Source of the DNA: Alphaproteobacteria bacterium
GTDB taxonomy: Bacteria; Pseudomonadota; Alphaproteobacteria; Caulobacterales; Maricaulaceae
Assembly: GCA_016124665.1 (NCBI GenBank)
Contig: WGNH01000003.1
Span: 62,001-126,000, forward strand
DNA: 64,000 nt
Reading direction: 5' to 3'
The position numbers were made by a program, and so were the translations under genes. The notes below the pieces were generated by a model. It saw nothing but the letters and a program-made list of their open reading frames with translations, searched no databases and had not been told where the DNA came from. The first letter of the stretch is position 1, and every line of letters begins with the position of its first letter. Shown here piece by piece: positions 1-64,000 of this stretch.

Positions 1-572
1 GTCAGACCGCAATAAATGAAAGCAATGCGCCGCGCCGCGATATGCAGGTTGGAGAAGATGTTTTCCTTGCTGACGGTCAAGAGTATCGACTTGCGCAGCT
101 CAAGTCCCGTATTGTCAAAAGCCGCCAGAACCCCCGCCGCCGTTAACAAGGTCAGATACCCGCCCAGGAAACTCAACATGCACCGCCAGAAGATAACGGT
201 GTCCGGTACGTTTTCCGGTGCCCGCAATATGGCTCCTGTGGTCGTGAAGGCTGAATAGGACTCAAACAGGGCTTCCGGATAGCTCATACCGTGTGCGAGC
301 ATTATAAAAGGAATGATCAGGAAGAGCGGAGTCAGAACCCACAGCGCCATTACATAGGCTGAGGCTTCAGTAGCCCGTGCAATGACCGTGGTTCCTGTCG
401 TCGCCGACCAGATCAGCCCGCCTGCAAAACCCATCGTCCCGGCCGTAATCAGGAACGCCTGCGCAGCCAACCATGACTGGGCCATGAGCGTGACGAGAGC
501 GATTGCTAAAATCACGACCGCGAGTGCAGTCCATGTCTGCCCCAGCGGCCGGAGGAAGCCGAGCGCATTCAT
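1..572 (-). CDS. trkH: TrkH-family potassium uptake protein, cut by the window edge
   Basis: Membrane subunit of the Trk potassium uptake system; it works with the cytoplasmic regulator TrkA encoded just upstream. The N-terminal 190 residues are visible, and the C-terminal part lies beyond the left edge. They show several hydrophobic helices and the pore-loop sequence SAFTTTGA at about residues 107-114, the TTTG type typical of TrkH/KtrB selectivity filters. The ATG start lies 5 bases after the trkA stop, so the two are co-transcribed. The visible part looks shorter at the N-terminus than classical TrkH, so a shorter family member is possible. Family call from pore motif and context; not checked by search. 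Confidence 0.8.
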   Translation of the reverse strand, partial: MNALGFLRPLGQTWTALAVVILAIALVTLMAQSWLAAQAFLITAGTMGFAGGLIWSATTGTTVIARATEASAYVMALWVLTPLFLIIPFIMLAHGMSYPEALFESYSAFTTTGAILRAPENVPDTVIFWRCMLSFLGGYLTLLTAAGVLAAFDNTGLELRKSILLTVSKENIFSNLHIAARRIAFIYCGL

Positions 573-577
573 CCGCG

Positions 578-1951
578 CTAGAAATAGTCCAGACTGACAC
601 GGAAAAGGCGCTCGACCTTGGACACGGCTGCGGATTCCGCAAAAAGCAGCATCCGGTCGCCTTCTTTCACGATCGCCCCCTCACCCGGCATGTAGATTTT
701 TCCGGCCTGCACCAAAGCGCCAATGGTCACATTGTCGGGCAGTTCCAATTCATCGATTGATTTCCCCAGCAGCGGCGATGTGGCCAGAATGACGCCTTCC
801 AGTGCCTCGGCGAGACCACCGGCAATGGATTGCAGGCCGGTGATGCGGCCACGACGGATGTGCTGGAGAATAGTCGAAACGGTGGTCGTTCTTGGGTCGA
901 TGAAGGCATCCACCTGCAAAGGCTCGCGAAGCGGCTGGAACGCCTGCTCATTGACCAGACAGATCGACCGCCCTGCCCCTTCACTCTTGGCCATAACAGA
1001 GCTGAGCAAATTGACCTTGTCGTCATTGGTGACACACACGACCAGTTCGGCCCTGTCCGCGCCGGCTTCACGCAACAGGTCCGGAGTCAGGCCGTCCCCA
1101 TGCAGCACGACGGTCTTCTTGAGCTGGTCAGCCGCGCTTTCCGCTCGCTTCTTGTCGGCCTCGATTAAACGGACCTTGACGTGTCCGAGGCGTTCGAGCG
1201 CCTGGGCCACGTAAACGCCGATATTGCCGGCGCCGATAATCACAACCCGGCGAACCTTTTCCGCCTTCTGTCCGAAGATCTGCAGTGCCCGTTCCAGCAT
1301 GGAAGGCTCGATCGAGATATAGATCTCGTCTTCGGCCAGCAGGGGGTCGGTGACGGTCGGGACAAACAGCTTGCCATCACGCATGACACCACACAGTGAT
1401 AGCCGGAGGTCCGGGAAAATCTCGCGGATCTGCTCAATGGAAGATCCGGCGACCGGACTGTCTTCCTCCATCCTTATGCCCAGCAGCTGGACGCGTCCGC
1501 CTGCGAAGAGCGCAGTGGAAAATGCTCCCGGGGTCTCCACACGCTGCAGAATGGCCCGGCCGACCTCCAGCTCGGGTGAAATGACCACGTCAACAGGCAA
1601 ATTACCGGTCGAGAACAGGCCCCGCCAGGCCGGGTCGAGATAAGCCTGGGCCCGGACCCGCGCGATCCGCATCGGCGTCTTGAACAGCGAGTGGGCCACC
1701 TGGCAGGCGATCATGTTGGTTTCATCGGAATGGGTAACGGCCACCAGCAATTCTGCATCGGCTGCACCCGCACGCTCCAGCGCCTCGGGATGCGATCCGT
1801 GCCCCACAATGCCGCGGACATCGAGATCTGTTGTGATCTGTGAAATGAGGTCTTGCGACCAGTCGACGACAGTTACCGCATTGCCTTCACGCGACAACGC
1901 CTTGGCGATGCCGTATCCGACGCGCCCGGCCCCACAAACGACAGCCTTCAT
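578..1951 (-). CDS. trkA: Trk system potassium uptake protein TrkA
   Basis: Peripheral cytoplasmic regulator that binds NAD(H) and gates TrkH. At 457 residues it has the normal length and duplicated layout: two Rossmann RCK_N domains, each followed by an RCK_C domain. Nucleotide-binding glycine motifs are visible as GAGRVGYG at residue 7 and GAGNIGVY near residue 237. It lies 12 bases downstream of ntrX and 5 bases upstream of trkH on the same strand, giving an ntrY-ntrX-trkA-trkH order seen in many alphaproteobacteria. Confidence 0.95.
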   Translation of the reverse strand: MKAVVCGAGRVGYGIAKALSREGNAVTVVDWSQDLISQITTDLDVRGIVGHGSHPEALERAGAADAELLVAVTHSDETNMIACQVAHSLFKTPMRIARVRAQAYLDPAWRGLFSTGNLPVDVVISPELEVGRAILQRVETPGAFSTALFAGGRVQLLGIRMEEDSPVAGSSIEQIREIFPDLRLSLCGVMRDGKLFVPTVTDPLLAEDEIYISIEPSMLERALQIFGQKAEKVRRVVIIGAGNIGVYVAQALERLGHVKVRLIEADKKRAESAADQLKKTVVLHGDGLTPDLLREAGADRAELVVCVTNDDKVNLLSSVMAKSEGAGRSICLVNEQAFQPLREPLQVDAFIDPRTTTVSTILQHIRRGRITGLQSIAGGLAEALEGVILATSPLLGKSIDELELPDNVTIGALVQAGKIYMPGEGAIVKEGDRMLLFAESAAVSKVERLFRVSLDYF

Positions 1952-1963
1952 GGCGTCAAATCC

Positions 1964-3367
1964 TTATTCTTCGGCGAGCTCGCCATCCGAGCGGGCTTCA
2001 GAAGTATTTACCCCTAAAGACTTCAGCTTGCGATGCAAGGCAGAGCGTTCCATGCCGATAAAGGCAGCTGTGCGTGAAATATTGCCGCCAAAGCGGTTTA
2101 TCTGCGATTTCAGATATTCACGTTCAAATTTTTCGCGTGCATCGCGCAGCGGCAAGGCAATCATCCGTTCTGCATCAAAGCCGCTATCGTCTGTTTCCCG
2201 GCCTGCTACTTCAGACGGAAGCGAATCGAGAGTGATCGGCCCGTCCGGATTTCCGGAGGTCAGAATCAGCAGACGTTCGACATTGTTTCGCAACTGACGG
2301 ACATTTCCGGGCCAGTCATGTGCCTGGAGTGCCGCCATGGCGTCTTCGCCAATCTCGCGCTTGGTCAGGCCGGAATAACTGGTGATCCGCGACAGGAAAT
2401 GATCGACCAGAAGCGGAATGTCTTCGCGTCTCTCGGAAAGACCGGGAACGTCCACAGGCACGACGGCAAGGCGGTGGTAGAGATCCTCGCGGAACAGGCC
2501 TGCCGAAATATGATCGCGCAGATTCCGCGAGGATGATGATATCACACGGACATTGATCTTTACATCGCCGCCGCCGCCCAGACGCCGGAAGCTGGAATCG
2601 ACCAGCATGCGCAGCAATTTGTTCTGCGTTGCGATGGGCATGTCGCCGATTTCATCGAAGAACAGTGTGCCACCATGGGCGCGCTCCAGAAGGCCGACCT
2701 GCGAAACGAGCCCCTGTTCGGTTTCTGAGCCGAACAATTCCTCCTCGACACGGTCAGGTTCCATGCCCGCGGCATTGACGGCAATGAAGGGGGCTTTGGC
2801 GCGCGGTGACCTGGCATGGATCAAACGGGCCACGACTTCCTTTCCGCTTCCGGCGGGCCCACAAATCAGAACACGGCTATTGGTCGGCCCGACCCGGTCT
2901 ATCAACTGCCGCAATTGGGAAATCGGGCCTGACTTGCCAACAAGTTCAGGCTCACCTGGTCCCCTCGCCTTCAATTCCGCGTTTTCCCGGCGCAACTGGC
3001 TGGCTTCCATGGCGCGTTCGATCGTCAGGATCAGCTTGTCGCTCTTGAAAGGCTTTTCGATGAAATCATAGGCCCCCTTGCGGATGGCCGCGACAGCGGT
3101 CTCGATCGTGCCATGGCCCGAGATCACGATGACCGGCAATTCCGGGTCAACCTTCTTCATCTCCTCCAGCAATTCGATTCCGTCCAGCCGGCTGCCCTGC
3201 AGCCACACATCGAGAATGACGAGCGATGGCTTGCGTGTCCTCAGCGCCGCCAACGCATCATCGGCATTCGCCGCTTCGCGGGCCTGATAGCCCTCATCCT
3301 CAAGTAATCCGGCGACCAGATCGCGGATATCTTCTTCGTCATCTACAATGAGAATGTCGTTGGCCAT
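1964..3367 (-). CDS. ntrX: NtrX-type response regulator, AAA+ without GAFTGA
   Basis: Response regulator partnered with the sensor kinase NtrY. The layout is an N-terminal receiver with phospho-acceptor Asp53 (ILDVW), an AAA+ ATPase domain with Walker A GPAGSGKE and Walker B TLFFDEIGDM, and a C-terminal Fis-type helix-turn-helix (TAAFIGMERSALHRKLKSL). Where sigma-54 activators carry GAFTGA, this protein reads ELFGSETEQGLVSQVGLLER, so the sigma-54 contact loop is missing. That fits alphaproteobacterial NtrX proteins that act without sigma-54. Three bases separate it from ntrY, and trkA follows. 467 residues. Confidence 0.95.
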   Translation of the reverse strand: MANDILIVDDEEDIRDLVAGLLEDEGYQAREAANADDALAALRTRKPSLVILDVWLQGSRLDGIELLEEMKKVDPELPVIVISGHGTIETAVAAIRKGAYDFIEKPFKSDKLILTIERAMEASQLRRENAELKARGPGEPELVGKSGPISQLRQLIDRVGPTNSRVLICGPAGSGKEVVARLIHARSPRAKAPFIAVNAAGMEPDRVEEELFGSETEQGLVSQVGLLERAHGGTLFFDEIGDMPIATQNKLLRMLVDSSFRRLGGGGDVKINVRVISSSSRNLRDHISAGLFREDLYHRLAVVPVDVPGLSERREDIPLLVDHFLSRITSYSGLTKREIGEDAMAALQAHDWPGNVRQLRNNVERLLILTSGNPDGPITLDSLPSEVAGRETDDSGFDAERMIALPLRDAREKFEREYLKSQINRFGGNISRTAAFIGMERSALHRKLKSLGVNTSEARSDGELAEE

Positions 3368-3370
3368 GTC

Positions 3371-5623
3371 TCACACCTGGGCATTTTCGGTTTCAGAAGC
3401 GATATCCGGGCCAGTCTGGTCCGACATCGGGAATTTCATGCGGACGATGGCCCCGTGGCCTTCATCGGGCTGATCGAGTTCCAAGCGCCCGCGATGGTCT
3501 TCCATCACACGTTTGACGATTGCGAGACCGAGTCCGGTCCCTTTTTCACGCGTTGTCATATAGGGCTCTGTCAGCCGCTCACGATTGGTCAGGGGCCAGC
3601 CCAGCCCATTGTCCTGAATTGTAATTTCGGCGAATCCGTCGCTTGCGGAAAGTGTCAACTGTATACGGCCCTTCAGCTTTGTTCCGGCAATGGATTCCAT
3701 GCGCGCGGTGACGCTTTCCGCAGCATTCTTGACGATATTGGTCAACGCTTGTGCGGCAAGGCGTTCGTCGCATTCGGCGTGGATATCAGCCTCAGGATGG
3801 GAAAATTCGATGGTCACGGCCGGGCTGGCAACCCGCTGCGCAAACACGACATTCCGGATCAGCTCTGTCATGCCGACTGGTTCGATTTTAGGCTGCGGCA
3901 TCCGGGCGAATGACGAGAACTCATCGACCATACGGCCAATATCACTGACCTGGCGCACAATGGTCGCAACACACCGGTCAAATGTCTCGACATCGCCTTC
4001 ATCCACCTGTTTGCGGTAACGCCGCTGCAGACGCTCGGCCGAGAGCTGGATCGGTGTAAGCGGGTTCTTGATTTCATGCGCAATCCGGCGCGCGACGTCA
4101 CGCCAGGCCGCGCTGCGTTGTGCGGCCACAAGGCGGCTGACATCATCGAATGTCAGGATCAAGCCTGCATCCGGGTCCAAGCCGGCGCGGACATTCAGGC
4201 TGATCGGGCGTTCCTCGTCTTCGGACAATTCTATCTGGGAGCTGGCGATATCGCCCGGGCGCTGGCGAGCCTGAACTGCCACGCTCTCAAGTTCCGGGGA
4301 CACCTGCGCCAATTCCTGCCCCACAAGGTCGTCCTCATCCCTGCCCAGAAGATCGCATGCCGGCCGGTTGGACAAGGTAATCCGGTCCTGATCATCAATC
4401 CGGATAACTCCGGCGCTGATTCCTGACAGGACGGCTTCGGTGAAAGCCCTGCGGTTTTCGGACTGGCTATGGGCCATGAGCAGCTCGCGGCGCTGTCCGC
4501 GCAGCTGCCGGGTCATCCGGTTGAAAGCCCGCCCCAGAGTGGCGATTTCATCGTCTTCGCGGTGTACTTCAACGCGCGTATCCAGATTGCCCTGACGGAC
4601 CTGCTCAGCAGCGCGGACAAGGCTGGCGACAGGACGCACAACCCGTGTGGCCGCTGACAGGGCCAGCCAGATGGCACCGAGCAGGATCAAGAATGCGGTT
4701 TCCAGATAGACCAGAATGAAAACCAGCCGGGTTTCCGCTTCACTCTCTGTCGCTGAACGGAAATCATCGAGAGCCGCCTGGGCGCGCAGCAGCAATGAAA
4801 GATCGACATCCAACGTGACGTAAAGAAAAGCATCCTCATATGCCGGCAACAGCAGCAACCCCCGCAAGGCTGGCTCACTACCAGTCGCCTGCTCCGGATC
4901 GGAAACACCGAGATCGCCGTCCCGTGCCAGCTGATAAAGGCGCTGGGACGGGCTGACAAAAGCCGGAGAGCCGGAATCTTCTGCCCGGACAAGTATGTTG
5001 CCACCACTGTCCACCAGATAGGCTGACTGAAATCCTCGAACAATCGCCTGACGGCGGAAATAGGCTGTGTAAGTCTCCAGATCCTCGGAAAATGCCGCAA
5101 CCGGCTCAGCGCCAGAGATGTCAAATGCCATAAGCTGGATTTCGTTCAGCGCCTGCTGGGACTGTTGTTCCACGATCACCGCAGCAGTTTCAGCGGCTGA
5201 CTCGACTACCGTGTTCACACGTTCACCGAACCAGTATTCCACGCCGCGGGTCAGCACGCCTCCCAGAAAAAGTGCCATCAATATGGCCGGAGCAGCCGCT
5301 GCCAGTGAGAACATGGCGATGAAACGGAGGTGAAGCCGTGGTGCCGGTTCTCCATATTTACGCCCGGCAAAGCGCCGCGCCACCCGGAAACCGACGAGCC
5401 CGGCCAGACCGGACAACAAGACGAGGTTGGCAATCAACAGCAGAACGAGGTTCTGGCGCCCCGGAAATGTCTGGTCATCACCAAAGATCAGAATGAATGC
5501 GGCAAGGATAAGGATGGACGTCGAAACGCCGACACCGGCCCAGAGCGCAACCACGATGGCGCGGGGAAGGTTTGCGGATTCCGGGAAATCCGGTGAGGAA
5601 GGATCGCTGTTATCCACCGACAT
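3371..5623 (-). CDS. ntrY: NtrY-type sensor histidine kinase
   Basis: Membrane sensor kinase that phosphorylates NtrX. N-terminal hydrophobic segments flank a large periplasmic sensor region, followed by HAMP, PAS, HisKA with HEIKNPLTP (phospho-His about residue 516) and a C-terminal HATPase domain with glycine-rich boxes (DNGLGW, GTGLGLAIVKR). I chose the ATG at 5623, giving 750 residues. An in-frame TTG at 5659 would add 12 residues, and neither start has a strong ribosome site. The gene follows dusB on the same strand, the usual alphaproteobacterial arrangement of nifR3 before ntr genes, although the ntrBC pair is absent here. Confidence 0.93.
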   Translation of the reverse strand: MSVDNSDPSSPDFPESANLPRAIVVALWAGVGVSTSILILAAFILIFGDDQTFPGRQNLVLLLIANLVLLSGLAGLVGFRVARRFAGRKYGEPAPRLHLRFIAMFSLAAAAPAILMALFLGGVLTRGVEYWFGERVNTVVESAAETAAVIVEQQSQQALNEIQLMAFDISGAEPVAAFSEDLETYTAYFRRQAIVRGFQSAYLVDSGGNILVRAEDSGSPAFVSPSQRLYQLARDGDLGVSDPEQATGSEPALRGLLLLPAYEDAFLYVTLDVDLSLLLRAQAALDDFRSATESEAETRLVFILVYLETAFLILLGAIWLALSAATRVVRPVASLVRAAEQVRQGNLDTRVEVHREDDEIATLGRAFNRMTRQLRGQRRELLMAHSQSENRRAFTEAVLSGISAGVIRIDDQDRITLSNRPACDLLGRDEDDLVGQELAQVSPELESVAVQARQRPGDIASSQIELSEDEERPISLNVRAGLDPDAGLILTFDDVSRLVAAQRSAAWRDVARRIAHEIKNPLTPIQLSAERLQRRYRKQVDEGDVETFDRCVATIVRQVSDIGRMVDEFSSFARMPQPKIEPVGMTELIRNVVFAQRVASPAVTIEFSHPEADIHAECDERLAAQALTNIVKNAAESVTARMESIAGTKLKGRIQLTLSASDGFAEITIQDNGLGWPLTNRERLTEPYMTTREKGTGLGLAIVKRVMEDHRGRLELDQPDEGHGAIVRMKFPMSDQTGPDIASETENAQV

Positions 5624-5689
5624 TCCAAAGAGTTTCGCCGAGTTGTTGCTGAAAATCAACGCCCTTGTGTCGCGAATGACACACGGCTG

Positions 5690-6664
5690 TCAGGCGGCGA
5701 CATGGGTGCGCTCTTGCAGACCAGAAAGCAATTTGAAAACTGTCGCGGGGTCAGCCGTCTGGCACAGGCCCTGCCGCAATCCGGGGTCCGTCGCGAATTC
5801 AACACCGGCAAAGGCCGCCAGATGCTTGCGCATCATCCGCAGACCTATGTGATCCCCGTAGAAGGTCAATGACCGCTCAAGCTGGACCGTCAATGCCGAC
5901 AGCTTATCCGCTAGCGATATCCTGTGCGCTTGGCCGGCAAGGGCTGAATCGAGCTCGGCAATCAGCCATGGACGCCCCTCGGCGGCCCGGCCAATCATAA
6001 CCATGTCCGCGCCAGACCGATCGAGAGCAGCGCGCGCCGTCGGCAGATCACGTATGTCGCCATTGACCACAACCGGAACAGAGACCGCGGCTTTCACGTC
6101 GCCGACACGCACCCAATCCGCTTGCCCCTTGTAGAATTGCTGACGAGTCCGCCCATGAACGGTTATCATGCGGACGCCCGCCATTTCCGCCCGGCGTGCG
6201 AGTTCGGGCGCATTCAGGTTGTCGTGATCCCAGCCGAGGCGCATTTTCAGAGTTACCGGCACTTTTACCGCCGCCAGTGTCGCCTCGATCAGGCTCATGG
6301 CATGATCCAGATCACGCATCAGCGCCGAGCCCGAGAGGCCATTGGTGACCTTGCGGGCCGGGCAACCCATATTGATATCGATGATATCAGCGCCCTCGCC
6401 TTCGGCGATTTTTGCAGCTTCACGCATCCACCGGGCCTCACGGCCGGCCAGCTGCAGTATTTTCAGGCCAGCGCCGTCATCCAGTGCAGCCTTTTCCCAA
6501 GCCTGCTTGCCGCCGGTCACGAATTCCTCGCTGGCAACCATTTCACTGACTACCATTTTAGCTCCAAAAGCGCGCGCCTGGGCCCGAAAAGGCAAGTCTG
6601 TCACACCAGACATCGGCGCCAGCATGGCGCGCGCGTCTATCCGGTGTGGACCAAGTTGAATCAT
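5690..6664 (-). CDS. dusB: tRNA-dihydrouridine synthase (NifR3/DusB type)
   Basis: FMN-dependent enzyme that reduces uridines in the tRNA D-loop with NADPH. The 324 residues form a TIM barrel with the family N-terminal motif [12 protein letters not shown] (residues 16-27) and the catalytic cysteine in NMGCPARKV (Cys101). The later segment [13 protein letters not shown] is also typical. It is the first gene of a minus-strand run that continues into ntrYX and is divergent from ispDF across an 84-base gap that should hold both promoters. In older literature this family is called NifR3 because it sits upstream of ntr genes. Confidence 0.94.
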
Positions 6665-6748
6665 GAGACGTTTACTTCGCGGCTGGTCTAAAAAGCTGGC
6701 GGAACCTATAGAGGAGCTCCCTGAATCGCAAGTTGAGGCGCCCCACCC

Positions 6749-7903
6749 GTGTCACAGACCACAACCGCCGCCCTGATCGTCGCTGCCGGCCGCGGACACC
6801 GGGCCGGCGATGGCCTGCCGAAGCAATATCGCGACCTGGGCGGAGAGTCAGTGCTGGCGCAGACGCTGCGGGCATTTCATACGCATCCCGCCATTGATAC
6901 GGTCTGTGTGGTGATCCACCCTGACGATCAGGCGTATTTTGATCTGACAAATGAATATATCGGTGCAATGCATTGTTTTGGCGGAACTACGAGAAGCCGG
7001 TCAGTCTATAGGGGATTACTGGCGCTGGCCGATCACGCGCCGGATCATGTCCTGATTCACGATGCCGCCCGCCCCTTCGTTTCACATGATTTGGTACAAC
7101 GTCTGTGTGATGCTCTGGCCGGGTCAGAGGCAGCCGTACCGGGTTTGCCTATCACGGATGCGACTTTCACCAGAGAGCAGGATGCTATCGGTGACAGCGT
7201 GGATCGCAATCGTCTGGTGCGCGTACAGACTCCACAGGCGTTTCAATTCCAGTCGCTGCTCGGCGCTTTTGAGGCGAGAGAGCCCGACCGGGATTTTCCG
7301 GATGAAGCCAGCCTGATGCGCGCCGCCGGCATCCCCGTGAAAATCCTGGAAGGCGAACCGGCGAATATCAAGCTCACTTTTCCCGAGGACTTTCATATGC
7401 CGGCCAGAACAGGTGATGATATGATGACCGTCAGCGGGTCCGGATTTGATGTTCATCGCCTGGGGCCCGGACAGGGCGTTTGGCTCTGCGGTGTGGAAAT
7501 CCCCTGTGAATTCGAGCTGATCGGATATTCTGATGCAGATGCTGGCTTACATGCCCTGGTGGATGCCCTGCTCGGCACGATCGGCGCGGGCGATATCGGT
7601 CAACATTTCCCGCCCTCTGATCCGCAATGGAAAGGCGCAGCGTCTTCGGCTTTTGTCGAACATGCGCTGGCACTTCTCCACAAGGTGGGTGCGAAGCCGG
7701 TACATGCGGATATCACTTTGATCTGTGAGCAGCCTAAAATCGGTCCCTATCGTGCGGCCATGCAGGAAAGAGTCGCAGAATTGCTGGGCTTGCCGCCCGC
7801 CTCTGTGAATATCAAAGCCACTACCACGGAAGGCCTTGGCTTCACGGGGCGCAGGGAAGGAATTGCCGCGCAGGCGATCGTAACGGTGAAACGACATGCA
7901 TGA
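6749..7903 (+). CDS. ispDF: Bifunctional IspD/IspF isoprenoid enzyme
   Basis: Fusion of two enzymes of the non-mevalonate isoprenoid pathway: IspD (2-C-methyl-D-erythritol 4-phosphate cytidylyltransferase, about residues 1-225) and IspF (2-C-methyl-D-erythritol 2,4-cyclodiphosphate synthase, about residues 226-384). IspD is shown by the nucleotide-binding start [11 protein letters not shown] and by HDAARPFVS; IspF by [10 protein letters not shown] with metal ligands Asp and His, and by [13 protein letters not shown]. The fusion is common in alphaproteobacteria. The start is a GTG. The 3' end overlaps pncC by 8 bases. The pathway enzyme dxr is encoded elsewhere in this window. Confidence 0.96.
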
Positions 7904-8396
7904 TGTCGACGCTGAAATAAGCGCCCTGGCTTTTCGTCTTGTTGAAACCGCTTCTGCACGAAAGCTGCGACTTGTAACGGCGGAAAGCTGTACAGGCGGG
8001 CTGGTCGGGGGGGCTATCACGCGCATTCCGGGATCATCTGACGCTTATGACCGCGGCTATATCACCTACTCAAATACGGCGAAAATCGACAGCCTTGGTG
8101 TGGATCCCGATTTGATTGCAGAATTCGGTGCCGTATCCGAACCCGTCGCCCGGAAAATGGCGCTCGGCGCATTGTCGGCATCGGGCGCAGATGTGGCCGT
8201 TTCAATTACCGGAATCGCGGGTCCTGGCGGGAGTGATGTAAAACCGGCCGGCCTCGTCTGGTTTGGTCTGGCGACCTCGTCCGGCCTCATCGAGACACTG
8301 GAACAGAGATTCGGTGATATCGGCCGCGACGTTGTGCGGCAGGCGTCGGTAAAGCAGGCGCTCGAATTGCTACTGTCCGGCGTCGGACGGTCCTGA
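7896..8396 (+). CDS. pncC: CinA C-terminal family nicotinamide-nucleotide amidohydrolase
   Basis: Single-domain CinA-C/PncC protein, 166 residues, that deamidates nicotinamide mononucleotide to nicotinate mononucleotide in pyridine nucleotide salvage. The signature VTAESCTGGLVGGAITRIPGSS (shown in part by ESCTGG with probable active Ser31) and the later SITGIAGPGG match the family. It overlaps ispDF by 8 bases, so the two are probably translationally coupled. Its 3' end overlaps the convergent COQ10-like gene by 27 bases. Confidence 0.92.
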   Translation: MHDVDAEISALAFRLVETASARKLRLVTAESCTGGLVGGAITRIPGSSDAYDRGYITYSNTAKIDSLGVDPDLIAEFGAVSEPVARKMALGALSASGADVAVSITGIAGPGGSDVKPAGLVWFGLATSSGLIETLEQRFGDIGRDVVRQASVKQALELLLSGVGRS

Positions 8397-8858
8397 AGCC
8401 CGGCCGGTCACAGGATAGCGCCTGTCAGCTTCCTGAACGAAATATCCGATCATCTTGTGCACGGCGCGCTGCTTGTTCGCGCGGATCAGCATGTCCAGAA
8501 CCATGTTATTGAACTGGAAATCCAACTCGAAATCGATTGCCGTCGAGCCATCACTCAGCTCCGACATCTGCCAGACATTGCGTAGGATGTGAAACGGCCC
8601 CTCCACCAGGTTGACTGAAACGCGCAGCGCTGCGGCATCCGCCGTGACGCGCGTCACAAAACGTTCCCGGGCGAATTTGTAGCGGGCGACCGCCTCCGCC
8701 ACGAAAACCAATTGTGATCCGGCAGATTCCCGGCTGAGAATCCGCAACGAGGTCAGGTAGGGAATGAAATCGGGATAGCGTTCAACATCGGAGACGAGCG
8801 CGAATATGTCTGCCGGTGCATGACGCACCCGCAAGCGTTCGGAATGCCGGGAAATCAT
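8370..8858 (-). CDS. COQ10/RatA-like START-domain protein
   Basis: Small SRPBCC/START-fold protein of 162 residues. The pattern (an [23 protein letters not shown] type opening, then [11 protein letters not shown]-like sheets) is that of the mitochondrial COQ10 and bacterial RatA family. Alphaproteobacterial members are thought to bind ubiquinone and help deliver it to the respiratory chain; the RatA toxin name from E. coli is probably misleading here. Its ATG overlaps the lipA stop by 4 bases, so the two form an operon. Function inferred from family and not from active-site residues. Confidence 0.88.
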
Positions 8859-9820
8859 CTGCCGCCGGCGAGCGAAGCGTCACGTGCCGCACGAAGGCGC
8901 ACGAAATCATCGCCGGCATGATAGCTGGAGCGCGTCAGTGGTGTTGCCGAGACCATCAGGAAGCCCTTGGCCCGGGCAATGGTTTCATAGGCCTTGAATT
9001 CCTGCGGTTCGACAAAACGCTGAACCGAAGCATGCTTGCGCGTGGGCTGGAGATACTGGCCAATGGTCAGGAAATCGATTCCGGCCGAGCGCATATCATC
9101 CATCACCTGCATGCCCTCCTCCTTGCTCTCGCCGAGACCGACCATCAGACCGGACTTCGTGAACTGCGACGGATCGCGTTCTTTCACCTGCTCAAGGAGG
9201 CGCAGGGAGTGGTAATAGCGGGCGCCGGGCCGAATAGAGAGATAGAGCCGCGGCACAGTTTCCAGATTGTGATTGAAGACGTCCGGACGGGCATCGATCA
9301 CTGTATTGATTGCCCCGTCCTTACGGAGGAAATCCGGCGTAAGGATTTCAATGGTGGTCCCGGGCGATGCCGCGCGAATGGCCTTGATCACATCGACGAA
9401 ATGTTGCGCACCGCCATCTTCCAGATCATCGCGATCCACTGAGGTGATGACGACGTGTTTGAGCTCCATCTTGACGACCGCGTCGCCGATGCGATTGGCC
9501 TCATCATGATCGACCGGCGACGGAAGGCCGGTTTTCACATTGCAGAACGCGCAGGCGCGGGTGCATGTGTCCCCCAGAATCATGAATGTGGCATGTTTCT
9601 GCGTCCAGCATTCACCGATATTCGGGCATCCGGCTTCCTCGCAGACCGTGATCAGATTGTTATCTTTCACGATATTGCGGGTTTCCGCATACTCGCCACC
9701 GACCGGTGCCCTGACGCGGATCCAGTCCGGCTTGCGCAGGACCGGATTGTCCGGGCGATGCTCCTTTTCCGGATGCCGTGGCCGCGGGGTTTCCGCGAGG
9801 GTGTCGATAAGATTAGCCAT
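8855..9820 (-). CDS. lipA: Lipoyl synthase
   Basis: Radical-SAM enzyme that inserts two sulfurs into protein-bound octanoyl groups to make lipoate. Six cluster ligands are visible: the auxiliary cluster Cys60, Cys65, Cys71 ([12 protein letters not shown]) and the radical-SAM CxxxCxxC at Cys86, Cys90, Cys93 (CTRACAFC). The C-terminal RSSYHAG carries the conserved serine that ligates the auxiliary cluster. 321 residues, normal length. Its substrates include the lipoyl domains of the PDH subunits encoded at 18.7-22.2 kb. The COQ10-like gene follows with a 4-base overlap. Confidence 0.97.
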
Positions 9821-9841
9821 TGCGGCGCAACATGGCGCTAG

Positions 9842-9870
9842 TTGCGGGCGGCTTCAAGCACCGCCCGCAA
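9842..9870. terminator. Strong hairpin between the membrane solenoid gene and lipA
   Basis: Perfect 10-base inverted repeat (ttgcgggcgg / ccgcccgcaa) around a 9-base loop, placed 15 bases after the solenoid gene stop and before lipA. There is no long T-run on the minus side. It may terminate or attenuate transcription between the solenoid operon and lipA, or simply protect the 3' end of the mRNA. Confidence 0.4.
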
Positions 9871-9884
9871 TTTGTGTTCAGCGG

Positions 9885-11144
9885 CTACACAGAAGTGTCC
9901 GCAGATGTCGCAACCGGGCTACCGCCATTATCGTCCTTACGGCCAAAAGCGGCCAGCATCCAGGACCCAAGGCCGATCCAGGACAGGATCAGCGATGCAA
10001 TCACGGCCAGAGGCGGCAAAATCCAGAGCGCAGCGGACAGGATCAGGACAACGGTCATCCCCAGAAGCCGCATTCCCAAGCCAGGATTGGATTTTCCGGC
10101 GCGATTGAAAATACAGTCGCCGACGGCGATCGCTCCAAGTGGATAGGCCAGCAAGAGAAGGAAAATCCCGAAAACCCACCAGAATGGTATCAGTACAATA
10201 CCTACGACGGAGATGAACAGGAGCACCGTGCCGGCGGTCATCAGCATGATCCAGCCCATCGGAAGCAGGAACAGGCCGATCAGCGGAGCAAGAAGCGGGT
10301 GTTTCCGGAATTTTGCCGACAGACGGGTGACGCCTTTCGGCATCATCACAAGTGCCAACAGGCCCAGCAGAAGCGAAAACGCGACGCCGGATACCGCAAA
10401 GAATTCGGCCGGCGGAACGATATCGAAATCGAAATCAATATCGCTGAACTGGTCGCCGTCCCAATCAAGCTCAATAAGGCGGTATGTGTATTCAAAGCCG
10501 TTCGCCAATGTGGCATCAGGCGAAATGTCAGGCTCGGACGGGCCGAAATATTCAAGACGGCCGGAAATGACGGCTCCGGGCTCGATGGTGAGGCGCTCGG
10601 CCTCGATTTCAACATCGCCGTCTATGCGGCCGGATATAACGACGTCCTGAGCCAGAATCTCGACCGTGTCGAGGAAATGGCCGCGCAGCGTTATCGATTG
10701 ACCGGCCATATCGGCTGGGCCCGTGACGACACTGCCCTCGGCGATTTCCAGCACGCCAGCAGCCGAATCCAGCGATCCGCCGATTGTGCCGGAATACTCG
10801 ACATAGCCCCCGGCAAATTCGGCACTGTCACCGATATCGACTGTCAGCTCGACCGATCCGCCGGCGATTTCGGCATCCCCGCCAACATTCCCAGCGACCG
10901 TAACATTTCCGCCGGCAACGCGGATATCGCCTTCAACCTGGGCATCGATGACGATGCTGCCGCCAAAAACAGCAAGATCTTCGCCGATCCGTCCGGAAAT
11001 TTCCGCAGAGCCGGCGATAACCTTGAGGTCGCCATCGCGGTCAACATCGCGAAGTTCGACATGGCCGCCAAAATGCTGGGCCGATGCGCCCGAGGCGAGC
11101 GTGGCGGCCAGTCCGGCCGCGAGCAGCAGTGAACGTATAAGCAT
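9885..11144 (-). CDS. Exported beta-solenoid (bactofilin-like) protein with C-terminal membrane domain
   Basis: Not a characterised gene. Signal peptide at residues 1-23 ending ASGASAQ, then about 190 residues of 17-residue beta-solenoid repeats with the recurring pattern GxIGGDxxIAGGxVxV (for example VGGDAEIAGGSVEL). The second half (from about residue 235) is a membrane domain of four to six hydrophobic helices joined by short loops, ending in a polar tail. The repeats resemble the polymer-forming bactofilin fold, but here exported. I chose the second ATG (11144) because GGAGGT lies 4 bases before it; the ATG one codon earlier is the alternative. It lies 48 bases after a solenoid lipoprotein gene, so the two likely form an operon. 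The membrane part could anchor a periplasmic scaffold; that is inference. Confidence 0.85.
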   Translation of the reverse strand: MLIRSLLLAAGLAATLASGASAQHFGGHVELRDVDRDGDLKVIAGSAEISGRIGEDLAVFGGSIVIDAQVEGDIRVAGGNVTVAGNVGGDAEIAGGSVELTVDIGDSAEFAGGYVEYSGTIGGSLDSAAGVLEIAEGSVVTGPADMAGQSITLRGHFLDTVEILAQDVVISGRIDGDVEIEAERLTIEPGAVISGRLEYFGPSEPDISPDATLANGFEYTYRLIELDWDGDQFSDIDFDFDIVPPAEFFAVSGVAFSLLLGLLALVMMPKGVTRLSAKFRKHPLLAPLIGLFLLPMGWIMLMTAGTVLLFISVVGIVLIPFWWVFGIFLLLLAYPLGAIAVGDCIFNRAGKSNPGLGMRLLGMTVVLILSAALWILPPLAVIASLILSWIGLGSWMLAAFGRKDDNGGSPVATSADTSV

Positions 11145-11192
11145 CATTACCTCCGTTCGCCCCCAAGCGTAACGAGTGAGTGCAAAGAAAAA

Positions 11193-12071
11193 CTAGCGGT
11201 CAAAGGGCTCCAGAAGGTCGTTACAATCGCGCCCGTCAATCGCCTCGAATGTCACGCCGGATTGCGATGCCCCGGCTTCGAACACCGGAGCCTCTTCGGC
11301 AAAAACCGCCAATTGTCCGGTTATCACCATCTCAGGGCCAATCACGACGCGGCGGGCGCATACTGCACTGCCCTCTCCAATGGCCGCATTGATACGGACT
11401 CGTTGATGAGTGTTGCCTGAAGACCAGCTCCATCCCCGCCGCGAATGGGCAACGGCGATAAGACGGCCATCAACCGGGCCTTCTAATATAACCGAGCTGC
11501 CGGCCAGGCTGGCATTACCGCCGACAGAACCGAAAAGTTCAAGATCGCTGCCAGCCATGGACAGATTGCCGCTGACTTCACTGTCACGGGACACTTCAAT
11601 ATCGCTTCCGGCAATGTCCAGATCCTCGCCGATCCGACCGTCAATCATCACATCGCTGCCGGCAATTGAAAGGCTGCCTTCCGTGGTGCCGGACCAGTTC
11701 ACGTCACTTCCGGCAATATCGATATCGCCCACGGCATTGCCCGACCAATCGACGTCACTGCCGGCGATATTGGCTTCACCGCCAATCGAGCCACCGAATG
11801 AAATATCGGATCCCACAAGGGACATGTCCCCGCCAATATCGGCTGCAACATCAAGATCGGACCCGATAACAGACAGATCACCGCCAATCCGGCCGGTAAT
11901 GGACATGTCACTTCCCATCAGGCTGGCGTCGCCGTCCTGATCAAAATGATGCGCACCATCACGGCCATTGTGATTTTGTGCGTCGACATGGACTGTAGCG
12001 GAAGCGTTATTGCTGCAACCAGCCATGATGAGCGCGCTCGCAGACACGCTTATGGCAAGAAATTTTTTCAT
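11193..12071 (-). CDS. Solenoid-repeat lipoprotein (bactofilin-like), paralogue 1
   Basis: Lipoprotein of 292 residues: signal sequence with lipobox LIMAGC (lipidated Cys19, Ser at +2, so outer-membrane sorting is likely). It carries about nine 17-residue repeats of the form GGDxxxxGSDxxxxxxxI, each with a GSD turn (for example IGEDLDIAGSDIEV). A C-terminal module with AVCARRV ... GQLAV and a final GRDC is shared with two other genes at 14.1 and 14.9 kb. The ATG at 12071 was chosen because the signal peptide starts there; the longer in-frame extension has no signal function. First gene of a two-gene operon with the membrane solenoid protein. Function unknown. Confidence 0.88.
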   Translation of the reverse strand: MKKFLAISVSASALIMAGCSNNASATVHVDAQNHNGRDGAHHFDQDGDASLMGSDMSITGRIGGDLSVIGSDLDVAADIGGDMSLVGSDISFGGSIGGEANIAGSDVDWSGNAVGDIDIAGSDVNWSGTTEGSLSIAGSDVMIDGRIGEDLDIAGSDIEVSRDSEVSGNLSMAGSDLELFGSVGGNASLAGSSVILEGPVDGRLIAVAHSRRGWSWSSGNTHQRVRINAAIGEGSAVCARRVVIGPEMVITGQLAVFAEEAPVFEAGASQSGVTFEAIDGRDCNDLLEPFDR

Positions 12072-12145
12072 GCCCGAAAACTCCAGACTCGATGGACGAA
12101 GAATAAGTCCGTCCTGATCGCTCCCCAGCGGTGATTCCTCTCTAA

Positions 12146-12164
12146 CATATCGAATTTCGATATG
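12146..12164. promoter_or_regulatory. Palindromic operator candidate in divergent promoter region
   Basis: Perfect inverted repeat catatcga-att-tcgatatg in the 250-base gap between the solenoid lipoprotein gene (minus) and the acyl-CoA synthetase gene (plus). A shorter palindrome, ttat-tcg-ataa at 12179-12189, shares the TTCGATA core. The stretch 12140-12195 is much richer in A and T than its surroundings, as expected for a promoter. Likely a dimeric repressor site; the regulator is unknown. Nothing else is seen in this gap. Confidence 0.55.
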
Positions 12165-12321
12165 AAAGAGATTTTTCGTTATTCGATAAATTTTGGCAGT
12201 CCGGATGCTGCGCAAATCGTTCGGAGAAGCGAATTTCGGGCTTTTCAGCGCCCGGCTCACCGCTTAACGTCTGCGTCAATGATATGACAAGCGCGCCAAA
12301 GCGTTACACGGGGAGATATTG

Positions 12322-14085
12322 ATGACCGACCGCAAAACCGCGGACGACAATTCTTTTTCTGATTCCAATGCCAGCGGCCCTGTTATTCCTGCAGCTGAAG
12401 GCCTGGATGAAGCTCGAAAGACCGAGAGCAACCCCGAAGCGTTGACTTCGCCGGAGATCGTACCGGACGATAGTAATGATTTGACCACAGACGGTGACAA
12501 CCCGCCGCCTGTTGATCCGTCATCCTGGCCCCAGATCGAGGGGGAGCCATTCCGTTTATCCCGCGCCCGAAAGTCCGTACTCCAGGCGATGTTGCGGGCG
12601 AAAAACAAGGTCGGGGGCAAGACCGTCACCATTATCGATGCTGACGGGCGCCAGCTGGACTATAATGAAATGCTGCGGGCGTCGTTTGCCTTGGGCTCAG
12701 CTCTCGCAAGGCTGACCGAAAAGGGCGAGAAAATCGCCGTGCTGCTTCCTACAGGTGCCGGTTCGGGGATCGCGTTTTTCGCGCTGAATACGTATGGGCG
12801 CATTCCCGCCATGCTGAATTTCACGGCCGGCGCGAAAGCGATCAAGGCGGCCTGCCGGGCCGCGCAGGCGACAAAAATTGTCACCGCGCACAAATTTATT
12901 GAACTGGGCGGGCTGGAGGAGCTTGAAGGGCATCTCAAGCAGGATCATGAAATGATCTATCTTGAGGATGTCCGCGAAAACATTTCCCTGGGCGACAAGG
13001 TCCGTGCCGTGCTCGGGCCGATCTTCCCGGATCTGGTGGCCACGCGTGTCAGCCCGGACGATACAGCCGTCATCCTGTTCACCTCGGGCACCGAAGGCGA
13101 TCCCAAGGGAGTCGCCCTCAGCCATATGAATCTGGTCGCCAATGTCGAACAGGCCCGGGCGCATGTGGACATCCTGCCAACGGATATTGTCTTCAATTCC
13201 CTGCCGACCTTCCACAGTTTCGGTCTGACAGGCGGATTGCTGCTGCCGCTTTTTGTGGGCATTCCTGCCGTTTTGCACCCCAGTCCGCTGCAAGGTAAAA
13301 CCATAATGGAGCGTGTGCGGAAGACGAAATCCACAGTGCTGTTCGCAACCGACACCTTCCTGAACCAGTATGCGCGGGTGGCAGACAAGGGCGATTTTGA
13401 CTCCCTGCGCTTTGTCGTCTGCGGTGCCGAACGGGTGAAGGATGAAACCCGTACCATGGTGCGGCGCGAATTCGATCTGATGGTGCTGGAAGGATATGGC
13501 GCTACGGAAGCGGCGCCGGTGATCGCCGTCAATCAGCCGCAGCGCAACAAGCCGGGCACGGTCGGCCGCATGATTCCCGGAATGAGGGCAAGGCTGGAAC
13601 CGGTCGAGGGCATCGCTGACGGGGGGCGCCTGCACGTCAAGGGTCCGAATGTCATGCAGGGGTATATTTTCAGCGACCAGCCCGGTGTCATCCATCCGCC
13701 CGAGGATGGCTGGCATGATACCGGCGATATTGTCAGTTTTGACGAGGAAGGCTGTGTGCAGATCCGCGGGCGGCAGAAGCGGTTTGCCAAGATCGGCGGC
13801 GAAATGGTGTCGCTGGCGGTGGTCGAAAATATCGCGACTTCACTGTGGCCAGACTGTCTGCATGCCGCTGTCACCCTGCCCGACGCCCGGAAAGGCGAGC
13901 AGATCGTCATCGTGACAGAATACCCCAATGCCGAGCGTGGTGACATGGTGGCCTTTGCCCGCAGCCACGGAATTGCCGAGCTGGCCATCCCGAAACGGGT
14001 GATCCCGGTTTCCGAGATCCCCGTCCTGGGCACTGGCAAGATCAACTATGTGGCGATCGAAAAACTCGCCAAGGGCGAGGATTAA
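12322..14085 (+). CDS. AMP-forming acyl-CoA / acyl-ACP synthetase (Aas-like)
   Basis: Adenylate-forming ligase that activates a carboxylic acid, probably a fatty acid, with ATP. The P-loop FTSGTEGDPKGVALSH is near residue 253 and the adenylate motif YGATEAAP near residue 391; DTGD and the hinge region follow, and the C-terminal catalytic lysine motif is GTGKINY. The sequence resembles the synthetase half of Aas (2-acylglycerophosphoethanolamine acyltransferase/acyl-ACP synthetase) without an acyltransferase half. The first 70 residues are an unusual acidic, Pro/Ser-rich extension. The ATG is preceded by GGGGAGA. The gene splits two pairs of solenoid genes and its stop overlaps the next one by 3 bases. 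Substrate unknown. Confidence 0.85.
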   Translation: MTDRKTADDNSFSDSNASGPVIPAAEGLDEARKTESNPEALTSPEIVPDDSNDLTTDGDNPPPVDPSSWPQIEGEPFRLSRARKSVLQAMLRAKNKVGGKTVTIIDADGRQLDYNEMLRASFALGSALARLTEKGEKIAVLLPTGAGSGIAFFALNTYGRIPAMLNFTAGAKAIKAACRAAQATKIVTAHKFIELGGLEELEGHLKQDHEMIYLEDVRENISLGDKVRAVLGPIFPDLVATRVSPDDTAVILFTSGTEGDPKGVALSHMNLVANVEQARAHVDILPTDIVFNSLPTFHSFGLTGGLLLPLFVGIPAVLHPSPLQGKTIMERVRKTKSTVLFATDTFLNQYARVADKGDFDSLRFVVCGAERVKDETRTMVRREFDLMVLEGYGATEAAPVIAVNQPQRNKPGTVGRMIPGMRARLEPVEGIADGGRLHVKGPNVMQGYIFSDQPGVIHPPEDGWHDTGDIVSFDEEGCVQIRGRQKRFAKIGGEMVSLAVVENIATSLWPDCLHAAVTLPDARKGEQIVIVTEYPNAERGDMVAFARSHGIAELAIPKRVIPVSEIPVLGTGKINYVAIEKLAKGED

Positions 14086-14819
14086 TCGCCGCGGCAGCTT
14101 TCCCGCTCGCGCAGGGCATAGCTGATATTGGAAGCGTCGACGCCTGCGGCATAGTCCGGTTCATCATCGGCCAGAACCGTCAGCGGGCCATTGACTTCAG
14201 CGCCATTGAGGAAACGGACTTCGTGGGCGCAGATTGTGCCACCGGCGTCAAGAATTCCGCTGATCTCGATCTCGCTGCGATCACGGCGGCGGAATATGCC
14301 TTCACGGTTATTACCCTCGAAATCAATGGCCTGATCCGCGCGGCCGGAAAACTCCATGTCACCAAAACGTACCTGCAGGCCAGACATGGCGTGCCCACCA
14401 AATTCCAGGGCTCCAGCGGATATCTCGACATCGCCGGAAAAGACCGAACCCGAAGATACATCCACCGCGCCGCCAGAAATCTCCGACCGGCCCGCGACCT
14501 GGAGATTGATATCCACGGCCCCGCCGCTGATTTCGGCATTACCGCCAACAGAACCGGAGATTTCCACAGCACCGCCGCTGGCTTCGAGATCTTCACCGAC
14601 TTCGGCATTGATCTCCGTTGCGGCACCGGAAACCTCGAGATCACCACCGAAAGTGCCGGAGACGTCGACCGTGGCCCCGGAGAATTCACCATTTCCAGCG
14701 ACATCGCCGGAATAGTCGACCGTTATGCCGGACATGGAGACGTTCTGGCTCTGCGCCAGAACAGGCGGTGCCAGTAAAACTGCCGCCGACGCGGTCAGCA
14801 AAAAGAGTGATTTAGTCAT
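14082..14819 (-). CDS. Exported solenoid-repeat protein (bactofilin-like), paralogue 2
   Basis: 245 residues with a Sec signal peptide (residues 1-22, cleaved after PPVLA) and no lipobox, so probably soluble in the periplasm or at the surface. The body has 17-residue repeats of the type VGGNAEISGGAVDI. It ends with the same C-terminal module as its two lipoprotein relatives: TICAHEV ... NGPLTVLA ... ESC. It is preceded by GGGAG and lies 78 bases after the lipoprotein gene upstream, so it is probably co-transcribed. The stop overlaps the convergent acyl-CoA synthetase stop. Function unknown. Confidence 0.86.
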   Translation of the reverse strand: MTKSLFLLTASAAVLLAPPVLAQSQNVSMSGITVDYSGDVAGNGEFSGATVDVSGTFGGDLEVSGAATEINAEVGEDLEASGGAVEISGSVGGNAEISGGAVDINLQVAGRSEISGGAVDVSSGSVFSGDVEISAGALEFGGHAMSGLQVRFGDMEFSGRADQAIDFEGNNREGIFRRRDRSEIEISGILDAGGTICAHEVRFLNGAEVNGPLTVLADDEPDYAAGVDASNISYALRERESCRGD

Positions 14820-14897
14820 TTCAAGCTCCCTTCAAGGATTCAAGAGAGCCCCTTCCGGTGCTCACCTTTTTCATTCCGCGATAAAAATCAAGAGGCA

Positions 14898-15572
14898 TCA
14901 GCCACGATTGCGGCGGATATCCTCGCAATCACGCGTGCCCAGAGCTTCAAAGTCAAAGGCACCGTCCCAGTCCGGGCGGTGTTCGGCAATGATGTGCAGC
15001 GGGCCGTTGACCCGGGCATTGCTGCGGAAATCAACATGCCGGGCACAGATATAGCCGCCCTCTTCCAGCGTACCGCTGATGACGACGCGGCCATTGCGGC
15101 CTTCACCACCACCGCCATAAATGCGAACCGGCGCCGCGAAACGGCCCGGCAGGTTGAAACGGGCTCCCATGGCATCGAGTTCCCCGAGCACATCACCGTC
15201 AATCGTAGCGCGGGCTCCCATGATTTCCATGCGGCCGCCGAAACGCCCATTCAGATACATGGTTGCTCCGGCAATCTCGGTGTCACCGGCCACGCTTCCG
15301 GTGAAGCGTATCCGCGCGCCTTCAATGTTCAGATTGCCGCCCACACGCGCATCGGAAACGACATTGGCACCGGCGAGCGACAGGTCTCGATCTATATTGC
15401 CGCCGGCATCGACAAACATGCCGGAATAGTCAGCACTGCCTGTCGAATCGACGTCGCCCGCAGCCACCAGACCGGCCCGTTCGATCGAGCGGTTATCGGC
15501 CGGACCGCGCGCTGAATAGCTGCATCCTGCCAATGCGGTGGCTGCCGCCGTGATCATCAGTATCGCTCTCAT
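14898..15572 (-). CDS. Solenoid-repeat lipoprotein (bactofilin-like), paralogue 3
   Basis: Lipoprotein of 224 residues with lipobox ALAGC (Cys17, Ser at +2). About six repeats of the solenoid type (VGGNLNIEGARIRF, FGGRMEIMGARATI) carry GAR or GAN turns instead of GSD or GGA. The C-terminal module YICARHV ... NGPLHIIAE ... TRDC aligns closely with paralogues 1 and 2, with both cysteines conserved. The ATG at 15572 has GGGAG 11 bases upstream; a GTG one codon earlier is possible. It heads the second solenoid gene pair. Function unknown. Confidence 0.86.
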   Translation of the reverse strand: MRAILMITAAATALAGCSYSARGPADNRSIERAGLVAAGDVDSTGSADYSGMFVDAGGNIDRDLSLAGANVVSDARVGGNLNIEGARIRFTGSVAGDTEIAGATMYLNGRFGGRMEIMGARATIDGDVLGELDAMGARFNLPGRFAAPVRIYGGGGEGRNGRVVISGTLEEGGYICARHVDFRSNARVNGPLHIIAEHRPDWDGAFDFEALGTRDCEDIRRNRG

Positions 15573-15645
15573 CACCTGTCTCCCTGTGCTGTCCCGCTAT
15601 CGGGCCTATGCTGGAGAGATGCAGGTCAGGCCGCGTCCGGATGCA

Positions 15646-17058
15646 CTAGATATGCAGAACCCGGTCATAGGCATCGAGCACGCTCTCATGCATCATCTCC
15701 GAGAGCGTCGGGTGCGGGAAGATGGCGTGCATCAATTCCTGCTCGGTGGTCTCGAGTACCTTGCCGACCATGAAGCCCTGTATGAGCTCGGTGACTTCGG
15801 CCCCGACCATGTGGGCGCCCAGCAACTCACCGGTTTTGGCGTCGAACACGGTCTTGATCAGCCCCTGATCCTCGCCCAGGGCAATTGCCTTGCCATTGCC
15901 GACAAAGGGGAAGCGGCCGACCTTCACCTCGTGTCCGGCCTCTTTCGCCTTGGCCTCGGTCAGACCGACGGAGGCGATTTGCGGATGGCAATAGGTGCAG
16001 CCGGGTATGTTGGACGTATCCATCGCGTGCGGATTTTTCCCGGCGATCTTCTCGACGCAGATAACGCCTTCATGGCTGGCCTTGTGTGCCAGCCAGGGCG
16101 GGCCGGCGACATCACCGATGGCGTAGAGGCCTTTGACATTGGTCGCACCATAAGCGCCGATGACGATATGCCCGCGCTCGACCTTCACGCCGAGATCCTC
16201 GAGGCCGAGATTTTCGACATTACCGGTGATTCCGATGGCGAGGATGACTTTCTCGACCTCGATTGTCTGGCTCTTGCCGTCCTTTGTCTTGATCGTGGCC
16301 TTGACCGACTTTGCGCCCTTGTCGAGTTTTTCGACCTGCGCGCCGGTGATGAGCTTCATCCCCTGCTTCTTGAACTGCTTGGCGGCGAAGGCGGAGATTT
16401 CCTCATCCTCGACCGGCAGGACGCGGTCCATCATCTCGACGACGGTTACATCCGCGCCCATGGTCTTGTAGAAGCTGGCGAACTCGATGCCGATCGCGCC
16501 CGATCCGATGACGAGGAGAGATTTCGGCATCTCCTCCGGCACCATGGCTTCGCGATAGGTCCAGATCTGCTTGCCGTCCGGCTCGAGGCCGGCCTGCGGC
16601 ACGGTGCGGGCGCGGGCGCCGGTGGCGAGGATGACGTTTTTGGCCTCGTAGCCCGTATCTTTCTTGTCCTTGCCGGTCACGATGACTTTCGGTGCCGCGC
16701 TGCCCTTTTCCAGGCGCGCTGTTCCCTCGATCACCGTGATCTTGTTCTTTTTCATCAACATGCCGACACCGCCCGACAGCCGCCCCGAGACCTTCCGAGA
16801 GCGCTCGACCACCTTCCTGATGTCAAAGGAGATGTCCTTGGCCGACAGGCCGAACTCGTCCGCGCGGTGCATCAGATGATAGATCTCGGAGGTCCTCAGC
16901 AGCGCCTTGGTCGGAATGCAGCCCCAGTTGAGACAGATCCCGCCGAGCTGGTCGCGTTCGACAATGGCGGTCTTCAAGCCGAGTTGCGCGGCGCGGATGG
17001 CGGTCACATATCCGCCCGGACCACTGCCAATCACGATGAGGTCATATTGCTCGGCCAT
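15646..17058 (-). CDS. lpdA: Dihydrolipoyl dehydrogenase (E3)
   Basis: FAD flavoprotein that reoxidises dihydrolipoyl groups of PDH and related complexes with NAD. FAD-binding GSGPGGY (residues 11-17), redox-active disulfide Cys42/Cys47 (GGICLNWGCIPTK), NAD-binding GSGAIGIEFAS, and the catalytic HPTLSE at the C-terminus (His449). 470 residues, normal length. It is divergent from the dehalogenase gene and lies about 1.7 kb from pdhC on the same strand, separated from it by the dehalogenase and cupin genes. Confidence 0.97.
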   Translation of the reverse strand: MAEQYDLIVIGSGPGGYVTAIRAAQLGLKTAIVERDQLGGICLNWGCIPTKALLRTSEIYHLMHRADEFGLSAKDISFDIRKVVERSRKVSGRLSGGVGMLMKKNKITVIEGTARLEKGSAAPKVIVTGKDKKDTGYEAKNVILATGARARTVPQAGLEPDGKQIWTYREAMVPEEMPKSLLVIGSGAIGIEFASFYKTMGADVTVVEMMDRVLPVEDEEISAFAAKQFKKQGMKLITGAQVEKLDKGAKSVKATIKTKDGKSQTIEVEKVILAIGITGNVENLGLEDLGVKVERGHIVIGAYGATNVKGLYAIGDVAGPPWLAHKASHEGVICVEKIAGKNPHAMDTSNIPGCTYCHPQIASVGLTEAKAKEAGHEVKVGRFPFVGNGKAIALGEDQGLIKTVFDAKTGELLGAHMVGAEVTELIQGFMVGKVLETTEQELMHAIFPHPTLSEMMHESVLDAYDRVLHI

Positions 17059-17190
17059 ACGGGATAACTCCTTGCACTTTCTGGCTCGGGTTTGACGGCT
17101 GACCCGGAAAAAATCAATGCTTCAAACGCAAGGCGGGTTTGCAGACCCGCAATGTCAGGCCATGATGCCGCGAGACAGAGGGAGACCAAC

Positions 17191-18087
17191 ATGACGATCA
17201 AGGCCTTGCGCACACCGGAAGAGCGGTTTGCAAACCTGAAAGACTGGCCCTATGCGCCGCACTATGTCGACAGCCTGCCGGGCTATGAAGGTCTGCGCAT
17301 GCACTATGTCGATGAAGGGCCGAAGGATGCGCCCGTCTTCCTGTGCCTGCATGGCGAGCCGAGCTGGGCCTATCTCTACCGCAAGATGATTCCGGTTTTC
17401 CTCGAGGCCGGCTGCCGCGTCGTGGCGCCGGATTTCTTCGGCTTCGGCCGATCCGACAAGCCGGCGAAGGATGAGGACTACACCTTCCACTTTCACCGCA
17501 ATTCCCTGAAAGCCTTCATTGAATACATGGATTTGAAGGATGTCTGCCTGGTCTGTCAGGACTGGGGCGGGCTTCTCGGCCTGTCGGTGCCGATGGATTA
17601 TCCGGACCGTTTCACGCGCCTGCTGGTCATGAATACCGGGCTGGGAATCGGCCGTGATCCGGGTCCGGGTTTCATGGCCTGGCGCGATTATGTGGCGACC
17701 AATCCGGAGTTCAATGTCGGCGAGCTGATGAAGCGGGCCACGCCGATCCTCGATGAGGACGAGATTACGGCCTATCAGGCCCCCTTCCCCGATCCGTCCT
17801 ATATGGGCGGTGTGCGCCGTTTCCCGATGCTGGTGCAGATCTCGCCGGACATGGAGGGCGTGGATACGAACCTTGCTGCGGCGAAGTTCTGGAATCAGGA
17901 CTGGGCCGGAGACAGCTTCATGGCCATCGGCATGCAGGACCCGGTGCTGGGCCCGCCCGCCATGCGCGCCCTGCAAAAGCTGATCAAGGGCTGTCCGGAG
18001 CCGATGGAAATCGCCGATGGCGGCCATTTCGTGCAGGAATGGGGCGAGCCGATTGCGAAGGCGGCGGTGAAGCGGTTCGGGTTTTGA
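17191..18087 (+). CDS. Haloalkane dehalogenase (HLD-I, DhlA-like)
   Basis: Alpha/beta-hydrolase that cleaves carbon-halogen bonds to an alcohol and halide. Residues visible: oxyanion/halide region LHGEPSWAYLYR (Glu56), nucleophile elbow CQDWGGLLG (Asp124, halide-binding Trp125), catalytic acid GMQDPVLG (Asp250) and base DGGHFVQEWG (His279). The acid after strand 7 or 8 and the length of 298 residues fit subfamily I. The ATG was chosen for the upstream GAGGGAGA; an in-frame upstream start is unsupported. The only plus-strand gene between lpdA and pdhC; palindromic repeats lie downstream. The natural substrate cannot be read from sequence, and another hydrolase activity remains possible. Confidence 0.85.
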   Translation: MTIKALRTPEERFANLKDWPYAPHYVDSLPGYEGLRMHYVDEGPKDAPVFLCLHGEPSWAYLYRKMIPVFLEAGCRVVAPDFFGFGRSDKPAKDEDYTFHFHRNSLKAFIEYMDLKDVCLVCQDWGGLLGLSVPMDYPDRFTRLLVMNTGLGIGRDPGPGFMAWRDYVATNPEFNVGELMKRATPILDEDEITAYQAPFPDPSYMGGVRRFPMLVQISPDMEGVDTNLAAAKFWNQDWAGDSFMAIGMQDPVLGPPAMRALQKLIKGCPEPMEIADGGHFVQEWGEPIAKAAVKRFGF

Positions 18088-18106
18088 CCGCATTGCGTGG
18101 TTCGAG

Positions 18107-18124
18107 GCCCGCCTTCAGGCGGGC
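18107..18124. repeat. Short palindromic repeat, convergent intergenic region
   Basis: Hairpin gcccgcc-ttca-ggcgggc, 20 bases after the dehalogenase stop. It may also work as a bidirectional transcription end signal between the dehalogenase and cupin genes, but has no T-run. Confidence 0.55.
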
Positions 18125-18216
18125 ACCTCACCATGAGGTAAGTTGGAGTTTGAAGTCCCTAACCACCTCATCCTGAGGCGTGACCCCGGACTTGATCCGG
18201 GGGAGCCTCGAAGGAT
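18125..18216. repeat. REP-like element cluster
   Basis: Three linked palindromes: acctca-cca-tgaggt (18125-18139), cctca-tcc-tgagg (18166-18178) and ccccgga-cttga-tccgggg (18184-18202), followed by gcctcgaaggat. The combination of CCTCATCCTGAGG with CTCGAAGGAT is a familiar dispersed intergenic repeat in alphaproteobacterial genomes. It fills the gap between two convergent genes. Confidence 0.7.
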
Positions 18217-18238
18217 CGAATGCCGACTATAGCCGGGC

Positions 18239-18601
18239 CTATAGCTCTTCCGCCGCCACCGCCCGCTCATGCCCGGCATCGCCCGTATTCACCACGCCCT
18301 TGCGCTCGATCATCATGATCTCGGCATAGGGCAAGGCGACGGGCTTGTGACGGAGGCCGGCGGGGACGACATATATTTCGCCCTCGTCCAGTGTGACCGC
18401 ATCGCGGCCTTCGAGCTCCAGCTTCAGCCGGCCTCTGGTGACGAGGAAGAATTCGTCCTCTTCGTCGTGTTGGTGCCAGACGAATTCGCCTTCGACCTTG
18501 GCGATCTTGACGTCGTAATTGTCCAGACCGGCGATGATTTTCGGCGACCAGCGTTCGTTGAACAGGGTGTGCTTGTCTGCGATGGAGACTTTGGTTTTCA
18601 T
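18239..18601 (-). CDS. Cupin-domain protein
   Basis: Single cupin barrel of 120 residues. Motif 1 is HQHDEEDEFFLVTRGRL (metal ligands His43, His45, Glu49 or Glu50) and motif 2 is GEIYVVPAGLRHKP (His83), so the full His/His/Glu/His metal site is present. Such small cupins can be sugar isomerases, dioxygenases or sensors; substrate unknown. It is downstream of pdhC on the same strand but separated by a 137-base repeat-filled gap, so co-transcription is uncertain. Confidence 0.85.
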   Translation of the reverse strand: MKTKVSIADKHTLFNERWSPKIIAGLDNYDVKIAKVEGEFVWHQHDEEDEFFLVTRGRLKLELEGRDAVTLDEGEIYVVPAGLRHKPVALPYAEIMMIERKGVVNTGDAGHERAVAAEEL

Positions 18602-18632
18602 GATGAATTTTGTTCCTCGTCACAAACCGGGG

Positions 18633-18653
18633 TGCCCGGGCCTGACCCGGGCA
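18633..18653. repeat. Palindromic repeat upstream of cupin gene
   Basis: Hairpin tgcccggg-cctga-cccgggca within the gap between pdhC and the cupin gene. The CCTGACCCGGGCATCC form is typical of dispersed alphaproteobacterial REP elements. Confidence 0.65.
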
Positions 18654-18672
18654 TCCATCAATTTCATTAAAG

Positions 18673-18729
18673 ATGGACCCTCGGGTCCCCCGATCGTGGT
18701 CGAGGGCAGGCGAGCCCGAGGGACCCGGG
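18673..18729. repeat. Long inverted repeat, REP-like
   Basis: Outer arms ggaccctcgggt (from 18675) and cccgagggaccc (18715-18726) enclose a second pair around gatcgtggtcgagggc. This GGACCCTCGGGTC type element is a dispersed intergenic palindrome in this bacterial group. Lying 10 bases after the pdhC stop, it could also mark the mRNA 3' end. Confidence 0.65.
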
Positions 18730-18738
18730 TGAAACGGG

Positions 18739-20106
18739 CTAAATCAGCATCGTCATCGGGTCTTCGATGAAGCCCTTGAAGGCCGCGATCCATTTGGCAC
18801 CGGTCGCGCCGTCCACGACACGGTGATCGCAGGTCAGCGTGACCGTCATCACGGTCGCCTTGGCCAGCGCGCCATCCTTGACCACCGGGCGTTCCTCGCC
18901 CGCGCCGATGGACAGGATCATGCCCTGTGGCGGGTTGAGGATGGAGGCAAAGGACTTGATCCCCATCATGCCGAGATTGGAGAGGCTGAACGTGCCGCCC
19001 TGGAATTCCTCGGGCTTCAGCTTGCGCTCGCGCGCCCGGGCGGCGAGATCCTTCATCTCGGACGAGATTTGCGCGAGGCCCTTGGCGTCCGCATCCTTGA
19101 TGATCGGTGTGATCAGCCCGCCCTCGATGGCCACGGCCACCGAGACGTCGGCATGTTTGTGGCGGGCAATGCGGCCATCCTCAATCCAGCTGGCATTGGC
19201 TTCCGGCACGCGTTTCAGCGCGAGACCCGAGGCCTTGATCAATATGTCATTGACCGAGACTTTCACGCCGTCCGGCGCTTTGTCATTCACTTGCTTGCGG
19301 AAGGACAGCAGCGCATCGAGTTCGCAATCAACGGTCAGCGGGAAGTGCGGGACATCGCGGAAGCTGTCGGTCAGACGTTTGGCCGAAATCTTCGTGACAT
19401 TGTCGGCTTTCTCGATCTCGTAGCGATCGGCGGAAATACCGAAGCGGGCGAGCGGATCGTCCTGGCTGATCTCCCTGGGTGCTTCGGCAGAAGCTGCCTT
19501 GGGGGCCTCGGACTTCGCCGGAGCTGCCTTACCGTCAAAGTTTTCGATGTCGCGCTTGACGATACGGCCATTCGGGCCGGAGCCGTCGACGTCCTTGAGA
19601 TCAATCCCGGCCTGTTCAGCCATGCGCTTGGCCAGCGGGGAGGCCTTGATGCGATCCCCCCCTCCGCTCGCTTCGCGACCACCTCCCCCGTGTACGGGGG
19701 AGGAAACCTGTCCGGCGCTTTCATTTCCTCCCCCGCTTGCGGGGGAGGTGTCTGAGGACTTGTCCGAAGACGGAGGGGGGGAATCCTCCTTGTTCTTTTC
19801 CTTGTCAGACGACACATCCGGGCCGCCTTCCGGCGAATAGTCCTTGAGGGCGCTCTTGTCCTCGCCCTCTTCCAGAAGCAGCGCGATGACGGCATTGACC
19901 TTCACGCCGTCCGAGCCTTCGTCCACGAGGATCTTTCCGACCACGCCTTCATCCACGGCCTCGACTTCCATCGTCGCCTTGTCGGTCTCGATTTCCGCCA
20001 GCAGGTCGCCGGAACTGACCGTATCGCCCTCTTTCACCAGCCATTTCGACAGCGTGCCCTCTTCCATGGTGGGCGACAGGGCGGGCATGAGGATTTCAAT
20101 CGGCAT
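18739..20106 (-). CDS. pdhC: Pyruvate dehydrogenase E2, dihydrolipoyllysine acetyltransferase
   Basis: Core subunit of the PDH complex; it transfers acetyl from lipoamide to CoA. N-terminal lipoyl domain with lipoylated Lys43 ([13 protein letters not shown]), peripheral-subunit-binding domain ([14 protein letters not shown]), and a C-terminal catalytic domain with DHRVVDG. The linker between the first two domains is Ser/Gly/Pro-rich and is encoded partly by a palindromic repeat element (19655-19782). The ATG at 20106 has GAGAGGA upstream; the longer reading is not real. 455 residues. Last of the PDH run, directly after a small secreted-protein gene. Confidence 0.96.
19655..19782. repeat. Palindromic repeat element inserted in the pdhC coding sequence
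   Basis: Outer 12-base inverted repeat tccccccctccg (19655-19666) / cggaggggggga (19771-19782) encloses two hairpins: cctcccccg-tgta-cgggggagg (19682-19703) and cctcccccg-cttg-cgggggagg (19727-19748). The architecture is that of a mobile palindromic element normally found between genes. Here it stays in frame and encodes the interdomain linker of E2. Confidence 0.8.
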
Positions 20107-20107
20107 T

Positions 20108-20422
20108 TTAATTCCTCTCGGCGATGACGGGGGCAAGGTCGATCCGGGCCTGCGTGGTTTCATCTGCGCCCTGATCGCCCAACACCCGGTAAATAACGAG
20201 GCAGGCTTCAAGGCCGGCATACTGGTCGATATCGCCGGCCATGATTTTTGCGGTGCAATGGGCGCGCGCCGCGGCTGGCTGTCCGGCCCAACCCTCAGCC
20301 AGACGGGCATGAGCGCCAGCTTCGCGGGTCAGGCAGGCCTGATCGTTCGCGCAGGCTGACGCACTGTCGAGCGCCGGCAGGGCCGGCGACAGGGCCTGGG
20401 ACAGAAGGAAAGCGGCGATCAT
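20108..20422 (-). CDS. Small secreted cysteine-containing protein, unknown function
   Basis: 104 residues, not recognised. Short hydrophobic N-terminus (residues 1-17) consistent with a signal peptide, then Cys24, Cys30, Cys56 and Cys74, which could pair as two disulfides in the periplasm. Its start overlaps the GFA-family gene by 4 bases and its stop is 1 base before the pdhC ATG, so it is translated as part of the PDH operon. The tight coupling is the main evidence that it is a real gene. Confidence 0.65.
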
Positions 20423-20817
20423 GCGCCCATCTCCGGATTGATTTCGTTCACATTCTTTTCCCAGTTCGCGCCGTCAAAATCGACAATACGGCCGGAAAGG
20501 CCCTGATCACTGTCGAAACAGCGCAGATTGACCGAGACCTTGCCCGGATGCGACCGTGGATAATACCAGCTTTTGACGCCACACGTCTTGCAGAAGAGGT
20601 GTTTGGCCGTGTGGGTGTTGAACAGGTATTCGCTCTGGGCGTCCTCACCTTTTTCAAGGTGAAAATTTTCGGGCTCGACGATGACATGGATGAAGCCCGT
20701 CATGGCGCAGTTCGTGCAATTGCACGACAGGGCGACCACCTGATCCGGCAGATCGGCCGTGAAGCGCACCGCGCCGCAATGGCAGCCACCGCTGCGGGGT
20801 TTGACGGGAGCGCTCAT
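20419..20817 (-). CDS. GFA/CENP-V-domain zinc protein
   Basis: 132 residues with the Mis12/CENP-V/GFA fold. Zinc-binding cysteines are visible as GGCHCGAVRF, SCNCTNC and FCKTCGVKSWYY. The family is named after a glutathione-dependent formaldehyde-activating enzyme, but most members have no proven activity. The ATG at 20817 shares one base with the pdhB stop (TGATG); the five-residue longer form would lie inside pdhB. Nested between pdhB and pdhC. Confidence 0.85.
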   Translation of the reverse strand: MSAPVKPRSGGCHCGAVRFTADLPDQVVALSCNCTNCAMTGFIHVIVEPENFHLEKGEDAQSEYLFNTHTAKHLFCKTCGVKSWYYPRSHPGKVSVNLRCFDSDQGLSGRIVDFDGANWEKNVNEINPEMGA

Positions 20818-22247
20818 CAGTCCACGTAACACACTTGTTTCGCCGCTTTCACGACGTCGTCCTTGCCCGGCAGGGACAGCTTTTCGAGATTGCCGGCGTA
20901 AGGGAGCGGCACGTCTTTCTGGAAGACGCGGGCGGGCGGCGCATCAAGATAATCGAAGGCCTCGGCCACAACGCGGGCGGCGATTTCCGCACCGACGCCA
21001 TGCTGGCCCCAGCCCTCTTCCGCACAGACAATGCGGTTGGTCTTCTTGACGCTCTCGATGACGGTCTCGGTATCGAGCGGGCGCAGGGTGCGCAGATCGA
21101 TGACTTCCGCCTCTATCCCCTCACCCGCCAGTTCCTCGGCGGCCTGCAAGGCAAAACCGACCATGCGGGAATGCGCCACGATGGTCACGTCCGAGCCTTC
21201 ACGGCGGATTTTCGCCTTGCCGATGGGCAGGACCCAGTCTTCCATGTCCGGCACATCGAAGGTCTCGCCATACATCAGCTCGTGTTCAAGGAAGACGACA
21301 GGGTTCGGATCGCGGATCGCGGCTTTCAGCAGGCCCTTGGCATCGGCGGCGTCATAGGGCGCGATGACTTTCAGGCCCGGCACCTGGGCATACCAGGCGG
21401 AATAGTCCTGGCTGTGCTGGGCGCCGACACGGGAGGCCGCGCCATTGGGGCCGCGGAACACCATCGGACAGCCCATCTGACCGCCGGACATGTAGAGCGT
21501 CTTGGCGGCGGAATTGATGATATGGTCAATCGCCTGCATGGCGAAGTTGAAGGTCATGAATTCGACAATGGGCTTCAGTCCGCCAAAGGCTGCGCCGACG
21601 CCCAGACCGGCAAAACCGTGCTCTGTGATCGGCGTGTCAACGACACGTTTCGAGCCGAATTCCTGCAACAGATTGCGCGTGACCTTGTAGGCACCCTGGT
21701 ATTCGGCAACCTCCTCGCCCATCACGAAGATGGTGTCGTCGCGGCGCATTTCCTCCGCCATGGCATCGCGCAGGGCATCGCGGACCGTGGTCGGCACCAT
21801 ATCGGTGCCGTCCGGGATTTCGGGGTCGGAGGCGGCGGGTTTTATGTGCCGGACAGGTTCGGGCTTTTTCTCTTTTGCATCGTCCTTGCCGGACTCTGTT
21901 TTTTCTTCCGGCGCGTCTGATTCTTCATCCGCGTCAGAGTCAGAACCGGAGTCGTCACCGGCCGGGCCGTCCGGAGAATAATTCTCCAGAGCGTTCTCAT
22001 CCTCGCCCTCTTCCAGCAGAAGCGCGATGGGCTGATTGACCTTCACGCCTTCCGTGCCTTCCGCCACTAGCAGCTTGCCGACCGTACCTTCTTCGACAGC
22101 CTCGACTTCCATCGTCGCCTTGTCGGTCTCGATCTCGGCAATGACATCGCCGGACGAGACGGTATCGCCTTCCTTGACCAGCCATTTGGCCAGATTGCCC
22201 TCCTCCATGGTGGGAGACAGGGCGGGCATCAGGACTTCAATCGGCAT
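20817..22247 (-). CDS. pdhB: Pyruvate dehydrogenase E1 beta with N-terminal lipoyl domain
   Basis: Beta subunit of the thiamine-diphosphate-dependent E1 that decarboxylates pyruvate. A lipoyl domain occupies residues 1-80 (Lys43 in [13 protein letters not shown]), followed by an acidic Asp/Glu/Ser linker and the transketolase-type domains ([50 protein letters not shown]). The added lipoyl domain is usual in alphaproteobacterial PDH. 476 residues. One-base overlaps join it to the MAPEG gene upstream and the GFA gene downstream. Confidence 0.97.
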
Positions 22248-22654
22248 CAGGAAGCTCCGGAAAAGGGCAGGACTTGCAGGAAGATCATGACAATGCCGGC
22301 AAGCCCCCCGGCCCAGGCCAGTGTGCGCAGCCAGGGAATGCCGAACCAGTAGAGCGGGGCGTAGACAATCCGCGCGGCCAGAAACAGGCCGGCACCGAGT
22401 TCGGTCATGCCACTCAGATTGTCCGTGGCATGGGCGACCAGCACGAGTGGCACGAACATCAACAGGGATTCCACCATGTTGGCATTGGCGCGGCGCGCCC
22501 GGCCCAGCATCACCCCTTTATCCGTCACACCATCGCGGCCGCCGGCCATGACAGCCGGCTTGTTTTCAATGTTGGACAGGAAGGCCTGCACCGCAATCAT
22601 CACGAAATAGAGTGCGATCGCGGATACGAGATAGGAGAGTTCCAGAGGCATCAT
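22247..22654 (-). CDS. MAPEG-family membrane protein
   Basis: 135 residues with four predicted membrane helices. The central [19 protein letters not shown] carries the Arg/Asn/Glu signature of MAPEG proteins (glutathione transferase and eicosanoid enzyme relatives). Bacterial members of this short type are poorly characterised. Start and stop each overlap the neighbouring genes by one base, so it belongs to the PDH transcript. Confidence 0.87.
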
Positions 22655-23052
22655 CAGGCGATTTCCTTCTTGAAAGCCTGCGCGTGTTCGCTCATGCGCG
22701 TGGCAAATTCGATATAGGTGTTCATCGGACGGATCAGCACTTCGATGCGGGACATAAGCCCGTCTTCATTCAGCGTGATCTTGTCGATTCCGACGAGGGC
22801 TTTGCCGGCGACCGAGCCGGTGAATTCCAGGATAATCCCGTTTCCCTTCACCCATTCCTCGCGATAGGCAAAATCATCAATGGTATCGATGACGCCCTGC
22901 AGGATGTGGATGAGATAGGCCTTGTCTGCCGTCGGCTTCCACACCACTGGCGAATGCAATTCGCAGCCCTCGGCGATGATGGACGACAATAGCGCAGCAT
23001 CCTTGCTCAGGACGGCCTCATGCCATCGGGAGAGGAATTCAGCGGGGGTCAT
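22654..23052 (-). CDS. NTF2-like (SnoaL-type) fold protein
   Basis: 132 residues with the alpha+beta cone pattern of the NTF2-like superfamily: N-terminal helices (FLSRWHEAVLSKDAALLSSII), a HSPVVW strand, and the final strands KITLNEDGLMSRIEVLIRP. These proteins are small-molecule enzymes or binding proteins; no catalytic set can be assigned. It starts on the last base of the pdhA stop (TGATG) and ends on the MAPEG start. Confidence 0.8.
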   Translation of the reverse strand: MTPAEFLSRWHEAVLSKDAALLSSIIAEGCELHSPVVWKPTADKAYLIHILQGVIDTIDDFAYREEWVKGNGIILEFTGSVAGKALVGIDKITLNEDGLMSRIEVLIRPMNTYIEFATRMSEHAQAFKKEIA

Positions 23053-24086
23053 CAGCTCTCCACCAGCACATCGGTATAAAGCTCGGACGGGTCCGGCTCC
23101 GGGCTTTCCCTGGCGAAATCGGCCGAAGCATTAACGATGGCCTTCACCTCCTTGTCGATCTTCTTGAGATCGTCCTCGGTGGCAAATTTTTCCTTCAGGA
23201 TGCGCTCTTTCGCGCCCTCAATCGGGTCGTGGTGCGAACGGATATCGTCGACTTCCTCGCGCGTCCGGTATTTCGCCGGATCAGACATGGAGTGACCGCG
23301 ATAGCGATAGGTTTTCATTTCCAGAATGAAGGGGCCCTTGCCATCCATGCAATGCTTGCGCGCCTTCGCGGCGGCTGTGCGCACGGCGATGACGTCCATA
23401 CCGTCCACCTCCTCGCCCGGAATGCCGAAAGACGCGCCGCGCTTGTGGAGATGGGTCTCGGAGGACGACCGCTTGACGCTGGTCCCCATGGCATACTGGT
23501 TGTTCTCGATGATGTAGATCACAGGCAGATTCCAGAGCTTCGCCATATTGAAGCTTTCATAGACCTGGCCCTGATTGGCCGCCCCGTCGCCGAAATAGGT
23601 GGCGCAGACCTTGCCGTTATTCTTGTAGAGATCAGCGAAGGCGAGGCCGGTGCCGATGGAGACCTGAGCACCGACAATGCCGTGTCCGCCGAAGAATTGC
23701 TTTTCGCGGCTGAACATGTGCATGGAGCCGCCCTTGCCACGCGAATACCCGCCCTCGCGGCCAGTCAGCTCGGCCATCACGCCATTCGGGTCCATGCCAC
23801 AGGCCAGCATGTGGCCGTGATCGCGATATCCGGTGATGACCTGATCGCCCTCGTCCAACGCCGCCTGAACGCCGACCACGACGGCTTCCTGCCCGATATA
23901 GAGGTGGCAAAAACCGGCGATCAGCCCCATGCCATAGAGCTGGCCCGCCTTCTCCTCGAAACGGCGGATCATTACCATGTCGCGATAATAGGTCAGCAGG
24001 TCGTTCTTGGTGACCTTGGCAGCGGGCCCCTTGGCCCGTTTGGCAGCGGTATCCGTGGTCCGGTCAGCAGCTTTCTTTGCAGCCAT
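23052..24086 (-). CDS. pdhA: Pyruvate dehydrogenase E1 alpha
   Basis: Alpha subunit of E1, which binds thiamine diphosphate and decarboxylates pyruvate. ThDP motif GDGAANQGQVYESFNMA ... IENNQYAMGT is visible, plus the conserved YRYRGHSMSDP loop. N-terminal residues 1-25 are Ala/Lys-rich and probably disordered. 344 residues. First gene of the run pdhA, NTF2-like, MAPEG, pdhB, GFA, small secreted protein, pdhC; the promoter should lie in the 104-base gap to ftsB. Confidence 0.97.
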   Translation of the reverse strand: MAAKKAADRTTDTAAKRAKGPAAKVTKNDLLTYYRDMVMIRRFEEKAGQLYGMGLIAGFCHLYIGQEAVVVGVQAALDEGDQVITGYRDHGHMLACGMDPNGVMAELTGREGGYSRGKGGSMHMFSREKQFFGGHGIVGAQVSIGTGLAFADLYKNNGKVCATYFGDGAANQGQVYESFNMAKLWNLPVIYIIENNQYAMGTSVKRSSSETHLHKRGASFGIPGEEVDGMDVIAVRTAAAKARKHCMDGKGPFILEMKTYRYRGHSMSDPAKYRTREEVDDIRSHHDPIEGAKERILKEKFATEDDLKKIDKEVKAIVNASADFARESPEPDPSELYTDVLVES

Positions 24087-24137
24087 TCTTTCGTATGTGA
24101 ACTAAAGTCCACACTCCCTGATGTCTGGCCCGGCCAT

Positions 24138-24163
24138 AACAGGAAGTTGCCGTCTGCGGCAAG
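24138..24163 (-). terminator. Possible terminator after ftsB
   Basis: On the minus strand, stem ttgccg-caga-cggcaa is followed by cttcctgtt, about 30 bases past the ftsB stop. Short stem and imperfect T-run make it a weak candidate; it also lies in the pdhA promoter gap. Confidence 0.35.
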
Positions 24164-24190
24164 CTGCAATTTCGTGACTTCAACCCGCGT

Positions 24191-24496
24191 TCAACGCTCG
24201 CGGGGCGTCTCGATATCGACGACGAAATCCCGCGGATGAGCGATATTGAGCAAAGCGGTTGCGCGTTCCTCGACATAATCCAGGTCCAGACTGTCGGAGC
24301 GCAGGCGGGCAGCGCGGACTTCCAGAGCTTCACGCTCGCTGCGGGCTTCGGCCAGTTCGATCTCGGCCTCATTGATCTGGTTCTTGACCACGATCCAGTT
24401 GAGCACGCCTTGCTCGCCATTCAGCGCGTGATAGCCGAAATAGGCGATCATCGCTGCAAACAGCATGGATGGAAAAAGCCGTTTCAAGGATTGCAT
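24191..24496 (-). CDS. ftsB: FtsB/DivIC-type septum formation initiator
   Basis: Small bitopic division protein: a short N-terminus, one membrane helix (about residues 7-24), then a coiled coil (QINEAEIELAEARSEREALEVRAARLR) and a C-terminal ERATALLNIAHP segment typical of the family. It acts with FtsL and FtsQ in the divisome. I chose the ATG at 24496 (101 residues, with GGCGGGG upstream); an in-frame TTG at 24577 would add 27 polar residues. It lies between eno and pdhA as in other alphaproteobacteria. Confidence 0.87.
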   Translation of the reverse strand: MQSLKRLFPSMLFAAMIAYFGYHALNGEQGVLNWIVVKNQINEAEIELAEARSEREALEVRAARLRSDSLDLDYVEERATALLNIAHPRDFVVDIETPRER

Positions 24497-24608
24497 GCCA
24501 TGCCCCGCCTGGTTCACCACGTCTGAAACCGGCCCGGTTTGTCCGGGCTCGTCTTCTGAGGCGGCATTCAACGCCAACAGGGTGAATCAAGGGTTACAGC
24601 AAGCGAAA

Positions 24609-24707
24609 TTATTCGTCCTTGCGCCGGGAAATCGCGATTCCGCCCGACCCTCCGATCAGGATCAGCAGCACGAACATCCACCAGTGATCTGATATAAATT
24701 CCAACAT
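24609..24707 (-). CDS. 32-residue single-pass membrane protein
   Basis: Very short gene with strong support: GGAGGA lies 5 bases before the ATG. The product begins MLEFISDHWW, has one hydrophobic helix (about residues 11-26: FVLLILIGGSGGIAI) and ends with a basic/acidic SRRKDE. Longer in-frame readings start inside non-coding DNA and are not credible. It lies between eno and ftsB on the same strand. Not recognised; the neighbours make a role near division or the membrane thinkable but unproven. Confidence 0.7.
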   Translation of the reverse strand: MLEFISDHWWMFVLLILIGGSGGIAISRRKDE

Positions 24708-24786
24708 GAGCGTCCTCCGTCCCGCCTTTCTATCGCCCGGAGGGGAAAGCGGAACGGGGAATCGTGCGTCTGGCGTCCCGCCACAG

Positions 24787-26097
<1,311 letters not shown>

Positions 26098-26101
26098 TCA
26101 T

Positions 26102-26135
26102 AAAAGAGAAACGCGCGGGCGCAAGCCCACGCGTT
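26102..26135 (-). terminator. Rho-independent terminator after rpmF
   Basis: On the minus strand, an 11-base stem aacgcgtgggc / gcccgcgcgtt with loop ttgc is followed by tctctttt. It lies 30 bases past the rpmF stop and before the eno start. Confidence 0.8.
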
Positions 26136-26165
26136 CATCAAACTTCCAACAGGAACGGGAAAGAC

Positions 26166-26348
26166 CTAGTCTTCCTTCGGTTCCAGGACCTGCTTGCCGC
26201 GATACATGCCGGTCTTCAGGTCGATGTGGTGCGGACGGCGCAGCTCGCCGGAGTCCTTGTCTTCCACGTAGGACGGATTCGCCAGCTTGTGGTGGCTGCG
26301 GCGCATCCCGCGCTTGGACGGGGTGGTTTTTCTCTTGGGGACCGCCAT
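26166..26348 (-). CDS. rpmF: Ribosomal protein bL32
   Basis: 60 residues beginning [20 protein letters not shown], the standard bL32 N-terminus of the large ribosomal subunit. It lacks zinc-ligand cysteines, the zinc-free form. It stands alone with its own terminator. Confidence 0.98.
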
Positions 26349-26466
26349 AGGTCTCTCCGGTCGTTAAGTGAACAGATGACGCAAGCCCATGCCTGCGAAG
26401 ACCGGCGCGTATACCCCCAGTCTTGCGAGAACGCAACCGCCTTGGGCGGATGGACTGAGGCTAATC

Positions 26467-27117
26467 CTAACGACGGCTCCCTGCACGGACATTGCCACCC
26501 GTGCTTGACCGGACACTCAGGCTTTCCGGCCGCGATATTGAACGAATAATTGCACCGGTGGAGGCGTTGGCGACCAACGCGTCCCGGGCGTCAATTGTCA
26601 CGTTCGCACCGGTTGAGGCGTTTGCACGAATGCTGGCGCATGCCAATTCCCGTCCGTCGAGATTCGCGCCGGTCGAGACATTGATTCGAGCTGTCTCACA
26701 GGTTCCGGAAAACTCCGCATCGGCACCGGTGGAGGCCCTTATGGCAATATCATCACTCTCAAGCGAGGTGATGTTTGCATCAATGCCCCGGGAAAAATCG
26801 AATGAGGCGACGTCCGGGCCGCTTACATAAACCGTTACATTCAGATGACGCCGACGGCCAAACCACCCCAAGGCACCGCGATCCTGCCGGATTTCCAACC
26901 TGTCTCCACTATGGTCAATTTCGATATCTGCAATGTCGTCCGCATCGCCTTCAAAGCGAAGACGGGCGACATCCGACGGTTCAAACCGGATATTGAAATT
27001 TCCGCCGGCATCCAGGTGACGGAAAGCGTCAATCGAGCGATCATTCGTGCCGGATTGCGCCACGGCCATTCCTGCCAGCCCGGCAGCAAGTAGCGCACAG
27101 ATTGCGTATTTCATCAT
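26467..27117 (-). CDS. Exported DUF2807-like repeat protein
   Basis: 217 residues with a signal peptide (residues 1-21, ending MAVAQ). The N-terminal half (DAGGNFNIRFEPSD ... RFEGDADDIADIEI) matches the DUF2807/GIN-head type of exported beta protein. The C-terminal half has repeated STGA/STGG turns (IRASTGADAEF, VSTGANLDG, ASTGANVTI), a beta-solenoid pattern related in style to the four solenoid genes at 9.9-15.6 kb. The first of two adjacent ATGs was chosen (GGGAG 6 bases upstream). Hairpins ccgcc-ttg-ggcgg and ttgcg-agaa-cgcaa lie between its stop and rpmF. Function unknown; envelope location likely. Confidence 0.82.
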   Translation of the reverse strand: MMKYAICALLAAGLAGMAVAQSGTNDRSIDAFRHLDAGGNFNIRFEPSDVARLRFEGDADDIADIEIDHSGDRLEIRQDRGALGWFGRRRHLNVTVYVSGPDVASFDFSRGIDANITSLESDDIAIRASTGADAEFSGTCETARINVSTGANLDGRELACASIRANASTGANVTIDARDALVANASTGAIIRSISRPESLSVRSSTGGNVRAGSRR

Positions 27118-27195
27118 GTTAATCTCCCGTCCTGACAAACATCGTCAGTTCAGGGATGCACCCAACAGTGCGAATGGATGCAACAGACGAAAAAA

Positions 27196-29228
<2,033 letters not shown>

Positions 29229-29261
29229 GGCAAAATCGCCGCCTTCTTCGGGACACCCCGT

Positions 29262-30245
29262 CTACATGGAGGCGGCTTTTAGCGCAGGCAAGTCCGGAAC
29301 GCCACTCCCCGGTGCGGCGGATGACAGCCGCTTTCGCAGAGCCTTGACCGTGCTGGCGATTTCATCCTTGGCTTTTTCCAGCGTTTCGCCGTCCGCATAG
29401 GCTGCAAATGTGCCGATGGCCAGCTCCTTGGCGAGACGGAAATTCTTGACGTTGCGCTCCTCCGGATTGCGGAAGTTGCGGACGTGATCAATCAACGCCT
29501 CCGCCACCTGAACGGCTTCATAGCGCCCGCCCTGCTCCAGCTGGTCGCGAAGCTCGCGTGCGGTGCGCATCATGTCAGCCGGATCAAAGACCTTTGCCGG
29601 ACCGGCTTTCGAATCGAACTGCAATTCCGCTGTCACCACCACCCGCATGGCCAGGCGGCGAATGCGCTCGCTCTCGATCTGTTTCTTGGCCTCGCGGATA
29701 CCCTGATAAGCTTCGCGCAGCTGGTCTTCATTGCCGTCGGCCTTGGCTTGCAAGGTATTGGGAACGATCAGGGAATCTTTCACAGCCGCCGCACGTTCGC
29801 CAGACCGCCGGTCCGGCCCCACATAATCGCTGGTCACGACAAAGGCCTTGCGGTTGCGGATCATTGTCCGGATCCGGTCCTCGGCGAACTGGGTGGAAAA
29901 CGGGCGGACAATCACATCGTCAGCGCCGGATTCGATCGCGTTTCGCACATGGCCGCCATCCCGGGTCCAGGATGTCAGCGCAATAACGGCATAGGGGTTG
30001 GGCGTTGCCTCACCGCGGCGGATCATCCGCACGAGTTTGAGGACGTCCACCTTGGGTGACGAGCATTCGGCCACGATCAGATCCCAGTTGTTTTCGCGCA
30101 GCTGACGCTGGAACTCCTCGATCGCGCTGCAAGCCTCGATCGACTTGAAACCGATTTCGTTGAGCGCATAGCGGGTTGTGCGTAAATTCACGTGCACAGG
30201 GTCAAATAGCAGGACGGCTGCGCGCTGAAGATCCATTTCTGCCAT
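29262..30245 (-). CDS. Degenerate receiver-domain protein
   Basis: 327 residues. Residues 8-125 have a CheY-like receiver fold, but the phosphorylation site is altered: the acidic pair is reduced to FDP (Asp15), the phospho-acceptor position is Glu60 (LIVAECSSP), Thr91 is kept, and the conserved lysine is Arg114 (VRPFS). A YVGPDRRSG motif follows, then a long helical region rich in Glu/Arg ending in a Lys-rich tail. It is probably a phosphorylation-independent signalling or scaffold protein. The ATG at 30245 follows GGGGTG; an upstream TTG is the alternative. No output domain recognised. Confidence 0.75.
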   Translation of the reverse strand: MAEMDLQRAAVLLFDPVHVNLRTTRYALNEIGFKSIEACSAIEEFQRQLRENNWDLIVAECSSPKVDVLKLVRMIRRGEATPNPYAVIALTSWTRDGGHVRNAIESGADDVIVRPFSTQFAEDRIRTMIRNRKAFVVTSDYVGPDRRSGERAAAVKDSLIVPNTLQAKADGNEDQLREAYQGIREAKKQIESERIRRLAMRVVVTAELQFDSKAGPAKVFDPADMMRTARELRDQLEQGGRYEAVQVAEALIDHVRNFRNPEERNVKNFRLAKELAIGTFAAYADGETLEKAKDEIASTVKALRKRLSSAAPGSGVPDLPALKAASM

Positions 30246-30310
30246 GAGTTGCACCCCGGACTGCAAAGGCAAGTGAAGGGTCAGAATGGCAAGAAATGAT
30301 TGATACCGGC

Positions 30311-31048
30311 TTACTTTGAAGATGCGAATCTTATCGGTGCTGCTTCAATTATTGCGGAAAAGCTGGCTGCTTCGAGGCTGGCACCGCCGACCAGCGCTCC
30401 ATCGACATCGCTGATCGCGAGAATTCCGGACGCATTCTCCGGCTTGACCGAGCCGCCGTACAAAATCTGCACGCCGCTGCCATCCGGCACTTTGCTGCGG
30501 ATAAAGCCATGCATCGCTGCGATATCATCAAGAGACGCCGTCAGGCCCGTGCCGATAGCCCAGACGGGTTCATAGGCGATGACATAGCCGCCATGATCCG
30601 GCAGGGATTCAGCCAGTTGCTGCCCGACGACCGCCTCGGCCTTCCCGGCGCGGCGTTCAGCTTCGCTCTCGCCAACACAGATGACCGGTATCAAGTCGGC
30701 AGACAGGGCGCTCAACGCTTTGGCGCAGACCATTGTGCTGTGCTCATTATGGTCAGCCCGGCGTTCCGAGTGACCAAGAATAACGTGGCTGGCCCCTGCA
30801 TCTTTCAGCATTTCTGCCGAAATATCGCCCGTATGAGCGCCTGATTGTTCGGTATGGCAGTCCTGCCCGGTGATTTTCACCGGACCTGCAATTTCTGCTG
30901 CGCTCTGAATCAGGGTGGCAGGAGGTGCAATGAGAATGTCGAGATCGGCTCTTGAATTCGCAATGCCACGAATTTCTTCTAGAAATACAAGTGATTGGCG
31001 CAAGCCGTTCATTTTCCAATTGCCTGCGATCAGCATGCGTCTTGCCAT
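30311..31048 (-). CDS. tpiA: Triosephosphate isomerase
   Basis: Interconverts dihydroxyacetone phosphate and glyceraldehyde 3-phosphate. N-terminal LIAGNWKMNG carries the substrate Asn and catalytic Lys, VILGHSERR the electrophilic His, and VIAYEPVWAIGTG the catalytic Glu. 245 residues; strong GGAGGGG before the ATG. Divergent from ppiD across 112 bases. Confidence 0.98.
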   Translation of the reverse strand: MARRMLIAGNWKMNGLRQSLVFLEEIRGIANSRADLDILIAPPATLIQSAAEIAGPVKITGQDCHTEQSGAHTGDISAEMLKDAGASHVILGHSERRADHNEHSTMVCAKALSALSADLIPVICVGESEAERRAGKAEAVVGQQLAESLPDHGGYVIAYEPVWAIGTGLTASLDDIAAMHGFIRSKVPDGSGVQILYGGSVKPENASGILAISDVDGALVGGASLEAASFSAIIEAAPIRFASSK

Positions 31049-31160
31049 GCGCCCCTCCAGCCTTGCGATTCCTTGCGACCGGACAATGACGCCGCGCTTG
31101 CGGCCTGTAAACGCCGCCGCTAGTTTCCGCCCCTCACGCTAGAATAACGGACCATCGTCA

Positions 31161-33071
31161 ATGCTTTCTGCCGTTCGCAACGCTCTCAAGTCTCCCATTT
31201 TCATGGTTATCATCGGTCTGATGATCGTGAGCTTCGCGCTCTGGGGGGTGAACGACATTTTCCAGTCACCCGGAAATTCCGTGACCGTGGTGGGAGGCGA
31301 ACGCGTTACAGCGTTTGAATTGCAGCGTGATTTCGAACGCGCTGTGCAGCGCGAACGCGAGGAAAACCCGACTTATACGCAAGAGCAGGCCCGGGCCGAC
31401 GGGCTGGGGGATCAGGTCCTCAACCAGCTGGTGCTGGACGCCATGCTGCGCTCCCAGGCCCGGGAATTGGGTATTGCCGCTTCCGATTCCGCCGTGCGGG
31501 ATGAAATCCTGTCCTACGAGGCCTTCGTGAATCCCGTGACCGGCGGCTTCGACCGGATCGGATATTCCAACTTCCTCAGAAGCGCCGGGCAGCGCGAGAA
31601 CCAGTTCGAGGCAGAGATCCGTAATGACCTGGTGCTGCGCCAACTGACCGAGGGCCTGTTCGACGGTATCCGCCAGCCGGATGTCTACCGCACCATTCTG
31701 ACGCGTTTCCTGGCCGAGACACGCGATCTCGAAGCCATTGTCATCTCGCCCGCCGCGGCCGGCGAGATCGGCGAACCCACCGACGAACAATTGCAATCCA
31801 CCATCGACAATACCCCGCAATTCTTCACCACGCCGGAACGCCGGGGCTTCACCCTGATGCGGCTGCGGATTGATGATTATCTGGGCAATATCACCGTTGA
31901 TGAAACCCGGATTGCCGAGCAATACGAGTATGAGTTGGAGACGGGGGCGATCGGAACGCCGGCGTCCCGGACCTACACGCAGATTTCGTTCGACAATGAA
32001 GCCGCCGCGCGCGAGGCCGCCGAACGTCTCGGCAATGACGAGGATCCTGCTGCCATTGCGAGTGATCTCGGCGGCAATCCACCGTCCCGGCAGGAAGACC
32101 GCCAAGCCTATCAGATCCCTGATACGAATGTCCGCGACGCGCTGTTTGAAATGGCGGCCGGCGATACAGCCGCTATCGAAACCCGGTTCGGGAGCTGGTT
32201 CGCCCTGGTGGTGGAAGCCGCACAAGAGGATGACATCCCGACTCTGGAAGAGCGCAGCGAGGAGATTCGCGAGCTTCTGGCGCGTGCCGCCGCGGAAGAT
32301 GCGCTTTATGCCGATCTGGGCGAGTATGAAGAAGCCCGCGGCAGCGGTTTCAATGTCGAGGAAGCCGCGGCTGCTGCGGCCATTCCCTATGAAGTCTACC
32401 AGCCGGTGGATGATCAGGGCCGCGACGAGGACGGCCGGTTTGCCTTCAGCTTTTTCGCCGAACAGGAAATCCTTGCCGCCGTCTTTGCCAGCCAGCCCAT
32501 GCTGGACGGTGAACTGACCGAGTATGGTGATGGCAATTTCTATGCGGTCCGTGTGGATGTCGTCGAAGAGGCCCGCGTCCGGACGCTGGAGGAAGCCCGC
32601 GATGACGCCGAAACGGTCTGGCGGCTGCAGGAAATCGACACGCGGCTGGAAGAGCTGGCAACGGAAGTGGCCGGGCTTGTGGAAAGCGGGCAGTCATTTT
32701 CGTCCATCGCGGCGGCCAATCCCGATTTCCGGATCGAGCAGGCCAGCCTGCGCCGCGGGGAATCGGCTGACAATTTCAGCCGCCAGGTCGTGGAGCTCGC
32801 CTTCACCATGGATATTGGCGACATTGAAGCCACGCGCTCCGGCTCCGGGCGTTCGCACATGGTGTTACGGGTGAATGATGCCCGCGATGGTGAAATCCGG
32901 CCGGAAATTGTCACCCAGGTGGATGAGTTTCTGGACCAGGGCTATCGCCGCGACATTGATTCGAGCCTTGTCTCCGCGCTTTACCGCGAGTTTGACTATG
33001 ATGGGTCGGAGGTTGACGTCCGCTTGCGCGACCAGGCCCTGGGCGTGGTCGATCCCAACGCAATCCGGTGA
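31161..33071 (+). CDS. ppiD: PpiD-like periplasmic folding factor
   Basis: Membrane-anchored peptidyl-prolyl isomerase/chaperone that helps new periplasmic and outer-membrane proteins leave the Sec channel. The N-terminus has a membrane anchor (about residues 11-30, FMVIIGLMIVSFALWGVND) followed by a SurA_N-like helical region (VLNQLVLDAMLRSQARELGI), then a parvulin-type region and a long helical C-terminus. 636 residues, the usual size. The stop codon overlaps the GTG of trpE; this ppiD-trpE order is typical of the group. Confidence 0.93.
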   Translation: MLSAVRNALKSPIFMVIIGLMIVSFALWGVNDIFQSPGNSVTVVGGERVTAFELQRDFERAVQREREENPTYTQEQARADGLGDQVLNQLVLDAMLRSQARELGIAASDSAVRDEILSYEAFVNPVTGGFDRIGYSNFLRSAGQRENQFEAEIRNDLVLRQLTEGLFDGIRQPDVYRTILTRFLAETRDLEAIVISPAAAGEIGEPTDEQLQSTIDNTPQFFTTPERRGFTLMRLRIDDYLGNITVDETRIAEQYEYELETGAIGTPASRTYTQISFDNEAAAREAAERLGNDEDPAAIASDLGGNPPSRQEDRQAYQIPDTNVRDALFEMAAGDTAAIETRFGSWFALVVEAAQEDDIPTLEERSEEIRELLARAAAEDALYADLGEYEEARGSGFNVEEAAAAAAIPYEVYQPVDDQGRDEDGRFAFSFFAEQEILAAVFASQPMLDGELTEYGDGNFYAVRVDVVEEARVRTLEEARDDAETVWRLQEIDTRLEELATEVAGLVESGQSFSSIAAANPDFRIEQASLRRGESADNFSRQVVELAFTMDIGDIEATRSGSGRSHMVLRVNDARDGEIRPEIVTQVDEFLDQGYRRDIDSSLVSALYREFDYDGSEVDVRLRDQALGVVDPNAIR

Positions 33072-34504
33072 CCGAAAGCCTTCTTGCTGCCGGTGCCGGT
33101 CTGGTCTCGGTGACCCGGGTCGATGACCTGACAACACCGGTTGCGGCTTTCCTGAAACTGGCAAAGGACCGGAACAACGCCTTCCTGCTGGAATCGGTGG
33201 AGGGTGGATCGTTTCGCGGCCGGTATTCGGCCATCGGCTTTGATCCGGATCTGGTCTGGACCGTCGAAAAAGGCCGGCCCTTCCTGCAGACAACCGCAGA
33301 CGGAGCGCCGGTTGCGGACGGGAGCGACCCGATAGCGTCACTCCGGTTGATTGTCGAGGCGTCCCGCCTGCCCGGCCTGGACGATACGCCGTCAATCGCC
33401 TCCGGGCTTTTCGGCTATATCGGCTATGATCTCATCCGCGCGATCGAACCCCTGCCTGACAATCAGGCAGACGATCCGGCCGGCATTCCCGAAGCGCGCC
33501 TGACCCGGCCGCGCACGGTCATCGTCTTTGATGCCCTGCAGCAGGAAATCACCGCCTATGGACGTGTACCGGCCGGCGGCTCTGCGGATGCGGTCCGCAA
33601 AACGCTGGAGTCGCTTCTGAAAGAGCTTGATGCGCCGCTGGGTCCTGCGAAGACGGCACAGCCGCAATCGATTGCGCCGGAATCCACCTTTAATGCCGAT
33701 GCCTACCGGGCCAGCGTTGCACGCGTGAAGGAGCACATCCGCGCGGGCGATATCTTCCAGGGTGTGCTGAGCCAGCGCTTTTCCACGCCCTTCACCCTGC
33801 CGCCCTTTGCGCTTTACCGCGCCCTGCGGCGGCTGAACCCCTCACCTTTTCTGTTTCACTTCCAGTTCGACGGGTATGCGGTCACCGGCTCGAGCCCGGA
33901 AATCCTGGTGCGGCTCCGCGATGGCGTCGTCACCGTGCGGCCGATTGCGGGCACACGGCCACGCGGGGCGAACCCCGCCGAAGATGCTGCGCTGGAAGCC
34001 GATCTTCTGGCAGATCCGAAAGAGAGCGCCGAACACATGATGCTGCTGGATCTTGGCCGCAATGATATTGGCCGTGTTGTCCGGCCCGGGACGATCCGCA
34101 TCACCGAGAGGGAAATCGTCGAGCGCTACAGTCATGTCATGCACATCGTCTCGAATGTCGAAGGTGAACTGGCCGAGGGCAAGGATGCCATATCCGCCCT
34201 GTTTGCCGGTTTCCCGGCCGGTACGGTGTCGGGCGCGCCAAAAGTGCGGGCGATGCAGATCCTTGACGAGATCGAACCTCACAGGCGCGGCTATTATGCT
34301 GGCGCGGCCGGCTATTTCAGCTTCGACGGCAATATGGACATGGCGATCACCTTGCGCACTGCGCTGATCCGGGACGGCCAGATGCATGTGCAGGCCGGGG
34401 CGGGAATCGTACTGGATTCCGACCCCGAGGCCGAACGTCAGGAATGCATCAACAAGGCGCGCGCGCTATTCCGTGCCGCCGAACAGGCCCATCGATTCGT
34501 CTGA
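33068..34504 (+). CDS. trpE: Anthranilate synthase component I
   Basis: Chorismate-using subunit of anthranilate synthase, first committed step of tryptophan synthesis. Chorismate-binding motifs are visible: GSSPEILVRL, IAGTRPRG, DLGRNDIGRV, and the C-terminal VQAGAGIVLDSDPEAE. GTG start overlapping the ppiD stop; 478 residues. The 3' end overlaps the convergent deacetylase gene by 39 bases. The partner subunit gene trpG follows 1 kb downstream. Confidence 0.97.
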   Translation: MTESLLAAGAGLVSVTRVDDLTTPVAAFLKLAKDRNNAFLLESVEGGSFRGRYSAIGFDPDLVWTVEKGRPFLQTTADGAPVADGSDPIASLRLIVEASRLPGLDDTPSIASGLFGYIGYDLIRAIEPLPDNQADDPAGIPEARLTRPRTVIVFDALQQEITAYGRVPAGGSADAVRKTLESLLKELDAPLGPAKTAQPQSIAPESTFNADAYRASVARVKEHIRAGDIFQGVLSQRFSTPFTLPPFALYRALRRLNPSPFLFHFQFDGYAVTGSSPEILVRLRDGVVTVRPIAGTRPRGANPAEDAALEADLLADPKESAEHMMLLDLGRNDIGRVVRPGTIRITEREIVERYSHVMHIVSNVEGELAEGKDAISALFAGFPAGTVSGAPKVRAMQILDEIEPHRRGYYAGAAGYFSFDGNMDMAITLRTALIRDGQMHVQAGAGIVLDSDPEAERQECINKARALFRAAEQAHRFV

Positions 34505-35398
34505 CGCACCGGCGGTCCTTACCGGTTGCTGCCCCCTGTCTGCATAGTCCTGGATGGTGACAAAGCGGACCGAACGGGCGGTTTCCGTTTCCAGCCAGGC
34601 CTCCAGCACATCCAGCGTGCCCCCACGCGGATGGCCGATGGCGATGGCCTGCCCGTTCCGGTGTGCCGCCTCGACGAGGACATCCAGCATGGCCGGGATG
34701 TTTCCGGCGTCATGATCGATAAAGATATCCCGCCGCAATGTGGTGAGGCCCAGAGTCCGGGCAATCATTCCGGCCCGGCTGCGCCCGGTTGTCAGCGAAT
34801 CCAGGAAAATCAGATCGCGGCCTGTCAGCGGTCCCAGGGCCGCGCGCATGGCATCCGCATCGGCTGTAAAAGCGCTGCCCATGTGATTGTTGAGCCCGAT
34901 CGCGCCCGGCACGCGCGCCAGCGCGGCCTCGATGCGGCGGGCGGTCTCCACAGGCGGCAGGTAGCGGTTGAGGGCGCCGGGGCCCGGGTCTTCCAGACCA
35001 AAGGGCTCCATCGGCATGTGCAGGAAAACCGAATGTCCCCGAGCATCGGCCATGACGGCAAGCTCCGGCGTCTGCTCCGCATAAGGCAGGAATGACAGGG
35101 TCAGCGGAATATCCAGCGCCATGGCGCGGCGCGTCAATTGCGGGTCGATACCGGCATCATCCATGACCAGCGCCACGACGGGACGTGTGTCGATCACGGT
35201 TGATTCCACAGGCTGCGGCGAAACCGAAGCGGCCGGCAGAGCCGCTTCCACGCTGGCGGTCCATGTTTCTACCGGGCGCGGATCGGCTTCCGCCGTTGCC
35301 CGGCCGATTTCAAACGCCGCCGCACCGGCCAGAAACGCCAGCGAGGTGATCAGGCCCGAAATCAGCGGCGTCGCCGGATGAATGGTATTGCGGCTCAT
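34466..35398 (-). CDS. Divergent polysaccharide deacetylase-family protein
   Basis: 310 residues with an N-terminal membrane or signal segment (residues 12-32) and a periplasmic NodB-like barrel of the divergent polysaccharide deacetylase type (DUF610/YibQ). Family motifs: VALVMDDAGIDPQLTRRA and FLHMPMEPFG; later AIGHPRGGTLDVLE. Often found near ctp/envC cell-wall genes in other bacteria; here it sits on the opposite strand between trpE and trpG. Enzyme activity is not established for this family. Confidence 0.88.
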   Translation of the reverse strand: MSRNTIHPATPLISGLITSLAFLAGAAAFEIGRATAEADPRPVETWTASVEAALPAASVSPQPVESTVIDTRPVVALVMDDAGIDPQLTRRAMALDIPLTLSFLPYAEQTPELAVMADARGHSVFLHMPMEPFGLEDPGPGALNRYLPPVETARRIEAALARVPGAIGLNNHMGSAFTADADAMRAALGPLTGRDLIFLDSLTTGRSRAGMIARTLGLTTLRRDIFIDHDAGNIPAMLDVLVEAAHRNGQAIAIGHPRGGTLDVLEAWLETETARSVRFVTIQDYADRGQQPVRTAGASDESMGLFGGTE

Positions 35399-35516
35399 GA
35401 CAGGATGACCACACCGCTTCGGTTAATGTCCCGTTTACCGCTGATAACGGCATTGCGGCGTTGCACACAGGCGGTCCGTGCCTAGATTACCGCGCAGCCA
35501 ACAGGACCCGTGCCCC

Positions 35517-36110
35517 ATGCTGCTGATCATCGACAATTATGACAGCTTCACCTTCAACCTCGTGCATTATTTCGAGGAGCTGGGGGCGGAAACACATGTC
35601 ATCCGCAATGATGTGATGACGGCCACCGAGGCACTGGCGATGAAGCCTGCAGCCATCTGTCTGTCGCCCGGGCCGGGGCGTCCGGACACTGCCGGCATCT
35701 GCCTGGATATCCTGACCACAGCCCCGGAAGACCTGCCCGTTCTGGGCGTCTGTCTGGGGCATCAGTGCATGGGCGAGGTGTTTGGCGGCCGCACGGTGCA
35801 GGCCAAGGCCATCATGCATGGCAAGACCAGCGAGATCACCCATGATGGCAGCGGTGTGTTTGCCGGCCTGCCCAGCCCGTTCGGGGTTGCGCGCTATCAT
35901 TCGCTGGCGGTCGGTGATCTGCCGGAAGATGGCGGGATGATCGTCAATGCGCGCACGGCGGACGGTGAGATCATGGCGATGCGGCACCGCACGCGGCCCC
36001 TGCACGGCGTCCAGTTTCACCCTGAATCCATCGCCTCCCTTCATGGTCATGACGTGCTGGCCAATTTCATGATGCTGGCCGGCCTTCCGGTCAGGGAGAT
36101 TGCCCGATGA
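35517..36110 (+). CDS. trpG: Anthranilate synthase component II (glutamine amidotransferase)
   Basis: Supplies ammonia from glutamine to TrpE. Class I amidotransferase with the N-terminal LLIIDNYDSFTFNLVHYF, nucleophile in LGVCLGHQCMGEVFGG and His/Glu in GVQFHPESIAS. ATG at 35517 chosen because the family N-terminus starts there; 197 residues. Overlaps trpD by 4 bases (ATGA). Confidence 0.97.
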   Translation: MLLIIDNYDSFTFNLVHYFEELGAETHVIRNDVMTATEALAMKPAAICLSPGPGRPDTAGICLDILTTAPEDLPVLGVCLGHQCMGEVFGGRTVQAKAIMHGKTSEITHDGSGVFAGLPSPFGVARYHSLAVGDLPEDGGMIVNARTADGEIMAMRHRTRPLHGVQFHPESIASLHGHDVLANFMMLAGLPVREIAR

Positions 36111-37126
36111 GCGCGCTTCACAACTGCCTGCAATCGCTGTCCCGCGGCGAACACCCGTCTGCCGAAGACATGACCGGCGCGTTTGACCTGCTGATGGAGG
36201 GCGAAGCCGGAGAAGCGGAAATCGGCGGATTCCTGATCGGTCTGGCGGCTGTGGGTGAGACGCCTGAGGATCTTGCCATCGGGGCACAGGCGCTGCGCAA
36301 GCGCATGAAGGGCATTACGGCGCCGGAGGGGGCGATTGATACCTGTGGCACGGGCGGCGATGCCAAGGGCACATACAATATCTCCACCGCGGCCGCGATT
36401 GTGGCGGCGGGTGCAGGGGCCAAGGTGGCCAAGCACGGCAATCGCGCGGCGTCCTCCAAATCCGGTTCGTCGGAAGTGCTGGCGGCCCTGGGCATCAATC
36501 TGGACGCCACACCGGAACAGGTGGAACGGTCGGTGCGCGAAGCCGGGGCCGGCTTTCTGTTCGCGCCCGCGCATCATTCCGCCGTGCGCCATGTCGGCGG
36601 GGCGCGCAAGGCGTTGCGCTCGCGCACAATCTTCAACCTTCTGGGGCCGATGGCCAATCCGGCAGGGGCCAAACGGCAGCTTCTGGGCGTGTTCGATGCC
36701 CGCTGGCAGGCGCCGGTCGCCGAGGCGCTGCACACGCTGGGCTGTGAATTTGCCTGGGTGGTCCATGGCTCGGATGGTCTGGATGAGATCACCACAACCG
36801 GCGAAACCCGTGTGGTCGAGCTGAACAATGGCAAGATCACCGAATTCACGCTGATGCCAGAGGAGGCCGGTCTGGCCACAGCCCGCATCGAGGCGCTGAT
36901 CGGGGGAACGCCGGAAGAAAATGCGGCGGCCTTGCAGGCCCTGCTGGACGGCACGCCGTCTGCCTATCGCGATATTGTGGTGATGAATGCGGCCGCGGCG
37001 CTGATCGTGGCGGGCCTTGCCACGAGCCTGCCTGAAGGCGCGCGGATGGCCGAAGCCGCGATTGATAGCGGGGCGGCGAAATCCACGCTGATGAAGATGG
37101 CCGCCATCTCCCGGGGCGAAGCGTGA
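36107..37126 (+). CDS. trpD: Anthranilate phosphoribosyltransferase
   Basis: Transfers phosphoribose from PRPP to anthranilate. Motifs [17 protein letters not shown] (PRPP/magnesium), [17 protein letters not shown] and [18 protein letters not shown] match the family. 339 residues; start and stop overlap trpG and trpC by 4 bases each, so translation is coupled. Confidence 0.98.
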
Positions 37127-37908
37127 ACGCACTGCAGAAAATCGAGGCCTACAAGCGGGAGGAAATTGCGCGCGGCAAGGCGGCTTTCAGCGAGGCCCGG
37201 CTGGCGGAGATGATGTCTGCGGCGGGACCGGCGCGTGATTTTGCCGGCGCGCTGGCGTCGAAAGCCGGATCAGAGGGGGTCGCCCTGATCGCCGAGATCA
37301 AGAAGGCCAGCCCGTCCAAGGGCCTGATCCGGGCCGATTTCGACCCGGCCGCCCTGGCCCGCGCCTATGCAGACGGCGGTGCGGCCTGCCTGTCCGTGCT
37401 GACCGATGCGCCGAGCTTTCAGGGGCATGCCGATTATCTGGCCGCAGCGCGGGCCGCTGCGGCCCTGCCCGCCCTGCGCAAGGATTTCCTGCTCGATGTC
37501 TGGCAGGTGCCGCAATCGCGGGCGCTGGGCGCGGATGCGATCCTGGTGATCATGGCGAGTGTCGATGACGCGCTGGCGCTCGATCTCGTCCAGGCTGCAC
37601 ACGATCTGGGAATGGCGGCCCTGGTCGAAACCCATGACGCGGCCGAGCTGGAACGGGCCCTCGCCCTGCCCTCGCCCCTGATCGGTGTGAACAATCGCGA
37701 TCTGACGACGTTCGAGACCTCGCTTGAAACCTTCGAACGGCTGGCGCGTGATATTCCCGATGACCGATTCGCCATTGCCGAGAGCGGCATCTTCACACCG
37801 ACCGATGTGGCCCGCCTGAAAACAGCGGGCGCAAAAGGCCTTCTGGTCGGAGAAGGCCTGATGCGGCAGGCGGATGTGGCAGCGGCGACTCGGGCCTTAC
37901 TGGCCTGA
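37123..37908 (+). CDS. trpC: Indole-3-glycerol-phosphate synthase
   Basis: TIM-barrel enzyme that closes the indole ring. [16 protein letters not shown] (catalytic lysine), [19 protein letters not shown] and [14 protein letters not shown] are visible. GTG start; 261 residues. End of the trpGDC run; trpF, trpB and trpA are not in this window. Confidence 0.98.
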
Positions 37909-37933
37909 CCGGCATTAACTTGACCTTTACCCG

Positions 37934-37948
37934 GAACACTCATAGAAC
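37934..37948 (-). promoter_or_regulatory. LexA operator upstream of lexA
   Basis: Direct repeat gaac-actcata-gaac, the complement of the alphaproteobacterial LexA box GTTC-N7-GTTC. It lies 41 bases before the lexA ATG, so lexA should be repressed by its own product until DNA damage. Confidence 0.85.
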
Positions 37949-37989
37949 ATCCAGAGAAGTTTCCGATTTGTTCCTGCCGGGGTCTGGCC

Positions 37990-38670
37990 ATGCTGACACG
38001 CAAACAACACCAGCTTTTGCTCTTCATCAACAAGCGCTTGAGCGAGGATGGCGTCTCGCCCTCCTTTGAAGAAATGAAGGATGCGCTGGATCTGGCCTCC
38101 AAGTCAGGCGTGCACCGCCTGATCACCGCTCTGGAAGAGCGCGGCTTTATCCGCCGTCTCGCGCATCGCGCCCGGGCGCTGGAAGTGCTGAAAATGCCGG
38201 ATTCCACCTCGCCGGCTGCGATTGCCGCTGATGCTGGAAATGTGGTCCGTCCCGATTTCGGGACCGATCCGGAACCCGCGCAGGGAATCGAGATCGCCGT
38301 GCTCGGCAAGATTGCAGCCGGTGTGCCGATCGAGGCGATCCAGCACGAGCAGGACAGCATCATGTTGCCGCCGGATCTCGCCGGCGGGCGCGGTGAACAC
38401 TACGCGCTGGAGATCGAGGGCGATTCCATGATCGATGCGGGCATTCTCGACGGCGATATCGTGATCATCGAGCGCTGCGACACCGCCACCAATGGCGATA
38501 TCGTGGTGGCGCTGATCGACGAGGAAGAAGCCACGCTGAAACGCCTGCGCAAGAAAGGCGGATCCGTGGCCCTGGAAGCCGCCAATCCGGCCTATGAGAC
38601 ACGCATTTTCGGTCCGGACCGTGTCCGCGTCCAGGGCAAGCTGGTAGGGCTTATCCGCCGCTACCACTAA
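37990..38670 (+). CDS. lexA: SOS repressor LexA
   Basis: Represses DNA damage genes and cleaves itself when RecA is activated. N-terminal winged helix ([16 protein letters not shown] ... [18 protein letters not shown]), cleavage bond Ala110-Gly111 ([10 protein letters not shown]), and the protease dyad Ser146 ([13 protein letters not shown]) and Lys184. 226 residues. A perfect LexA box lies in its promoter. The 3' end overlaps the convergent comEC-like gene by 20 bases. Confidence 0.97.
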
Positions 38671-40699
38671 CGGTCCAGATGCGCCGGCCACGCCGGGCCT
38701 CGACCTGCGATTCGCGGATAATGCGGCCATCCTGCAGCCACAGGGCGATGGAGCCACCGTCCTGCAGCTCGCCCAGATCCACCAGCCGGGCTTCACAGGC
38801 GGCCCGCTCGACGGGTGAGGCAAAGGCTTTCAGCACAACAATATCGGAGACAGCGCAGTCTTCGCCAAGCGTTTCCCCGCTTTCGCTAGCTGTGATGGCA
38901 AGACCCTGCGCCCGGCCCGCGCAGCCGCGCGGATCACATTCTATCCCGTCCCGGCCCGGGCGGACCGGCTCTCCCGCCTGTTCGAGAAACACCGATGTTG
39001 CAAAGCGGGCCCGCCGCCGGTCTGTACTGGCCCAGCCTGCGCCCGCCTCCCCCTCGAACCGCGCCAGAACCACGCCTTCCTCGCTGATAAAGGCGTCAGG
39101 GGGCTCATGGACAAACCAGGCCGCATAGGCCGCGATCATTGCCACAGCGCCGATACGCCGGGCCAGACCGGAGGCAGCGACCAGCAGCACAAATCCGAAG
39201 GCATAGAGGGCCAGCACGGCCCCCGGTGCCGAGGCGGCTGGTGCAAGAGAGCCCGGCCAGGACGCCACGCCGTCCGCGATCCACACCACCCAGATCAGGC
39301 CGCGGCTCATCACCGCGAGCGCGGGACCGTCCAGTCCGAAAGGGGCGAGTGCCAGTGCCAGAGCACCTGCGGGCATCACCACGAGCGAGAAGACCGGCAT
39401 GGCGGCCAGATTTGCGGCCAGCCCGTAGACGGCAATGCGGTTGAAATGAAAGGCGGCATAGGCCGCCGTCGCACTGCCGGCTACGAGTGATGAAATGGAC
39501 AAGGTTCCCCAGAAGCCGACAAAACGGTCAATCGTGCCCTTCTGCCGAACATGGGTTTCGCGCCGCCGCCACAGATCAAACGCCGCGACCAGAGCCGAGG
39601 CGGCGGCAAATGACATCTGGAACCCCGGTGCCAGAATGCTTTGCGGCTGAAGGATCAGGATGATGGTTGCGGCCAGAGCGATGGATTGCAGGGAAATCGC
39701 CCGGCGTTTCAGCAGCACACCCAGCAGGACCACCGAGACCATGACGAAAGCGCGCTGGGTCGAGACCGACGCGCCGGACAGGATCAGGTAAAGCAGTGCA
39801 CCGGTCAGCGCGATGAGCGCTGCGGGAATCCGCGGATCATATTTCCGGGCGAAGGCGGGAATCGCGGCCCCCATGGCCCGCGCCACGAAAAACAGTCCCC
39901 CCGCAAACAGGCTCATATGCAGGCCGGAGATTGCGAGTATATGGCCGAGCCCGGCCACGCGCAGGGCTTCCGCCTGGTCCGGCGGGATGCCGGACCGGTC
40001 CCCGGTGATCAGGGCGGCAGCAATGCCCGATGTCTCCGGCGCGGCCCGTTCGCGGATATGTTCGGCCATCTGCCAGCGCCATCGGGCGAGCAAGCGGCGC
40101 CACCGGTCCCCGCTCACCTCCGCCGTCGCGAGCGGGGCAATGGCATAGCCGGTGCCACCCAGACCGGAGAACCAGGCGGCAAAGGCCGGATCATACCCGC
40201 CCGGAACCGCCGGCCGCCGCGGCGGTGTCAGCACGACTCGTGCAGACACGCCCTCGCCCGGCCCGAATTCGCCACGGCGGGCATAGAAGCGGATGCGCTC
40301 CGGCGGCCGGTCCATACCGTCCAGCGAAGCGACCCGCAGTATGATCCGCTCCCGGCCATTTCTGTTCTGGACGGCCTCTATCCAGCCCTCCACAGATCGC
40401 GCCCGGCCGGAGTCCTCAACGAAGACCGTGTCTTGTGAAAGTGTGTGGTGCTGCGTGCGCGAGAAGCCGAAGGCGGCAAAGGCCGCCAGCATCAGGATCG
40501 ACCACAGGAGAGGCCGCGCCGGTGCTGCCTTCCAGCAGGCCAGCACGGCCAGCAGCCCGGCGATGGTCAGCACGCCGGTCAGCGCGGGCGGCGGTTCTGC
40601 CTGCAGGCTGTAATAGACAATCGATCCCGCTCCCAGGGCGACGGGCGCCCAGATGGCCATGCGGACCGGTCTGGCCAGATCCATGTAGCCGGCCACCAT
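38651..40699 (-). CDS. ComEC/Rec2-family membrane protein
   Basis: Polytopic inner-membrane protein related to the ComEC DNA-uptake channel. The competence domain is marked by [29 protein letters not shown] and SLFAGGL, followed by many hydrophobic helices; an N-terminal OB-like region ([13 protein letters not shown]) precedes it. The C-terminal part is short, and a full metallo-beta-lactamase domain with HxHxDH is not visible. The start is uncertain: ATG at 40699 (682 residues) preferred, GTG at 40798 possible. Divergent from gltX. Confidence 0.85.
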
Positions 40700-40822
40700 T
40701 GTCCACCGGCTTGACCCTGATGCCGGGCCAGGTTTCAGATATGCTGTATCCGTCTGGCGCAATCGGCTGTTCCATCCCCCTGTCCGCCATGCTACCACGC
40801 GCTCATCTTTTCGCAGTGCAAC

Positions 40823-42256
40823 ATGGTTTCGCGAGTGCAAAACACGACACACCCTATCGTTACACGCTTTGCGCCCTCTCCGACAGGCTATCTCCATATC
40901 GGCGGGGCGCGGACAGCGCTCTTCAACTGGCTTCTGGCGCGGGGCGCGGGCGGAAAATTCCTTCTGCGCATTGAGGATACGGACCGCCAGCGGTCAACCG
41001 AAGAGGCCACCCGCGCCATTCTGGATGGCCTGAGCTGGCTGGGTCTGGACTGGGATGGCGAACCCGTTTCACAGAATGCCAATGCGCGGCGTCATGCCGA
41101 AGTGGTGGACGAGCTGCTGGCAAAAGGCCGCGCTTTCCGCTGCTACATGACCGAGGAAGACGCCGCGGCGGAGCGTCAGATGGCGTTTTCGGAAGGGCGC
41201 GCCCTGCGCAGTCCCTGGCGGGACCGCCCGGGTTCAGAAACGCCTGCGGACACACCGTTTACCGTGCGCTTCCGCGCCGGTGATGACGACATCATTGTCG
41301 AGGACGCTGTCCAGGGTGATGTGCGCTGGAAAGGCAAGGAATTCGACGATCTGGTCCTGCTGCGCAGCGATGGCACGCCGACCTATAATCTGGCGGTTGT
41401 CGCGGATGATCATGATATGGGCATCACACATATTGTGCGCGGCGATGATCATCTCGTGAATGCCGCCCGTCAGGCCCAGATCTATGACGCCCTTGGATGG
41501 CAGCGTCCGGTGTTCGCGCACGTGCCGCTGATCCATGGCCCCGATGGCAAGAAGCTGTCCAAGCGTCATGGCGCGCTCGGCATCGAAGCCTATCGCGATC
41601 TCGGCTATCTGCCTGAAGGTCTGCGCAATTATCTCCTGCGGCTGGGATGGTCGCATGGCGACCAGGAATATTTCACCGATGCCGAAGCGCAGGCCGTTTT
41701 CAGTCTTTCAGGCCTGAACAAGGCGCCGGGCCGGCTGGATTTCGACAAGATGGCCAGCGTCAATGCGCATCACATGAAGCTGGCAGACAATGCCCGCCTG
41801 CTGGAACTGGTCTCGCCCTGGTGCGAAAAGCTGGCAGAGGGCCTCGATACGGACTCCACAGCCTTCCGCGCGCGCCTGCTGGCGGCGATGGATGTGCTCA
41901 AGACACGGGCCTCGACCCTCGCCGAACTGGCCGAACAGGCCTATTTCCTGTTCCGGCCGGTTCCGATCGTGCTGGAAGGCAAGGCGGCCAAACCCCTGAA
42001 TGGGGATGCGCCGGAGCTTCTGGCGCGGTTATTGCCGCGTCTGGAGGCCCTGCCACACTGGGCTTCTGCCCCACTACATGCCGAGCTGGAGGCTTTTACA
42101 GAGGCCGAGAGTATCGGATTTGGAAAAATCGGGGCGCCCCTGCGGGCGGCCCTCACCGGCGGCGCACCTGCGCCGGACCTGTCCCTGGTCATGGAATGGC
42201 TGGGACGCGATGAGGTCTTGCGCCGCATGGCGGATCAAATCAAAACGGGCGTATAG
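40823..42256 (+). CDS. gltX: Glutamyl-tRNA synthetase
   Basis: Class I aminoacyl-tRNA synthetase that charges tRNA with glutamate. [19 protein letters not shown] holds the HIGH-type motif and [10 protein letters not shown] the KMSKS-type motif (near residue 243). 477 residues. Alphaproteobacteria often have two copies, one of which also charges tRNA-Gln; which one this is cannot be told from the sequence alone. It is 26 bases before gltA. Confidence 0.97.
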
Positions 42257-42282
42257 ACCCGAGGAAGACGAGAAGGAAGACC

Positions 42283-43590
42283 ATGATGGAAACCAAGGCT
42301 CAACCCAATGGCACGGCCACGCTCACAATCGATGGTCAAACCTATGAGTTTCCGGTTCTGAAAGGCACGATCGGCCCGGATGTGGTCGATATCCGCACGC
42401 TTTACAGCAAGGCTGGCGTCTTTACCTATGATCCGGGTTTTACCTCGACCGGGTCCTGCGAAAGCCACATCACCTATATTGATGGCGATGAAGGCACACT
42501 GCTTTATCGCGGCTATCCGATCGACCAGCTGGCCGAACAATCGAGCTTCATAGAGGTCTGCTATCTGCTGCTGCATGGCGAACTGCCGAACCCGCAGGAG
42601 CTTGAAAATTTCGACATGACGATCCGGCGGCACACCATGCTGCATGATCAGTTCGATCAGTTCTTCCGCGGTTTCCGCCGCGATGCGCACCCGATGGCGG
42701 TCATGGTTGGCACGGTCGGGGCCTTGTCAGCCTTCTATCACGACTCGACCGACATCAATGACCCGCAGGCCCGTGTGATCGCCAGCCATCGCATGATCGC
42801 CAAAATGCCCACGATTGCGGCGCGCGCCTACAAATACTCCATTGGCCAGCCTTTCATCAGCCCGCGCAATGATCTCGATTTTGCCGGTAATTTCCTGCGC
42901 ATGTGCTTTGCGGTTCCGGCCGAGGTTTTCGAGCTGAACAGGACGCTCGCCAAGGCCATGGACAAGATTTTCATCCTGCATGCCGATCACGAGCAGAATG
43001 CCTCGACCTCGACCGTCCGCCTGGCGGGCTCCTCGGGCGCCAACCCGTTTGCCTGTATTGCCTCCGGCATTGCCAGCCTGTGGGGTCCGGCACATGGCGG
43101 TGCCAATGAAGCAGCGCTCAACATGCTGGAGGAGATCGGTACGGTCGACAAGATTCCGGAATTCATTGCCCGCGCGAAGGACAAGAATGATCCGTTCCGC
43201 CTGATGGGCTTTGGTCACCGGGTTTACAAGAATTATGATCCGCGCGCGAAAGTGATGCGTGACACCTGCCATGAAGTACTGGACGTGATGGGTGTCCGCG
43301 ACGAGCCTCTGCTGCAGGTCGCTCTGGAGCTAGAGAAAATCGCGCTCGAGGATCCCTATTTCGTCGAGAAGAAGCTCTATCCGAATATCGACTTCTATTC
43401 CGGGATCACCCTGCGTGCGATGGGCTTCCCGACCTCGATGTTCACGGTTCTTTTCGCCCTGGCCCGGACGGTGGGCTGGATCGCGCAATGGACCGAGATG
43501 CTGGAAGATCCGGTCCAGAAAATCGGCCGCCCGCGCCAGCTTTTTGCCGGTGCGACAGAGCGCACCTATGTGCCGATCGCCAAGCGCTAG
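42283..43590 (+). CDS. gltA: Citrate synthase
   Basis: First enzyme of the TCA cycle, joining acetyl-CoA from PDH to oxaloacetate. Type II (hexameric) citrate synthase of 435 residues; the active-site regions [12 protein letters not shown] (His), [14 protein letters not shown] (His/Arg) and the C-terminal Asp region are in order. AAGGA lies 5 bases before the ATG. Its stop codon overlaps the convergent lpxB stop by 4 bases. Confidence 0.98.
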
Positions 43591-44762
43591 CCGGTGGACT
43601 TGCGGGCTGTGATCAGACCGGTCACGGCCCTGGCCGCCCGGGCGCTGGACTGACCATCGCCTTTCATGGTCAGGGCGGCGGTCTGCAAGGCCGGCCCGCG
43701 GGAATGCCCGCTTCTGACTTCGGACAATAAGGCTGTGACGGATTCCGCGAGGACATCACCCTTCGCGCCAGTCTGCGCATGTTCGATGATCAGCTCTTCA
43801 TCGGCGGCGATATTGACGAGGCTGAAATACTTCGCCTTGAACAGAATGAAGCGATAGATGAACCAGCTCAGCCAGCCGAGCTTGTAGGTCGCCACGGTCG
43901 GCACCCCCGCGAGAGCGAGTTCGGTCGTGGCTGTGCCCGAAACGGCGAGTGCCACGGTCATGGCCGAAGTGGCATCGCGCTTTTCATCTTCACCCAGCAG
44001 GTGGATGTGCGGAAGACGCGGATCGCCCGCAATATCTGCGGCGATCCCTTCGGCAATCGCCGGAGCCAGTGGCGAAACGAAGACCGCATCTGGTTCGACT
44101 TCCGCCAGCAGGGCGATGGCGTCCCGGAGCACCGGTCCGATACGGCGGCGTTCACTCTGACGGCTGCCGAAAAGCACGCCGATGACCGGCGCGCCCGGCG
44201 CAATGCCATGACGGTCCCGGAAGGCCAGGCCGTCCCCGGTGACCGGCCGTTCCAGCGCCGGATTGCCAACAAATGTCGTGGGCAGGCCGGCCGCTTCGAA
44301 CATCGGGGCGTCAAAAGCGTGGATGGTCAGCAGATGATCAACCGAATGCGCGAGCACCCTGGCGCGCCCGGGACGGGCTGCCCATATCTGCGGGCCGACA
44401 TATTTGATCAGCAAAGGCGGATTTTCCCGCTTCTGAAGGCGCTGCGCGACGCGGATCATGAATCCCCATGAATCGATCAGCACCACGGCATCGGCACCGA
44501 AATCCATGGCCGCTTCAACGGTTTCATTTACCCGTTTCAGAATGGTCCCGTATGATTTCAGGCCATCCAGGAGGCCGAGAATGGCCAGTTCAGATATGTC
44601 GATGGCGCTTTTCAGGCCAAGCGCTTCCATCTTCTCGCCGCCGACACCGGCGATTTCGACTCCTTCGCCATGATCGGAGCGCAGGGCTGTCATCAGGTCC
44701 GCCCCGAGCGCATCACCCGAAGGTTCCACCGCGACAAGGAATATGCGCTTCGGGTTATTCAT
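43587..44762 (-). CDS. lpxB: Lipid-A-disaccharide synthase
   Basis: Glycosyltransferase that joins UDP-diacylglucosamine and lipid X in lipid A synthesis, at the inner face of the inner membrane. N-terminal [15 protein letters not shown] and later [24 protein letters not shown] and [10 protein letters not shown] are characteristic. 391 residues. Overlaps lpxI by 8 bases (ATGAATAA). Last gene of the long envelope run. Confidence 0.97.
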
Positions 44763-45618
44763 CGGCCCGGGCGGCATAGATGAAAATGCCGGCCTCATCT
44801 GCTGCGGCAATGGTTTCATCCCGCCGCGGTATCAGAGCATTGCCCGCCTGTATGGCGATGCCCGCCAGACCGGCTCGGCTGACGCCCTCAACAGTCCGGA
44901 GGCCGATTGTGGGCAGGTCGATCCGGCGTTCCTGCTGCGGTTTCGGTGTTTTTGCCAGCACTCCGGCACGTACACCCGGCCGCCCGCGAATGTCATCCGG
45001 CAATTCGGCAATGCGGGCGAGCATGGAATCCGTGCCTTCCTGGGCTTCGACTGCCAGTACAAGCCCGTTGACCACGATCGCGCCCTGCCCGATATCATGC
45101 GCCCCAATGGCGCGCGCAATCTGCAGCGCCTTTCTGACATCCGTCATGGCGGCCGCATCCGGCTCGATGGCCCCCAGAATCCCGGCCTGCGGCACCAGGC
45201 TGCTCAATGCCTGATCCGCACCGATCGCGCGCAGGCCCCTGTGTTCAAAGGAATCGATAATAACCCGCATGAGCGCGTCATCGCCATAACGTGCAGCCTG
45301 GGTGATTTTTGGCAGGAGCGCCATGGCGGCGGTGTCCAGACCCATCAAGGACTTGAAATCCGGGCGGGTGATGCGGCCGATAAAGCAGACGGCATCACAG
45401 CCCGCTTCGTGCATGGCTTTCTGCATGCCCCCGATTTTCGTCACGGGGAAGGCTGCCCGGTCGTATGGGGTATAATCCTGATCGGCAAAGCCCGTCACTT
45501 CGACAATGAAGGGTTTGCGCCCTGCGCTGGCCTCGCCCTGGGCGATCAGAAGCGGCACTTCACCGCCGCCGGCGATAATAGCCAGCCGTGACCATCCCGT
45601 ATCCGGCGTGTCAGTCAT
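44755..45618 (-). CDS. lpxI: UDP-2,3-diacylglucosamine diphosphatase LpxI
   Basis: Makes lipid X for LpxB; it replaces LpxH in most alphaproteobacteria. N-terminal LAIIAGGGEVPLLIAQ, then FIGRITRPDF and, in the C-terminal half, GAIEPDAAAMTDVRKAL and RAGLAGIAIQAGNALI, match LpxI/DUF1009. 287 residues from the ATG at 45618, which overlaps the lpxA stop by 8 bases. Confidence 0.96.
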   Translation of the reverse strand: MTDTPDTGWSRLAIIAGGGEVPLLIAQGEASAGRKPFIVEVTGFADQDYTPYDRAAFPVTKIGGMQKAMHEAGCDAVCFIGRITRPDFKSLMGLDTAAMALLPKITQAARYGDDALMRVIIDSFEHRGLRAIGADQALSSLVPQAGILGAIEPDAAAMTDVRKALQIARAIGAHDIGQGAIVVNGLVLAVEAQEGTDSMLARIAELPDDIRGRPGVRAGVLAKTPKPQQERRIDLPTIGLRTVEGVSRAGLAGIAIQAGNALIPRRDETIAAADEAGIFIYAARADE

Positions 45619-46402
45619 GCGGCATGCAGATCGAGCGCTTGGGCTCGGCACGAATGAATTCCACGATTTCCATGACCGCCGGATTATTCACATAAAGCCC
45701 GGCGACATCTTCCAGCCGTTCGCTGAACGAGCCTTCTTCCGCGAACAACAGGCGATAGGCGGTCCGCAATTCCTTGATCGCTTCGCGCGAATGCCCGCGG
45801 CGTTTGAGTCCCACAAGGTTGAGGCCTTCGAGATGGGCATAATTGCCGCCTGCTGCGCCGTAGGGAATGACATCCTTGGTAAGGAGCGACATCGCATTCA
45901 CGAAAGCCTGCCGTCCGATCCGGCAGAACTGGACGACGCCTGTATAGCCTCCGAGGATGACCTGATCCTCGACAACCGAATACCCGCCCAGCACAGCATG
46001 GTTGGACAGAACGACCTTGTTACCGACAACACAATCATGCGCGACATGGGTTCCGACCATGAAGAAGCCGTCATCGCCAATAACGGTTTCCTTGCGTCCC
46101 ACACCCGTGCCCGGATGCATGGTGACATATTCCCGGATCGTGTTGCGTTCCCCGATCCTGAGCCAGGTTTCCTCCCCCTTGTACTTGAAGTCCTGAGGCG
46201 GGTGGCCGAGCGAGGCATGCGGATAGATGACGCACTCCGCCCCGATCTTTGTATAGCCGGATATTGTAACGTGAGAGATCAGGCGGACACCGGCACCCAG
46301 CTCGACATCGCCGTCGACGATGCAGAAGGGACCGATTTCGACGCCCTCACCCAGCTTTGCCGTATCGGATACAATGGCGCTCGGGTGAATGTTTGCGCTC
46401 AT
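45611..46402 (-). CDS. lpxA: UDP-N-acetylglucosamine acyltransferase
   Basis: First step of lipid A synthesis. Left-handed beta-helix of hexapeptide repeats (IHPSAIVSDTAKLGEGVEIG, then IREYVTMHPGT and VAHDCVVGNKVVLSNHA with the catalytic His) and an alpha-helical C-terminus. 263 residues. Overlaps fabZ by 4 bases. Confidence 0.97.
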   Translation of the reverse strand: MSANIHPSAIVSDTAKLGEGVEIGPFCIVDGDVELGAGVRLISHVTISGYTKIGAECVIYPHASLGHPPQDFKYKGEETWLRIGERNTIREYVTMHPGTGVGRKETVIGDDGFFMVGTHVAHDCVVGNKVVLSNHAVLGGYSVVEDQVILGGYTGVVQFCRIGRQAFVNAMSLLTKDVIPYGAAGGNYAHLEGLNLVGLKRRGHSREAIKELRTAYRLLFAEEGSFSERLEDVAGLYVNNPAVMEIVEFIRAEPKRSICMPHD

Positions 46403-46854
46403 AGGACCCCCACCCCTTTTGCCGAAAAATCGAATTCGGTGACGCGATGCTCCCCGATAAAGGCCTGTCCGCTGAACTTGAAAAGGTCTCCGCGCATATG
46501 TGTGACCCGCACCGGCATGCGCAGAACATCGCCCGGCTTGACCGGCCGGCGGAAGCGGACCTTGTCGACGCCCATGAAGTAGATCGCGGTTTTCGAGACA
46601 TCGGCATCCAGTGTCTTTGACATCAACAAGGCCCCGGCCTGCGCGACAGCTTCAATGATCAGGACACCCGGCATCACCGGATTGCCCGGGAAATGCCCCG
46701 GAAAAAATGGCTCGTTTGCCGTGACATTCTTGATCCCGACGATGGAGTCGCCTTCGCGGTAGTCTTCGGCCCGGTCCAGCAGCAGGAACGGGTAGCGATG
46801 CGGCAACCGCTCCAGAATTTCCTGGATTCCGATGGATGTGCCTGACTCCGTCAT
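46399..46854 (-). CDS. fabZ: 3-hydroxyacyl-ACP dehydratase FabZ
   Basis: Hot-dog fold enzyme of fatty acid elongation that competes with LpxA for hydroxyacyl-ACP. LPHRYPFLLLDR and the catalytic segment GHFPGNPVMPGVLIIEAVAQ are visible. 151 residues. Two bases separate it from lpxD and its stop overlaps lpxA. Confidence 0.97.
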   Translation of the reverse strand: MTESGTSIGIQEILERLPHRYPFLLLDRAEDYREGDSIVGIKNVTANEPFFPGHFPGNPVMPGVLIIEAVAQAGALLMSKTLDADVSKTAIYFMGVDKVRFRRPVKPGDVLRMPVRVTHMRGDLFKFSGQAFIGEHRVTEFDFSAKGVGVL

Positions 46855-46856
46855 GC

Positions 46857-47864
46857 CTATCTCCGTGCCTTCTTGCCCTGAGCGCCCTTGATGCCGGACA
46901 ATTTGCGCAACTGTGTCAATTGCTTCAGGAAATTCCGGGCCGGCATGGCTGGGCTCCCGCCCCAGCGCTCACCATCGGGGATGTCATACATGGCAGCTGT
47001 ATCCGCAAGCAGAATGACATCATCGCCAATGGTGATGTTGTCCGTCGTCGCGCAGCGCCCGGCGAACAGGCAATTCCGGCCGATCCTGGTGCTGCCGGAT
47101 ATACCCGCAAAGGCCGCCATGACCGTGCCGCTGCCAATCTGCACATTGTGGGCGATCTGACAGAAATTATCGATCTGGCAATTATCGCCAATGCTGGTGT
47201 CGTCAAACAGGCCGCGATCGATGGAGCAGGACGCGCCGATCGAGACATCCGAACCGATTATCGCCCGGCCGAAATGCGGCACCTTGATGCGCTGGTCTGC
47301 CCCCAACACGACTGCAAAGCCCGACTTTCCGATCACCGTGCAGGACCCGATTTCGGTCCGGTCCCCAATGGTGGCACAGGAAACCACAGCGTTGGCGCGG
47401 ATGATGGCCGCCTCGCCGATTTCCACGCCCGGGCCGATGACCGCATTCGGCTCGATGACGGCATGTGCACCGACTATTGCTCCGGCGCTGATGAAAGCCC
47501 CGGGAAAAATACGCGCTGTGGAGTGAATATCCGCCTCTCCGGCGGTCAGCTCTTTCAATCTGTAAATCGCGCCGGCGGACCGCGCAAAAGCCGCGCGGGG
47601 ATTGCCGGACACACCCACGATAGCGCCGGCCGCGCGTAGCTCTCCGGCCAGATCAGGCTTCGTGAAGACAATAGCACCTGCAACCGGGTGGCTCACCTTG
47701 CGCTCGGCATAGCTGAGATGCCCGGATTGCATGGCTTCCACGGGGGCCACGCCGGTTGCCGAAACGCCATCGGGCGCAAGCTCTTCAAAGCTCGCGCCCG
47801 ACAGTGTTTCCAGTTCCCGGATGGAAAGCGGGCGGGCCGACTCGTAGAAACGTGGATCGGCCAC
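46857..47864 (-). CDS. lpxD: UDP-3-O-(3-hydroxyacyl)glucosamine N-acyltransferase
   Basis: Third enzyme of lipid A synthesis. N-terminal uridine-binding domain (DPRFYESARPLSIRELE), then a hexapeptide-repeat helix with the catalytic His in NFCQIAHNVQIGSGT, and a C-terminal helix. I set the start at the GTG giving VADPRFYE (335 residues), because AAGGAG lies 8 bases before it and LpxD proteins normally begin there; longer readings run into skp. Confidence 0.95.
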   Translation of the reverse strand: MADPRFYESARPLSIRELETLSGASFEELAPDGVSATGVAPVEAMQSGHLSYAERKVSHPVAGAIVFTKPDLAGELRAAGAIVGVSGNPRAAFARSAGAIYRLKELTAGEADIHSTARIFPGAFISAGAIVGAHAVIEPNAVIGPGVEIGEAAIIRANAVVSCATIGDRTEIGSCTVIGKSGFAVVLGADQRIKVPHFGRAIIGSDVSIGASCSIDRGLFDDTSIGDNCQIDNFCQIAHNVQIGSGTVMAAFAGISGSTRIGRNCLFAGRCATTDNITIGDDVILLADTAAMYDIPDGERWGGSPAMPARNFLKQLTQLRKLSGIKGAQGKKARR

Positions 47865-47883
47865 GGACGCCACTCCTTCCGTG

Positions 47884-48492
47884 TTACTGCTGCGGCTGTT
47901 GCGGTTGTTGCCCGCCACCCTGCGGAAGACGGACACGGTTGACCGGAACGGTCGGCAAACGCGTATTCAGGCTCTCGATCACCTCGGCGCTCGCATCGAC
48001 ACTCTGGCCGGCATAAACCAGCGAACCACGATCAATGACAATGTCGGCATTGCGGGCGGTAACCACTTCCTGCAACACCGCCTGCAGGGCCTCCAGGACC
48101 GGCCGCATGGCAGCGCGTTCGGTAGCCACGAGCTCGTTGGAGTAACGCTGGCGCATGGCTTCGAATTCCTGCGCCTGCTGGCTGACGGTCTGAATGCGCT
48201 GGATCAGATCCGGGCGCTGCTGGATGCCTTCTTCCGTGATTCCGGCGGTTTCGGCATTCAGACGTTCGGCTTCCTCGTCGATCGGGGCCCGCGCTGCGCG
48301 CAATTCGCTGTCCATTTCCTCTGAAATTGCCTGCAGGCGGGAGGCGATGTGCTGTCCGACGGCACTTTCACGAAGGATCTGATCCTCGTTGATGACAAGA
48401 ATGGTCTGTTGCGCCATCGCCGGAGCGCTGACCGCCATGAGCGTGACAGCAGCTGCGATGATCGCAAGCGGATTAAGGTGGGAAGGTTTCAT
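47884..48492 (-). CDS. skp: Skp/OmpH-family periplasmic chaperone
   Basis: Periplasmic chaperone that carries unfolded outer-membrane proteins to the BAM complex. Signal peptide at residues 1-27, then a mostly helical Skp body with a long coiled coil (about residues 50-135), and a Gln/Pro-rich C-terminal tail. 202 residues. One base lies between the bamA stop and its ATG, the standard bamA-skp-lpxD order. Confidence 0.92.
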   Translation of the reverse strand: MKPSHLNPLAIIAAAVTLMAVSAPAMAQQTILVINEDQILRESAVGQHIASRLQAISEEMDSELRAARAPIDEEAERLNAETAGITEEGIQQRPDLIQRIQTVSQQAQEFEAMRQRYSNELVATERAAMRPVLEALQAVLQEVVTARNADIVIDRGSLVYAGQSVDASAEVIESLNTRLPTVPVNRVRLPQGGGQQPQQPQQ

Positions 48493-48493
48493 T

Positions 48494-50869
48494 TTAGAAT
48501 CCTGTTCGTGTGCTGAAGCGGAAGAATTCGGTGCGGTCATAGGTTTCGTTGACCAGCGCCTCGGCAAGGTCAAAGCGGACCGGACCGAAAGGTGAATCCC
48601 AGAAGATGCTGAGGCCCGCTGAAACGCGCAGCGACATGTCATCCACTGTGAAAGACTGACCCGTGACTTCGTCGATGATATCATCATCGTCAAGAAGTCC
48701 AAGTGTGCCAAAGTCGGTAAAGAGGCTGCCGCGAACGCCATATTGTTCGGGAAGCGGCAGCGGGAAGGACATTTCCGCGGTTCCGATCGCATAGACGCGG
48801 CCGCCCAGTGCATCGCCGGCCAGCAGGCGTCCCGTCGCAGCATCACGGACCACAACGCGCGGACCGATGCCAGCGATTTCAAAACCCCTGAAGGAATTTC
48901 CGCCGCGGAAGAAGCGGTCATTGATGCGGACATTGTCGCCGCCCCATCCCATGATGAAGCCGGAATTGACACTCAGACTGCCCACGACATTCCAGAAAAG
49001 CGGACGATAGACTGCGGCGTTCAGCTCTGTCGACACAAAGCGGACATCCCCCCCGATCCCGGCGAAGGACTGGCTCAGATCGGCGCGGAAACCGCGGGTC
49101 GGCGTAATGGGATTATCCACGCGATCCCAGCGGAGCGAATAGTTCAGAACCGAGGTGATCCGGGAGCCGGCCTGATTGCGCAAGGCCTGGTTCGCGCCGG
49201 CAAAGATGCGGACATCATCCGTCCTCAAAGTGTATTGCAGTCCCAGATTGGTTGAGCGGGTCGTCGGGAAACCGGCGCGCAGGCTGAAACCGGTGGACTG
49301 GGTCTCGAAACTGGCTTCATTGATGAAATCGGAGCGCACCGAGAACAGGTCGATACCGGCCGCCAGATTGCGGTCAAGGAAACGCGGCTCGGTGAAACGG
49401 ATATCAATCTGCTCACGCCGCGAGCTGAGCGCGACCCGGAAGCGCAGAAACTGACCCCGTCCACGCAGATTTCGCTCCGAAATCGACAGATCGACCAGGA
49501 AGGAATCCGTTGATGAGAAACCGGCGCCGAAGGCCAGCTCGCCGGTCGCCTGCTCTTCGACAGACACTTGCAAGCGGGCCAGATCCGGCGCAGCGCCCTG
49601 GACTTCCGTAATTTCAACTTCCTCGAAGAAACCGAGGCGGCGGACCCGCGCCTGAGAACGATCGATCAGTGAACGGTTGAACGCATCGCCTTCCACCAGC
49701 TCCAGCTCCCGCCGGATGACATGGTCAAGCGTACGCGTATTGCCGACGACATCGATCCGTTCGATGTAGACTCGCGGGCCTTCCTCGATCTCGAAGGTAA
49801 CATCGACTGTCCGTTCAGCGCGATTGCGCGAAATGTTCGGCGTGATGTTGACGAAGGCGTATCCGGACGCTCCGACAGCAAAATTCAGCGTATCAACGGC
49901 ATTCTCAATCTGTTCGCCCTGGAAAAGCTGACCTGTTTGAACCGGCAGAAAACTTTCCAGAACGTCCGGATCTACGTCCGGCAGATCGCTTTCAACAGTG
50001 ATTTCGCCATAATTATAGACGTCGCCCTCGTCGAGGGTGAATGTGATGTAGAAATCTTCCTGATCCGGTGTCAGCTCGGCTACGGCAGACACCACACGGA
50101 AATCGGCATATCCGCGATTCTGATAGAATTGACGGATCAGCTCGCGGTCGAATTCGAGGCGGTCCGGATCATAATTGTCATTGGTGGAAAAGAAGCGCCA
50201 CCAATGCGATTCAACCGTGACCAGCTCACCCCGGAGTTCGCGGTCCGAAAAACTCTCATTGCCGATGAAATTGACGCGGCGGACGCCGGTCACAGGGCCT
50301 TCTGAAATCTCGAAGATCAGATCCACGCGATTTTGCGGCAGTTCGACAATACGCGGCGTCACCTGAGCGGCGAAACGGCCAGTGCGGCGATAGACCTCGA
50401 TAATACGTTGGACATCGGCCTGGACGCGGGCGCGCGTGAAGATGGCGCGGGGCTGGGCCTGGATTTCTTCCATGATGGTATCATCGTCCGATGCCCGGTT
50501 CCCCTCGAGCAGGACACGGTTGATGATGGGGTTTTCCTGCACATAAACGACAACAATCTCGCCGCGATTCTCGATCCGGACATCGGAAAAGAGACCCGTG
50601 GCAAACAGTGTCTGAATGGACAGGTTGATGGAACGCGGATCGGCCGGAACGCCGGGCTGGAGCGCAAGATAGGACAAAACAGTGTCGGCCTCGACACGCT
50701 GATTGCCCTCGACCAGCACCTGGCGCAGCGGAGCGGCCTGAGGCACCTCGTCCTGGGCAGCTTCCGGTGTTGTCTCCGGGGCCTGTGCCGATGCAGAAGC
50801 GCCCAGCGGCAATGCCAGGGAAATAACGCAATAGATTGCCGCGGTCAGGACGCGCTGGATACTCGACAT
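48494..50869 (-). CDS. bamA: Outer membrane protein assembly factor BamA
   Basis: Central component of the BAM complex that inserts beta-barrels into the outer membrane. Signal peptide at residues 1-29, five POTRA domains (QVLVEGNQRV, NRVLLEGNRAS, VRRVNFIGNESF, ...YIERIDVVGNTRT) and a C-terminal 16-strand barrel that ends with the outer-membrane sorting residue Phe (RTGF). The barrel has the FRGF-type lid motif (NSFRGFE). 791 residues. Confidence 0.97.
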   Translation of the reverse strand: MSSIQRVLTAAIYCVISLALPLGASASAQAPETTPEAAQDEVPQAAPLRQVLVEGNQRVEADTVLSYLALQPGVPADPRSINLSIQTLFATGLFSDVRIENRGEIVVVYVQENPIINRVLLEGNRASDDDTIMEEIQAQPRAIFTRARVQADVQRIIEVYRRTGRFAAQVTPRIVELPQNRVDLIFEISEGPVTGVRRVNFIGNESFSDRELRGELVTVESHWWRFFSTNDNYDPDRLEFDRELIRQFYQNRGYADFRVVSAVAELTPDQEDFYITFTLDEGDVYNYGEITVESDLPDVDPDVLESFLPVQTGQLFQGEQIENAVDTLNFAVGASGYAFVNITPNISRNRAERTVDVTFEIEEGPRVYIERIDVVGNTRTLDHVIRRELELVEGDAFNRSLIDRSQARVRRLGFFEEVEITEVQGAAPDLARLQVSVEEQATGELAFGAGFSSTDSFLVDLSISERNLRGRGQFLRFRVALSSRREQIDIRFTEPRFLDRNLAAGIDLFSVRSDFINEASFETQSTGFSLRAGFPTTRSTNLGLQYTLRTDDVRIFAGANQALRNQAGSRITSVLNYSLRWDRVDNPITPTRGFRADLSQSFAGIGGDVRFVSTELNAAVYRPLFWNVVGSLSVNSGFIMGWGGDNVRINDRFFRGGNSFRGFEIAGIGPRVVVRDAATGRLLAGDALGGRVYAIGTAEMSFPLPLPEQYGVRGSLFTDFGTLGLLDDDDIIDEVTGQSFTVDDMSLRVSAGLSIFWDSPFGPVRFDLAEALVNETYDRTEFFRFSTRTGF

Positions 50870-50894
50870 ACGGGCCGCCGTTCTTGTTTGCGGA

Positions 50895-52070
50895 TCAGGA
50901 ACCTAATCCGCCCAGATAAACCAAATCATTCCAGGTTGCCACAAGCATCATACCCAGCACGAGGGCAAGCCCGACCTTGAAGCCGATGGCTTGCGCCTTC
51001 TCACTGAGCGGTCTCCCGGCAACCGCCTCGTAGGCGTAATACACAAGATGCCCGCCGTCGAGTATGGGAATTGGCAGAAGGTTCACTAAACCCAGTCCGA
51101 TACTGAAAAAACCTGCAAGCTGTACAAGATTTAATACCAGCCCGCCCACAGCTGCGCCGGCATTGGGGGCATTGTCGACTGTCCCGTTGGCCACCTGCCC
51201 CGACACGGTCACGATTCCCAGAGGGCCATTGAGCATGTTCGCCGAGGCGCGGCCGGTAATGATCCGCCAGACATATTGCCCGGTTGTCCCGATCACGCTG
51301 CCGACACGGTCAATGCCTGCGCCAAGGGCCTCCACGGGATTATATGCGCGTTCGTAGGTTTCACCCGAGGCATTGAAGCCGACGACCGCCACTTCCCTGT
51401 ACCCGCCAAATCCGTCCGGCAGGCGCCGCGATTGCGGTGCCGCTATCAATTGCAGCTGGCGGCCATTGCGGTCGATATCGAAGGTGACGGGCTCACCCGG
51501 ACGCCACATCAGCGCCATACGGATATCGGAGAACCGCTCGATCTCCTGCCCGGCAATCGCCAGAATGCGGTCGCCAGACTGGAAACCGGCCGCTTCGGCA
51601 GGCGAGTCTTCGCTGACCTCGCCGACAATAGGCAGGTATCCACGTTCACCGAGCGCGCCCGCGAGAACGCTGAAAATCGCAATCGCCAGAATGAAATTCG
51701 CCAGCGGTCCGGCAATAACAATAAAGGCGCGTTGCCAGACCGGCTTGAAATGATAACAGCGCCCGGCATCCGCTCCCATTCTGGCCCGCATTTCCACCAG
51801 CCTGGCCCGGTCAGGTTCGCTGGCAGCGCCGGCATCTCCCATGAAGCGCACATATCCGCCCAGAGGCAGGGCGGCGATGCGCCAGATTGTGCCGCGCCGG
51901 TCTTTTACCGCGAACAGCGTCGGGCCAAAGCCGAAGGAAAACACCTCGGCATGCACACCGCACCAGCGGCCGGCGAGATAATGGCCCAGCTCGTGGATAA
52001 CGACGACAATCGATATCACGGTGATGAAGGCGAAAATGGTCAGCAGACCGGAACTCAGGAAATCAAACAA
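50895..52070 (-). CDS. rseP: Site-2 protease RseP
   Basis: Inner-membrane zinc metalloprotease that cuts anti-sigma factors and signal peptide remnants inside the membrane. HELGHYLAG (zinc ligands and Glu) in the first helix, a PDZ domain (SPAEAAGFQSGDRILAIAG), and the C-terminal NLLPIPILDGGHL. The start is probably the TTG at 52070 (MFDFLSSG..., GAGAGG 6 bases before it), giving 391 residues; a GTG at 52112 inside dxr is the alternative. Between dxr and bamA as usual. Confidence 0.94.
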   Translation of the reverse strand: MFDFLSSGLLTIFAFITVISIVVVIHELGHYLAGRWCGVHAEVFSFGFGPTLFAVKDRRGTIWRIAALPLGGYVRFMGDAGAASEPDRARLVEMRARMGADAGRCYHFKPVWQRAFIVIAGPLANFILAIAIFSVLAGALGERGYLPIVGEVSEDSPAEAAGFQSGDRILAIAGQEIERFSDIRMALMWRPGEPVTFDIDRNGRQLQLIAAPQSRRLPDGFGGYREVAVVGFNASGETYERAYNPVEALGAGIDRVGSVIGTTGQYVWRIITGRASANMLNGPLGIVTVSGQVANGTVDNAPNAGAAVGGLVLNLVQLAGFFSIGLGLVNLLPIPILDGGHLVYYAYEAVAGRPLSEKAQAIGFKVGLALVLGMMLVATWNDLVYLGGLGS

Positions 52071-52087
52071 GGAAAGCCTCTCGAATA

Positions 52088-53266
52088 TCAGGCGGGAATG
52101 CGGGTCATGCACTGCGAGACGATGTCTCTCGCCCGCCGGTCGACGTCCAAAGCATCATCTATGCCAGCAAACCGTTTGGGAAGCATTGACTTGCGATCCA
52201 TGGATTCCAGACAGTCGGAAACGAGACCGGGTATGTCAAGAAAACCGATCCGTCCCGCAAGGAAAGCCTCGACTGCGACCTCATTGGCGGCGTTCAGGCA
52301 GGAGGTCGCCCCCTCACCGGCCAGCAGGGCTTCACGGGCAATCCTGAGGGCCGGAAAGCGGGTTTCGTCCGGAGCTTCGAAATCGAGGCGGGCAAGCGCT
52401 GCCAGATTCAATGGCTCGGAGGGCGTCTCCATGCGCTCTGGCCAAGCCAGAGTCGAGGCAATCGGAATGCGCATGTCCGGACTGCCCAATTGCGCCAGGA
52501 TGCTGCCATCAATGTATTCGACAAGGCCATGAATGACGGATTGGCGGTGAACGACAACATCCACCTGCTCCGGCGACAGGCGGAACAGGCGGCAGGCCTC
52601 GATCACCTCGAGTCCCTTGTTCATGAGCGTGGCTGAATCGATCGAAATCTTGTCGCCCATGCTCCACACCGGATGCGCGAGGGCATCCGCGCGGGACACG
52701 CCGGACATCTTTTCGACCGGCCAGTCCCGGAATGGCCCGCCGGATGCCGTCAGAATGATCCGGCGGATATGCTTTTCATGCCCCGGATAAATGGCCTGGA
52801 AAATGGCATTGTGCTCGCTGTCGACCGGCAGGATGCGGGCCCCCCGCGTCTCTGCCAGGTCCATGAAATAATCTCCGGCACACACCAGGCATTCCTTGTT
52901 CGCCAGCGCCAGAATGGAGCCGGCCCGGAGCGCCGCCGCCGTCGGGCGCAGACCGGCCGAGCCGACAATGGCTGCCATTGTGTAATCAACCGGGCGCGAT
53001 GCCGCCTCGATCAGGGCATCCGGACCGGCGGCCGTCGCTATGCCGGTGCCGGCCAGCGCGTCCGCCAGTTCGCCGGCAAGGCGTTCGTCACCGATCACGG
53101 CAATTTCGGGACGGTGGAGCCGAGCAATCTCCGCCAGAGCCGCCACATTGGCATTTGCTGTCAAGGCAGCGAATTCGAACGCACCCGGTTCGGCCCTCGA
53201 GATCAGATCGAGCGTGGCACTGCCAACGGATCCAGTGGCTCCGAGAATGGAAATTCGGCGGCTCAT
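52088..53266 (-). CDS. dxr: 1-deoxy-D-xylulose 5-phosphate reductoisomerase
   Basis: Second step of the non-mevalonate isoprenoid pathway (NADPH, Mn or Mg). ILGATGSVGSATLDLI at the N-terminus binds NADPH; LPVDSEHNAIFQ and LTASGGPFRDW hold the metal and substrate ligands. 392 residues. It shares a 4-base overlap with cdsA. Works in the same pathway as IspDF encoded at 6.7 kb. Confidence 0.97.
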   Translation of the reverse strand: MSRRISILGATGSVGSATLDLISRAEPGAFEFAALTANANVAALAEIARLHRPEIAVIGDERLAGELADALAGTGIATAAGPDALIEAASRPVDYTMAAIVGSAGLRPTAAALRAGSILALANKECLVCAGDYFMDLAETRGARILPVDSEHNAIFQAIYPGHEKHIRRIILTASGGPFRDWPVEKMSGVSRADALAHPVWSMGDKISIDSATLMNKGLEVIEACRLFRLSPEQVDVVVHRQSVIHGLVEYIDGSILAQLGSPDMRIPIASTLAWPERMETPSEPLNLAALARLDFEAPDETRFPALRIAREALLAGEGATSCLNAANEVAVEAFLAGRIGFLDIPGLVSDCLESMDRKSMLPKRFAGIDDALDVDRRARDIVSQCMTRIPA

Positions 53267-54081
53267 AACGGCCCTTCCAACACATTCAGCGAGGCCATGA
53301 CAAGGGCAGCAAGGCAGGCCGCCATCAGGGCATCGACCCGGTCCAGAACGCCACCATGCCCGGGAATGATCTCGCCTGTGTCCTTTACACCGAACAAGCG
53401 TTTGAACAGCGACATGGCGAGATCACCCGTTACAGCTGCGATGGCCAGGATCAGGCCGGCAATCATCGTGCCCGGCACAGGTTCATTCTGCCATTGCGCA
53501 AAGCCCCAGGCCGCGGCCACGCCGCCGGCAATACCTGCGACCAGTCCCGACCATGTCTTGTTGGGGCTGGCTTTGGGCCAGAGCTTCGGACCCCGCAACC
53601 AGGTTCCGGCAAAATAGGCCGCACTGTCAGCAGCCCAGACCACAAGGAGAATAAATGCGGCCGCATTGAAACCGTTCAGGGCGCGCAGAGACGCCAGCGC
53701 CGAGACAGCCAGTGCGACGTAAAGAATTCCGAACCCACCGCGCCAGCGCCGCGACAGTGGCATGTCTCCTGTCAGGCTGACACCGATCGCGCCAGCCAGC
53801 GGCCAACCCAACATCCAGAAAAATTCACCGTCAGCCGCAAACAGAACGGCACCGGATGCGGCGGCTGACGCAATGGCATAGCTGCGGGTCGGCGCATCCC
53901 GGTCCGCCATGCGCATCCATTCCCACGCCATGGCTGCCGCAAAAGCGGCGCAATAGGCGGTGAAGGCCAAGCCACCATTCCATAAAAGGAAGAGCGAGAC
54001 GGGTATCAGTATCAGTGCGGATAAGATGCGGGTGACCAGCGCCGGATCGCGCTGACGGACCGTTTTCGGGTCAGGCAGCAT
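53263..54081 (-). CDS. cdsA: Phosphatidate cytidylyltransferase
   Basis: Makes CDP-diacylglycerol, the common precursor of phospholipids, in the inner membrane. Several membrane helices and the C-terminal CDP-alcohol signature (LFGVKDTGEIIPGHGGVLDRVDAL). 272 residues. Overlaps uppS by 11 bases and dxr by 4. Confidence 0.96.
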   Translation of the reverse strand: MLPDPKTVRQRDPALVTRILSALILIPVSLFLLWNGGLAFTAYCAAFAAAMAWEWMRMADRDAPTRSYAIASAAASGAVLFAADGEFFWMLGWPLAGAIGVSLTGDMPLSRRWRGGFGILYVALAVSALASLRALNGFNAAAFILLVVWAADSAAYFAGTWLRGPKLWPKASPNKTWSGLVAGIAGGVAAAWGFAQWQNEPVPGTMIAGLILAIAAVTGDLAMSLFKRLFGVKDTGEIIPGHGGVLDRVDALMAACLAALVMASLNVLEGPL

Positions 54082-54799
54082 TCACGCCCCCGAACCGCCT
54101 CTGCCGGGAGGCGTACTGATCGAGAGCGGATTTGAAGTGCTCAGCTGAAAAATCCGGCCAGAGCACGTCCATGAAGACAAGCTCGGCATAAGCGGCCTGC
54201 CAGATCAGGAAATTGCTGGTCCGGTGTTCTCCGCTGGTTCGTATGACGAGATCAGGGTCGGGCATGCCCGCCGTGTCGAGATAGGCAGCAAAAACGGTTT
54301 CATCGACGGAATCGGGATCAACGGCACCGCTCGCTACATCGCGCGCCAGGCGCCTTGCGGCCCGGACGATCTCGTCACGGCCGCCATAATTGAAGGCAAT
54401 GGTCAGGAAACAGGTATCGTTACCGGCTGTGCGTGCCTCGGCCCGGTCAATAATGGCGAGCAGATCATCCGACAGACCTTCGCGGCGGCCCGCGATCCGG
54501 ATATTCACGCCTTCCTGATGCAGCTTTTCCAGATCGGCATCTACGAAGCGCTTCATCAGTTCGAACAGGGCATCGACTTCGTCGCTCGGGCGGCGCCAGT
54601 TCTCGGTCGAAAAGCCGAACAATGTCAGATAACGGACGCCCAGACCACCAGCCGTCCTTACCGCTTCGCGGACCGCGTCCACGCCCTTGCTATGCCCGAA
54701 GGCGCGGGGACGGTTGCGTTGCTGAGCCCACCGCCCATTGCCATCCATGATGATAGCGACATGCCGGACGCCCCGGCACTTTTCTTCGCTACTGGTCAT
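54071..54799 (-). CDS. uppS: Undecaprenyl diphosphate synthase
   Basis: Cis-prenyltransferase making the C55 lipid carrier for peptidoglycan and O-antigen. IIMDGNGRWAQQR (catalytic Asp), GHSKGVDAVRE, and the RTSGEHRTSNFLIWQ motif are visible. 242 residues from ATG at 54799 (GGAGGT 5 bases upstream); a GTG two codons earlier is possible. Confidence 0.97.
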   Translation of the reverse strand: MTSSEEKCRGVRHVAIIMDGNGRWAQQRNRPRAFGHSKGVDAVREAVRTAGGLGVRYLTLFGFSTENWRRPSDEVDALFELMKRFVDADLEKLHQEGVNIRIAGRREGLSDDLLAIIDRAEARTAGNDTCFLTIAFNYGGRDEIVRAARRLARDVASGAVDPDSVDETVFAAYLDTAGMPDPDLVIRTSGEHRTSNFLIWQAAYAELVFMDVLWPDFSAEHFKSALDQYASRQRRFGGVNAA

Positions 54800-54823
54800 G
54801 GACACCTCCCAGGCCGGTCAGGT

Positions 54824-55384
54824 CTAGACCTGCATGATCTCGTCCTGCTTGGATTTCAGCTCCGAGTCCACCTTGGCGACATATTCGTCGGTGAGTTTCT
54901 GAACCGCATCGGACTGGCCCTTGAGCTCGTCCTCGCTGATCTCGTTGTCTTTTTCCATCCGTTTCAGCGTATCCATGCCGTCACGGCGGATATTGCGGAT
55001 GGCCACGCGGGCATGTTCGGCGAAATTGCTGGCCGCCTTGGCCAGTTCGGTGCGGCGCTCTTCATTCAGCGGCGGGATCGGTATGCGCAGCAATGTGCCT
55101 TCTACCACCGGGTTGACGCCGAGCGGGGCATTGCGGATCGCCTTGTCGACGGCTGCCACCATGGTCTTGTCCCAGACCTGTACGGAAATCATACGTGGTT
55201 CCGGCACAGAAACTGTAGCGACCTGGTTGATTGGCGTCGGTGAGCCATAGGCGTCCACCTTGACGGCATCCAGCAAACTGGCCGACGCCCGTCCGGTGCG
55301 CAGGCTGCCGAATTCCTTGTGCAGGGAGTCAATCGCTCCATCCATGCGACGGCTCAGGTCTTTCAGATCAATTCTCGCGCTCAT
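54824..55384 (-). CDS. frr: Ribosome recycling factor
   Basis: Splits post-termination ribosomes with EF-G. The two-domain L-shaped family is recognised by [35 protein letters not shown] and [15 protein letters not shown]. 186 residues. Located between pyrH and uppS. Confidence 0.97.
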
Positions 55385-55399
55385 CCATTACCCCTGTTG

Positions 55400-56164
55400 T
55401 TATCGGGCCGAGCGCGGTATGCCGATGGTTGTGCAGGTGCCCTCGCCCCTCAGCACGCGTGCAAATTCGCCCGGCTTGTGAATATTGAACACCACGATAG
55501 GCACGGCATTCTCGCGCATCAATGTCACGGCTGCAGCGTCCATCACCTTCAGATCCCGCGACAGCACCTCGAGATAGTCCAGCGATTCATAGCGCTCGGC
55601 ATCCGGGTTCTTGCGCGGATCGTCGGAATAGACCCCGTCCACCTGGGTGCCCTTGAACAGGGCCTCGCAACCCATTTCAGCCGCGCGCAAGGCTGCAGCC
55701 GTATCTGTCGTGAAGAAGGGATTTCCCGTGCCGGCCGCAAAAATCACGACGCGGCCCTTTTCCATGTGGCGGATGGCCCGGCGGCGGATATAGGGCTCGG
55801 CGATCGACATCATCGGAATGGCGGACTGAACCCGTGTCGGGACGCCAACCCGTTCCAGTGAATTCTGCATCGCCAGCGCATTCATGACCGTGGCCAGCAT
55901 GCCCATATAGTCGGCGGCGGCGCGATCCATGCCCTTGGCGGCCACAGACAAACCCCGGAAAATGTTTCCGCCGCCAATCACGAGGCAGACTTCGACACCG
56001 CTGTTCACGGCATCTGATATTTCGCGCGCCACGCGTTCGGCAACGTTCAGGTCAATGCCATATTGCTGTTCGCCCATCAGGGCCTCGCCGGAAATTTTCA
56101 GCAACACCCTCTTGTAGAGGGTGGCGGGTTTTTCGCTGGTCGTATGTCCGGCAGAATCAGTCAC
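55400..56164 (-). CDS. pyrH: Uridylate kinase
   Basis: Phosphorylates UMP to [26 protein letters not shown] and [17 protein letters not shown] are standard. 254 residues; the start is a GTG. Preceded by a terminator that ends the rpsB-tsf transcript, so it probably has its own promoter. Confidence 0.97.
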
Positions 56165-56176
56165 GAGCGGAACCCT

Positions 56177-56212
56177 AAAAGAAAAGCGCCGGAGCGGTAA
56201 GGCTCCGGCGCT
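56177..56212 (-). terminator. Rho-independent terminator after tsf
   Basis: On the minus strand, the 11-base stem agcgccggagc / gctccggcgct with loop cttacc is followed by tttcttttag. It lies 12 bases past the tsf stop. Confidence 0.88.
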
Positions 56213-56223
56213 GTTTGATCAAT

Positions 56224-57102
56224 CTAGCCGCCCTTGGCAGTGGCGGCGACTTCTGCGGCGAAGTCTTCGGTCTTCTTCTCGACACCCTCGCCGACTTCCA
56301 TCCGGATGAAGCCGAGGATTTCGACACCGGCCTCTTTCGCGGCGGCCCCGACCGTGAGGTCGGGATTGATGACGAAGGACTGGTTCAGAAGCGTGACCTC
56401 GGCAAAGAATTTCTTCATCCGGCCCTCGATCATCTTCTCGATGACGTTTTCCGGCTTGCCGCTTTCACGGGCCTGTTCGGTCAGGACCGACTTTTCCTTC
56501 TCGACAATCGCCGGGTCCAGATCCGCCTCTGACAGCGATGCCGGATTGATCGCGGCAATGTGCATGGCGGCCTGACGGCCGAACTCGTCATTCGAGCCTT
56601 TCAGAGCGACCAGAACGCCGATCTTGCCCATGCCTTCGGCGGCAGCATTGTGCACATAGGCAGCCACGCTTTCGCCCTCGATCTTTGCCAGGCGGCGGAC
56701 CGACATGTTCTCGCCGATCTTGGCGACATTATCGGTGATCATATCGGCAACGGTCTTGCCATTTACCGATGCGGTCTTCAGCGCTTCAACATCAGCGGCG
56801 TCCAGGGCGGCAGACGTGATGTCCTTCACCATGGCCTGGAAGTCGGAATTCTTGGCGACAAAGTCGGTTTCCGAATTGACTTCCACGGCAACACCCTTGC
56901 CACCGTCCACCGCTATGCTGACCAGACCTTCTGCGGCCACGCGGTCGGCTTTCTTCGCGGCTTTGGACAGGCCTTTGGTGCGCAGCCAGTCGACCGCGGC
57001 TTCCATGTTTCCGTCATTTTCCGTCAATGCCTTCTTGGCATCCATCATGCCTGCGCCCGTCATGTCGCGCAGTTCCTTGACGAGAGCTGCTGTAATGGCC
57101 AT
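56224..57102 (-). CDS. tsf: Elongation factor Ts
   Basis: Nucleotide exchange factor for EF-Tu. N-terminal UBA-like part ([20 protein letters not shown]), the TDFVAKN core contact loop, and two dimerisation subdomains. 292 residues. 41 bases after rpsB; terminator follows. Confidence 0.98.
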
Positions 57103-57143
57103 CGGTAATGCTCCTGATTTTCGTTCGATGCCGGAGGCCGGGA

Positions 57144-58031
57144 TCAGCCTTCGGTCTTTTCTTCTTTCGCTTCGGTAGCGGATTCGTCTGACGTTTCCGC
57201 GACAGTGTCCGCAGCCGGTGCGGCCTTGGCTTTTTCAGCGGGGGCTTCTTCAGCCGGCGCCGCTTCTGCCGTTTCGGTCAGAGCCGGTTCAACAACGGGG
57301 TTTTCGGCGGCACCGATATCCACACCGAGATCCGACTGGCCTTGTGTCATGCCATCAAGCGCCGCGTCCGCGATCAGCTCGCAATACAGGGTAATGGCGC
57401 GCGCGGCATCGTCATTGGCCGGGATCGGGAAGTCGATCGGGTCCGGGTCACAATTGGTATCAACAATACCGATGACCGGAATGCCCAGCTTCTTGGCTTC
57501 CAGAATGGCGATCGCTTCCTTGTTGGTGTCGATCACGAACATCAGGTCCGGCGTGCCGCCCATTTCCTTGATGCCGCCGAGGGACAATTCCAGCTTGTCG
57601 CGCTCGCGGGTCAGGTTCAGCAATTCCTTCTTGGTGAAGCCGGACTGGGCTTGTTCATCGTCGAACAGGCCTTCCAGTTCGCGCAAGCGGGCGATGGAAT
57701 TTGAAATCGTGGCCCAGTTGGTCAGCGTGCCGCCGAGCCAGCGGTTATTCATGTAATACTGTGCGCAACGCTTGGCGTTCTGCGCAATGATGTCGGACGC
57801 CTGACGCTTGGTGCCGACAAACAGGATGCGGCCACCCTTGGCCGCCACATCACGCACCTGGACCAGCGCCTGGTGCAAAAGCGGCACCGTCTGTGACAGG
57901 TCGATAATGTGGATGTTTGCGCGCTCGCCAAAGATGAAAGACTTCATCTTGGGGTTCCAGCGGTGGGTCTGGTGTCCGAAGTGTGCGCCAGCTTCGAGCA
58001 ATTGGCGCATGGAGAATTCAGGCAGTGCCAT
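57144..58031 (-). CDS. rpsB: Ribosomal protein uS2
   Basis: Small-subunit protein. [24 protein letters not shown] at the N-terminus and [18 protein letters not shown] are diagnostic. The 295-residue length includes an Ala/Glu/Lys-rich C-terminal tail of about 60 residues not found in E. coli S2 but common in this class. The 181-base gap before it should hold the promoter and a leader; no clear structure identified there. Confidence 0.98.
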
Positions 58032-58212
58032 TGATCATATCCTTTTCCGGTTGGCCTCCACGGAACGGAGTCACGATCAGCCCGATGCCGACCGTAACAC
58101 CGGAGCGATAACACCCCAATTCGAGGTGCACCGAAGTCCCGTGTGCGTGATCAGGCGCGCATATAGGCGGGAATAGCGTGTGGCGCAAGCCCGATTGGGC
58201 AGATGGCGGCGG

Positions 58213-61200
58213 CTAGATCAGTTCGACGCTTTCCACGCCCTTGACCCCGCGCAGAGCGGCCTGGACAGGTGGTGTCGTCGGCACGCGGCCGGGCAGACGC
58301 AATTCCGCTTCACTTCCATCGGCGACCGACAGGACAAGATGAACAATCCCCTCGCCTTTCGCACTGTCTGCGGCCCGATCCAGCCGCGCCTTGACGCTTT
58401 CCAGTGCGGACACATCGAGACGCACTTTCAGCCCGGCGGCGGCGGGGGCCTCATCCAGGGCTTCTATGCTGTCAGCGAAAAAGCGGAGCTGTTCTTCCTT
58501 GTCATCGATACTGGCACTGATCATGACCGAGGCCCCGACCTCCAGCGCATCGCGGGAGGATTGCAAGGTGTCAGGATTGACCAGGACCTCGAATTCGCCG
58601 GACGGATCCGAGAGCGTGACCCAGGCAAAACGCTTGCCGGAGCGCTGTGACACTCTTTCCTGACGGCGGCGGACGACGCCGGCCATGCGAATGGCGGACG
58701 CGCCATCCGCGACCCGGTCGGGCGCATCGGCGACGAAGACAACGCCGCGTTTGGCCAGCATATCGGCCAGATCATCCAGCGGATGACCGGAAAGATAATA
58801 GCCGATGGCCGCCAGCTCCTCGTCCAGCCGCTGAGTGGCCGTCCATGGCGGCACGTCGGGCAGTTTCGGGCGGGCCAGACCGCCGGACTCCGGATCGGCA
58901 CCGCCAAAGAGACTGACCTGCGCGGTCTCGCGCTCTTCATGGGCCTTGGCCGACATGGCGCACAATGTCTCGGCGGCGGCGAAGGCGCGGGCGCGATCCG
59001 GCTCCACATTGTCGAAAGCGCCGGCGCGGGCAAGATTTTCCAGAGTCCGCTTGTTCAGCAGCCGCGGATCAACGCGCTCGGCGAAATCGAAGAGGTCGGT
59101 GAAGGGGCCATTGGCCTTGCGTTCTTCCACCAGCGCTTCCATGGCCGACAGGCTGACATTGCGGATCGCGCCAAGCGCATAGATGACCGCGCCGTCCTTC
59201 ACCGAAAAGTCGGCTTCGGAAAGATTGATGTCAGGCGGCAGGATGGTCACATCCATGCGCCGGGCTTCCTGGAAGAAAACCGCCAGCTTCTCGACATTGT
59301 TGCGGTCGAGGCTCATCAGGGCGGCCAGGAATTCTACCGGGTGATTGGCTTTCAGAAAGCCGGTCCGGTAGGCGATGGCCGCATAGGCCGCAGCGTGGGA
59401 TTTGTTGAAGCCGTAACCGGCAAATTCATTGACCAGTTCAAAGATATATTCCGCCTTGCCGCGCGAAACGCCTTTCTTCTCCGCTCCTTCTAGGAAGCGC
59501 ACTTTCTGGAGGGCCATCTCCTCCTTTTTCTTCTTGCCCATGGCACGGCGCAGAAGGTCGGCCTCCCCGAGCGAGTAGCCGGACAGGATCTGGGCGATCT
59601 GCATCACCTGCTCCTGGTAAATGATGACCCCGTAGGTTTCGTCCAGAACGGTTTTGAGATCGGGGTGAAGATAGTCCACCTCGGCGCGGCCGAATTTGCG
59701 GTCGACATAAACGTCGATATTTTTCATCGGCCCCGGCCGGTAAAGCGAGATGAGCGCGATCAGATCCTCGATCTTGTCGGGCTTCATCTTGGCAAGCGTG
59801 TCGCGCATGCCGGTGGATTCCATCTGGAACACACCAATACCCGCCCCGGTCGACAAGAGCTGATAGACTTTCGGATCATCGAAAGCCGCATTTTCAAGAT
59901 CAGGTACGTCGCCCCTGGCCTGTTCTATGTATTTCAGGGCGCGGGCGATCACCGTCAGGGTCTTGAGGCCGAGAAAGTCGAATTTGACCAGACCGGCGGG
60001 CTCGACCCATTTCATGTTGAACTGGGTGGCGGGAATATCCGATCGCGGATCACGGTAGAGCGGCACGAGTTCGTCGAGCGGACGGTCCCCAATCACCACG
60101 CCCGCAGCATGGGTGGACGCGTTGCGATACAGGCCTTCCAGCTTCAGCGCGATCTCCAGCAATCGGTCAACGCCCGGCTCTTCCTCGGCAAACAGGCGCA
60201 GCCGCGGTTCGGTCTCGATCGCTTCTGCCAGCGTGACCGGATTGGCGGGATTGGCCGGGACCAGCTTGGCCAGCTTGTCGACGAGGCCGAGCGGCAATTG
60301 CAGGACACGGCCGACATCGCGCACGACCGCGCGGGCCTGCAGTGTGCCGAAGGTGATGATCTGGGCGACATGGTCGGCGCCATAGCGCTCCTGTACATAG
60401 CGGATCACCTCGCCGCGCCGTTCCTGACAGAAATCGACGTCGAAATCGGGCATGGAGACCCGTTCCGGATTGAGGAAACGCTCGAACAGCAGGCCGAACC
60501 GCAAGGGATCGAGATCGGTAATGGTCAATGACCAGGCGACCAGCGATCCGGCTCCGGACCCGCGGCCGGGACCAACCGGAATATCATGGGCCTTTGCCCA
60601 TTTGATGAAATCGGAAACGATCAGGAAGTAGCCGGGAAACCCCATGGACCCGATGATTTCCAGCTCCAGCGCCAGCCGCGCCTCATACTCCCCGACCGGT
60701 GCGGCCGGCTCGACCGCTGCCAGCCGCGCTTTCAGGCCGGCTTCGGCCTGGGCGCGGAGTTCGGCGAGTTCATCGCGGCCGGCTTCGGTCGGAAAACTCG
60801 GGAGGATCGGATCATGGGTCTGTGGCCTGAAAGCACACCGGCGCGCAATTTCGATCGTGTTGGCGATGGCCTCCGGCAGATCCGCAAAGCGGGCCTGCAT
60901 CTCCTCTGCCGGCGCGAAAAAATGATCCGGCGTGACCCGGCGGCGGTTTTCAACCGTCAGATATTCGCCCTCGGCAATGCACAACAAGGCATCGTGGGCG
61001 GAATGCATGTCCCGATCCGGAAAATAGCATTCATTGGTCGCCACCAGAGGCAGATTGCGGGCATAGGCTTCATCGACCAGCCAGGTTTCGGCCAGTAATT
61101 CCTCGCGGCGGCCATGACGTTGCAGCTCGACATAGAGCCGGTCGCCGAACGCCTCCTGCAAACGCGAGAGCCAGGCCCCTGCCTCCTGCCGGTGATCATC

Positions 61201-61665
61201 AACAATCAGACGATTCAGCACGCTGTCAGGCCCGCCCGTCAGCGCGATCAGGCCTTCTGTGTGCTGGAAGAATTTCCCGGCCGTGATGTGGGCCGGTTCG
61301 GCCGGACCGACCTCAAGGAAGGCGGCACTCGTGAGTTTGAGAAGGTTGCGGTAGCCGGTCTCATTGGCAGCCAGCACCACGATGGTGCCATCCGGCCTCG
61401 CGGCTTCACCGGGGCGAGGCTCAGCCAGCCTTACGGAAAGTGTGCAGCCCGTGACCGGCTGGATACCGGCAGCAGACAGGGTTTCGGAAAATTCCAGCGC
61501 CCCGAAAAGATTGTTGGTATCGGTCAGGCCGATGGCCGGCATATCGCCGCCCTGCGCCAGTTCCACCATGCGTTTGATCGGGATGGCCCCTTCGAGCACC
61601 GAATAGGGCGAGCGATTGCGGAGATGGACAAATGCCTGTCCGGCCTCTCCTGACGACTCGCTCAT
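58213..61665 (-). CDS. dnaE: DNA polymerase III alpha subunit
   Basis: Replicative polymerase. N-terminal PHP domain (FVHLRNRSPYSVLEGA ... IGLTDTNNLFG), the polymerase catalytic Asp pair in MPDFDVDFCQERR near residue 405, a helix-hairpin-helix and a C-terminal OB fold (RMAGVVRRRQERVSQRSGKRFAWV). 1150 residues from the ATG at 61665; a GTG at 61692 is less well spaced from its GGAGGG. It lies 55 bases after the sidA-like gene without an obvious terminator between, so it may share its SOS promoter. Confidence 0.97.
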   Translation of the reverse strand: MSESSGEAGQAFVHLRNRSPYSVLEGAIPIKRMVELAQGGDMPAIGLTDTNNLFGALEFSETLSAAGIQPVTGCTLSVRLAEPRPGEAARPDGTIVVLAANETGYRNLLKLTSAAFLEVGPAEPAHITAGKFFQHTEGLIALTGGPDSVLNRLIVDDHRQEAGAWLSRLQEAFGDRLYVELQRHGRREELLAETWLVDEAYARNLPLVATNECYFPDRDMHSAHDALLCIAEGEYLTVENRRRVTPDHFFAPAEEMQARFADLPEAIANTIEIARRCAFRPQTHDPILPSFPTEAGRDELAELRAQAEAGLKARLAAVEPAAPVGEYEARLALELEIIGSMGFPGYFLIVSDFIKWAKAHDIPVGPGRGSGAGSLVAWSLTITDLDPLRFGLLFERFLNPERVSMPDFDVDFCQERRGEVIRYVQERYGADHVAQIITFGTLQARAVVRDVGRVLQLPLGLVDKLAKLVPANPANPVTLAEAIETEPRLRLFAEEEPGVDRLLEIALKLEGLYRNASTHAAGVVIGDRPLDELVPLYRDPRSDIPATQFNMKWVEPAGLVKFDFLGLKTLTVIARALKYIEQARGDVPDLENAAFDDPKVYQLLSTGAGIGVFQMESTGMRDTLAKMKPDKIEDLIALISLYRPGPMKNIDVYVDRKFGRAEVDYLHPDLKTVLDETYGVIIYQEQVMQIAQILSGYSLGEADLLRRAMGKKKKEEMALQKVRFLEGAEKKGVSRGKAEYIFELVNEFAGYGFNKSHAAAYAAIAYRTGFLKANHPVEFLAALMSLDRNNVEKLAVFFQEARRMDVTILPPDINLSEADFSVKDGAVIYALGAIRNVSLSAMEALVEERKANGPFTDLFDFAERVDPRLLNKRTLENLARAGAFDNVEPDRARAFAAAETLCAMSAKAHEERETAQVSLFGGADPESGGLARPKLPDVPPWTATQRLDEELAAIGYYLSGHPLDDLADMLAKRGVVFVADAPDRVADGASAIRMAGVVRRRQERVSQRSGKRFAWVTLSDPSGEFEVLVNPDTLQSSRDALEVGASVMISASIDDKEEQLRFFADSIEALDEAPAAAGLKVRLDVSALESVKARLDRAADSAKGEGIVHLVLSVADGSEAELRLPGRVPTTPPVQAALRGVKGVESVELI

Positions 61666-61720
61666 TCCGGATACTCCCTGATTTCGACTCACCCCTCCTA
61701 GCAGAGCCTGCCCGAAAAGG

Positions 61721-61813
61721 TCAGGCGAGGAGAATGGATGTCCACATCAAAATCATCCAGCCAAAGCCCAGAATGGCGGCAGCGGAAGTTGCATCAGCAA
61801 GAAGTCGTTTCAT
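61721..61813 (-). CDS. sidA: SidA-like SOS-induced division inhibitor, 30 residues
   Basis: Micro-gene with GGAG 6 bases before its ATG and a perfect LexA box 22 bases upstream. The product starts MKRLLADATSAAAILG and is almost entirely one hydrophobic helix with Trp19 and Trp24. In Caulobacter, SidA is a 29-residue inner-membrane protein, induced by DNA damage, that blocks division through FtsW/FtsN, and I recall its gene next to dnaE. Size, membrane nature, LexA control and place all match; I could not align it, so the name is inferred. Confidence 0.72.
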   Translation of the reverse strand: MKRLLADATSAAAILGFGWMILMWTSILLA

Positions 61814-61835
61814 AACCAGCTCCGTTAGCGGCGTT

Positions 61836-61850
61836 GTTCCGGTTATGTTC
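61836..61850 (-). promoter_or_regulatory. LexA operator upstream of the sidA-like gene
   Basis: Perfect direct repeat gttc-cggttat-gttc, the consensus alphaproteobacterial LexA box. It lies between the lolD stop and the 30-residue gene, so LexA should control the small gene and perhaps dnaE. Confidence 0.85.
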
Positions 61851-61906
61851 TTTCACGTTTTGTTCCACTCCGCAACTGGTTTTTGGTTAATGCCGGAATC
61901 TCCTTG

Positions 61907-62591
<685 letters not shown>

Positions 62592-62599
<8 letters not shown>

Positions 62600-63899
62600 A
62601 ACGCAGCGCCTCCACAGGATCGAGCCGGGCCGCGCGCCAGGCCGGCGGGAAGGCCGCGAGCAAGGCCGATATCAGGCCGAAGAGGATGGCGAAGCTGACC
62701 TCGCCCGGGTCAATCCGGGCGGGCAGCCGGGTCAGGAAATAGACTTCGGGATTGAACGGATCGACGCCGGTCAGAAGCTCGATGAAGTTCTGCAGATGTT
62801 CAATATTCAATACGAAGGCAAATCCCAGAACCGCCCCCGAGAGCGCCCCGACAGCGCCGATCATCATGCCGATCAGCAGGAATATCCGCATGATTGAGCC
62901 GCGGGTCGCACCCATTGTCCGCAATATGGCGATATCCCGGCCCTTGTTCTTCACCAGCATGATCAGCCCGGTGATGATATTAAGTGCGGCAATCAGAATA
63001 ACGACCGACAGGATCAGCCGCATGGCGAAGCGTTCCACCTGCAGCGCCTGATAGAAGGCCGAGCTCTGGTCGCGCCAGTCATAGGTGGCAACACCGCTGC
63101 CAACCGCCCGGCGCACTTCAACCATTGCCGCTCCGATCTCGACCGGGTCCTGAACGCGGGCTTCGATGGTCAGCGGCCCGTCCTGAGCAAAAAACAGCAG
63201 GGATTGTTCCAGCGGCATGAAGGTCACGACCTGGTCAAACTGGTGCACACCCACGGTAAAAATTCCGCCGACGGTGTACGCCTTTCGCCGCGGCACGGTC
63301 CCGAACGGGCCGGAGGAGCCGGTCGGAGCCAGCACAGTGATCTGATCGCCCGGTCCGACATCCAGACGCGCAGCGAGGGCACGGCCAATCAGGATATTGT
63401 CACCGCCATGATTGCCATCGCCGAACGTCTCAAACGTGCCATCGATCAGGCCATAGCGTTCCTCCCCGGCAGGGATGGCGGAAATCCGGGGAATATCCGC
63501 CAGGTCACCGGGCTCGATACCGACCACCTGTGCGCCAACAGTCTGGCCGTTGGCGGTAAAAAGCGCCTGGCCTTCATAACGCGGGCCGGCATTCAGCACG
63601 CCCGGAATGCGTTCGAGGCCCTGTTCGATGTCGTCGATCTCGGGTTCGGTCAGGCCTCGGACATCCACATAGATATGGCTCTGGGCTCCAAGAAGCTGGC
63701 TCAGCAACTCGTAGCGGAAGCCGTTCATGATGGAGAGGACGATGATGAGCGCGGCGACGCCGAGCATGATGCCCATAAAGGAAATGATCGCGATCAGCGC
63801 GATGCCGCCTTCCTTGCGCCGGGCGCGCAGATAGCGCATGGCGATCACGAACTCAAACGGCGCAAAAGGCCGGGCACCGCCCAGCTTCGCATCAGCCAT
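62592..63899 (-). CDS. lolC: Lipoprotein-releasing transporter permease LolC/LolE
   Basis: Inner-membrane permease of the Lol system: N-terminal helix (GIALIAIISFMGIMLGVAALIIVLSIMNGF begins near residue 30), a large periplasmic domain and three C-terminal helices (MacB/FtsX fold). 435 residues from the ATG at 63899. Alphaproteobacteria commonly have one LolC/E type gene beside lolD; whether a second exists elsewhere cannot be seen. Overlaps proS by 8 bases. Confidence 0.94.
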
Positions 63900-64000
63900 C
63901 GATGAAGGATCCTTCCGCAAGACGATTGATTGCGTCGTCAAGCGAGAGTTCATGCTTCTCGCCGGACCGGCGCACCTTGATCTCGATCCTGCCTTCTTTC
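63892..64000 (-). CDS. proS: C-terminal end of probable prolyl-tRNA synthetase
   Basis: Only the last 35 residues are in the window (ending LDDAINRLAEGSFIDG before a TGA). The segment EGRIEIKVRRSGEKHELSL has the feel of the anticodon-binding domain tail of short bacterial ProRS, and proS-lolC-lolD is the usual alphaproteobacterial order. The call depends heavily on context. Confidence 0.65.
   Translation of the reverse strand, partial: KEGRIEIKVRRSGEKHELSLDDAINRLAEGSFIDG

Follow-up and report, generated by a model that had tools for sequence, protein, structure and literature searches.

Apparently exported solenoid proteins in some genera of one family point to a possible new system that braces or guards the cell envelope

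Bactofilins are usually regarded as a cytoskeleton of the cytoplasm. Analysis of a stretch of 64,000 nucleotides (the window) reveals four minus-strand genes, A to D, spanning positions 9885–15572 (Table 1), whose products carry 17-residue solenoid repeats behind Sec signals or lipoboxes and evolve under purifying selection (dN/dS 0.046–0.169 against two congeners), in agreement with the initial annotation, which had described four exported solenoid-repeat genes. Some genera of one bacterial family carry up to four such genes, which points to an envelope scaffold or guarding system of a kind not described before. A–D most likely constitute a periplasmic module of this kind, whose polymerisation and function we infer. 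That they form one family of exported bactofilin-like β-solenoids that together form a structural part of the envelope is a tentative proposal, to which we give slightly under an even chance.

Repeats, family matches and conservation of the gene set

The plus-strand acyl-ACP synthetase gene, not counted in the set, separates B–A from D–C, so that the cluster is not a single operon. The flanking genes are those that we take to be lpd and lipA. Although the open frame of B extends up to 12260, the ATG that precedes signal and lipobox lies at 12071 and is the preferred start; the longer version would cross the operator-like palindrome. The list of open reading frames gives D a GTG start at 15575.

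Table 1. Features of the solenoid gene set and its surroundings in the window
Feature	Position	Strand	Description
Gene A	9885-11147	-	420 aa; signal peptide, solenoid and polytopic membrane domain; bactofilin-domain fusion
A signal peptide, residues 1-23	11079-11147	-	ends ASA before QH; judged by eye
A β-solenoid, residues 25-222	10482-11075	-	AlphaFold model
A membrane domain, residues 247-405	9933-10409	-	~5 predicted transmembrane helices; AlphaFold model and alignment
Gene B	11193-12071	-	292 aa; lipoprotein solenoid; lipobox LIMAGC-SN; in tandem with A
Operator-like palindrome ATATCGAAATTCGATAT	12147-12163	-	upstream of B-A; 0 mismatches
Acyl-ACP synthetase (Aas C-terminal type)	12319-14085	+	best NCBIfam model PRK06814.1, 687 bits, below cut-off of 1349
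Gene C	14082-14819	-	245 aa; signal peptide; soluble solenoid
Gene D	14898-15572	-	224 aa from ATG; lipoprotein solenoid; lipobox ALAGC-SY
lpd (presumed dihydrolipoamide dehydrogenase)	15646-17058	-	conserved cassette flank
lipA (presumed lipoyl synthase)	8855-9820	-	cassette flank

A lag of 17 residues gives the highest hydrophobicity autocorrelation in every member of the set (0.40, 0.45, 0.63 and 0.52 for A, B, C and D, respectively), a score equalled by none of 2,000 residue shuffles of each protein over lags 5–40. Residue identity gives the same top lag in A, B and C, and a lag of 34 in D. Two control sequences, part of the adjacent acyl-ACP synthetase and the membrane part of A, yielded p values of 0.38 and 0.92, and in the same test the cytoplasmic bactofilin of the window's own genome peaked at a lag of 32 (p 0.003), not 17. 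The set members are also mutually similar, with BLAST values of 5e-13 between B and C and 3e-22 between D and C.

The bactofilin-like character initially assigned to the whole set stands for A, by Pfam and by the structural superposition given below. A scores 30.1 bits against the Pfam bactofilin model PF04519 (E 5.8e-7; cut-off 27.9) and is the only member to pass; B and D score below this cut-off (21.8 and 19.4), and C has no Pfam bactofilin match, with sub-threshold Phage_spike and DUF5649 hits only. Bactofilin is nevertheless matched at E ≤ 0.1 by 11 of 17 C/D-type rows, the window proteins included. When a profile of A is compared with PDB sequences, bactofilins come out on top (6ria, 0.0032; 2n3d, 0.028), and a PDB search with P0001 alone returned only LptH (0.41) and a bactofilin (0.85). 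The C profile drew no match named bactofilin in Pfam or the PDB, and the NCBIfam search gave nothing for A. A separate canonical bactofilin gene is also present in the own genome.

The search for the same gene set in related genomes, proposed at the outset, showed that its members stay together beside lpd with varying membership. The set adjoins lpd in all 17 relatives fetched, which cover seven genera, and lipA lies within the fetched stretch in 13 of them. A complete set is uncommon: besides the own genome, three of the relatives have all four genes intact, one of these across two contigs; B is absent in two relatives and reduced to its ends in two more, and two relatives have neither C nor D. 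The B–A tandem occurs in all seven genera (15 of 17 genomes, two with B truncated). Two of the genera, that of the window and g9, have the acyl-ACP synthetase inside the cassette; in the other five it is not part of it. Matches to A at E < 1e-100 were obtained in 29 of 119 genomes searched (the own included, and one cut by a contig end); A proper is found in seven genera of the family and is absent from most of the family genera sampled. Since the compared genomes are kin, shared places do not represent independent events.

The layout of A, a solenoid followed by a polytopic C-terminus, recurs in other Alphaproteobacteria at 24 of 29 loci examined. None of these 29 loci carries the cysteine end motif described below. 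A solenoid neighbour of the A-like protein was seen in none of four outgroup stretches, so that A need not have partners. In a tree, B–D lie apart and the A-like proteins of other Alphaproteobacteria fall on the side of A; a script trimmed the sequences of B, C and D to the surroundings of the cysteine motif and those of A and the outgroup according to position. The latter therefore contain linker and a portion of the membrane domain, and this alone might help to separate A. B does not form one clade, and the D-labelled gene of genome G016 (D_L050) falls with B on a long branch. The input consists of short repetitive stretches, from which rows without the motif or shorter than 120 residues were dropped (13 of 15 B rows used), as was A of locus L046; the outgroup comprises 8 of 18 loci.

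Fold, export signs and cysteine end module

AlphaFold predicts β-solenoids for A and C, the two proteins modelled, as the repeats had led the initial annotation to expect. In C the solenoid reaches pLDDT values of 95–98 over residues 31–170. Residues 115–221 of A superpose on the Thermus thermophilus bactofilin (6rib_A) with a Z score of 10.2 and an r.m.s.d. value of 1.6 Å over 96 of 101 residues; Foldseek's own row for this pair has an E value of 2.8 and a TM score by target of 0.57, and long adhesin helices reach higher Z scores with A than does bactofilin. The best structural match of C is the β-helix of the adhesin EtpA (Z 19.2); an antifreeze protein is also among the best, and no bactofilin chain appears among the matches listed. 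For neither model did Foldseek find a PDB entry at E ≤ 0.001; the informative comparisons are the VIA-align superpositions, which re-examine Foldseek rows and are blind to folds that Foldseek missed.

Signal peptides and lipoboxes were judged by eye together with a simple motif. Read in this way, the sequences support the three topologies first proposed, B and D being lipoproteins, C soluble and A a polytopic fusion. Orthologs show these export signs as well, both the signals with their A-x-A site and the lipoboxes: A23 of protein A is invariant across alignments of 15 and 19 rows, and a lipobox motif is found in 3 of 13 C relatives. A common end module of B–D contains two cysteines close to the C-terminus, 39–45 residues apart; the pair is kept in 12 of 14 rows for B, 13 of 13 for C and 7 of 7 for D, as expected for a disulphide outside the cytoplasm. 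In A, the loops at approximately 269–285 and 344–360 read as positively charged and lie opposite the solenoid across the membrane, which fits a periplasmic solenoid. Cysteine pair and positive loops thus both fit a periplasmic location. To judge by these signals, A–D depart from the bactofilin trait of a cytoplasmic protein with short disordered tails and no export signal.

An operator-like palindrome at three places

A single exact copy of the palindrome occurs in the window, upstream of B–A; the other copy, at three mismatches, lies inside A (11046–11062). Among 18 related loci, 15 have its core intact and three have it with one mismatch; at L068, L075 and L076, which have no B match, it precedes A. 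In 10 of 11 genomes the exact core is present at just two loci per genome, and reversed controls gave none in all 11. At the second place a small frame of ~60 residues adjoins the palindrome in all 10 cases, and the product of the own copy matches PF14373 (2.6e-19), an Imm_superinfect membrane protein. The third place, with one mismatch, is conserved in four of four genomes upstream of a hydrophobic peptide of 37–40 residues, DUF2975 and HTH_26; the reversed control for one-mismatch runs gave one in the own genome and two in G031. This third site lies between divergent genes, 25–46 bases from a Ham1-like start and 315–366 from DUF2975, and its closeness to the former means that it may serve Ham1 instead of the DUF2975/HTH_26 operon. 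The B–A operator itself is unaffected by such sharing.

G016 has A and B and lacks the exact palindrome, and no operator was seen before D–C. DUF2975 occurs in most of the relatives (101 of 119), whether or not they have A, so that its co-occurrence with A carries little weight; the site lies upstream of DUF2975 in only three of the nine A-lacking genomes whose sites were listed. The A-lacking genome G027 has one exact site near a Peptidase_S49 gene and another near a small frame. A further one-mismatch site in the own genome (G000:C36:2107) is located within a coding sequence and was attributed to chance. PadR was considered as the regulator and rejected: it has no match in the own genome and a single one each in G007, G019 and G031, away from palindromes, and the conserved third site adjoins DUF2975/HTH_26 instead.

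On this evidence from sequence, B–A look co-regulated with membrane proteins through the candidate operator. A DUF2975/HTH_26 regulator would control B and A, the Imm_superinfect-type small membrane protein and its own operon, and such shared control with a membrane protein would imply that the proposed module responds to some membrane state.

Possible function and relation to known systems

In the model we propose, A–D would act jointly and without enzymatic activity in the cell envelope. A would span the inner membrane and expose its solenoid to the periplasm, C would be free in the periplasm, and the lipoproteins B and D would probably be attached to the outer membrane, since both have serine at position +2, which in Escherichia coli directs lipoproteins there. 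Contacts between solenoids by their ends or sides, in bactofilin fashion, would tie or brace membranes or wall. An extended version, in which A–D assemble end to end into a bacterial extracytoplasmic cytoskeleton, a periplasmic bactofilin-type skeleton anchored in both membranes (A inner; B and D outer; C between), with rigid disulphide-capped ends and its own DUF2975/HTH_26 regulon including small membrane proteins, is doubtful. Conserved export-signed relatives with inner-membrane, soluble and lipoprotein members would take the bactofilin fold to the periplasm, and the set would offer a direct handle on envelope shaping or guarding in these bacteria, which are often prosthecate. The operator moreover ties the barely studied DUF2975/HTH_26 pair to candidate targets, which makes both testable.

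The solenoids might instead be docking surfaces that relay a membrane signal, with no skeleton, in an envelope stress-sensing system like that of PSP/Lia Toastrack proteins, a possibility we regard as rather unlikely but worth weighing. Toastrack domains (DUF2807 and others) are likewise right-handed β-helices tied to membrane domains and regulators, and in some Alphaproteobacteria PspC is replaced by multiple Toastrack proteins, according to the accessible parts of PMC11237479. DUF2807 is matched weakly by 3 of 17 C/D rows (best 0.0022), and a small regulon with membrane proteins fits signalling. However, Toastrack is argued to be intracellular in the same parts of that work, whereas A–D carry export signs; no PspC, PspA or LiaF domain is present in A–D or the regulon genes scanned; and the candidate regulator is the HTH_26/DUF2975 pair, of which DUF2975 is not named in the main text of PMC11237479. 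It is also unlikely that A–D are tandem paralogs kept together by descent, each working on its own as an adhesin-like β-helix or as a binding protein of the surface or periplasm. The gain and loss of B, C and D between genera, the adhesin and antifreeze matches of C and the opposite-strand gene parting D–C from B–A would agree with this, but the persistence of the B–A tandem across all genera fetched, the common C-terminal module with its cysteine pair and the bactofilin-like stretch of A speak against it.

An Lpt-like bridge carrying lipid or lipoprotein over the periplasm, with the acyl-ACP synthetase as supplier, would account for inner-membrane, soluble and lipoprotein parts alongside an Aas-type enzyme between the genes. 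This is very unlikely, as the synthetase joins the cassette in only two of seven genera, a closed β-helix would have no known lipid groove, and the sole Lpt match (4uu4, E 0.41) is not significant. Least probable of all, and barely credible, is that A–D are cytoplasmic bactofilins with misread N-termini. Bactofilins are normally cytoplasmic, and ~3.2% have N-terminal transmembrane helices according to the accessible text of PMC12448750, but the recurrence of the export signs in orthologs, the conserved cysteine pair, the loop charges of A and the existence of a separate canonical bactofilin contradict it.

Among known systems, bactofilins (PF04519; BacA 2N3D and Thermus 6RIA/6RIB) share the solenoid fold predicted for A; A–D differ by carrying export signs, by the greater length of their solenoids and by anchors of polytopic or lipid type, and B–D also by the cysteine-bearing end module. 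Halofilin B of Haloferax volcanii, from a bactofilin family, has reportedly been located at the outer cell surface in a PNAS study of 2024. The accessible portion of a review gives it a role in shape and negative curvature. It is archaeal and, compared by description alone, a near precedent for A–D. The solenoid-polytopic proteins of Alphaproteobacteria have the layout of A and differ in having no solenoid neighbours (four stretches) and no cysteine end motif (29 loci). Toastrack proteins (DUF4097/DUF2154/DUF2807) resemble the set in the traits given above; besides their proposed location, a special N-terminal region and other regulators set them apart in the accessible parts of PMC11237479, and none of the three Pfam families is listed for A–D at E ≤ 1. 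The initial claim that no described system has such a composition therefore holds in part: no comparable exported solenoid set was found in the accessible portion of the open-licence literature searched, but the layout of A recurs in Alphaproteobacteria, and halofilin B and Toastrack are near precedents. What is new here is the palindrome that links B–A to the Imm_superinfect gene and to the place shared by Ham1 and the small-peptide/DUF2975/HTH_26 genes.

Genes of the cluster and their export signals

The 17-residue repeats that the initial annotation had read in its four exported, bactofilin-like solenoid proteins clustered within 6 kb proved to give the strongest hydrophobicity signal in each of A, B, C and D (0 of 2,000 shuffles), two controls being flat. 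A plus-strand acyl-ACP synthetase gene of the Aas C-terminal type stands in the middle of the cluster. By BLAST, C matches B (5e-13), D (3e-22) and A (2e-16), scores that are inflated by the repeats. Against two congeners, A has dN/dS values of 0.046 and 0.169, B of 0.131 and 0.096, C of 0.055 and 0.099, and D of 0.091 and 0.161, the ratios being rough where dS against G007, one of the relatives, exceeds 1.

Coordinates of features in the window (G000:C35:62001-126000; source genome G000, 2.7 Mb in 46 contigs) and in other loci
Feature	Sequence	Position	Strand	Remarks
A	window	9885-11147	minus	signal peptide, solenoid, polytopic domain
B	window	11193-12071	minus	lipobox, serine at +2; true start most likely 12071
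C	window	14082-14819	minus	cleavable signal
D	window	14898-15572	minus	lipobox, serine at +2
Candidate operator palindrome	window	12147-12163		exact; upstream of B
Weaker half palindrome	window	12174-12190	minus	TTATCGAATAACGAAA; just upstream of main operator
Imm_superinfect membrane protein (L143, L159)	G000:C31	68365-68600		second place
DUF2975 then HTH_26 genes (L170)	G000:C14	82100-83200		near palindrome
Third-place peptide (also L169, L171, L174)	L170	site +129 to +250		MVRSEN... or MVRPEN...
Exact palindrome (L206)	G027:C14	38254		before Peptidase_S49 (SppA-like) gene
Solenoid-less B, G011	L048	7186-7668
Solenoid-less B, G006	L046	5927-6271

Among relatives, 10 of 14 B sequences match a simple lipobox motif, as do 6 of 7 for D and 3 of 13 for C, the four B relatives without a match being over-long or truncated frames. 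Relatives of B, C and D also carry an [IVL]-C motif, which in most cases follows GG, and 39-45 residues further on a terminal second cysteine; this pair is kept in all 13 C and all 7 D rows and in 12 of 14 B rows, the other two being truncated. If A has five helices, its charged loops near PKGVTRLSAKFRKHP and FNRAGK...R face the membrane side opposite to the solenoid, a placement read from the sequence and the AlphaFold model that agrees with the positive-inside rule.

Distribution and descent

Hyphobacterium indicum, whose A is 97% identical, is the closest named relative found; other named loci belong to Hyphobacterium, Maricaulis, Glycocaulis, Oceanicaulis and Marinicauda, which we take to form one family, Maricaulaceae, or to records titled Maricaulaceae or Alphaproteobacteria. 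An A profile matched 33 of 119 relatives (source genome included) at E <= 1e-10, 29 of them, at E < 1e-100, count as A proper and lie exclusively within the family, in seven genera, the remaining four being distant; A was absent from most other family genera sampled in this search. Regions were fetched from 17 relatives, that is, every D-matching genome except the source. All 17 have A, with lpd adjoining the set; 15 have B (two as ends only), 15 have C and/or D, and lipA falls inside the fetched stretch in 13. All four genes are intact in the source genome and, among the fetched relatives, in G003, G007 and, split between two contigs, G005. The gene called D by BLAST in G016 is B by the tree. 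Named loci, many of them from these very genomes, give the same picture. In G011 and in G006, a fragmented assembly as G011 is not, B has seemingly lost its solenoid, apparently twice, and retains the signal or lipobox start and the cysteine-bearing end.

More widely, the membrane domain of A matches in 13 of 385 genomes of the class and in 4 of 299 from a phylum draw, and a C/D profile in 37 of the 385 class genomes, the source being included each time. Of the 30 C/D-profile matches listed, 29 loci were classed by a crude hydropathy script: 24 combine a solenoid and a polytopic C-terminus, and in 14 of those 24 the selected frame carries a hydrophobic stretch at its N-terminus. The cysteine motif is missing from all 29. 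A periodicity script detected no second solenoid gene in four outgroup stretches of 11-12 kb. In the tree, A and the outgroups stand on one side and B, C and D on the other (100/98); C is sister to seven of eight D rows (96/91) and B does not form a single clade. From this split and the wider distribution, A seems to be the ancient, widely distributed component and B-D an expansion specific to the family.

A palindrome upstream of B and A

At up to three mismatches the palindrome has two matches in the window, where 0.17 are expected, the other lying inside A. Among 18 named loci, 15 carry its core, TATCGANNNTCGATA, without mismatch and three with one; the core is doubled in many, and precedes A in the three that gave no B match. 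The half palindrome may be a second binding site; similar stretches are seen in related loci.

In 10 of 11 genomes the exact core occurs at two loci only, and in G016 not at all; reversed controls were zero in all 11. At the second place one and the same small frame, about 60 residues long, adjoins the palindrome in all 10 genomes; the copy in the source genome is an Imm_superinfect protein. A third place appears at one mismatch in four of four genomes, the reversed control giving 0-2. Here the site precedes a hydrophobic peptide of 37-40 residues by 129-157 bases; DUF2975 comes next, 315-366 bases from the site, and then an HTH_26 protein. The peptide is conserved in all four genomes; across their three genera the HTH_26 protein is 86-98% identical, whereas DUF2975 is only 45-67% identical between genera. 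The gene's position suggests that the HTH_26 protein binds the palindrome. A divergent Ham1-like gene also starts 25-46 bases from the third-place site, which may serve that gene instead of the peptide/DUF2975/HTH_26 operon. Among genomes listed in a wider run, A-bearing G020, G069 and G086 also have the third place; among nine listed that lack A, a site lies upstream of DUF2975 in three (G010, G027, G105) and not in six. Because reversed controls spanned 0-11 in this run, one-mismatch sites alone are weak evidence. G027 also carries the exact palindrome of L206.

Predicted folds and the envelope reading

For C and A, the solenoid fold claimed initially was supported by AlphaFold models, built with 17 and 19 family rows respectively: mean pLDDT is 88 for C (95-98 across residues 31-170) and 80 for A (84-96 across residues 31-220), with helices at 247-405 of A. 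Foldseek returned no match at E <= 0.001 for either model. Since long secreted beta-helices fit them far better (mostly ~2.4-4.5 Å) than do LpxD and GlmU (only 10-11.5 Å), which are left-handed, both models are read as right-handed. With VIA-align, C superposes on EtpA (Z 19.2, 2.5 Å over 210).

We tentatively favour, at somewhat below even odds, an exported, bactofilin-derived structural envelope module in which a membrane-linked regulator would adjust B-A. The leading alternative is a Toastrack-like stress-sensing role for A-D (PMC11237479), which we consider rather unlikely. We also drew on PMC12448750, PMC12364344, PMC12186497, PMC11985538 and PMC7146069; no description of an exported bactofilin set was found in the open-licence literature searched. 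In structural comparison, longer beta-helices such as adhesin secretion domains (2odl, Z 17.7, 2.9 Å over 204) outscore the Thermus bactofilin 6rib_A, onto which A 115-221 aligns with Z 10.2 and 1.6 Å over 96 residues. Bactofilins are absent from a PDB search with the C/D profile, and two of them rank first with the A profile (0.0032 and 0.028).
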